Position numbers and translations under genes: made by a program. From NCBI GenBank assembly GCA_026647565.1, contig JAPKGU010000013.1, forward strand, positions 1 through 39,128: a DNA stretch of 39,128 nt. The letters are read 5' to 3'. Below the pieces are notes generated by a model, which saw only the letters and a list, made by a program, of their open reading frames with translations, did not search any database and was not told the DNA's origin. The stretch comes from Phycisphaerales bacterium (lineage in GTDB: Bacteria > Planctomycetota > Phycisphaerae > Phycisphaerales > UBA1924). Positions 1-39,128 of the stretch are shown here, one piece after another. Within the stretch, counting starts at the first letter, position 1, and each line of letters opens with the position of its first letter.

Positions 1-1026
1 ACCGACGCGTTCTCGACCTACCTGATCGACGAGCGGCACTTCAGTCCGTACACGGCCCGGTGCTACGGCGCGGACCTGCGTCAGTACGTGGAGTTCCTCT
101 GCGCCGAGCACGGCATCGAACCGGACGAGAAACGGGAGGCGGACATCTTCAAGCGCCTGGCTGACCGCGCCTCTCAGCCGGGGCAGTCCAAGGCCGACCA
201 CGGCGTGATCGCCACGATCGCTCCGCGCTCGCTCACCGGACTGATCTGCGAGGCGTCCCCGGACTCGATCCGCGCGTTCCTCGCCCACCTCGGCGAGCAG
301 CAGTACTCCGCCGCAACCATGGCGAGGAAGATCGCCACGCTTCGGTCGTTCTACAAGTGGGCCGACCGTCGCGGCGTCGCGGCGACGAATCCCATGACGA
401 TGATCCGCACGCCCCGCCAGGGCAAGCGTCTGCCGAAGGCGATCACGGTCGAGCAGGTCGAGCGTCTGCTCAGCGCTCCCGGCGACTCGGACGTGCTCGG
501 CGTGCGCGATCGCGCGATGCTCGAGACGCTCTATTCCACGGGCATCCGTGTCAGCGAGCTTGTCGGGCTGGACGTCGAGGACCTTGACATCGCCGGCGAG
601 GCGCTGCGTGTTCGTGGCAAGGGCAAGAAGGAACGCCTGGTCCCCCTGGGCGCCCACGCGCTGGGCTCGATCACGCGCTACATCACGATGGTCAAAGCCG
701 ACGCCCGGTTCGCCCAGAACTGGACCGACTCCCGCCCGTCACATCCGTTCTTCATGAACAAGCACGGCAAGCGCCTCTCGAGCCGCTCGGTGCGTCGCAA
801 GCTCGACAAGTACCTGATCCGCGTCGGCCTGGATCCCTCGATCAGCCCGCACACCCTGCGTCACTCGTTCGCGACGCACCTACTGGACAACGGCGCCGAC
901 CTTCGCAGCGTGCAGGAACTCCTGGGCCACCAGTCGCTCAGCACGACCCAGATCTACACGCACCTCACGTCGCAGCGGGCCAGGGACGCTTACAAGAACG
1001 CCCACCCTCGGGCCGAGGCGTCCTGA
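1..1026 (+). CDS. Tyrosine recombinase XerC/XerD family (5' truncated by window edge)
   Basis: Frame is open from base 1 (TDAFSTYLIDERHFSPYTARCYGADLRQY...). C-terminal catalytic motifs HTLRHSFATHLLDNGADLRSVQELLGHQSLSTTQIYTH and ARDxYKNAHPRA ending are typical of XerC/D. Confidence 0.95.
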   Translation, partial: TDAFSTYLIDERHFSPYTARCYGADLRQYVEFLCAEHGIEPDEKREADIFKRLADRASQPGQSKADHGVIATIAPRSLTGLICEASPDSIRAFLAHLGEQQYSAATMARKIATLRSFYKWADRRGVAATNPMTMIRTPRQGKRLPKAITVEQVERLLSAPGDSDVLGVRDRAMLETLYSTGIRVSELVGLDVEDLDIAGEALRVRGKGKKERLVPLGAHALGSITRYITMVKADARFAQNWTDSRPSHPFFMNKHGKRLSSRSVRRKLDKYLIRVGLDPSISPHTLRHSFATHLLDNGADLRSVQELLGHQSLSTTQIYTHLTSQRARDAYKNAHPRAEAS

Positions 1027-1056
1027 GACGCACGCTCGGCTCGCCGACTCTCGGGC

Positions 1057-2379
1057 TCAGGGACTCTCGGGCCGTTCGGCACCGGCGGCTCCGAACGCCG
1101 CGTCAACGGCACGGGCGATCTCGGTCGCGATGCTCTCGGGCATGGCGGTGAGTCCATCGACCACCACCGCTGATCGCAGACGCCCGTCGGCGTCGATGAC
1201 GCACAGAACGGCCGCCGCTGCCGGGGCGATCGCGTCGATCGTCTGCTGGGCCGGTGAGGTCCAGACCACGCCCGGCTCTTCGGCAAGCAGATCGCTCATC
1301 TCAGCCGCCATGGCCCCGAAGACCTCGGCGTCAAAGGCGTCGATCGAGAAGACGGCGCCACAAACAAGGTGCGGAGAGGGCGATCGAGGCGCGCCGGAAC
1401 GGATCGCCTCCGATCGCCGCAGGCGCATGGCGTTCAGAGCCTCTTGTGTCGCGGCTCGCGCATCGGACAGCGCCGACGCGTTCGCGCCCGCATCGGCGTT
1501 CACGCGCCAGAGCACGAGAATTGTGGGTCGCGCCACGACATCGGCCGGCGCGAGCGGCGGCTGAGTCTGCTGCGAGTTCAATCGCCAAGAGCCGCCGTTC
1601 GAACGGACCCACGACACGGCGGGAAAGCGGTCCCCGGTTTCCAGTCGGGGACGGGACACGAAGACCTCCGCGAGCGAGGATCTCGCAACCGACGGATCCG
1701 TCGCGGGTCGCCACGTGCCCGGATCGCCGGCATCGACCGGCGTCGCCGTGACGACGAGCCGCACGAGGCCGCCGGCGCCGGAACCCGAGACGATGAGGCG
1801 CAGGAGGCGAGCGGACTCTCGATCGAAGGTTGCCTGAACGGCCCGGTCCGCGCCGCCGCCGGACGAGGGATCGGAGATCCGACCGGCAAGGAGCCATCCG
1901 GACCCGCTCGGATCCTCGACGACGCCGTTCCAGACGATCGGAGCCGAATGGGGCGTGAGGCCGGTTCGGCCGCGGAGGATCTCGATCGAGGGAGCGCACA
2001 CAGGCGGCACGTGCAGCTCGACCATCTCGATGGGATCGGCGCCCTCGGCGCGGGCGTCCCACCACGGGGCCGGGGCGGCCCCGGCGGAAGCCGCGCTGAC
2101 GATCATGTGTCCGGCTTCCGACCAGATTCGCAGCCGCCCGAGTTCGAACCGGACCTGTGACACGCCGTCTCCGGTCGGCGTGGGCAAAGCGTGGACGCGG
2201 ATTGACGATCGCTCGGTGCGTCCGAGTGCGTCGGTCGCCTCCACCGTGATCGACTCGGCATAGGCCCCCGAGCCGTAGGCGGATCTCGCCTTGGCAAGGA
2301 CTTCAGATGCCGATGGCGCCTGAGCGTGGGCGCCGGCGCACGCCGGCACAAGCATCGCACACGCAATCAACCGGGTCAT
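1057..2379 (-). CDS. Secreted protein of unknown function; possible LolA-like N-terminal part and thioredoxin-fold-like C-terminal part
   Basis: Start chosen at MTRLIACAMLVPACAGAHAQA (signal peptide) rather than the ORF-track start. C-terminal RPTILVLWRVNAD...VLCVIDADGRLRSAVVVDGL resembles a thioredoxin fold lacking CxxC. Confidence 0.65.
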   Translation of the reverse strand: MTRLIACAMLVPACAGAHAQAPSASEVLAKARSAYGSGAYAESITVEATDALGRTERSSIRVHALPTPTGDGVSQVRFELGRLRIWSEAGHMIVSAASAGAAPAPWWDARAEGADPIEMVELHVPPVCAPSIEILRGRTGLTPHSAPIVWNGVVEDPSGSGWLLAGRISDPSSGGGADRAVQATFDRESARLLRLIVSGSGAGGLVRLVVTATPVDAGDPGTWRPATDPSVARSSLAEVFVSRPRLETGDRFPAVSWVRSNGGSWRLNSQQTQPPLAPADVVARPTILVLWRVNADAGANASALSDARAATQEALNAMRLRRSEAIRSGAPRSPSPHLVCGAVFSIDAFDAEVFGAMAAEMSDLLAEEPGVVWTSPAQQTIDAIAPAAAAVLCVIDADGRLRSAVVVDGLTAMPESIATEIARAVDAAFGAAGAERPESP

Positions 2380-2415
2380 TCGCACCTCGGCCCCTCCGTC
2401 ACCTTGCACGCCTCG

Positions 2416-2964
2416 TCAACCTTCTGCCACACGCTCGTGCCGCGCGCGCAGCGCGTCCCACGCCTGCGCGATCGTCATGCCGAGGGTAGGGATCTCGACC
2501 GCGTGCGCGATCTCGACGAGAGGTTCAAGGACAAAGCCCCGCTCGTGCATGCGCGGATGGGGCACGAGCAGACCCTCCTCCTCGATCACGCTCGATCCAT
2601 AGAGGATCAGGTCCAGGTCAAGCGTTCGTGGTCCCCACTTGGGGGCCGCGCCTCGATCACGACCGAAAGCGACCTCGACTTCCAGCAACGCCCTGAGAAG
2701 GGCGCGCGGCTCGAGCGTCGTTTCCAGCACGCAGGCACCATTCAGGAACTCGGGCTGGTCGACGATCCCGACCGGCGCTGTCGCGTACCACCTTGACCTG
2801 CTGAGGACACGCGTGCCGGGCAGGCCGCCGAGCGACGCGAGCGCGGCGTCCAGCGTGGCTCTGCGGTCGCCTCGTGCCGAGCCGAGGTTGGTCCCAAGTG
2901 CGACAACAGCCGCGACGGGTAAGCCGGCACGAGTTGCTCCGTCGTCGCCCATACCCAAAGCCAA
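2416..2964 (-). CDS. folK: 2-amino-4-hydroxy-6-hydroxymethyldihydropteridine pyrophosphokinase
   Basis: HPPK motifs: ALGTNLGSARGDR, GPRTLDLDLILYG, VPHPRMHERGFVLEPL. Confidence 0.95.
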   Translation of the reverse strand: MALGMGDDGATRAGLPVAAVVALGTNLGSARGDRRATLDAALASLGGLPGTRVLSRSRWYATAPVGIVDQPEFLNGACVLETTLEPRALLRALLEVEVAFGRDRGAAPKWGPRTLDLDLILYGSSVIEEEGLLVPHPRMHERGFVLEPLVEIAHAVEIPTLGMTIAQAWDALRARHERVAEG

Positions 2965-3015
2965 GCCCGGGGCGAGCCGGAAAGCAAACGCGGGCGTGGC
3001 GTTGTCCGGAAGCGA

Positions 3016-3041
3016 CCCGACCCGGCTCGGGCCGGGTCGGG
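3016..3041. terminator. Perfect 11-bp GC-rich hairpin between fliA and folK; possible intrinsic-like terminator without a clear U-tract
   Basis: CCCGACCCGGC-TCGG-GCCGGGTCGGG, perfect inverted repeat about 39 nt beyond the fliA stop. Confidence 0.5.
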
Positions 3042-3079
3042 GGCGGATCAGGATGCGTGACGGACGATGCGATTGCGGG

Positions 3080-3952
3080 TCATTCGATGTCGGAGTCTTC
3101 TTCCAACTCCCGCATCTTGTGCTGCATCTGTGCCTTCAGACGGGCCAGGATCGAAGAGTGCATCTGGCTGACGCGGGACTCGGAAAGAGCGAGCGTGGCT
3201 CCGATCTCCTTCATGGTCATCCCCTCGTAGTAGTAGAGGATCACGATGAGGCGTTCGGCCCGCGAGAGCCCCTTGGTCATCATCTCGCGGAGGTCTCGGC
3301 TCTGGAGGAGTTTCAGCGGGTTGCGCTGCGTCTCGTCGCGGATCACGTCGATCTCGCGCAGCTCGCGGGTTCCATCGGAGCCGAAGCACTTGCGCGTCAG
3401 ACTGATCGTGTTCACGGCGGTCGAGTCGCGCTTGTACTTCTCGAACTCATCCGGCGCGATGCCGAGGCGCAGCGCGACCTGATCGTCCGTCGCGGCCTGG
3501 CCCGATTCCATCTCGATCTTCTGGCGGGCGTGATCGACCTTGCTCGTGCGGTGGCGCACCAGGCGGGGCACCCAGTCCATGGAGCGGAGCTCATCGAGGA
3601 TCGCGCCGCGGATGCGCGGCGCGCAGTAGGTCTCGAACTTCACCTTGCGCTCGAGGTCGTACGCGTCGATCGCGTCCATCAGGCCAAAGAGGCCGGCGGA
3701 CATGAGGTCTTCCATGTCGACCTCGTCCGGCAGTCTCGCGTAGATCCGTTCAGCGTTGTAGCGCACCAGGGGAAGGAACTTCTCCATGAGATAGTTCCGC
3801 AGGTCCTGCGTCCGGCTCTTCTGGTACTCCTTCCAGACTTCCTCGATGGGCCACGACTCATAGGGCGATCCGGCGAGACACGACTCTGCGTGACGGGCCG
3901 CGTATCGGCCGTGCCCACGTACGCCATGACGCAACGATTTCGCTGCTGACAT
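3080..3952 (-). CDS. fliA: RNA polymerase sigma factor, FliA/WhiG family (sigma-28)
   Basis: RNYLMEKFLPLVRYNAERIYARLP, DLMSAGLFGLMDAIDAYD, RIRGAILDELRSMDWVPR, TMKEIGATLALSESRVSQMHSSILARLK. Start at MSAAKSLRHG. Confidence 0.95.
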   Translation of the reverse strand: MSAAKSLRHGVRGHGRYAARHAESCLAGSPYESWPIEEVWKEYQKSRTQDLRNYLMEKFLPLVRYNAERIYARLPDEVDMEDLMSAGLFGLMDAIDAYDLERKVKFETYCAPRIRGAILDELRSMDWVPRLVRHRTSKVDHARQKIEMESGQAATDDQVALRLGIAPDEFEKYKRDSTAVNTISLTRKCFGSDGTRELREIDVIRDETQRNPLKLLQSRDLREMMTKGLSRAERLIVILYYYEGMTMKEIGATLALSESRVSQMHSSILARLKAQMQHKMRELEEDSDIE

Positions 3953-4045
3953 CTGGTCCGCTCCTTGACCCTTGACGCCGATGTGCGCGAACCGCACACG
4001 GTGTCCCACTCATCGCCCGGGCCATCCTTGGCCGAACGTGCGGGG

Positions 4046-4051
4046 AGTATA
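4046..4051 (-). promoter_or_regulatory. Candidate housekeeping -10 box (TATACT) upstream of fliA
   Basis: Minus strand reads ctcgtTATACTcccc about 90 nt upstream of the fliA ATG. The -35 region is weak. Confidence 0.35.
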
Positions 4052-4103
4052 ACGAGACTCCGCGCCCATTCGACCCCTATCCACACTCTGTCCACGAGAA
4101 GAT

Positions 4104-4397
4104 TCATGCCGCCAGACGCTCGCCCGCTTCGACCCGTCCGACCGTGGATTCACCGACGACGACGGGCTCCGATTGTCCGGGTGCTCGCGCCCGGATCGAG
4201 GCCAATCCGCTCTCCGCCACAACCCGCTCGGCCAGCATGCCGAGATACCCCCCCACCATGCGACATGCGATGAGAGCGACGACTCCCCGTCCGAGCACGA
4301 CGTGGGGAGCGTTCCCTGTCAGCAAGCCCGCGGCCACGGCGACCGAGAACCCGGTCAGTGCACACGAGACGCCGATGATCCTTCCGGTTTCCGTCAC
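4104..4397 (-). CDS. Small putative membrane protein between flhG and fliA
   Basis: GTG start preceded by AGGGTGGG. Hydrophobic segments IIGVSCALTGFSVAVAAGLLTG and VVLGRGVVALIACRMVGGYLGML. Confidence 0.5.
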   Translation of the reverse strand: MTETGRIIGVSCALTGFSVAVAAGLLTGNAPHVVLGRGVVALIACRMVGGYLGMLAERVVAESGLASIRARAPGQSEPVVVGESTVGRVEAGERLAA

Positions 4398-4517
4398 GCA
4401 AAGCCCACCCTGAGTCGCGCTGGCCCCCACCACGCGCTCAAGACGCGCGATCGGCAGGCCATGCTCGCAAATGAAGCGGAGCGCCCAAAACAAATCGAGA
4501 GATCGGTTATTCGGACC

Positions 4518-5477
4518 TCAATCGGTGCTGCGTGCGCCGGGCCACCACCTGCGAGCGGGCTTGGCGGGCTCATCAGACGCCAGATCCACGCGCAGCATCA
4601 CGAACCGGGCAAGATCCAGCAAGTCCTTGCGCGAAGGGGACTTGCCAGTCAAGGCGAGGATCGGCGTTCGCACGCGCGCTGCGACGAGCGCGTCTCGATC
4701 CCACGAGACCGATCCGGCGAGCGGCAGATCGACCTTCAAAAACCGCCTGGCCACAGCGTTCAACCGGGCGTGAACCGTGTCGCGTTCGACGGTCGAACCG
4801 ACTTGGTTCAGGACCAGATGAGGAACGCTCGGCGAATCTAAGCCATCCATTCGCAAAGACTTAAGCAGGCCATACGCGTCGGCGATCGAGGCCGGCTCCG
4901 GAGTTGCAACGATGAGAGGAAGATCCGCGGCGTGCATGAGCGTTCGAGTCGCGCTGCCGATTCCTGCCCCGACATCCACGATCACCAGGTCGGCCTCAGA
5001 ATCGAGGGTCGCCAATCCGTCCGCGAGGGACAAACGCTCGGACGGCCCCAGGTCCGCGCCGCGCGCCATCCCCGCGATCCCAGCCACGAGCCGGAAACCG
5101 AGCGGCGTCTCGCTGGAGCACGAGGCGAGGTCGACGGGATTTCCGTGCGCGACCGAAGCGCGAAGGGCATGGTCGAGGCGGCGCGTTGGCGAGAGTCCGC
5201 ACACCACGTCGACATTCGCCGTCCCAAGATCGGCATCCACAACGGTGACGCGAACGCCCCGGCGTCGCAACGCGATCGCGAGGTTGACCGCGATCGCGGT
5301 CTTGCCAACCCCTCCCTTCCCCGAGCCGATCGTGACGACCTTGACACGCCGACCCGCGGCCCGTTCGACAGGCCGCGAACGCCCGGCATTCTCGGCGATG
5401 GCGCGGAGTCTCGATGCCTGATCGTTCGGCGCGACGCGAACCGGAGTCTGGACCAGCTGGGAGATGGCAAGCGTCAT
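4518..5477 (-). CDS. flhG: MinD/ParA-family ATPase, FlhG (YlxH/FleN)
   Basis: Walker A GSGKGGVGKTAIAVNLA, VVDADLGTANVDV, N-terminal DQASRLR; start overlaps the flhF stop. Confidence 0.93.
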   Translation of the reverse strand: MTLAISQLVQTPVRVAPNDQASRLRAIAENAGRSRPVERAAGRRVKVVTIGSGKGGVGKTAIAVNLAIALRRRGVRVTVVDADLGTANVDVVCGLSPTRRLDHALRASVAHGNPVDLASCSSETPLGFRLVAGIAGMARGADLGPSERLSLADGLATLDSEADLVIVDVGAGIGSATRTLMHAADLPLIVATPEPASIADAYGLLKSLRMDGLDSPSVPHLVLNQVGSTVERDTVHARLNAVARRFLKVDLPLAGSVSWDRDALVAARVRTPILALTGKSPSRKDLLDLARFVMLRVDLASDEPAKPARRWWPGARSTD

Positions 5478-6940
5478 CCGGGACGCTCCGGATCAGTTTC
5501 GAGGATCAGCCGTGCGATGCGCTCGCCGCTCGCCGGCTCGATGTTGTCCGGCACATCCTGTCCCGTCGTAAGGAAGGAGATCCCCAGCCCCGTCGCCCGG
5601 GCGACGTTGGCGAGCATTCCAAAGTGCACCGCTTCGTCCAGCTTCGTGAAGATGATCCCGTGCGGTTGCATGGCTCCGAAGCGGGCAGCGGCGTCCAGCA
5701 CCGATGGCTCCGAACCGTTCCCCGAGAGGACGAGGTGGACGCGCTCGGGCGCCGCGGCCTGGAGCGTCTGCGACAGCTCGTCGAGACGCTCGGAATCACG
5801 CTGCGACCGGCCCGCCGTGTCCAGCAGCACGACGTCGCACGGCCCGAGTTCCGCGATGGCGCCGGGGATATTCTCCGGAGACCCCGAAACGGCCAGGGGC
5901 ACATCGATGATCGACGCGTACGTCTTCAACTGATCGACGGCGGCAATGCGATACGTGTCCGCCGCGAGCAGGCCGACCTTGAGCCCTTGACGCAGCGCGT
6001 ACTCGGCGGCGAGCTTTGCGATGGTCGTGGTCTTCCCGACACCGGTGGGTCCGATGAGCGCGATCACCCGCGGCCCGGCCGAACGCCGGCCCCGCGGGGT
6101 CGGAATCGGGGCGGGAGCGATCGGGACGAGCGAGGCCAACTCCAGCAGGGCGGCGCGCCGGTGCTCGGCGGCGTTCGGGCGTGAACCGACCCTCTGCGCG
6201 GCACCTTCGATGACCTCGTCGATCAGGATGGGCGCAAGCCCCTGGCGAGCGAGCACCTGAGCAACAGATGCGAAGGGCCCGTGCCGGTCGGCGTTCGCAC
6301 CGGCGTCGGCCCCCCTGAGGCCCACACGCCGGGTCACGTCGAGGACCTCCGAAACGAGAGACTTGATCGAGGCGAGTTCTGATTCGAGCGACCGACGTGC
6401 CTCGTCATCCACCGGCGACAATCGCACTCGCGTGGTCGGCGTCTGCGCTGGGGCCGATGGCGGCACGTGCTCCGGTGTGAGCGCCCGACTCGCAGACGCG
6501 GCAGGCGGCACGGGAGCGGCAGGGGCTTCGAGCACGGCCTGCTCCAGCCGCCTTGCAACGAACGGCTCGAAGGACGCGGGCGCGTCGGCTCGAGGGCCTG
6601 TCGACGGCGATGTTCGCGGAGCGGGCTTCGCGGGCGATCCGGCTTGTCCGTAGGCCCGGGCGACGGCGGGGATGGAGGCAACTCCGGGTGAGAGCGCCAC
6701 TTCCGTGGGTCGCGGACCCATCACGGGCGTGTAACCACTGCCGAGTGACCTCGGCCTCGGGCCGGGCGCTCGCGGATCGTTTGAAGCGGTGATCTCGACA
6801 ATGGTCCTGGAGCCGACACCCATCACGCCGCCGGCTTTGTAGGTGCGGGCGTGCAGGATGACAGCGTCCTTGCCGAGGTCCTTCTTCACCTCGGCGAGTG
6901 CGTCGGCCATGCTCGATGCGCGGTAAGTCTTGAGTTCCAT
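5474..6940 (-). CDS. flhF: Flagellar SRP-type GTPase FlhF
   Basis: MELKTYRASSMADALAEVKKDLGKDAVILHARTYKAGG N-terminus. IALIGPTGVGKTTTIAKLAAEYALRQGLKVGLLAADTYRIAAVDQLKTYA G-domain, DTAGRSQRD. Confidence 0.97.
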   Translation of the reverse strand: MELKTYRASSMADALAEVKKDLGKDAVILHARTYKAGGVMGVGSRTIVEITASNDPRAPGPRPRSLGSGYTPVMGPRPTEVALSPGVASIPAVARAYGQAGSPAKPAPRTSPSTGPRADAPASFEPFVARRLEQAVLEAPAAPVPPAASASRALTPEHVPPSAPAQTPTTRVRLSPVDDEARRSLESELASIKSLVSEVLDVTRRVGLRGADAGANADRHGPFASVAQVLARQGLAPILIDEVIEGAAQRVGSRPNAAEHRRAALLELASLVPIAPAPIPTPRGRRSAGPRVIALIGPTGVGKTTTIAKLAAEYALRQGLKVGLLAADTYRIAAVDQLKTYASIIDVPLAVSGSPENIPGAIAELGPCDVVLLDTAGRSQRDSERLDELSQTLQAAAPERVHLVLSGNGSEPSVLDAAARFGAMQPHGIIFTKLDEAVHFGMLANVARATGLGISFLTTGQDVPDNIEPASGERIARLILETDPERPG

Positions 6941-7074
6941 CCCGGCCGTCCCTGGCAGTTCGGATCAGTCCGCGTCCCCGCGGCGCGAACACTGTAGCAG
7001 ATCGTGGCGTGCCCTGCCGATGCCCTTGCGGATTCCGGCAATCATTCGGCCGTTCCTCGGACTGTTCAGCCGGC

Positions 7075-9234
7075 TCACGCCGCGACGGCCGGCGCCCGAG
7101 CGAGCGACTCGGGCACCGGAACCAGACCGAGCGACTCAACCTCGACCCCCGTGGCCACCTCGTTGTACCCCAGCACCGCCACCGCCGGCAGGTGCGGCTC
7201 GACGATCTGTCTCACAGCGGCGCGAACCTGGGGTGAGGCGATCACGACAGGGTGGCCTCCGGCGGCGGTCACCCGCTTGAGCGCTCCGACGACCTCTTCG
7301 GCGACGAGTCGCGCGACCCGTGCCGGCATGGAGAGCGACGTGCCCGCGGCGCTGCGATCGATGAACCCCGAGACGACGTCTTCCAATGAGGGGTCGAGCG
7401 TGACGCAGACGAGATTGAGCTTTCCGTCGGGCATCGGGGTTGCGTACTGCTGGCAGATGCAGCGTTTCAGGCCGTTCCGGACGTACTCCGTGAGGATGTC
7501 CAGGTCCTTGGTCTTGGGAGCCCATTCGGAGATGGTCTCGAGGATGGTCTCCATGTCCCGCACGGGCACACGCTCGCGGAGCAGATTCTGGAGCACACGC
7601 TGGAGCTCGGCCGGCTTGATGATGCCGGGGACCGTCTCCTCCACCAGCTTCGGCGACCTCTCCTTGACCGGTTCGAGAAGGTTCGCCACCTCCTGCCGGG
7701 TCAGCAGCTCGTCGGCGTGACGCTTGACGATCTCGGTCAGGTGCGTGGCGACCACGCTCGTCGGATCGACCACGGTGTAGTTCATCGATTCGGCGCGGGT
7801 TCGCTGCATGGGCTCGATCCACCATGCGTCGAGTCCGAACGCGGGCTCGCGCGTCTGCTCCCCGTCGATCTTGCCCGAGGCAAGGCCCGAGTCCATCGCA
7901 AGGAGCCGATCCGGACGCACGCTCCCCGATGCCACCACCGCCCCACGCACCTTCACGCGATACTCGTTCGGCACCAGCTGCACATTGTCGCGCATGCGCA
8001 CCGGGGGCATCACAAGCCCGAGTTCGACCGCCAGTTGGCGCCGAACCGCGGCGATCCGATCGAGCAGCGTGCCGCCCTGCCCCGGATCGACCAGACCGAC
8101 GAGTCCGTATCCGACCTCGACCTCGAGCGTGTCCACCTTCAGGAGCGACTCGACGGGTGGCGGCTCGGACTTTGCCGGCGCCACGTGTGCCGCGGCGTCG
8201 GCGGCCTCGCGTTTGCGCCTGGACCCGCGCATCATGGACCATGCCACGCCGCCGATCCCGCCGGCGCACGCCAAGAGGGGAATGGTCGGCAGTGGCGTCA
8301 TGGCGAGGATCGCAAGGAACCCGGCGGTGATGAGCAGCCCCTTCGGCTGGCTGATGAGCTGCCCGGTGAGTTCCTGCCCGAGATCCTCGCGTGACCCTGA
8401 TCGCGTGACGATCAGTGCCGACGCGATCGCGATGATGAACGAGGGGATCTGGCTGGTAAGCCCGTCTCCGATCGTCAGCTTGGTGAAGACCTCCGCTGTC
8501 TGGCCCGCGGGCCATCCGCGATCGAGGATGCCGACTGCGAACCCGCCGAGCACATTGATGATGGTGATGATGATGCCTGCGATGGCATCGCCCCGCACAA
8601 ACTTGCTGGCGCCGTCCATCGCGCCGAAGAAGTCCGCTTCCTGGCGGATCTCCTCGCGCCGGCGCCGGGCCTCGGCCTCGTCGATGATCCCCGCGTTCAG
8701 ATCGGCATCGATCGCCATCTGCTTGCCGGGCATCGCGTCGAGGGTGAACCTTGCCGCCACCTCGCTGACGCGCCCGGCACCCTTCGTGATCACAACGAAC
8801 TGGACGATCACGATGATGAGGAAGATCACGACGCCGACGAACAGCGAGTCACCGGCGACGAAGTCGCCGAACGCCCGGATGACATGCCCCGCAACCGAGG
8901 CGGCCTCCGCCGGCGTCGACGCATCGGCCGTCAGGATCAGGCGCGTCGAGGCGATGTTCAGCACCAGTCGGGCCAGCGTGGTCCCGAGCAGCAGCGAGGG
9001 GAAGACGCTGAACTCCAGCGGCTTGCCCATGTAGATGCACGTGAGCAGGATGATGACCGACGCCGCGATGTTCAGCGAGATCAACACGTCCATGAGCGCC
9101 GGAGGCAGCGGGATCACGATGACAACGATCATGAAGACGAAGGCGAGGGGCACGATCAGCCCGCGATGGCGCGAGACCGCTGACGCCCACTGCGCCGGTC
9201 CGCCGCCCCCGATGCTCTTCGCTTTCTCCGCCAC
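7075..9234 (-). CDS. flhA: Flagellar export apparatus protein FlhA
   Basis: FHIPEP family: ARFTLDAMPGKQMAIDADLNAGIIDEAEARRRREEIRQEADFFGAMDGASKFVRGDAIAGI. Confidence 0.97.
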   Translation of the reverse strand: MAEKAKSIGGGGPAQWASAVSRHRGLIVPLAFVFMIVVIVIPLPPALMDVLISLNIAASVIILLTCIYMGKPLEFSVFPSLLLGTTLARLVLNIASTRLILTADASTPAEAASVAGHVIRAFGDFVAGDSLFVGVVIFLIIVIVQFVVITKGAGRVSEVAARFTLDAMPGKQMAIDADLNAGIIDEAEARRRREEIRQEADFFGAMDGASKFVRGDAIAGIIITIINVLGGFAVGILDRGWPAGQTAEVFTKLTIGDGLTSQIPSFIIAIASALIVTRSGSREDLGQELTGQLISQPKGLLITAGFLAILAMTPLPTIPLLACAGGIGGVAWSMMRGSRRKREAADAAAHVAPAKSEPPPVESLLKVDTLEVEVGYGLVGLVDPGQGGTLLDRIAAVRRQLAVELGLVMPPVRMRDNVQLVPNEYRVKVRGAVVASGSVRPDRLLAMDSGLASGKIDGEQTREPAFGLDAWWIEPMQRTRAESMNYTVVDPTSVVATHLTEIVKRHADELLTRQEVANLLEPVKERSPKLVEETVPGIIKPAELQRVLQNLLRERVPVRDMETILETISEWAPKTKDLDILTEYVRNGLKRCICQQYATPMPDGKLNLVCVTLDPSLEDVVSGFIDRSAAGTSLSMPARVARLVAEEVVGALKRVTAAGGHPVVIASPQVRAAVRQIVEPHLPAVAVLGYNEVATGVEVESLGLVPVPESLARAPAVAA

Positions 9235-9254
9235 GGTTCACGCTCCGTCCATGT

Positions 9255-10325
9255 TCACGACGCCACCCGCCGCTCCAACCGATACACGTACGCCAGGACC
9301 TCCGCGACGGCCTCGTAGTGCTCGGCGCTGATCGCCCGGCCGACCTCGACATTGTGGAAGAGGGCCCGTGCGAGCGGGGGACGCTCAACGATCGGCACCC
9401 CGTTCGCCGCCGCGACCTCGCGGATCCGGAACGCCATGAGGTCCGCGCCCTTGGCCGTGACGATCGGCGCGGCCATGCTCGCGGAGTCGTACCTGAGCGC
9501 GACGGAGAAGTGCGTCGGGTTGGTCACCACCACGTCGGCCTGCGGGACGTCGGTCCTGATCCGCTGCATCGCCATCTCGAAGGCGATGCGCATCCTCCGG
9601 CGCTTGACCTCCGGATCGCCGTCCATGTTGCGGCGTTCGTCCTTGATCTCCTGCTTTGTCATGCGGAGGTCGCGGGTGTGCTGCCATCGCTGGTAGAGAA
9701 GGTCGATGACGCCGAGCACGATGAAGACCGCGATGATCCATGCCGCCACCTCGGCGACGATGCCGAGCATCGTGCGTGCGCCGGCGATCGCGCCGAGATT
9801 CGGCAGCCCGGCCAGGTCGGGGAGCTTCGCCGCGATGATGACCCACGCGATCGAGCCGGCGATCGCCAGCTTGGCGACCCCCATGCCGCCCTTCACGGCG
9901 CTGCGCATGCCGAAGATGCGTTTGAATCCGGAGATGGGATTGAGCTTGTCCAGCTTGGGCGCGAGCGGCTTGGTCGTGAACATCAGCCCGATCTGGCTGG
10001 CGTGGGCGATCGCGGCGATCACGAACATCGCGAGCATGAACGGCGAGGCCATGATCGCGGCTTCCAGCCCGGCCCACCGCAGCGTCCGAGTCAGGTCGGC
10101 CGTGCCGATCGGCATGGCGTCGGTCTCCATCTCGAGCGTCCGACGCATGACGGAGGCCATGGCGCCGACCAGCCACCCTCCGAGCACCAGCGAGAGCGCA
10201 AGTCCCATCGCGACCTCGATCGCGCCGGACAACTCGGTGCTCTTGGCGACCTGGCCTCGATCGCGTGCCTCGCTCAGCCGGCGCGAGGTTGGGGCTTCTG
10301 TTCTCTCGCCAAGCTCTTCGGCCAC
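9255..10325 (-). CDS. flhB: Flagellar export apparatus switch protein FlhB
   Basis: GERTEAPTSRRLSEARDRGQVAKSTEL N-terminus. NPTH autocleavage site in VVVTNPTHFSVALRY. Confidence 0.97.
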   Translation of the reverse strand: MAEELGERTEAPTSRRLSEARDRGQVAKSTELSGAIEVAMGLALSLVLGGWLVGAMASVMRRTLEMETDAMPIGTADLTRTLRWAGLEAAIMASPFMLAMFVIAAIAHASQIGLMFTTKPLAPKLDKLNPISGFKRIFGMRSAVKGGMGVAKLAIAGSIAWVIIAAKLPDLAGLPNLGAIAGARTMLGIVAEVAAWIIAVFIVLGVIDLLYQRWQHTRDLRMTKQEIKDERRNMDGDPEVKRRRMRIAFEMAMQRIRTDVPQADVVVTNPTHFSVALRYDSASMAAPIVTAKGADLMAFRIREVAAANGVPIVERPPLARALFHNVEVGRAISAEHYEAVAEVLAYVYRLERRVAS

Positions 10326-10340
10326 GTCCGAATCTCCACG

Positions 10341-11129
10341 CTACAGCGTCGAAGCCCAGCGAGACACCTCGCCGAGCGTGTCCGTGATGAACTCCACGCT
10401 CACCTCGCCGATCGTCCGCATCGAGAGCGCCAGCACCATGATGCCCACGAGGATCTTGAGCATGAACCCGACCGTCATCGTGTTCATCTGGGGCAGGAAC
10501 TTGCCGAGCAGACCGACCACGACGAGGATGGCGGCGATGACACCCCACACCGGGGCCGCGACCCGGACCGCAAGCTCCAAGCCCCCGGACAGCACTCCGA
10601 CGAGGGTTTCCATGGGGAGCCCTTCGACCCCGAACGAGCCGATGGGCACCCGATCGAACGTGGAGAGGAGCGTGAGGAAGAGCATGTCCACGCCACCGAT
10701 CGCCACGTACGCCGCGAAGCCGACAAAGAAGAGGACCTGTCCCAGCGCGTCGATCTCGGCGTCCGACTCGGGGTTGTAGACTCGCGCGAGGTTTAGACCC
10801 ATCTGGTGCCCGATGAGCACACCGGCCAGGTCGAGCGCGAGGATCGGGACTGCAGCGATGAGGCCCATCGACAGGCCGATCATCGTCTCGGAGAGCAGGA
10901 GCCAGGGGAGCGACACGAGGTCGATCGGCCCCACGGCAACACCCGCCGACGACGCGGCAATGACGACGGGTGTCGCGGCGGCGCCGATCGTCGCCGCGAT
11001 CAAGGCCCGCACGCGGAACGGGAGCGTGACGCTCGAGATCATGGGCGCAAAGATGAACAGCCCGGCGACGCGCGTCACAACCAGCATCCAAGGCACTGCC
11101 ATGTCCAGGAGCGGGCCAAGTCCCTGCAT
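10341..11129 (-). CDS. fliR: Flagellar export apparatus protein FliR
   Basis: Multi-pass protein (VTRVAGLFIFAPMISSVTLPFRVRALIAATIG) between fliQ and flhB. Confidence 0.93.
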   Translation of the reverse strand: MQGLGPLLDMAVPWMLVVTRVAGLFIFAPMISSVTLPFRVRALIAATIGAAATPVVIAASSAGVAVGPIDLVSLPWLLLSETMIGLSMGLIAAVPILALDLAGVLIGHQMGLNLARVYNPESDAEIDALGQVLFFVGFAAYVAIGGVDMLFLTLLSTFDRVPIGSFGVEGLPMETLVGVLSGGLELAVRVAAPVWGVIAAILVVVGLLGKFLPQMNTMTVGFMLKILVGIMVLALSMRTIGEVSVEFITDTLGEVSRWASTL

Positions 11130-11138
11130 CGCTCACTC

Positions 11139-11390
11139 CTAGACCATGGTGAACGCCTGCACGGCGTAGTCGACCAGTCGTTGCGCGATCCAGGGAATGA
11201 GCAACGCCGCAACGATCACCATCACGGCGATCTTCGGCACGAACGTGAGCGTCTGGTCCTGGATGGACGTGACAGACTGAAAGATGCTGATTGCCAGCCC
11301 GACAACCATCCCCACAAGCAGGATCGGCGCCGCGATCTTCAGCATCACGATCAGCATATCCGTCGCCATCTCCAGCGCCCGATCATCCAT
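11139..11390 (-). CDS. fliQ: Flagellar export apparatus protein FliQ
   Basis: 83 aa, two TM segments, VGLAISIFQSVTSIQDQTLTFVPKI. Confidence 0.95.
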   Translation of the reverse strand: MDDRALEMATDMLIVMLKIAAPILLVGMVVGLAISIFQSVTSIQDQTLTFVPKIAVMVIVAALLIPWIAQRLVDYAVQAFTMV

Positions 11391-11401
11391 CGTTCGTCTC
11401 C

Positions 11402-12394
11402 CTACGAGAACATCGCCGCCACGCTCGGTCCCGCGTTCGACGCCCAGGCGTGGACCGCGCCGGCCGCCTCAAGAAACGCCCCTTGCACGCCCTCGCCGTC
11501 GGCGCCGGTCGGCCCCGAGCCGGTGACGAAACTCGTCAGCAGCCCCCCCACGACAAGCTGCCAGCCGTCCACCAGGATGAACAGGAGCAGCTTGAACGGG
11601 AGCGAGATCAGCACTGGCGGGAGCATCATCATGCTCATCGAGATCAGCACGCTCGCGATCACCATGTCGATGACCAGGAACGGCAGGTAGATCCTGAATC
11701 CCATCAGGAACGCCGCCTTCAACTCGCTCAGCACGAACGCAGGGATCAGGGTGATCATGTCCACGTCGGCACGTGTGAGATTCTCCGGCTCGCTCGTGTC
11801 CACGCCCCGGTAGTTGAGCATCATGTACACGCTCGACCAGTTGCCCGTCGCCTCGATCTGGTCGAACATGAAGTCGCGGAGCGGCTGCTTCCCCCGCTCC
11901 CACAGCGCGTCATAGTCGCGGACCTCGCCCGACCGATACGGCTCCACCGCCTCGTTCCAGACACGACCCATCGTCGGCGCCATCACCACCATCGTCATGA
12001 ACAGCGCAAGTCCGGTCACCACCTGCGGCGGCGGGAGCGACTGTGTTCCAAGCGCCTGCTTCAGCAGGCCCAGGACGATCAGGATCCGCAGGAAGCACGT
12101 GCAGAGCAGCAGAATCGAAGGAACCAGGGAGATGACAGTCAGGACCAGCATCACGTTCAACGCCGCCGAAAGCCCCGCCCCCTGCGCTTCACCCGACCGG
12201 CCCGACATCGCGTCCGCGGCGTCGTCGAGCACGCGCAGCGGATTCAGAGCGTCTCCCATCGTGCCCGTCTGACCCGGAGATACGCTCGGCAACAAGCCGC
12301 CCGACGCCCCGGCGGATTCCACGGGCGGGCCGTACTGCCCCCACGCCGCGTGCGCGAGAAGGACGTGGAGCAGGATGGCGAGCCAGGTTCTCAC
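11402..12394 (-). CDS. fliP: Flagellar export apparatus protein FliP
   Basis: FLRILIVLGLLKQALGTQSLPPPQVVTGLALFMTMVVMAPT, LIPAFVLSELKAAFLMGFRIYLPFLVIDMVIASVLISMSMMMLPP. Confidence 0.97.
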   Translation of the reverse strand: MRTWLAILLHVLLAHAAWGQYGPPVESAGASGGLLPSVSPGQTGTMGDALNPLRVLDDAADAMSGRSGEAQGAGLSAALNVMLVLTVISLVPSILLLCTCFLRILIVLGLLKQALGTQSLPPPQVVTGLALFMTMVVMAPTMGRVWNEAVEPYRSGEVRDYDALWERGKQPLRDFMFDQIEATGNWSSVYMMLNYRGVDTSEPENLTRADVDMITLIPAFVLSELKAAFLMGFRIYLPFLVIDMVIASVLISMSMMMLPPVLISLPFKLLLFILVDGWQLVVGGLLTSFVTGSGPTGADGEGVQGAFLEAAGAVHAWASNAGPSVAAMFS

Positions 12395-13353
12395 CGGTCT
12401 GGCCTCCCCCCGGTGCGCATGGACTCAAGACGCGAACGCAGCGCAGCAGCACCATCGGCCGAGACACCGACCGGGGTGGTCGCCGCCTGGGGCCGGCGTG
12501 CGGCGTGCGACGCGGCAGCGGGTTGCGGCACGCCGGGCGCGGGCTTCGGCGTCGGCCGTGCCTTGGCACCCGTGCGTTCGAACCAGTCGGCCTTCACGAC
12601 CGGGGGCACAACCGTGACCGCCCGCTCCGGCGGCTCGTGGTTCAACCTCTCGACGATCGCCTTGAACCGCTCGGAGACGCTCTCCCCCTCGGCATCCTGC
12701 GCCTTCACGAGAATGGAAGCGACCTCCTCGGGATCGGTGATCTCGGCAAGCGTCGAGAGGCGTGCGGCGCCGCGTGCCCAGGTCTGTGACAACAGCAGGA
12801 CGCGCCGATCCAGACGCATCAGAATCAGCGTCTGTCCCCGAGCGATCGGGTACCGACCGAGCACGCTCAGAAGCCCCGCGGGCGAACGGCCACCAACACC
12901 CGCTGCGGCCGCGAGGCCACCCCTGGCGCGGGCCGTGCGGCGCACCACCCACGCAAGGGAGAGGATCGCGCCGACCACGCCCACGAGCGCGGCAAGCGTC
13001 CGAAGTTCGCCCCGAAGCCCGTCGGCGCTCGCATCGGCCTCGCGCCGTATCGGTTCGGACTCGCGAGGCCGTCCGAGCGGGCGCGACTCGGAGGACGCCC
13101 CCGCCGACTTCTCGTCGGAAGGAGCGGCGACAGCCGGACGCGTTGATTCTGCCGCCGACGAGGTTGGGCCCCCACCCGGCAGGATCTCGGCGTCGCTCGC
13201 TTCGGATCGGATCGCTCCGGCCCGCGGTTCCGGCGCCTCCAAGACACGATCGGCGACCGCCTCCGAGGGATCAGGCCCTGCGCCGAGGAGCACGCCGGCG
13301 CTCCCAACGAGCGCGATGACGAGAGTTTGTTTGTACAACTTCTGTGCGCCCAT
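12391..13353 (-). CDS. fliO: FliO-like flagellar biosynthetic protein with long periplasmic N-terminal region
   Basis: Signal-like N-terminus, single TM (ALVGVVGAILSLAWVVRR), ARLSTLAEITDPEEV, position between fliN and fliP. Confidence 0.75.
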   Translation of the reverse strand: MGAQKLYKQTLVIALVGSAGVLLGAGPDPSEAVADRVLEAPEPRAGAIRSEASDAEILPGGGPTSSAAESTRPAVAAPSDEKSAGASSESRPLGRPRESEPIRREADASADGLRGELRTLAALVGVVGAILSLAWVVRRTARARGGLAAAAGVGGRSPAGLLSVLGRYPIARGQTLILMRLDRRVLLLSQTWARGAARLSTLAEITDPEEVASILVKAQDAEGESVSERFKAIVERLNHEPPERAVTVVPPVVKADWFERTGAKARPTPKPAPGVPQPAAASHAARRPQAATTPVGVSADGAAALRSRLESMRTGGRPDR

Positions 13354-13410
13354 GGTGCCGTCCTGGCCGGGTCCCGGCGCGCTCCGCACGCCGCTCGAAG
13401 TTCAACCACC

Positions 13411-13800
13411 TCACGCGGGTCTCTTGACCCGCTCCTCCCCTTCCACAATCTCGCTGATCCGGACGCAGAAGTTGTCGTTCAGCACGAGGATCTCGCCCCT
13501 GGCGACGTGACGCTCGTTGACGTAGACGTCCACGGGATCTCCCGCGAGCTTCTCCAGTTCAACCACGGCGCCCTCGCCGAGTCGAAGCACGTCCTCCACG
13601 AGCATCCGGGTGCGTCCGAGCTCGATCTTGACGTTGAGCGTGACGTCCGAGAGCAGGTCCATGCCCCGGCCGGAGGGACCAAGTCCCTTGCCGTCGAGGG
13701 CTGGCATCTCGAACTTTGCGGGCTCGCCGGCGCCGGTCGGCTTCTTGGCCCCGGCATCGGTGGGCACCTGAGCAGTGTCTTTCGTGGTGTCGTCTGACAT
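13411..13800 (-). CDS. fliN: Flagellar motor switch protein FliN
   Basis: SpoA domain: LLSDVTLNVKIELGRTRMLVEDVLRLGEGAVVELEKLAGDPVDVYVNERHVARGEILVLNDNFCVRISEIV. Confidence 0.95.
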   Translation of the reverse strand: MSDDTTKDTAQVPTDAGAKKPTGAGEPAKFEMPALDGKGLGPSGRGMDLLSDVTLNVKIELGRTRMLVEDVLRLGEGAVVELEKLAGDPVDVYVNERHVARGEILVLNDNFCVRISEIVEGEERVKRPA

Positions 13801-13849
13801 GTGGCTCCGCCCGTACAGACATGCGCGCCGACCTCGGCGCGTCCGGCGT

Positions 13850-13862
13850 CTGCTATCGGACG
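13850..13862 (-). promoter_or_regulatory. Recurrent CGTCCGATAGCAG element upstream of fliN-fliOPQR-flhBA
   Basis: 13-bp identity to the element at 32507-32519. Located in the fliL-fliN intergenic region, ~50 nt before the fliN ATG. Confidence 0.45.
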
Positions 13863-13962
13863 AAGGGGCCTTGCCGCGCCAGAATCGCCGGACGAACGCG
13901 CAATGATCGCGCGTCCCGAGCCGGACCTGCGCCTCTTGGATGGGAGGGGTGCGACGGAGCCG

Positions 13963-14499
13963 TCAGTCGACCTGCATCCCCTTGCACCGGGGAATCATGA
14001 CTCGCTCGACGTAGGGATGCCCCTCGGCGTCGGTGCCGATCACCTGTTGGATGTAGGCCGTGATCTGGCGGTTGATCGTCTCGAGACCGGGCTCCTTGAG
14101 CTGGGCGTGGCTGGCCCGTCGGAAGAGCATCGAGACCCCTTCCTTCATCTCCGCCTCGCGCGAGGCGAGCACAAAGGCGACGTGGTCCTCGTGCTTCGAC
14201 ATGACCTTCAGCACGATCTGGACATCCCACAGCCACACGCGTCCGGTCTGCATGTTCTGGAATCGATCCTCGACCAGCGGCACCTCGACGAGCGCCTGCT
14301 GCGCCGCGTCGTCGGCGCCGGCAAGGTGCGACGCCTCCGCCTGCTTCGGCGCGGACATCATCTTCACGACCCCGAAGACAGCCACGCCCTCGACAGCCAT
14401 GAGCGCCCCCACCACGATCGGCAGCGGAAGCCCCTTCTTCTTGGCTGGCGCCTGCTCCGCGCCCGACTCCGCGGCTCCCTTGGCTTCCTGGTTCGACAT
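13963..14499 (-). CDS. fliL: Flagellar basal-body-associated protein FliL-like
   Basis: N-terminal single TM after a KKKG stretch, then FliL-like periplasmic domain (VWLWDVQIVLKVMSKHE...VERVMIPRCKGMQVD); located upstream of fliN. Confidence 0.7.
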   Translation of the reverse strand: MSNQEAKGAAESGAEQAPAKKKGLPLPIVVGALMAVEGVAVFGVVKMMSAPKQAEASHLAGADDAAQQALVEVPLVEDRFQNMQTGRVWLWDVQIVLKVMSKHEDHVAFVLASREAEMKEGVSMLFRRASHAQLKEPGLETINRQITAYIQQVIGTDAEGHPYVERVMIPRCKGMQVD

Positions 14500-14528
14500 C
14501 GAGGGAACTCCCGAGCTTGACCGACCGG

Positions 14529-14837
14529 TTACGCGGCCTTGCGCTCCGAAACCGTGTCGGCACCGATCCGACCAACGACTGCGGCCCTCGATCGCTCATC
14601 ACGCGGCGCCGTCGCCAGTGCGATGATCGAGCCGAACGCCAGAACCGACATCGCCCCGCCCAGCATCTGGCCGACCGACCAAGACGGGGTCAGACCGATC
14701 GCCATGGCGACCATGCACACGCCTGCGAGCACAACCGCGAATCGCGAACGACCACGTAGCGCGTGCAAAGCCGGAAATCGGGCGCGAGCGACCATGGAGC
14801 GACTCCAAGCCCCGAACTCGCGGGGCCTTGGGGTCAT
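14529..14837 (-). CDS. Small putative two-TM protein upstream of fliL
   Basis: 102 aa; FAVVLAGVCMVAMAIGLTP and GGAMSVLAFGSIIALATA hydrophobic segments; same strand as fliL and 29 nt upstream of it. Confidence 0.5.
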   Translation of the reverse strand: MTPRPREFGAWSRSMVARARFPALHALRGRSRFAVVLAGVCMVAMAIGLTPSWSVGQMLGGAMSVLAFGSIIALATAPRDERSRAAVVGRIGADTVSERKAA

Positions 14838-14932
14838 CGGCGGTTCATGTTCGCGCCTTGACGGGGAGGTCCCGGAGACGCGCGGGGTCGCACGAATGCG
14901 CCGATCCGGAGACCGGACGCCATCGGAAGCTG

Positions 14933-14945
14933 ATGTTATCGGACG
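14933..14945 (-). promoter_or_regulatory. Recurrent CGTCCGATAACAT element upstream of small TM ORF-fliL
   Basis: Minus strand GGGTGATCGTCCGATAACAT. It differs at one base from GGGTGAACGTCCGATA at the 32.5-kb site. Confidence 0.45.
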
Positions 14946-14957
14946 ATCACCCGACGC

Positions 14958-16727
14958 TCATCGCCCGATGAGCAGGAGCTGCTGGATCAGGTCGTCGGCC
15001 GTGCGCACCACGCGCGAAGACGCCGAGTACCCGGTCGAGGCGGTGATCATGTTGATGAACTCCTGACCCAGGTCCACGTTCGAAAGCTCGAGCGCCCCGC
15101 TGACGATCGATCCCGCGCCCATCTCGCCGGGTGCCGCCTCGACGGCCGGCCCGCTGTTGGCGCCGACTGTGAAGAGATTGCTGCCGAGGTCGACCAGCCC
15201 CTCGGCGTTCCGGAACATCGCGAGCGCCACCTGGCCGAGCGTGCGCGTCAGCCCGTTGGTGAAGAGGCCGGTGACGATACCGTCTGACCCGATGCCAAAG
15301 TCCGCGAGCGTGCCGATCGGCGAGCCGTCGCGATAGACGGCGGCGATGGCCGACCCGTCATCGGCGAGCGCCGTGACCTCGCCCGCATCGTCCTGCAGGT
15401 CGATGTCGAAGGCAAGAACGGGATCAGCGCCCGTGCCTGACCTGTCGATCACAACTCCGATGGGCGCAGTCGTGAGCAATCGCCCGTTGGTGTCGAATGA
15501 GACAGTGCCAGTGGCGATTCGAGTGTCCGGACCCGAGGCCCCAGCGCTGGTGTCGCGCGAGTCGACGTAGTAGCGCCACGTGGTGCCCAAGTCTCCCTTG
15601 GACTCGAGGACCATCGCCATCTCGACCTGGACCGGCTGCCCGAGCGAGTCGTACACGATGAACGACGTGCGCACCGACTCACCGTCCGCCTCGGCGATCG
15701 ACGTGGGCACGAACGGCGTGCCGGCGAGCGAGGCGTCGGCGTTGAGAAGGCGCAGGTCCGAGCCGTCCAGTGCGATCGCGTTCGCCGTGCCGGTGTTGCC
15801 GACGACCGTCAGGATCCCCGTCGCCGGATCCAGCGCGACGCCGGGCGTGTTGCCGTCGGGATTCGGGCTTCCGGTGTCGTGAAGCCCGAGCGCACGCGTG
15901 ATGAAGTCCATGAGGTCCTGCACCGTCGTTGACGACGAGATCGCCAGCGCGCTGGTGGGGAGCGTGGTCCCGCCACGCTGAGCACCCGCGATCTCGATGG
16001 ACTGGCCGGCCACAAAGAGTGGCGTGCCGCTGCCGGGAGCCGCGGGCGTCTCGATCTCCGTGAGCAGGCTCGTGGTCTCGAGCACGTTGGATCCTGAGGG
16101 CGGAACGGTGGCCCCTGCGATCAGTGAGAACCCAGCCGTCGCCGAGCCACCGAGCGTGATCTCGCTCCCCCGTGTTCCGGCGACGCCACCGGCGTTCAGG
16201 TTCCCGCTGAATCGGGTCACGGTGGACGCCTCGGCGATCGTGAGCTCGCCGATGGGGATCGAGATGCCCGTGAGCGTGCCGCGCTGGATCTGATACGACT
16301 CGTCCACGCCGTATCCGAGCAGGCGCTGCCCCGTGATCGTGGCGAGGTCTCCGGCGCTGTTCTGCCGGAAGCCGCCGGCTCGCGTGTACAAGGTCTGCCC
16401 TCCCGACTCGACGGTGAAGAACCCGTTGCCGTCGATCGCAAGGTCTCGTCCGTCGCCGGTGGGGCTGATGGCCCCGCCGACCATGGAGCGCTGCGTGCCC
16501 GCGATCTTCACGCCGAAGCCGATCTGCGAGGGGTTTGTCCCTCCCGACGTGTCGCCGGGGGCCGTGCCGATGCTCAGCGTGCGCCCGAACATGTTGGAGA
16601 AGACGGCGCGGCTTGACTTGAAGGCGTTCGTGTTCGCATTGGCGATGTTGTTGCCGACAACCTCGATGGTGCGGGAGTTCGCCGCCATGCCGGAGAGCCC
16701 GCTGTAGAAAGCCGTGGTCGATGACAT
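14958..16727 (-). CDS. flgE: Flagellar hook protein FlgE
   Basis: MSSTTAFYSGLSGMAANSRTIEVVGNNIANANTNAFKSSRAVFSNMF N-terminus. C-terminal SGALELSNVDLGQEFINMITASTGYSASSRVVRTADDLIQQLLLIGR. Confidence 0.97.
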   Translation of the reverse strand: MSSTTAFYSGLSGMAANSRTIEVVGNNIANANTNAFKSSRAVFSNMFGRTLSIGTAPGDTSGGTNPSQIGFGVKIAGTQRSMVGGAISPTGDGRDLAIDGNGFFTVESGGQTLYTRAGGFRQNSAGDLATITGQRLLGYGVDESYQIQRGTLTGISIPIGELTIAEASTVTRFSGNLNAGGVAGTRGSEITLGGSATAGFSLIAGATVPPSGSNVLETTSLLTEIETPAAPGSGTPLFVAGQSIEIAGAQRGGTTLPTSALAISSSTTVQDLMDFITRALGLHDTGSPNPDGNTPGVALDPATGILTVVGNTGTANAIALDGSDLRLLNADASLAGTPFVPTSIAEADGESVRTSFIVYDSLGQPVQVEMAMVLESKGDLGTTWRYYVDSRDTSAGASGPDTRIATGTVSFDTNGRLLTTAPIGVVIDRSGTGADPVLAFDIDLQDDAGEVTALADDGSAIAAVYRDGSPIGTLADFGIGSDGIVTGLFTNGLTRTLGQVALAMFRNAEGLVDLGSNLFTVGANSGPAVEAAPGEMGAGSIVSGALELSNVDLGQEFINMITASTGYSASSRVVRTADDLIQQLLLIGR

Positions 16728-16776
16728 GCTCGTTCCTCTCCCGGGACTCAGCCCGGACTCAACCTCATGACCGGGG

Positions 16777-17259
16777 TCAGGCCGCGTCCTCTCGATCGAT
16801 CAACGCCGACGCCAGCGACGGCGTCGGCACACCGGCCCGCGGCGGGCCGAGTGCACCCTCGGGTGCGGGCGGCGCCGAGGCGACAGCGTCGATGCCGTCG
16901 ACGCTCTGTCCAGCGCCGGGCTGGAACTCGGATCGGACCTGCCTGGTCAGAACATCGACGACAAGGAATCTCCCGTCGATCTCGACCAGGGCGTGGCTCG
17001 CGCCGCTGGCGTGCAACCGATCGATGACCTGTCCGAGGCGCGCCAGCTGAGATTCGTTCAACTGGACGGACGCCCCGCTCGCGACCGAGACAGGCAGCCC
17101 GCTGTCGAACGCCCCGGCGCTGGCACGCTCGAGCATGGCGCGAAAGTCCATCGCTCCCGTGGAAGAGGCGCCGGATCCGCCGCCGGGCGCCCGTTCGGAT
17201 GCGGCGCGTCCCGGCGCACCAATCCCACCCAGTGCACGAAGAAGTTCATCGCCTCCCAC
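16777..17259 (-). CDS. Flagellar operon protein, TIGR02530-like (encoded between flgD and flgE)
   Basis: LNESQLARLGQVIDRLHASGASHALVEIDGRFLVVDVLTRQV matches my recollection of this family, and the position between flgD and flgE is typical. Confidence 0.7.
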   Translation of the reverse strand: MGGDELLRALGGIGAPGRAASERAPGGGSGASSTGAMDFRAMLERASAGAFDSGLPVSVASGASVQLNESQLARLGQVIDRLHASGASHALVEIDGRFLVVDVLTRQVRSEFQPGAGQSVDGIDAVASAPPAPEGALGPPRAGVPTPSLASALIDREDAA

Positions 17260-17262
17260 GGC

Positions 17263-17688
17263 TCACCCCTCCTCGATTGTGTCGGCCAGAACGCGGTCAA
17301 GACCCGACATCGGCACGCGCTTCCCGCCGAGCAGATTGAGGATGGTGCCGTCCGAGCCCCTTGAGACCGACGCGACCACGTCCTCGACGCGTTGCCCCGT
17401 CTCGGTCAACCCGCTGACGCGTTTCCCGATCAGCCCCGCTGCACCCGCAAACTCGTTCTGCAGGACCACGGACTCCAGGCGATCGCTCAGCTCAAGGTCA
17501 GACTGGATCGAGCGGATGCTCGACAACTGCTCCAGGAGCGCCCCGGTGTCGTTCGGCTCGAGCGGGTCCTGGTTCCGCAGTTCCGTCAGGATGATCCGCG
17601 TGAACTCCTCGCTGCTCAGCGAGCTGAACGCATCGCCCGCAGCGGTCCTCGTCCCGTCTCCCGCTCCGAGCACGCCGCTCACTGACAT
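17263..17688 (-). CDS. flgD: Flagellar hook capping protein FlgD
   Basis: LSSEEFTRIILTELRNQDPLEPNDTGALLEQLSSIRSIQSDLEL. Start at MSVSGVLGAG. Confidence 0.93.
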   Translation of the reverse strand: MSVSGVLGAGDGTRTAAGDAFSSLSSEEFTRIILTELRNQDPLEPNDTGALLEQLSSIRSIQSDLELSDRLESVVLQNEFAGAAGLIGKRVSGLTETGQRVEDVVASVSRGSDGTILNLLGGKRVPMSGLDRVLADTIEEG

Positions 17689-17726
17689 CGTCGCACCTCC
17701 ATCACGCGTCCGCTCGGCACACCCGC

Positions 17727-19067
17727 TCATGCCGTCGCATCAAGTCGCAGAACCCCGTGCGTCTCTTCGCGCAGCACAACCTGCGCCGAGGCCCATTGCC
17801 CCGCGCCGGGCTCCTGCCTCCAGACGCCCGAGACGTCGGACCGACTGGTTCGCGCCTCCGCGCTGCGCGACCCGCTCTCCTGCGTGTCGCGATCCTGTTC
17901 ACGCCGATCCTCGGCGCTCGGGCGGTCCCCGCCCTCGTGTTGCACGCCGCGCTCCGCGTGGCGTTCTTCGGTTGCGTTCACAGGCTGGTCGCTCCGCGAC
18001 GCCGCCTCGACGCGAATGTGCTCGACCCCGAGTCCGCGAGCCTCGAGCGCCGCGCGAAGGGATCCCGCCTCGCGTTCCAGCAAAGCGCGTGCCTCCTCAC
18101 CAGACGCCCGAATCGTCACGGAGACGCTGCCCTGCTCGATGCGAACAGTCGCCCTCACCTCCCCGAGATGCTCGGGACGAAGTCGGAGTGTGACCGTCCC
18201 GCCGTTCCCCTTCAGAACATGCGCCAGACCGCGCGCAACCTGCGCTCCGGGAGTCGCTTCCTGCTCGACCGTGAAGGGTGATGCGCCGCGTCCCGGCTCG
18301 TTTCCCGCGCGGCTTGCACGCCCGATCGATACCAACCTCGCAAGCCCGTCGCGGCCGAGCCCTTGATCGCCTCCGGTCGCGGGTCCGCTCTGCGCCGCCT
18401 GTGTGATCGGCGCATTCGAGACGGCCGCCTTCACGCCACTTGGTGAGATGCTCGCGATGGGTTCCAACCTCGCAGGCAGCTCCGCCTGCCCAAGACTCGG
18501 CGCGGTCACCACGCCCGGACCGGACGATCGCGGCCCGTGCGTCTGATACGCGTCGGCCCGTTGCAGCGGATCGATCCCCTCACGCCCGGATGCGACCCCG
18601 GTCTTGGAGACACGAATCTCACCGCCCTGTTCGGCCAGGGGACTCGCCCCCGCCTCCGTGGAGTCTGATTGGCCGCTGCCGGCCGCTGCACGATCCGTTG
18701 GCGACGCTGGTCGATGTCCGTCGCGTCCCTCTTGCTCACTCGCGCGTCCAACGGACCGGCTTTCCTCGCCTGCCGGCGCCGCGTCGCGGCCCGCGGCGTC
18801 GTCGCTCGACTGTCGGCGCGACGACTCGATCATCTCGGTCCTGGCATCGATCGCGCGTGCCTGCTGCTCGACTGGTCGTTCGACCGAGAGAAGCGACGCC
18901 AGCGAGACTCCGAATGCGGACGCGTCGGTACCGTTCGGCCAGAGCGACCGTTCGAAGACCGGGTCCTGGACCTTGCGCCTCTTGGTGTTCTGCGCGGCTC
19001 CGCCGCCGGATGAGATTCCTGTTGTCGGGTCGATCTCCGTCGCCCTGGCACTCACCTGGAGCGTCAA
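17727..19067 (-). CDS. fliK: Flagellar hook-length control protein FliK
   Basis: C-terminal GGTVTLRLRPEHLGEVRATVRIEQGSVSVTIRASGEEARALLEREAGSLRAALEARGLGVEHIRV. Low-complexity N-terminus. Next to flgD. Confidence 0.9.
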   Translation of the reverse strand: MTLQVSARATEIDPTTGISSGGGAAQNTKRRKVQDPVFERSLWPNGTDASAFGVSLASLLSVERPVEQQARAIDARTEMIESSRRQSSDDAAGRDAAPAGEESRSVGRASEQEGRDGHRPASPTDRAAAGSGQSDSTEAGASPLAEQGGEIRVSKTGVASGREGIDPLQRADAYQTHGPRSSGPGVVTAPSLGQAELPARLEPIASISPSGVKAAVSNAPITQAAQSGPATGGDQGLGRDGLARLVSIGRASRAGNEPGRGASPFTVEQEATPGAQVARGLAHVLKGNGGTVTLRLRPEHLGEVRATVRIEQGSVSVTIRASGEEARALLEREAGSLRAALEARGLGVEHIRVEAASRSDQPVNATEERHAERGVQHEGGDRPSAEDRREQDRDTQESGSRSAEARTSRSDVSGVWRQEPGAGQWASAQVVLREETHGVLRLDATA

Positions 19068-19076
19068 CCGTTCTCC

Positions 19077-19796
19077 TCACGGACCCGCGTTCGCCTGGGC
19101 TCCCTGTGCGTTCACCACCGGAACCTCGTTGCCGCGCGTCCGCAGTCGCTCCAGCAAATCGGCTGCCACGCCCGCCTGTCCGGTGGCGACCAGCTCGTTG
19201 AGTATGGCCGTGCGCTTGCGGTCCTGCATGGCGTTCAGATAGGACACCGCCTGCGACTCCTGGCCCCGTCCGAGCAGCTCGGTGAGCATGGTGGTTGCGT
19301 CCGCGGCCTCCATGCCTTCGAGGGCCGCGACGACCTTCTTGAACTGCTTGTCACCCTCGGTCTTCTTGATCTCGTCGCGAAGAGCGTTGAACGCCCGCTC
19401 GCGCTGCTCGAGGGCCGCGATGTCTGCGTCGATCTTGCGCTGGTCCCGCGCAATCGCTTCCTGGAGCATGCGCACCTCTTTGCGCAGCCGTTCGAGGCGT
19501 TGCTCCTCGTCGGCGTTGCGCTGCACGCGCATGTCCATTGCGTCCGCAACGGGGATGGGAGCGCCTTCTCTGGCCTTGGCGTCCGCCTCGGCTTGCTGCT
19601 CGGCGGCGAGCCGCGCCGCCTCCTCCTGCTCGACGCGGGACCTTTCCTCAGCGACGGTTTCGACGAAGACCGCCCGTACCTTGTGCACGCGCTCGCGATC
19701 GACCCTGCCGCCCGCGACGAGCCATCCGACGATCCCGAGGATCGCGACCATGTTGGCGACCGCCATGAAGGAGAGTGCGTTCCAGATCGTTCGCAT
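19077..19796 (-). CDS. MotE/MgtE-N-like coiled-coil membrane protein
   Basis: N-terminal TM from MRTIWNALSFMAVANMVAILGIVGWL, coiled coil, then VVAALEGMEAADATTMLTELLGRGQESQAVSYLNAMQDRKRTAILNEL. Between fliJ and fliK. Confidence 0.75.
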   Translation of the reverse strand: MRTIWNALSFMAVANMVAILGIVGWLVAGGRVDRERVHKVRAVFVETVAEERSRVEQEEAARLAAEQQAEADAKAREGAPIPVADAMDMRVQRNADEEQRLERLRKEVRMLQEAIARDQRKIDADIAALEQRERAFNALRDEIKKTEGDKQFKKVVAALEGMEAADATTMLTELLGRGQESQAVSYLNAMQDRKRTAILNELVATGQAGVAADLLERLRTRGNEVPVVNAQGAQANAGP

Positions 19797-20296
19797 CACC
19801 AGGCCCCTTGATCGTGGCGCGTCGCGCGCCCGTGCCCCATCACCGTCAGATCGTCGAGCGATCGCTGCTCCAGCCGTCCCTGCTCGGTACGCCATTCATT
19901 CCATCGGCGTTCGCGAAGGTCCTGGATCGCCAGGCGCCGGCGCGCCGCTTCGAGAAGCGCCGCCCTGGCCTCGGCCACCCTCTTCCGGGCGGACGCGAGC
20001 GTGAGAATCGAACGCTTGAACTCAGCCATCTCCTTGATCGTCGCGCCGGCCTGCAACCGGACCTCGCGCACGTCGACCCCTCCGCGCTGATCGCCACCCG
20101 GTTCACTTGGGCTCGGTCCGACCAACTGCTGTCTCCACTCCTGGCGTGCCGCCTCGATCCGCGCCTGGATGCGGCGCATCTCGCGCTCGGCTTCCAGTCG
20201 GGCCGCTTCACGCTCGGCGAGGGCACGCTGCGCCCGCTCCTCCTCGCGGATCCGCTGCTTCATCACGGGCTCGAGCGTGAACACAAACCTTGGCAT
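19796..20296 (-). CDS. fliJ: Flagellar export chaperone FliJ-like
   Basis: MPRFVFTLEPVMKQRIREEERAQRALAEREAARLEAEREMRRIQ; coiled coil; directly downstream of fliI. Confidence 0.85.
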   Translation of the reverse strand: MPRFVFTLEPVMKQRIREEERAQRALAEREAARLEAEREMRRIQARIEAARQEWRQQLVGPSPSEPGGDQRGGVDVREVRLQAGATIKEMAEFKRSILTLASARKRVAEARAALLEAARRRLAIQDLRERRWNEWRTEQGRLEQRSLDDLTVMGHGRATRHDQGAW

Positions 20297-20312
20297 CTCG
20301 GCGAGACCTCAC

Positions 20313-21734
20313 TCAGGCACGGGCCTTTGCCGCGTTTCGCTTCTGAACCATGTCCCCGGACATGAGCGCAATCTTGAGGAGCTCGGCGCGGGCCTCCTCG
20401 TACGAGGCGCGGTCGTCGCGTCCCTGCCTCAGGAGCGCATCGATCCTGGGCATCAGCTCGATCGCCACGTCGGTCTCCGCGCTCGACCCGTGGGCGTACG
20501 CGCCGATCCGCACAAGCTCGTCGACCTCCCGGTACATCGAGACCAGACGCTGCACCTGGCGTCGCGCGGACTGGTGCCCCTTATCGGAGACGTCGTCGGC
20601 GACGCGGCTGATCGAGTCGAGCACATCGATCGCCGGATAATGGCCTCGCTGCGCGAGCTTTCGCGAGAGCCAGACGTGCCCGTCGAGGATGCCCCGCGCC
20701 GCGTCGGCCACCGGCTCGGTCATGTCGTCGCCCTCGACGAGCACGCTGAACAGGCCAGTCACCGAACCCGTGCCCCCGCCCGGCAGATCGACGGCCCCTG
20801 CACGCTCGAGCAGCTGCGCAAGCGCCGAGAAGACGCTGGGCGTGTACCCGCGCGTCGCCGGCGGTTCACCAACCGACAGGCCGATCTGACGCTGGGCGTG
20901 CGCGAACCGGGTCACGGAGTCCATGATGAGCAGCACGTCCATCCCGCGATCGCGACAGTCCTCGGAGACCGCCATCGCCGCCATCGCGGCGCGAACCCGC
21001 ATCAGGGGCGACTCGTCTCCGGTCGAGACGACGACGACGGCGCGCGAAAGCCCCTCCTCGCCCAGGACGTGCTCGACGAAGTCCTTGACCTCGCGACCTC
21101 GCTCGCCGATCAATGCAATCACCGAAACATCGGCGCTCGTGCGCTTCGCGATTGTGCCGACCAGCGTGCTCTTGCCGACGCCTGGCCCCGCGAAGATCCC
21201 CATCCGCTGGCCCTTCCCCATCGTCAGCATCAGGTCGATCGCGCGTACGCCCGTCTCGATCCGCTCGGTCACACGCCGACGCGACAAGGCGCCGATCGGC
21301 GCCGGCGCGAGCAGCCGCGGCGAAAGCCCCTCCGGATTTCCCTTCCCGTCGATCGGCCTGCCCAGACCGTCGATCACACGCCCGATCAGCGATGGCCCTG
21401 CACCGATCGTGGGTGAGACCTGCTCGCCCACGGCGGCGTCCCCCGGGCGAATCCCGTCGATCCGACCGAGCATCATCACCTGGGCCTGCGTGCGCGAGAA
21501 CCCGACGATCTCGCCGAGAGACACCTCTGAAGACCTGTCCGCTTGCCCCGTCGTGCTGCCCGCGCGCTCGATCGAGACCAGCGTGCCGACCGGGAGCGGG
21601 AGATCATCGACAAGCACCGTCATCCCGCGCAGCCCCGCGACGCGTCCCGTTGCCCGGATCCCCTGCACGCGTGAGAGCACGGACAACTCCGGCCCCAGAC
21701 CGAGGGTCACGCCGCTGGGGTGAACGCCGCTCAT
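20313..21734 (-). CDS. fliI: Flagellar export ATPase FliI
   Basis: Walker A GIFAGPGVGKSTLVGTIAKRTSADVSVIALIGERGREVKDFVEH, LLIMDSVTRFAHAQRQIGLSVGEPPATRGYTPSVF. Confidence 0.97.
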   Translation of the reverse strand: MSGVHPSGVTLGLGPELSVLSRVQGIRATGRVAGLRGMTVLVDDLPLPVGTLVSIERAGSTTGQADRSSEVSLGEIVGFSRTQAQVMMLGRIDGIRPGDAAVGEQVSPTIGAGPSLIGRVIDGLGRPIDGKGNPEGLSPRLLAPAPIGALSRRRVTERIETGVRAIDLMLTMGKGQRMGIFAGPGVGKSTLVGTIAKRTSADVSVIALIGERGREVKDFVEHVLGEEGLSRAVVVVSTGDESPLMRVRAAMAAMAVSEDCRDRGMDVLLIMDSVTRFAHAQRQIGLSVGEPPATRGYTPSVFSALAQLLERAGAVDLPGGGTGSVTGLFSVLVEGDDMTEPVADAARGILDGHVWLSRKLAQRGHYPAIDVLDSISRVADDVSDKGHQSARRQVQRLVSMYREVDELVRIGAYAHGSSAETDVAIELMPRIDALLRQGRDDRASYEEARAELLKIALMSGDMVQKRNAAKARA

Positions 21735-22543
21735 GCCGCGTGTCTCTTGTCCGACGCGTCCCTCAGACGCGCGTCCTGGAGAAGCGAGTCCCTTCCGTCA
21801 GCGCTCTCCGAGGGCTCGCCCGGCGCACCCGCCTGAGGGGAGACGACGTTCACGCCGATCGCGCCGGCGAGTCGCTCGATCTGCGTGCGGATCGTCGCGT
21901 CGATCGTGCCTCCCGCGTCCGTGCGGATGATGCAGCCGCCGCGCTCGACGCGCGGATCGCAGACCAGCGTCGTGTGCGTGACCTCGGCGAACTTCGAGAC
22001 AAGAGCGGGCATCGCCTCTCGAACGATCGGCTCATCCTCGGGGGAGATGGCGACCGTGATCCGTGATTCCCTTGCCAGGAGCGAGAGCGCGGCATCCATC
22101 TGCGCGAGGACCGCAAGCGCGTCGGACGCGATGGCGCGCCGGGCAACTCGTTCCGCGACCGCAACGGCAAGACTGAGCGCGTCTCGCCGCAACGCGCCGA
22201 GCATCTCGATCCGGGACGCCTCGAACGCTCCGATCGCTCCCTGCCAGGACGCCACGACGCCGGCCAGCGCCGCGCCCCGCTCGACCAGGGCCGCGTTTCG
22301 GCCCTCTTCCAGCCCGCTGTCCCGCCCCTCCTCCAGCCCCTTCTCGTATCCGAGGCGGTGCCCCTCTTCGCGTGCATCGGCGATCAATCGGTCGCGTTCG
22401 GCCCTCGCCTCGGCGAGGATGCGCTCCGCCTCGGCACGGGCCGACGCGATGTGGCGCTCCCCTTCGCGCGCGATATCGCCGAGATTCATGACGAGCGCCT
22501 CCCGCGCCGCCCGCTCGACCTCGGCTCGCCTGATCATGCCCAT
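21731..22543 (-). CDS. fliH: Flagellar assembly protein FliH
   Basis: Coiled-coil N-terminus rich in AEAERILAEARAERDRLIADAREEG, FliH-like C-terminus. ATG at 22543 has a GGAG upstream; the ORF-track start is TTG. Confidence 0.87.
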   Translation of the reverse strand: MGMIRRAEVERAAREALVMNLGDIAREGERHIASARAEAERILAEARAERDRLIADAREEGHRLGYEKGLEEGRDSGLEEGRNAALVERGAALAGVVASWQGAIGAFEASRIEMLGALRRDALSLAVAVAERVARRAIASDALAVLAQMDAALSLLARESRITVAISPEDEPIVREAMPALVSKFAEVTHTTLVCDPRVERGGCIIRTDAGGTIDATIRTQIERLAGAIGVNVVSPQAGAPGEPSESADGRDSLLQDARLRDASDKRHAA

Positions 22544-22592
22544 CGCACTCGCTCCGCGCCCGACGATCCGGGCGATCAACTCCGCACTCTCG

Positions 22593-23630
22593 TCAGACCA
22601 TCATCTCGCTCTCGCCGCGACCCGAGATCACGACGTCGCCCGACTCCTCGAGACGTCTGACGATGTCCACGATCCGCTGCTGGGCCGCCTCGACGTCGCT
22701 CACACGCACCGGACCCATGTACTCCATGTCCTCCTTGATCATCGCGGCGGCCCGCTCGGACATGTTGCCGAAGATCTTCTCCTTCAGGTCCTCGCTCGCG
22801 GTCTTGAGCGCCAGCGCGAGCTCGCTGTTCTCGACCTCCTTCAGCACGGCCTGGATGCCCTTGCCGTTCACCATCAGGATGTCCTCGAAGACGAACATCA
22901 GGCGGCGGATCTGCTCGACCAGATCGGGGTCATCCGCCTCCAGTCCCTCCATGATCAGCTTCTCGGTAGAGCGATCGGCCAGGTTGAGGATCTCGGCGAC
23001 CGTCGGCACGCCGCCGGCCTTCTCCATCGACTGCGTCAGCATGCTCGCAAGCCGGCTCTCCAGCCCCTTTTCAACCTCGCGGATGACCTCGGGGTTCGTC
23101 TGCTCCATGTTGGCGATCCGCTTGATCACCTCGACCTGCTTCTGCACCGGGAGCCCGCCGATGATCTCCGCCGCCTTGTGGTGCGGCAGATGGCACGTGA
23201 TCAGCGCGATCGTCTGTGGGTGCTCGTCCTGGATGAACGTGAGAAGGTTGTCCGTCTCCGCGCGCTGCAGGAAGCTGAAAGGCGTTTTCTGAACCTGCGT
23301 CTGGATCTGCGCGAGCACGCGCTCGGCCTGCTTCGGATCGAGAGACTGCGCCAGCACCTGCTTGGCGTAGTCAAGCCCGCCCTCGTTGGCGAAACGCTGC
23401 GCGATCGTCAGGTTGTAGAACTCCTCCACCACCGCCGCCTGGAGCGCGTCCGGAACCCGCCCAAGCCCCGCAAGTTCACGCGTGACCTCCTCCACCGTCT
23501 CCGCCGGCAGAGACTTGAGCATCAGCGCCGCCTGCTCGGGACCGATCGCCAGCAGGAGGATCGCGGCCTTCGTCAGCCCCTCCAGCTCGGCCGGATCGCT
23601 CGGCAACTTGTCGTGCGGCTTCCTGGCCAT
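22593..23630 (-). CDS. fliG: Flagellar motor switch protein FliG
   Basis: KAAILLLAIGPEQAALMLKSL, LITCHLPHHKAAEIIGGLP, FVFEDILMVNGKGIQAVLKEVENSELALALKTASEDLKEKIFGNMSERAAAMIKEDMEYMGPVRVSDVEAAQQRIVDIVRRLEE. Confidence 0.97.
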   Translation of the reverse strand: MARKPHDKLPSDPAELEGLTKAAILLLAIGPEQAALMLKSLPAETVEEVTRELAGLGRVPDALQAAVVEEFYNLTIAQRFANEGGLDYAKQVLAQSLDPKQAERVLAQIQTQVQKTPFSFLQRAETDNLLTFIQDEHPQTIALITCHLPHHKAAEIIGGLPVQKQVEVIKRIANMEQTNPEVIREVEKGLESRLASMLTQSMEKAGGVPTVAEILNLADRSTEKLIMEGLEADDPDLVEQIRRLMFVFEDILMVNGKGIQAVLKEVENSELALALKTASEDLKEKIFGNMSERAAAMIKEDMEYMGPVRVSDVEAAQQRIVDIVRRLEESGDVVISGRGESEMMV

Positions 23631-23642
23631 CGATCGCTCCCG

Positions 23643-25394
23643 TCAGTGGTCCGTCTGCAGCCAGCGGTTCAGCATCCGCGTGGTGCCCGACGGGTCGTTC
23701 GTCACCATCTCGGACAACTGCTCCAGCATCTTCTGCACACGCACCGAGTCCTCTTCGATCTCGATCCCGGCCATCGCCGTCTCCGTTTCATCCGCCTCAC
23801 CCACCACGCTCGAACCGGTCTCCAGCGTCGGCGGCACTCCCATCAGCTCCGCCGGAGAGGGAAGCTCGGGCGTCTTGCCGCCGCGCTTGACCATCATCAC
23901 CATCATGCCCACGGCCACGAGCGCGAGCAGCCCGAGCACGCCCTTCTCGATCACCGAGGATCCCTCACCGAGGGCGAGCACGCCGCCGCCGCCGGAACCG
24001 AACAACCCCGCCTTGCTCTCGGAACCCACGCCGGCCGGAGGCACCTCGATCGGCACGAGCGAGACGCTGACGACGCCCTCGGACTGGGACGTCTTGAGGT
24101 GTGGCAGGAGGCTCGCCCGGATCGTCGCCGAGATCTCGTCGAAACGATCCCTGATCTCCTGCGCGCTCACGGTTGATTCTCCCGCTCCGGCACCGCCCGT
24201 TGCGCCCGCCTCCTTCGATCGACGGACCAGCCCCTCGACATAGCCCTCCGGCACGTTGATGCTCGCGGCGTACCTCGTCGGGTTCCCTCGCGCATCGAGC
24301 ACGCGCTCGACTTTCGAGCCGATCCGGTTGTCCATCTCCATCTGCGAGTCTTTCTTCTCGCTCCGAGGCCCCCCGCCGCCGCTTCCTCGCGCGATGTCCT
24401 GGGACTGGTTGGACCGAAGCCCCGGCTCGCCGTTTCCGGCCCCGCCGCCGCCCTCGGAGTTCGTCGTCTTGGTCTCGCGAGCCGGCAGGGAGACGGTGCC
24501 TCCCTCCTCCGGCGAGTTGTACGTGGTCGACTGCCAGTCACGCCGCGTGAGGTCCACCTCGGCGGTCACGGCCACCACCACGCCCGGGATGTGCGACACG
24601 AGCTCGAGCAGTTGCTTGCGCTTGCGGTCTTCTTCCGCCGCGACCGCCTCCCGATACTGGTTCGGCGTCGTGTCGTCCTCCGCTGTGGGCGTCCGCTGAC
24701 GGCCCGTGGAACCGTCGATCACGCGCACGCTCTCGACCGCCAGGCCGGCCTTTGCGCCGCTCACGAGCGAGGCGACCGCATCGACCGTCGGCTGCTCGAT
24801 CGCCCGCCCGTTCTCCGTGAAGATCGTCACCGAGGCGGTCGGCTTCCGCACGGCGGAGCCCAGTCCCTGGGCCTGCGGCGCATCGATCAGCACCGTCGCG
24901 GACTTGATGCCGCGGAAGTTGCCGATGACCCGAGACAGCTCGTTCTGGAGCGCGATCTGGAAGATCTGGTCGTTCTGGGTCCGCGAGTTCTGCCAGCTCT
25001 GCTTGTCGATGATGTTGCGGAACAGCACCGTCGTGTCGTCGGGCAGCGAGTTCTCTTCCTGGAGCATCGCCAGGGCCCGCCCCTGGGCGCCCGGCTCGAC
25101 CATGAGGCGTCCATCCTGCTCGCGAACCTGGAAGTTCGAGGCACGCAGAATGGTGGCTGCTCGCTGCTGGTCCGCGGGTGGCACGCCCGGGAGCAGCTCG
25201 ACGAGTGCCGGCTTCCCCGCGTATTGCGCGACAAGGAACATGGCCATGGCCGCGACAACCGCGATGGCGCCGATGAGCACCTTCTGCGTGGACGAAAGCC
25301 CACCCAGGTGCTTCCTGATCGTCGCCGTGGCCTGGCGCAAGCGTTCCACGCGGGGGCCTCCTGCCGCTCGGTCTCCGCTCCACGGAGACACCAC
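23643..25394 (-). CDS. fliF: Flagellar MS-ring protein FliF
   Basis: YcsJ/FliF motifs NFQVREQDGRLMVEPG, LQNELSRVIGNFRGIKSATVLIDAP, PTASVTIFTENGRAIEQPTVDAVASLVSGAKAGL; C-terminal TM. A GTG start at 25343 is also possible. Confidence 0.97.
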   Translation of the reverse strand: MVSPWSGDRAAGGPRVERLRQATATIRKHLGGLSSTQKVLIGAIAVVAAMAMFLVAQYAGKPALVELLPGVPPADQQRAATILRASNFQVREQDGRLMVEPGAQGRALAMLQEENSLPDDTTVLFRNIIDKQSWQNSRTQNDQIFQIALQNELSRVIGNFRGIKSATVLIDAPQAQGLGSAVRKPTASVTIFTENGRAIEQPTVDAVASLVSGAKAGLAVESVRVIDGSTGRQRTPTAEDDTTPNQYREAVAAEEDRKRKQLLELVSHIPGVVVAVTAEVDLTRRDWQSTTYNSPEEGGTVSLPARETKTTNSEGGGGAGNGEPGLRSNQSQDIARGSGGGGPRSEKKDSQMEMDNRIGSKVERVLDARGNPTRYAASINVPEGYVEGLVRRSKEAGATGGAGAGESTVSAQEIRDRFDEISATIRASLLPHLKTSQSEGVVSVSLVPIEVPPAGVGSESKAGLFGSGGGGVLALGEGSSVIEKGVLGLLALVAVGMMVMMVKRGGKTPELPSPAELMGVPPTLETGSSVVGEADETETAMAGIEIEEDSVRVQKMLEQLSEMVTNDPSGTTRMLNRWLQTDH

Positions 25395-25473
25395 CCGCCG
25401 GGCGACACCCGACAGGCGACCCCTACCTTCGGCAACAGTCGGTGCTTTGCTTCAAACCTGCGCACCCGATCGC

Positions 25474-25488
25474 GCACAAGCCGCGCCA
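25474..25488 (-). promoter_or_regulatory. Candidate sigma-54 -24/-12 promoter upstream of fliF
   Basis: Minus strand TGGCGCG-GCTT-GTGC, with GG-N10-GC spacing, in the fliE-fliF intergenic region. Confidence 0.7.
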
Positions 25489-25521
25489 TCCGGTCGATTC
25501 CCGCGCTCGCGGGCCCGCGCG

Positions 25522-25854
25522 TCAGACGCGCATCTGCTTGACCTCTTCGAGCGCCTCCATCATGCGATTGCGGACGCTCTGGAGCGCCCTGAAGGCCAGG
25601 TCCGCCTTCTGCGTCGCAAGGATGACGCCCTCAACATCCGACCGCTCGCCGGTCTGGAGCTGTTCGATCGCGCGCGTGGCGTCCTGCTGCAACTGGTTCA
25701 CCTGATCGATGTTACGCATCAGCGTGTCGCGGAACGTGGGTGAACCGGGTTGATCACCCGGCGTGCCCTTGGCGCCCGAGGCAGGGCCGAGCCCAGCCGG
25801 ACCTCGCACCCCGCCCGCCCCGTTTCCTCCGATGAATCCCAGCGGATCGGCCAT
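25522..25854 (-). CDS. fliE: Flagellar hook-basal body complex protein FliE
   Basis: GERSDVEGVILATQKADLAFRALQSVRNRMMEALEEVKQMRV C-terminus. Confidence 0.95.
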   Translation of the reverse strand: MADPLGFIGGNGAGGVRGPAGLGPASGAKGTPGDQPGSPTFRDTLMRNIDQVNQLQQDATRAIEQLQTGERSDVEGVILATQKADLAFRALQSVRNRMMEALEEVKQMRV

Positions 25855-25894
25855 CGCTCAGCACTCCCGGTCACTTCCCGTCGCCACCATCTTC

Positions 25895-25909
25895 GCACGC
25901 ACCGTGCCA
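25895..25909 (-). promoter_or_regulatory. Candidate sigma-54 -24/-12 promoter upstream of fliE
   Basis: Minus strand TGGCACG-GTGC-GTGC: perfect -24 half, GG-N10-GC spacing, predicted TSS about 30 nt before the fliE ATG. Confidence 0.78.
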
Positions 25910-25927
25910 ACTGTCCAGCCACCCGAT

Positions 25928-26344
25928 TCAGGCGAGCAGACGGAGCGCCTGCGACAGCATGGTCTTGGTCGCCTCGGCCGCTTGCACGTTCGCCTCGTAG
26001 GAGCGGACCGCCTCCATGGCGTTGAGCTGCTCGACGATCGGATTGATGTCCGGGACTTTGATGTACCCGCGCTCGTCGGCGAACGGATGATCCGGGTCGT
26101 GCCGCTCAGTGAGCGCCCCCTCGTTGATGGAGACCCGAGCCACGTGCACGCCGAGCGCTCTCCCCTCCTCGGATGAAGCGTTCGGATCACCCGGCGCGAA
26201 CATGACCTCCCGCCGGCGATAGGGGTTGTATCGACCCTGGGCGTCCACGAGCGTGTTCCGATTCGCGATGTTCGCCGAGATGGACGCGAACCGCGTCCGC
26301 TCGGCGACCATGCCGCTCGTCGAGATGTCAAGTGACCCGTACAT
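25928..26344 (-). CDS. flgC: Flagellar rod protein FlgC
   Basis: MYGSLDISTSGMVAERTRFASISANIANRNT...GYIKVPDINPIVEQLNAMEAVRSYEANVQAAEATKTMLSQALRLL. Confidence 0.96.
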   Translation of the reverse strand: MYGSLDISTSGMVAERTRFASISANIANRNTLVDAQGRYNPYRRREVMFAPGDPNASSEEGRALGVHVARVSINEGALTERHDPDHPFADERGYIKVPDINPIVEQLNAMEAVRSYEANVQAAEATKTMLSQALRLLA

Positions 26345-26363
26345 CTGCGCGGCTCCTCAGCGA

Positions 26364-26816
26364 TCACGCCCGCTGGGCGATCGCGGACTTCATGATCTCG
26401 GACTGACTGCGGTACAGATCGACCGCGACGCGAAAGGCCGCGGTGTTCTCCGCGAGGTCCTGCATCAGCCGTTCGAGGTCGCGGTTCCCCCGGTCGTGAA
26501 AGGCAACCCCGCCCCCGGAAACCACCGGCTTCAGACGCAGGCCGGTGGGTCCGAGAGAGATCGGACCGTCGGACTCTCCGGCGTCGCCGCCGAGCGGCCC
26601 GGTCGTGCCCCCGGCGGAATCTGCCCGATCGCGCCGCTCCTGCAGCATGGCGCGCAGGAACTGCTGAAAGGACTCCGGGGACACGTCCGTCTGCACGTGC
26701 GAGGGCGTGCTCAGGTTCGCGATGTTGTGCGCGATCAGCTTCTGCCGTTGCGAGGCATACCCGATCGCCAGTTCCAGCGCCGGCATCGCACCCGCATTGA
26801 CAACGCCATCGATCAT
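26364..26816 (-). CDS. flgB: Flagellar rod protein FlgB
   Basis: MIDGVVNAGAMPALELAIGYASQRQKLIAHNIANLSTP; C-terminal YRSQSEIMKSAIAQRA. True start is inside the longer 26364..27326 ORF. Confidence 0.92.
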   Translation of the reverse strand: MIDGVVNAGAMPALELAIGYASQRQKLIAHNIANLSTPSHVQTDVSPESFQQFLRAMLQERRDRADSAGGTTGPLGGDAGESDGPISLGPTGLRLKPVVSGGGVAFHDRGNRDLERLMQDLAENTAAFRVAVDLYRSQSEIMKSAIAQRA

Positions 26817-26832
26817 CGGTCCAGTGCCCCTC

Positions 26833-26847
26833 GCAAATGCCGGACCA
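26833..26847 (-). promoter_or_regulatory. Sigma-54-like -24/-12 element immediately upstream of flgB
   Basis: Minus strand TGGTCCG-GCAT-TTGC, exact GG-N10-GC spacing, but only ~17 nt from the annotated ATG. Confidence 0.4.
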
Positions 26848-26866
26848 GACGTGACCCGGCCGCCCT

Positions 26867-28393
26867 CTACAGCGTCTCGGCCACGATCTTCTCCTCTTTC
26901 CACTTCTTGATCTTCAAGCCGAGCGTGCGGACACCGATGCCCAAGGCCCTGGCGGTCTTCAGGCGGTGTCCGTCGAACCTCTCCAAAGTCCGGAGAATTG
27001 CCGCACGCTCGATCTCCTCGAGCGTCATCCCGTCGACCGAGATGCCGAACGCCTTGCTCTCGATCATGCGCTCCGCGCCGAATCCGGCCGATCCGGGGCC
27101 GCCCACGAACGCACCCCCGCCCGCGCTCATCGCGGGCGAAGATCGCGTGCCGTTGGCATGTCCGGTGTCGACGATCTGAGTGCTCAAGCCCCCGTGCGCC
27201 AGCCACGGCTCGATCAGCGACCCCGGGATCTCCAGACTCCCGGAACCCGTTGAACCCCAGATCACCACGGCACGCTCGCAGATGTTCTGCAGCTCGCGGA
27301 CGTTGCCCGGCCACGTGTATGCGCACAGCAGGTCCATGGCTCCCTGCTCGAAGCCCATCGACCCACGCCCGTCCCGCAGACAGATCTCGTCCACGAAGTG
27401 CTCGGCCAGCTCCGGCACGTCCTCCGCGCGGTCCCGGAGCGGCGGCAGGTGGATCGGCAGCACGTTAAGACGGAAGAACAGGTCCTGCCGGAAGTGCCCC
27501 GCGCCGACGGAACGGGGAAGGTCGCGATTGCTCGTCGCGATCACCCGCACGTCCACGCCGATCGTGACCGAGGAGCCGACGCGCTCGAACGCCCGCTCCT
27601 GAAGCACTCGCAGCAGCTTTGCCTGCACGCTCGGGCTGACCTCGCTGATCTCATCGAGCAGGAGCGAACCCCCGTCGGCCAGCTCGAAGCGACCCTTCCG
27701 GAGCTTGTCGGCGCCCGTGAAAGCGCCTCGCTCGTGTCCGAAGAGCTCGCTCTCCAGCAGCGACTCCGAGAGCGCCGCACAGTTCACCGCCAGCATCGGA
27801 CGCCCGACTCGTGGCGAGAGCTCGTGGATCGCCCTCGCCACGACCTCCTTGCCGGAGCCGGATTCGCCGCACACAAGCACGTTCCCGTGCGAGCCGGCGA
27901 CCGCGAGCACCTGCTGCTTCACCCGGCGCATCGCGGCCGAGGATCCGATCAGCCGCTCCATCCCTCGGAGTTCGATCTCTCCGTCCTCGCGCTGCGTCCC
28001 GACGCGGAGCACCGCGTTCTCCCGCACGATGACGCCGTGCTGCACCGCCCGCTTGATCGCGACGACAAGCTCGTCCCCCTCGAACGGCTTGGTCAGATAG
28101 TCGAACGCCCCCAGGCGCATCGCCTTCACCGCTGTCTCGATCGTTCCGAACGCCGTCATCAGCACGATCGGAAGATCCTCGTCAATGGCGCGGATGCGTT
28201 CGATGAGCTCCAGCCCCGAGAGTCCCGGCATCCGGAGGTCCGTGACCACCGCGTCCGGACGACGCCTCGCGATCATCTCGAGCGCGCCCTGCCCGTCGGG
28301 CGCGCTCAGCACCTCGAAGCCCGCACGCTCCAGCGTCGTGCCGACGCTGTCACGCATCAACTCCTTGTCGTCAACAACCAGCACGGTGCTCAT
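26867..28393 (-). CDS. Sigma-54-dependent response regulator (FlrC/FleR/FlgR-like)
   Basis: Receiver VLVVDDKELMRDS...VVTDLRMPG...LMTAFG...YLTKPF. AAA+ GESGSGKEVVARAIHELS and GAFTGA motif (SELFGHERGAFTGADKL). Fis-type HTH at the C-terminus. Confidence 0.95.
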   Translation of the reverse strand: MSTVLVVDDKELMRDSVGTTLERAGFEVLSAPDGQGALEMIARRRPDAVVTDLRMPGLSGLELIERIRAIDEDLPIVLMTAFGTIETAVKAMRLGAFDYLTKPFEGDELVVAIKRAVQHGVIVRENAVLRVGTQREDGEIELRGMERLIGSSAAMRRVKQQVLAVAGSHGNVLVCGESGSGKEVVARAIHELSPRVGRPMLAVNCAALSESLLESELFGHERGAFTGADKLRKGRFELADGGSLLLDEISEVSPSVQAKLLRVLQERAFERVGSSVTIGVDVRVIATSNRDLPRSVGAGHFRQDLFFRLNVLPIHLPPLRDRAEDVPELAEHFVDEICLRDGRGSMGFEQGAMDLLCAYTWPGNVRELQNICERAVVIWGSTGSGSLEIPGSLIEPWLAHGGLSTQIVDTGHANGTRSSPAMSAGGGAFVGGPGSAGFGAERMIESKAFGISVDGMTLEEIERAAILRTLERFDGHRLKTARALGIGVRTLGLKIKKWKEEKIVAETL

Positions 28394-29349
28394 CCGGCTC
28401 GCTCCCTGCGCGAAGGACCACGAACAACGCTCCCCGACGCACGCGGCCCGGGAAGCCACAACTCAACGCACGCCCCGAAAGGACGCTCGCGCCGAACCAC
28501 GACGCGCCCTCCGTGTGCCTCGACAATCCTGTGAACGATCGAGAGCCCCAGGCCCGTGCCCGCGGCTCGCGTGGTGAAGAACGGGTTGAACATCCTCGCG
28601 ATCACGTCGTCCGACAGCCCGGGCCCCGTGTCGCGCACGAACAGCACCGACCACCCCTCCGCCCCCTCTTCGTGCTCCGATCTGGCCCCGAGCGTCAGGG
28701 TGTGTCCCGCGCCGCTGCGCCCGCCGCACTCGAACATCGCCTCGACGGCGTTTCGCACGATGTTCATCAGCGCCCGCTCGATCATCGGACCGTCGCACCA
28801 GAGCTCCAGTCCCGACTCGACCTGCCACTCGACCCGATATCCTCCGACCACGCGCTCCGAGACGTCGGCGCAGCCCTGGTGCGCTCGGCTCATCACCTCG
28901 CGAGCATCCGCCTCACCCATCCGGGGGCGTAGCTCCTTGGCGAACGCGAGCACGTCTCCCACAATCGCGTTCAGCCCTCGGGCGGCGTGCCCGATCTTCG
29001 ACGCGACGTCGCGCTGCGCGGGCAACGACGCAAGGTCCTCCTCGAGCATCCTCGCGTAGAGCTGGATGGAGCCGACGGGATTGCGGACTTCGTGCGCAAT
29101 GCCGGCGGCCATCTCGCCGATCGCCGCGAGACGCCGCGATCGCTCCAGCTGCTCGTTCGCCCGCGCCAGCTCCCCATTGAGACGCGCGACCTCGGCTCGC
29201 AACTGATGGTGCGTGCGCTCGAGTCGCGATGTCACGTCATTGAACGCCGAGAGAAGGTCCGCGAGCTCCCCCGGCGCGAGCGACGCCGCTCCGCCGTCGC
29301 TCGTCGGCTCGCTCCGTTCGCCCCGGTCTCTCATCGCCACATCGGCCAT
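28390..29349 (-). CDS. Cytoplasmic sensor histidine kinase (FlrB/FleS-like)
   Basis: HisKA AAIGEMAAGIAHEVRNPVGSIQLYARML, HATPase motifs NIVRNAVEAMF, VRDTGPGLSDDVIARMFNPFFTTRAAGTGLGLSIVHRIVEAHGG. Overlaps the regulator by 4 nt. Confidence 0.93.
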   Translation of the reverse strand: MADVAMRDRGERSEPTSDGGAASLAPGELADLLSAFNDVTSRLERTHHQLRAEVARLNGELARANEQLERSRRLAAIGEMAAGIAHEVRNPVGSIQLYARMLEEDLASLPAQRDVASKIGHAARGLNAIVGDVLAFAKELRPRMGEADAREVMSRAHQGCADVSERVVGGYRVEWQVESGLELWCDGPMIERALMNIVRNAVEAMFECGGRSGAGHTLTLGARSEHEEGAEGWSVLFVRDTGPGLSDDVIARMFNPFFTTRAAGTGLGLSIVHRIVEAHGGRVVVRRERPFGACVELWLPGPRASGSVVRGPSRRERAG

Positions 29350-29355
29350 GGCAAC

Positions 29356-29844
29356 TCAGCCCTCCCTGTCCTGGAATCGCGCGCCGGCCGTGCCGGAGCC
29401 GGACGCGCCGTAAGCGCTGACGGCCCGCCTTCCTCGACCGACCTCCGCCAGTTCCCGGGCGATGCGCTCACGCGAGGCCGCCAGCGACTGGCGGTCCCTC
29501 TCGTCGCGCGCGTTGATCTCATCGGCGAGTCGCTCGATCGCCCCGACGCGGCTCGTCAGCCGCTCCCTCGCACCCGGAGCGACCCCCGCCGCTCCGGAGC
29601 CGAGCTGGTCCCGATAGACCCTGGCGCGCTCGGCCAGGTCGACGATCTCCTCAACAATGCCCTGTCGCTGACGCAGGATCGCGAGCACGCCCTCGGCATC
29701 GCCCGCGTCCACAAGCTCGGTCTGTTTCTGGGAGAGCGCGTCAAGCGCACCATAAAGGGCGAACTGGCGCTCGACGATCGCCTCGAAGCGCTCCGTCCAC
29801 GTGTCGCCGCTCGCGCCCTGATTCCCCGCAAATCCGATCGCCAT
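29356..29844 (-). CDS. FlgN-like export chaperone candidate
   Basis: Helical ~160 aa protein: RFEAIVERQFALYGALDALSQKQTELVDAGDAEGVLAILRQRQGIVEEIVDLAERARVYRDQL, resembling the FlgN pattern. Position in the flagellar operon. Confidence 0.55.
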   Translation of the reverse strand: MAIGFAGNQGASGDTWTERFEAIVERQFALYGALDALSQKQTELVDAGDAEGVLAILRQRQGIVEEIVDLAERARVYRDQLGSGAAGVAPGARERLTSRVGAIERLADEINARDERDRQSLAASRERIARELAEVGRGRRAVSAYGASGSGTAGARFQDREG

Positions 29845-29901
29845 CCCGGACCTCCTGTCCAGTGCAGGCCAGACGCTCATCCCTCGCCCGAGCGGCCGCG
29901 C

Positions 29902-32418
29902 TCAGTCCGCGCTCCGCTCGCTCTCAAGGGCGTACAACCGCGCGCTGGCGTCCAGCCAACGCTCCCAATCTCGCCTTGTCATCGGCAGGTTCGGGTCATC
30001 CCAAACAGTTTCCGGCAGGGACTCGTAAAAACGCCTGGCCCGCACATTCGCGGTCCGGGCACGCTCGAAGTCACCCCGTTCGACGTACGCGTTCACCACC
30101 TGCACCATCGCAACGAGCGACGCCGGATCGTTCGGGTATCGCTCCTTCGCGACCTCGTACCGACGAACCGCCTCGTCGAAGTCCCCGAGATCGAACGCGC
30201 AATCCCCCATGTAGAACATCGCATTCCGAAGGTAGAGCGACTCCAGCGCCCGCCGCTTCCGCGGCTCCTTCAACGCGATCCCCGCCGCAGCACGCTCGTA
30301 CTGACCCATCGCCATCTCAAGACGCTCCCGACGCGTCTCCTCCAGCTCGACCCGATCCGAGTCCGGCATCGCGCCCCGCAGGACGCCACGAATCCGCTCC
30401 GCGTCCTTGCGGCACGAATCGGCGAGACGGAACCGCCACAGATCGGTCCTGCCGTCCTCCGGGTAGCGGTCCAGGGCTTCCGCATACCGCTCGATCGCCC
30501 GCGGCCAACGCCCCGTCCGCTCGTACTGCCCCGCCAGCTCGGACAGTGCATCGGCGTACACGCCCGAACGCGTGCCCACGATCGAGCCCTCGACGACCCG
30601 TTGCAGGATCGACTCCGCCTCCGCATCGTTCTCGGCGCTCGCGTCCAGCAGGAGACACTGAGCCAGCGGCACATGGCTGAGGTCCGCGTATGGACCAACG
30701 CGCACACCCACGTCCCGCAGCTCGCGATCCACGATGATCGATCGGAAGACCTCCGCCGCGCGGTCATACTCGCCCCGTGCCTGGTACGCGACCCCGAGCC
30801 GGAACCTCGCCTCCGCGTGGCGTCCGTCGCTCGGGAAGCTCTCGGTGAACTCGAGCAGCGCGGAGACGGCCTCGTCACGATCCCCGGCCAGATCGAACGC
30901 GTCGGCGGCCCTCCAGAGGGAGTCCGCGTACGACTGGGCGTCCCCGGCGACGCGGGAGGTGTGCAGCTTGGCGTAGAAACCCGCGCGGCGCAGGTGCGTC
31001 CGTGCCTGGTCGCGCGTCGCCGGATCCATGCCGGCGATCTCCATCGCGGGATCGGGCGAACTCTCGCGGCTGGGGAGCAGGTCCTCGGCCATGGCCCGAT
31101 GAGACCTGGCGATTGCGTCCAGCACCTCGGCGGGAACCTCGTTGATCTCGTACAGCCGCTCGGCCTCGGTCGCGAACCGCAGCGCCATCTCCGGGTCCGG
31201 GCGGCCCCCCCGGTCCGGTGTGCCCGCCATGAGCACGGCGTGCTGACGCAACAGACTCGACATCACCTGATCCGCGCGCACGAGCCCCGAGCGTTCGCCG
31301 CGCGTCATCGCTTCGACCAGCGTCTGGTACGCCTCAAGTGATTCATCGAAGCTGCCCAGCAGCGCTTCGCTCTCGCCAAGCCCGAGCAGCGCCGGCAGGT
31401 ACGTGCGACTTGCGCTGTAGGACTCCGTGATCTCGTGGAACTTCTCGCGGGCTTCCTGGGCGTTGCCAACACGCAACTCGCCCTCGGCCTCGAGCGCGAG
31501 CAGCTCGCCTCGCAGCGGGTCTCCGGCGCTGAGCATCTCGTTGGCACGCGCCAGACTTCTCACCGCCTCGTCCTGAACCCCGATCTCAAGGTACGCCCGA
31601 CCAAGGAGCACGTGCAGCTCCGCGACCTCCCGGTCGCGCGACCCACCCATGCGAGGCAGCGCCCGCACCAACCAGTCGACCACACCCTCCGCGTTCCCCT
31701 GACCCAGCATCAACTCGGCCTGACGCGCCGTGCCCCACGCGCGGTCCTCGGGCGGGAGCGTCGCCTCGGCCAGCAGAGATCCGAGCAGATCACGCGCGCG
31801 AGCCGCATCGGGCGTCGGACCGGCCAGCGCACGCTCGATCATCCGCCGGTACAGCTGGCGTCGCCGCCCGGGGTCCTTCTCGATCAGCTTGTCGGCCCTG
31901 GACTTGGCTTCATCCACCCGTCCGACGGAGATCATCGCATCGGCGAGAAACGCCGCGTCGCGTGCCTCGAGTTTCTCACCCAGCTTCTCCGCCTCCAGAT
32001 ACTCCCGGACCACGCTCTCGTTGTTCTCGTCGATCGAGACGCCCAGACGCTGCTGGCCGAGGTAGATCGCCCTGGCCACAAGCAGGTGGTACGCCCGCCG
32101 CTCCCCAACCCCCACGGTGCCGGCGTCCACGAACGGGAAAACATCCCCGTTCAGCACACCGATCGCATCCTCCGGCTTGTCGTCCGCGATCAGACGCTCC
32201 GCTCGCGTCAAGGGCGCCGTCACGTCCGGCTTCGGACGGCTCGTCGCCACCTTGTACACGCCCGCTGCAAGCCCCGCGACCGCCACCAGCAGCAGCGGCA
32301 ACTGCCACACCTCCCGCCATGACGGCGGCCCGCTCGACGAGGGCGCGGCTGCGCCGTCGCGCACCGCCTCGTCCGCGCCCGGCGTCGCACGATTCGGCTT
32401 GGAGGTCTCATCCGCCAC
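29902..32418 (-). CDS. Membrane-anchored TPR-repeat protein
   Basis: N-terminal TM LPLLLVAVAGLAAGVYKVA. Many TPR-like repeats, e.g. FDLAGDRDEAVSALLEFTESFPSDGRHAEARFRLGVAYQARGEYDRAAEVFRSII. Confidence 0.85.
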   Translation of the reverse strand: MADETSKPNRATPGADEAVRDGAAAPSSSGPPSWREVWQLPLLLVAVAGLAAGVYKVATSRPKPDVTAPLTRAERLIADDKPEDAIGVLNGDVFPFVDAGTVGVGERRAYHLLVARAIYLGQQRLGVSIDENNESVVREYLEAEKLGEKLEARDAAFLADAMISVGRVDEAKSRADKLIEKDPGRRRQLYRRMIERALAGPTPDAARARDLLGSLLAEATLPPEDRAWGTARQAELMLGQGNAEGVVDWLVRALPRMGGSRDREVAELHVLLGRAYLEIGVQDEAVRSLARANEMLSAGDPLRGELLALEAEGELRVGNAQEAREKFHEITESYSASRTYLPALLGLGESEALLGSFDESLEAYQTLVEAMTRGERSGLVRADQVMSSLLRQHAVLMAGTPDRGGRPDPEMALRFATEAERLYEINEVPAEVLDAIARSHRAMAEDLLPSRESSPDPAMEIAGMDPATRDQARTHLRRAGFYAKLHTSRVAGDAQSYADSLWRAADAFDLAGDRDEAVSALLEFTESFPSDGRHAEARFRLGVAYQARGEYDRAAEVFRSIIVDRELRDVGVRVGPYADLSHVPLAQCLLLDASAENDAEAESILQRVVEGSIVGTRSGVYADALSELAGQYERTGRWPRAIERYAEALDRYPEDGRTDLWRFRLADSCRKDAERIRGVLRGAMPDSDRVELEETRRERLEMAMGQYERAAAGIALKEPRKRRALESLYLRNAMFYMGDCAFDLGDFDEAVRRYEVAKERYPNDPASLVAMVQVVNAYVERGDFERARTANVRARRFYESLPETVWDDPNLPMTRRDWERWLDASARLYALESERSAD

Positions 32419-32506
32419 GCGATTCCCTCAGGGACTGGCGACCGCATCGACAGGGGTTCCGGCCCGCCCGGCGCGCACCGGAGGCCCATCGGGAGCCCTA
32501 CCAGTC

Positions 32507-32519
32507 CTGCTATCGGACG
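32507..32519 (-). promoter_or_regulatory. Recurrent CGTCCGATAGCAG element upstream of the TPR-FlgN-kinase-regulator operon
   Basis: Minus strand GGGTGAACGTCCGATAGCAG, ~90 nt upstream of the TPR ORF start. Confidence 0.45.
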
Positions 32520-32570
32520 TTCACCCACCCCATCTTGACGACCGGGACGACCCAGGAAACGGGAATCCGA

Positions 32571-34256
32571 TCACCCCTGCTGCTCGGCCTCTGCCTCGAA
32601 TCGCGATACAACGATCGTCCTCGCCACGGCGTCCCCCCGATGCCGCCCTCCCGGCTCGAAGACGCCAAGCAGCGCCGCCGGAGGCAGCCCCCAACGCACT
32701 GCGTTTCGAATCGCTGCTCGCCTCAGCCCGACACCCCGCCGGTCCACTGCGCGCCGATCCACGACCGCCAGAACCTCGCACCCCGCCACCACCTTACCGA
32801 CCGTGCGCCCGAACACGCCCTCCATCACGGTCGACACGACGAAGCCCGCCATCACGAGGTCAATCACGCCTACGACGCCCAACCCTTCTGGCGTGATCCG
32901 AAGCACATCGAGCACCGCGCCGGGGGTCGCGCCCGTGACGGCCCATACAGCACCGAGGGCCACACCCACGTCGATCAATGCCGCCGAGATGCGCCTCGAT
33001 GGGCTGGCGATCTCCGCCCCGTCCGGCAGGGCCACCACGCCCGGATCGTCGCCGACGCGGACCACGAAGAGCAGCACTGCCGCCGTCGAGCCGAGCAACA
33101 GCACGATCAAAGCTCTCAGATCCTGCGAGGAGAGCGGCCCGCGTCGGGCGGCCTCGCCGTCGTGCATCACCAGGCCGGTTGCGCCGGAGACCTCCCACAC
33201 CATCACCGGCCTTGGACGCAGCGGATCGCCGGTCGCACCGTCAGCCATCGGCGCCTCGCCCTGCCACGCCGCGACGACGCGCGACACATCTCCCAGGCCC
33301 AGCACGCCGAACGGCGAGCCGGCACCCTCTCGAGAGGCCACACGGCTCCAGTGGCCGCCCGCCTCCGACCAGATCGAGATCGAATCACCCTCTCTGACAA
33401 CGGCATTCAACATCCGACCGACACCGAGGAACTGCGTGCCCTCCAGCCCGAAGCCGGGAACGCCGAGCGGACGTCGCGACCATGTCCAGAGCTCGACGAC
33501 TCGCTCGCCCGGAGCCAAGTCGCCTTCGACCGGGCGGCCCGCCCAGGCACTCAACGCTCCCCCGCGCGTTCGACCGACCACAAGCACCCCGGCCGCCTCG
33601 GACGCGATCCAAACGGGGCTGGAGACATCCAACCCCTCCGCTCCCTGCGTCGGAATCGCGCTCGTCTCGATCCACGACGCGCTGTCCAGGCGAAACACCC
33701 TTGGAGCGTCCGTCGGGCCGGGCGTGTGCATCAGCGCCACCGGCCCCCACGGCGTGCCGACAACCCCGCGGAGGTCCGCCACGCGAAGCAGCGAGGGGTG
33801 GGCGTCCAGCAGGCCACGCGGCTCGTACGCGTACATCCCCGCGATCGGCGTCGGGATTGCGCGGAGCGACAGCACGCGATAGCCGGCCCCTCCATACACA
33901 CCCTGTGGACCGAACAGCAGGTACACCCGATCGTCGCACGCCGCGATCGCCGCCGGCATCGCCTCCAGTCGCGTCGCGGGAAACAGGACGCCATCGTCGG
34001 CGCCGGGCGTGCCTCCGACTCCTGCCCGAGGCGGCACGTGCGCCAAGACCGTCGCCGAGGCGTTCAGCGCCGTCGGTTCAGGCAACGCGATCCAGCCGTG
34101 CGAAACGACATCCGCTCGGCCCCCCTGGCTTCCAAGACGAGCGCTCCCCGCGCTCGGGAACACCCCGCGCTCCGGACCCGGCTCTCCGCCCGAAGCGCAG
34201 ACCCGCCCGGCGGCAATCACTGCGATGAGCACCAACAGGATCCGCATGCGCCGCAT
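32571..34256 (-). CDS. RDD-family membrane protein with large N-terminal extracytoplasmic domain
   Basis: Signal-like MRRMRILLVLIAVIAAGRVCA. C-terminal ASPSRRISAALIDVGVALGAVW...VMEGVFGRTVGKVVAGCEVLAVVDRR...RRAAIRNAVRWG pattern of RDD proteins. Confidence 0.8.
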   Translation of the reverse strand: MRRMRILLVLIAVIAAGRVCASGGEPGPERGVFPSAGSARLGSQGGRADVVSHGWIALPEPTALNASATVLAHVPPRAGVGGTPGADDGVLFPATRLEAMPAAIAACDDRVYLLFGPQGVYGGAGYRVLSLRAIPTPIAGMYAYEPRGLLDAHPSLLRVADLRGVVGTPWGPVALMHTPGPTDAPRVFRLDSASWIETSAIPTQGAEGLDVSSPVWIASEAAGVLVVGRTRGGALSAWAGRPVEGDLAPGERVVELWTWSRRPLGVPGFGLEGTQFLGVGRMLNAVVREGDSISIWSEAGGHWSRVASREGAGSPFGVLGLGDVSRVVAAWQGEAPMADGATGDPLRPRPVMVWEVSGATGLVMHDGEAARRGPLSSQDLRALIVLLLGSTAAVLLFVVRVGDDPGVVALPDGAEIASPSRRISAALIDVGVALGAVWAVTGATPGAVLDVLRITPEGLGVVGVIDLVMAGFVVSTVMEGVFGRTVGKVVAGCEVLAVVDRRAVDRRGVGLRRAAIRNAVRWGLPPAALLGVFEPGGRHRGDAVARTIVVSRFEAEAEQQG

Positions 34257-34342
34257 CGTACTCGCGCTGGCCGGAGCATTCCCACTGGCGTCCGCGAGCG
34301 GTTTGTGGCAGAATGCGCGCTCCATCGCCGAGACGCACACAC

Positions 34343-35806
34343 ATGGCCTGCACACCATCCGTATTCCGTCCGCGCGACCGCAGGTCCCCTGCTCCCGCGG
34401 CCCTTTGGGCGCTCCTGCTCATCGCATCGATCCTCTCCGGCTGCATCATCGCACAGCCGGGCGGCATGATGATGTCGAACGCGCCGACGGGCGAGTCCGT
34501 CGCATCCTCAGGCTCGGCCAAGCCGGGCCAGATCACCATGTCGGAGCTTGACGGGCTGACCAAGGCCTACGCAGACCGGTACATGACGTTGGTTGTCGCC
34601 GCATGCGACGCCCTCTCCCATGACAACCAGTCTCTCGAACAGAGGCGCATGGCCAACCTCTTCAAGACGGCCAGCGTGACATCCATCTACGACGTCGCAA
34701 CCAATCCAGATCCCTTCACGCAACTCATCGACATGCTTCTCGTGGTCACGCTCCAGAGCATGGTCTGGATCGACGAAGACAACGCCGCTCGCATCTTCCC
34801 CGGACGGGAGGAGATCCTCGTGCTGGCCATCCGCCGAGCACGCGAGGACATCTGGGATCTGGCCCGGAGGGCGATGACGCCGAAGCAGCTCGACGATCTC
34901 GATCGGCTCATGGTCGAGTGGCGCCGACAGAACCAGGACGTCCAGTTCGTCTCTTTCGTGCGGTTCGGCGACTTTGCCGATCGACGGGGCAAGTCGATCA
35001 TCTCGGAGGTCCGGTCCGGCGGGGGCCTCCTCGCGCCGGCCAAGCAGGCGATCGACGAGACCCGCCTGCTGGCCGAACGCATCTTTTACATCTCCAAGCG
35101 TGCACCCTTCCTGCTCTCTTGGCAGGCGCAGTCCTTCGCCGACGACATCCTGATCAAGCCCGAAGTCACCGACGCGCTCTCGCAGCTCAAGCAGGTCGCC
35201 ACGGCCGCAGAGCGTGCCGCTGTCGCCACGGAGGGCATCCCGGCCCTCCTGACATCCGAGCGCGAGGCGATCCTGTCCGAACTCGACGCGCGGGAGGGCG
35301 AACTGGTCGAGGCCGTTGCCGGCTATCGAGCCGCCGTCGCCGACACCCGGCTTCTCGCCACCGATCTCAACACCACCATCACAAGCGCAACGAACGCTCT
35401 GGAGGGCGCCGACCAGGTCGCCAGGTCGCTTGACCAGACCATTCGGTCGCTCGACGCGCTCCTGGGCGAGAGCGACGCGAACGACGCACCCTTCCAGATC
35501 GAGCCGTACGCCCAGACCATCCGCGAGCTGACGAGCACCATCCAGGAACTCAACACGCTGATCGCGTCGACGGACTCGCTCCTCGGCTCGTCGAATCTCG
35601 ACGATCGCCTCAAGCAGCTCGACGCCATCTCCGCGTCAAACCTGCTCGGCGCACGCTCGCACATGGCGTCGCTGATCGATCTTGGCTTCACGCGCGCAGC
35701 GATGCTCGCCGTCCTCATCTTCGTTCTTGCCCTCGGCTACCGCTTCCTGACGATGTTTCCGAAGCGTGACACAAGAATCCCGAAAGACCCCTCAGGATCG
35801 ACTTGA
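34343..35806 (+). CDS. Putative lipoprotein with long coiled coil and C-terminal TM helix
   Basis: Lipobox-like ASILSGC; heptad-like ATDLNTTITSATNALEGADQVARSLDQTIRSLDALL; C-terminal AAMLAVLIFVLALGYRFLTMFPKR. Confidence 0.75.
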   Translation: MACTPSVFRPRDRRSPAPAALWALLLIASILSGCIIAQPGGMMMSNAPTGESVASSGSAKPGQITMSELDGLTKAYADRYMTLVVAACDALSHDNQSLEQRRMANLFKTASVTSIYDVATNPDPFTQLIDMLLVVTLQSMVWIDEDNAARIFPGREEILVLAIRRAREDIWDLARRAMTPKQLDDLDRLMVEWRRQNQDVQFVSFVRFGDFADRRGKSIISEVRSGGGLLAPAKQAIDETRLLAERIFYISKRAPFLLSWQAQSFADDILIKPEVTDALSQLKQVATAAERAAVATEGIPALLTSEREAILSELDAREGELVEAVAGYRAAVADTRLLATDLNTTITSATNALEGADQVARSLDQTIRSLDALLGESDANDAPFQIEPYAQTIRELTSTIQELNTLIASTDSLLGSSNLDDRLKQLDAISASNLLGARSHMASLIDLGFTRAAMLAVLIFVLALGYRFLTMFPKRDTRIPKDPSGST

Positions 35807-35839
35807 ATCCACCCGAAGCGTCCGGCGCGGACAGTCACC

Positions 35840-36886
35840 ATGAACCGATCCATTCACAGAATGCCGACATTCGCACCGCTCCTACTCGCCGTGGCGAGTC
35901 TTGCTTTGATGGCCCACGCGTCTCAGCCGACCACAACCCCGCCCGGCTCGCGCCCGCGCGCCACCTCCGACGGAGAGCGAGCGCCTCGGCCCCACCGCCC
36001 GGTCGTGGCGCCGGACTATGTGAAGACCGTCGAAGCCAAGGGCCTCATCCGCTCCACCGGCTCCTCCACGGTCTCGGGCCTGATCAACGATTGGGCGATC
36101 GCCTTCGGATCGCTGCATCCCGGAGCCACCGTCGAGGTCACGGGCGGCGGATCCTCAACCGCCACACCCGCCCTCCTTTCGGGGTCGTGCGACATCGCTC
36201 CCATGTCTCGCCCGATGAACGAAGCCGAGCTCGCGCAGTTCAGGCAGAAGTTCGGATACGAGCCGACGCGCATCGTCGTCGCGATCGACGCCCTCGCCGT
36301 CTTCGTCCACAAGGAGAACCCGATCGAAACGCTCTCCCTCGCGCAACTCGACGCGATCTTCTCCGCCACGAGAATGCGAGGTGCCGAACCCGCCGACACG
36401 TGGGGTGACCTCGGGCTTACCGGGGAATGGGCGGATCGACCCATCCACATCTACGGCTTCGGCGACCTCACCGGCGGTTACGCCCTTTTCAGAGACCTCG
36501 TTCTCGACGGCGGAGACTACAACGCCGCCATCCGCGTCCAGCCCGGCTCGTCCGCGATCGTGAACGCGGTCGGGTCCTATCGCGAGGCAATCGGCTTCGC
36601 GAGCCAGTACTTCGCGACCGCACGCACGCGAATGGTCCCCATCACCGACGAGAACGGCGTCGCCCGCGACCCGACCGAGGCGGCATGCCTGGACGGCTCC
36701 TATCCACTCGCGCGCCGCCTTTTCATCTACGTCAACAAGAAGCCAGGCCACCCACTGCCCCCAAACGTTGCCGAGTTTCTTCGCTACGCCCTCTCGCGCC
36801 AAGGACAGTCCGCCGCCGCCGACGCCGGCATGTTCTCCGTGCCGGGCGACCTCGCCAGGGAACAGGTGGAGTCGCTGGGCAAGTGA
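35840..36886 (+). CDS. PstS-like phosphate ABC transporter substrate-binding protein
   Basis: Signal peptide; IRSTGSSTVSGLINDWAIAF...VEVTGGGSSTATPALLSGSCDIAPMSRPMNEAE...VVAIDALAVFVHKENPIETLSLAQLDAIFSATR. Confidence 0.9.
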   Translation: MNRSIHRMPTFAPLLLAVASLALMAHASQPTTTPPGSRPRATSDGERAPRPHRPVVAPDYVKTVEAKGLIRSTGSSTVSGLINDWAIAFGSLHPGATVEVTGGGSSTATPALLSGSCDIAPMSRPMNEAELAQFRQKFGYEPTRIVVAIDALAVFVHKENPIETLSLAQLDAIFSATRMRGAEPADTWGDLGLTGEWADRPIHIYGFGDLTGGYALFRDLVLDGGDYNAAIRVQPGSSAIVNAVGSYREAIGFASQYFATARTRMVPITDENGVARDPTEAACLDGSYPLARRLFIYVNKKPGHPLPPNVAEFLRYALSRQGQSAAADAGMFSVPGDLAREQVESLGK

Positions 36887-36916
36887 CGCATCCGGGTTTC
36901 TCGATACACTCGGCGC

Positions 36917-37366
36917 ATGAACGCCATCCTCCTCGCGATCGGCGCCGGGCTTTGCTGGGGCATCGGTGAGCTCTGCACCAAGAGCGTGCTCCACACGCAC
37001 AAGGTCGGCCCGCTGACCGCCATCGCGGTCCGTTCCACCGTCGCGCTCCCCGTGATCTGGGCCGCCTGGGCATTGGCCATGTACGTCCTTAAGGTTGAGC
37101 CGCGGGACTGGACCAAGGCCGGCGCGCCGACGCTCCTGAAACTGACCATCGGGTCCGGACTCGTCGCCGGGGCCGCGGCAATGATCCTCTTCTATTCGGC
37201 CCTGCACCTGGGCGAGATCGGACGGATTAAGCCCGTCGCGTTCGCCCTGGCCCCAGCGGTCGCCGTGCTGCTGGGCTGGGTGCTTCTTGGCGAAGCGATG
37301 ACGCCCAAGAAGGCAATCGGCGTCCTCATGATCCTCTCCGGCGTTGTCGTCCTTACAGGAAAGTGA
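36917..37366 (+). CDS. Single-domain EamA/DMT-family transporter
   Basis: MNAILLAIGAGLCWGIGELCTK...FYSALHLGEIGRIKPVAFALAPAVAVLLGWVLLGEAMTPKKAIGVLMILSGVVVL; 149 aa. Confidence 0.88.
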   Translation: MNAILLAIGAGLCWGIGELCTKSVLHTHKVGPLTAIAVRSTVALPVIWAAWALAMYVLKVEPRDWTKAGAPTLLKLTIGSGLVAGAAAMILFYSALHLGEIGRIKPVAFALAPAVAVLLGWVLLGEAMTPKKAIGVLMILSGVVVLTGK

Positions 37367-37370
37367 ACAG

Positions 37371-38705
37371 ATGAACACTCGAACCGCGGCATCCAACGCC
37401 ACCTCGCGACGGGACTTCCTTGGCGCCTCCCTTCGCGTAGGCGGGATCGCGGCCCTCGGCGCCGCCGTCGCCCAGACATCCCAGGCCGCGCTCGCGGATC
37501 GGCTGGCGGGGTTCTCAGGCCCGCCCGAGTCGCTCGCCACCAACGAGGACTTCTGGCTCCCGATCCAGCAGGCGTTCTCGGTCGATCGCTCCGTCGTCAA
37601 CCTGAACAACGGCGGCGTCTGCCCCTCGCCGGTGATCGTTCAGGAGTCGATGCGCCGACTGCTCGAGTACTCGAATCGCGCCGTTCCCTCCATGGCCCTG
37701 TGGTCGGTGCTCCAGCCCCAGATCGAAGGGGTACGAGCACGCGTCGCGCGCGAGTGGGGCGTTGACGGCGAGGAGATCGCGTTCACGCGCAACGCGTCCG
37801 AGAGTCTCCAGATCTGCGAGTTCGGACTCGACCTTCGGCCGGGCGACGAGGTGCTCACGACCACGGTCGACTATCCGCGCATGGTGAACACCCTTCGCCA
37901 GCGTGAGCGGCGCGACGGCATCAAGCTCGTCGAGTTCAAGATGCCGATCCCGCTCGAGAGCGACGATGAGGCCGTCCGCCTCTTCGAGTCGCACATCACG
38001 CCGAGGACGCGCATGATCCTCCTGTGCCACATGGTGAACATCACCGGACAGGTGCTCCCCGTTCGTCGCATCTGCCAGATGGCCCGCGCGCGGAACATCC
38101 CGGTCATCGTGGACGGTGCCCACGCCTTCGCGCACCTGGACTTCAAGCTCTCCGACCTCGATTGCGACTACTACGGCGTGAGTCTGCACAAGTGGCTCTT
38201 CGCCCCGCACGGCACCGGCCTGCTCTACGTCCGACGCGACAAGATCAAGGGACTCTGGCCCCTCATGGCCGCGACGTCGGAGCAGGACGACAACATCCGG
38301 AAGTTCGAGGAGTTCGGCACCCGTCCCCTCGCCAACACGCTCGCCATCGCCGAGGCGCTCACGTTCCACCAGGTCATCGGCGCCGCCCGGAAAGAGGCCC
38401 GCATGCGATTCCTCCGCGATCGGTGGGCCAGACGGCTCCTCGCTCATCCCTCGGGCCGATTCAGGCTCCACACCAGTCTCGATCCCCGCTACTCGTGCGG
38501 CATCGGCACCGTGCAGATCGAGGGCACCGACTCGACGGCCCTCCGCTCCCACCTCTACGAGAAGCACTCCATCTTCACGATCGCGCTCAAGCACCCCGAG
38601 TTCGAGGGCATCCGCGTCACGCCCAGCGTCTACACCACCCTCGAAGAACTGGACCGCTTCTGCGAAGCGATGGAGAGCGTCGCCGAGAACGGGCTGCCGG
38701 CGTAG
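37371..38705 (+). CDS. Class V aminotransferase-fold PLP enzyme (isopenicillin-N epimerase-like) with Tat signal
   Basis: Twin-arginine motif SRRDFLGASLRVGGIAALGAAVAQTSQAALA. PLP site VIVDGAHAFAHLDF and SLHKWLFAPHGTGLLYVRR. Confidence 0.9.
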   Translation: MNTRTAASNATSRRDFLGASLRVGGIAALGAAVAQTSQAALADRLAGFSGPPESLATNEDFWLPIQQAFSVDRSVVNLNNGGVCPSPVIVQESMRRLLEYSNRAVPSMALWSVLQPQIEGVRARVAREWGVDGEEIAFTRNASESLQICEFGLDLRPGDEVLTTTVDYPRMVNTLRQRERRDGIKLVEFKMPIPLESDDEAVRLFESHITPRTRMILLCHMVNITGQVLPVRRICQMARARNIPVIVDGAHAFAHLDFKLSDLDCDYYGVSLHKWLFAPHGTGLLYVRRDKIKGLWPLMAATSEQDDNIRKFEEFGTRPLANTLAIAEALTFHQVIGAARKEARMRFLRDRWARRLLAHPSGRFRLHTSLDPRYSCGIGTVQIEGTDSTALRSHLYEKHSIFTIALKHPEFEGIRVTPSVYTTLEELDRFCEAMESVAENGLPA

Positions 38706-38711
38706 TCGATC

Positions 38712-39128
38712 TCAGCACATCGTCATCCCGCCGTCGACACAGATCGTCTGGCCCGTGATGTACCCCGCGTCGTCCGACGCAAGGTACGACACCGCCGCCG
38801 CGATGTCCTCGCCGACGCCCAGACGCTTGATCGCCATCATCTGCTGGATCTTGTCCTTGATCTCCTGGGGGAGGCCCGACGTCATGTCCGTCTCGATGTA
38901 CCCCGGCGCGACGACGTTGCACGTGATGTTCTTCCCGCCCAGCTCACGCGCGACCGTCTTGGACAGCCCGATCAGCCCGGCCTTTGCCGCGGCGTAGTTC
39001 GCCTGCCCCGCGTTGCCCACCACCCCCGACGTCGACGAGATGTTGACGATCCGCCCGAACTTCCCTCGCATCATGTGGCGGGCCGCGGCACGGATCGCCA
39101 CGAAGCAACTCGTCAGGTTCGTCTGGAT
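38712..39128 (-). CDS. fabG: 3-oxoacyl-ACP reductase FabG (5' truncated by window edge)
   Basis: SDR motifs GRIVNISSTSGVVGNAGQANYAAAKAGLIGLSKTVARELGGKNITCNVVAPGYIETDMT, YITGQTICVDGGMTM; open to the end of the window. Confidence 0.92.
   Translation of the reverse strand: MQTNLTSCFVAIRAAARHMMRGKFGRIVNISSTSGVVGNAGQANYAAAKAGLIGLSKTVARELGGKNITCNVVAPGYIETDMTSGLPQEIKDKIQQMMAIKRLGVGEDIAAAVSYLASDDAGYITGQTICVDGGMTMC

Follow-up and report, generated by a model that had tools for sequence, protein, structure and literature searches.

Organization of the flagellar gene cluster

The analysed DNA comes from a Phycisphaerales planctomycete, as judged from the relatives of its FliG. The window, i.e. the whole stretch of 39,128 nucleotides that was analysed, is 94% coding, and all of its flagellar genes are located on the minus strand; the gene boundaries come from our own codon-usage caller and not from a published annotation. 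Reading downstream from the site s3, the genes encode a TPR protein, FlgN, a histidine kinase, an NtrC-type regulator and FlgB, followed by an ORF, fliE, fliF, fliG, fliH, fliI, fliJ, an ORF, fliK, flgD, an ORF and flgE. After flgE come the site s2, an ORF of 102 aa, fliL, and then the site s1 and fliN. The series continues with fliO, fliP, a small ORF at the fliQ position, fliR, flhB, flhA, flhF, a gene for a ParA/MinD-like ATPase, an ORF and fliA (Table 1). On the opposite strand near fliA there is a gene for a tyrosine recombinase (88-1026), and in G003, another genome of the genus, XerC/D-like genes likewise border the flagellar and flagellin clusters.

The genome possesses a FliA family sigma factor that scores above the family cut-off. 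Its top-scoring NCBIfam model is WhiG, yet it stays under the WhiG cut-off; its PDB relatives include FliA and WhiG, the top matches 6pfv and 6pfj being titled merely "RNA polymerase sigma factor" and the WhiG chain 7lq4 matching as well. Furthermore, flgM is present in the genome and rpoN in the genus, and the 29 matches to sigma-70 region 2 in the genome point to further sigma-70-family factors.

Table 1. Positions of the genes, promoter-like sites and palindromes discussed in the text (window coordinates).
Feature	Position	Strand	Remark
fliA, sigma-28 family factor, close to the end of the fliN operon	3080..4009	-	TIGR02479 (FliA_WhiG), 230.8 bits, cut-off 189.6
fliN, first gene past s1	13411..13800	-	PF01052, E 1.6e-23
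s1, motif named in the sequence-only reading, exact 13-mer; -10 octamer TCCGATAG at 13860-13853	13850..13862	-	50 nt before the fliN ATG
Palindrome GCGC-N7-GCGC (GCGCGATCATTGCGC on the minus strand), putative activator site	13898..13912	.	Centre ~46 nt before CCGATA of s1
Complete promoter TCAAG-N15-GCCGATGA, between flgE and fliL	14834..14861	-	Rank 2 in the window
s2, CGTCCGATAACAT; -10 TCCGATAA at 14943-14936, degenerate -35	14933..14945	-	14 nt past the flgE stop
Complete promoter TGAAG-N16-GCCGAAGG, before fliF	25426..25454	-	Cross-genome spacing count
Palindrome, second copy (minus strand: GCGCGGCTTGTGCGC), in front of the fliF promoter	25472..25486	.	Relaxed-palindrome scan
s3, complete promoter TCAAG-N16-TCCGATAG, before TPR-flgN-histidine kinase-NtrC-type regulator-flgB; exact 13-mer copy at 32519-32507	32510..32538	-	Rank 1 in the window; genus alignment

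Conserved part of the repeated motif

A sequence-only reading of this DNA had reported three copies of a 13-base motif, and all three are indeed found on the minus strand, two of them exact (s1 and s3) and one with two mismatches (s2). The reading placed each copy shortly before the first gene of a flagellar transcription unit, which is correct for s1 and fliN; however, s2 needs to be assigned to the position just past the flgE stop, and the unit behind s3 starts with the TPR protein. It had also proposed to compare coding with intergenic DNA as a test of the motif, a comparison that the motif withstood: in the flagellar DNA of the genus, TCCGATA[AG] occurs 13 times in intergenic and 3 times in coding sequence, although 86% of this DNA is coding. 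The string CGTCCGATARNA is found six times in the 3.94-Mb draft genome, three times inside the window. Genome-wide in G001 and G003, both of the same genus, it matches only the orthologues of s2 and s3, which also account for two of the four matches in G002, a further genome of the genus.

Relatives were compared through fetched flagellar regions. At s2 and s3, CGTCCGATARCA is unchanged in four genomes of the genus while the flanks have diverged. The orthologues of s1 read TCCGATAGCG and ACCGATACCA, so that only NCCGATA is conserved at this site within the genus; upstream of it stands GGCAATATTGGCG in three of the four genomes and GGCGATTCTGGCG in the window. As the alignments have it, the conserved unit is the NCCGATA core. 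The whole 13-mer was dropped as a unit because the s1 orthologues retain just this core, and for the same reason we regard the identity of s1 and s3 over 13 bases as local to the genome of the window and partly accidental.

A two-part element with fixed spacing

For every spacing, we counted how often NCCGAT[AG] follows TNAA, the spacing being the number of nucleotides between TNAA and the -10 octamer. In intergenic DNA of the flagellar loci of the genus, 10 of 11 matches of the TNAAG form have a spacing of 16 or 17, as do 16 of 23 intergenic matches in the family set; on these genus and family loci the pattern had been shaped by inspection before counting. An independent test is provided by 77 order-level loci that were fetched later and not used in pattern building, in which 37 of 73 same-strand intergenic matches fall at 16-17, of 22 spacings (binomial 9e-20, a value that overstates the evidence because the genomes are related and so do not count as separate observations). 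No spacing peak appears in coding DNA or on the opposite strand, and the peak is also absent genome-wide in G003 when the intergenic filter is omitted. A genome-wide count of the bipartite pattern in 61 genomes was above that of the reversed control in all of them, even in those that lack flagellin matches, and this count alone was therefore not used as evidence.

Among 48 sites, the freely varying positions show C or G at position 2 of the -35 in 88%, G at position 5 in 85% and A after CCGATR in 67%, whereas the invariance of CCGAT is built into the search design. As these unconstrained positions (G after TSAA, A after CCGATR) match sigma-28 promoters, they were counted for a sigma-28 reading. 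The consensus of the lineage is TSAAG-N15/16-NCCGATAA; some operons deviate from it after CCGA, for instance fliF with NCCGAA.

In the E. coli sigma-28 consensus TAAAGTTT-N11-GCCGATAA, TAAA and the -10 octamer are 15 nt apart (PMC2859248). The element of the Phycisphaerales shares with sigma-28 (FliA/SigD) promoters the CCGATAA core of the -10, the TxAAG form of the -35, the fixed distance, the placement before flagellar genes, among them second flagellin genes of five genomes, and the FliA family factor encoded in the cluster. It differs from the E. coli promoter in that position 2 of the -35 is C or G instead of A, the spacing is 16-17 instead of 15 nt, i.e. the spacer is 1-2 nt longer, the base before CCGAT is free, and sites also occur before the early operons (fliF, flgN-flgB). 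Judged by sequence, the two-part element represents a sigma-28 (FliA) promoter variant, the spacing of 16 or 17 and not 15 being the reason to call it a variant. Flagellar promoters of the WhiG/FliA family have also been studied in the Actinobacteria, another phylum; in Actinoplanes missouriensis the search reportedly used TAAA together with GCCGATAA, a pattern that lacks the TSAAG form (PMC8325347).

Probable complete promoters and their distribution

In the four genomes of the genus, s3 takes the form TSAAG-N16-TCCGATAGCA between diverged flanks, and the orthologous site before the TPR-flgN unit occurs order-wide with the same spacing. A second complete site, absent from the sequence-only reading, lies approximately 100 nt downstream of s2 in all four genus genomes and is kept in G001-G003 as T[CT]AAG-N15-NCCGATG. 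The -10 elements of these two window sites agree with GCCGATAA in 6-7 of 8 bases, whereby the flanking A's emerged from the data; their -35, TSAAG, agrees with TAAAG in 4 of 5 bases and is consistent across the order, and the spacing is 16 or 17, the E. coli-like 15 not being preferred. The ranks in Table 1 come from a matrix built from other genomes and applied to all window positions, in which s2 is 18th and s1 41st because both are without a -35. Phylogenetic footprinting and the constant distance to TSAAG lend good support to the suggestion of the sequence-only reading that CCGATA resembles a sigma-28 -10. Its statement that no -35 stands at the right distance applies to s1 and s2 but not to s3, where TCAAG is found 16 nt before the -10 octamer; likewise, the unrelated sigma factor that it considered is unneeded for s3, while an additional regulator, its other suggestion, is likely for s1.

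The promoter before fliF belongs to a group with NCCGAA, for which 20 intergenic matches were found at one spacing against 0-3 at each other one, nearly all of them directly before a fliF-sized gene; NCCGAC likewise peaks at the spacing of the fliF promoter, with 18 matches. In relatives, the sites after flgE precede flbD-like, mot-position or fliL genes. Flagellin genes are the classical sigma-28 target, and the promoter was found before second flagellin genes in five genomes from several families. No sigma-28 site was found in the 320 nt searched upstream of the first flagellin genes, which have a CsrA-like leader there, with only a near match, seen by eye, upstream of flagellin in the genus, and no clear site was found in the upstream region of flgM.

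Two further observations were made at related loci. Close to fliA, TCAAG-N16-TCCGATAAG is conserved before a gene for a TolB-like beta-propeller protein, behind which lies a gene of unknown function (G001:C1 ~2537.1 kb; G002:C32 ~21.3 kb; G003:C1 ~2020.9 kb), which makes the TolB-like gene a candidate for a further member of the regulon. Moreover, the flagellin leaders (L106-L135; G003:C1 ~2094-2098 kb) carry CAATCACGGAGGATTG directly before the ATG, with the Shine-Dalgarno sequence within a potential hairpin that has a CsrA-type CANGGANG; together with the fliW- and csrA-like genes upstream of flagellin in G003, this suggests control of flagellin by FliW-CsrA.

The sites after flgE and before fliN

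Just past the flgE stop, s2 reads CGTCCGATAACA in all four genomes of the genus, without a constant -35 among them. Scored with the matrix from other genomes, it has the top -10 of the four sites and a poor -35: the -35 place is occupied by CGATG, with a negative score. At three loci (L092, L098 and L105), flgE ends with GGC CGA TAA, the last codons and the stop, which equals GCCGATAA and may be a coincidence or a -10 overlapping the stop codon.

At s1 the -35 place reads TGGCG (13881-13877) instead of TSAAG and its score is negative as well. The -10 is a family-wide feature of this position: 24 of 29 fliN upstream regions contain NCCGATR, where shuffles give 2.7, and none of the 29 has TSAAG at spacings 16-17. 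A palindrome GCGCA-N5-TGCGC with at least 9 of 10 bases occurs in 14 of the 29 regions, against 0.55 in shuffles, whereby all these shuffles preserve base composition only. Most palindrome centres are located 34-38, 43-46, 54-57 or 61-67 nt before CCGAT, i.e. in steps of about one helical turn, a phasing that was noticed on the very data that display it. In relaxed form, the palindrome is 9.6 times commoner in intergenic than in coding DNA of flagellar loci, and the two intergenic copies of the window stand before fliN and before fliF.

Owing to the family-wide -10 and the phased palindrome, we read s1 as the promoter of the fliA-containing operon, one that depends on an activator. The simplest reading is that a bound activator would replace the -35, and s1 probably needs such an activator. 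In E. coli, the aer promoter is an activator-dependent sigma-28 promoter with a CRP site centred at -49.5 (PMC2859248); it shares with the proposed s1 promoter the sigma-28-type -10 and the upstream palindromic activator site, but it retains a recognisable -35, which s1 does not have, and its CRP site differs from GCGCA-N5-TGCGC. As neither s1 nor s2 has a recognisable -35, we do not class them as sigma-28 promoters, but propose that they act like one.

The most serious alternative, of minor but fair probability, is that s1, and also s2, are not sigma-28 promoters, and that CCGATA belongs there to another promoter type or a regulator site, of which the palindrome and an AAAR block at fliN would be the other parts. 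This AAAR block lies 21-23 nt upstream in most fliN regions that have a -10, and the lack of TSAAG at spacings 16-17 in all 29 fliN regions and of a constant -35 at s2 fits this idea as well. However, s1 shares its NCCGAT core with the complete promoters, in 24 of 29 genomes this core sits as far ahead of the gene as expected, and the palindrome is in helical phase with it, as is expected of an activator acting there. In four of the fliN regions (L031, L034, L043 and L047), a block AAAAGT is conserved 22 nt before NCCGAT; it resembles TAAAGTTT but is too distant, about half a helical turn beyond a sigma-28 -35.

Which RNA polymerase reads the promoters

From sequence, conservation, fixed spacing and intergenic restriction of the elements we infer their recognition by FliA, the start of transcription and the activation. 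We consider it quite probable that CGTCCGATA is the -10 of flagellar promoters read by RNA polymerase with the FliA encoded in the cluster, aided by an activator at s1 and with a degenerate -35 at s2. The promoters could be genuine but read by another sigma-70-family factor of sigma-28-like specificity, for which the 29 region 2 matches leave room and with which the moderate deviation of spacer and -35 from the E. coli consensus would agree; this seems rather improbable given a FliA above its family cut-off in the cluster itself and the concentration of the fixed-spacing pattern at flagellar loci and second flagellin genes.

Still less probable are sigma-54 promoters under the NtrC-type regulator, with CCGATA being incidental. 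This regulator is encoded in the s3 operon and might bind the palindromes upstream of fliN and fliF, and rpoN exists in the genus, but a relaxed form of the sigma-54 pattern TGGCAC-N5-TTGCW has no intergenic match in front of fliN or fliF in the genomes of the genus; between flgE and fliL it matches once, in G001, and the other three genomes lack this match. An ECF-type -10 (CGTC with an AAC -35) was rejected by eye, CGT before CCGAT being confined to the genus and a few relatives.

Finally, mere chance recurrence of a 13-mer in GC-rich DNA is extremely improbable: the window contains 266 distinct repeated 13-mers, so that recurrence by itself is weak evidence, near matches with up to 3 mismatches are not in excess (14 found in the window, 18.5 expected) and the s1-s3 identity is not kept in relatives, but the motif is the sole repeated 13-mer with two wholly intergenic copies, and the unchanged s2 and s3 together with the fixed spacing to TSAAG refute chance for these two as conserved elements, by comparison of the genomes, and leave it as the explanation for the 13-base length beyond the core.

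Implications for flagellar gene regulation

Returning to the FliA reading, s3 and the sites at 14861-14834 and 25454-25426 would be complete FliA promoters, s2, just past flgE, would pair its conserved -10 with a degenerate -35, and s1 would be the -10 of the promoter of the fliN...fliA operon, without TSAAG and helped by an activator bound to GCGCA-N5-TGCGC. Since fliA is located near the end of the fliN operon, s1 would set FliA under a promoter with the -10 type of FliA itself. Furthermore, s3 and the fliF site would put early basal-body genes under FliA. In the usual order of flagellar gene expression, sigma-28 acts only late. For systems that use RpoN, it is the late genes that are driven by FliA (PMC3930126). 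Judged from promoter sequence as the sole basis, sigma-28-type promoters appear to precede early operons here (fliF, flgN-flgB and fliN...fliA), which is unusual. Our literature searches turned up no work on how flagellar genes are controlled in Phycisphaerae.

We therefore put forward, as a tentative proposal to which we give somewhat less than even weight, that FliA of the Phycisphaerales drives the whole flagellar regulon, including the MS-ring gene fliF, flgN-flgB and its own fliN...fliA operon, and that an activator on the phased GCGCA-N5-TGCGC starts a positive loop. The presence of a conserved TSAAG-N15/16-NCCGATAA at both early and late operons would break the usual order in which sigma-28 is restricted to late genes, and it predicts a self-amplifying FliA loop that would be gated by the activator.
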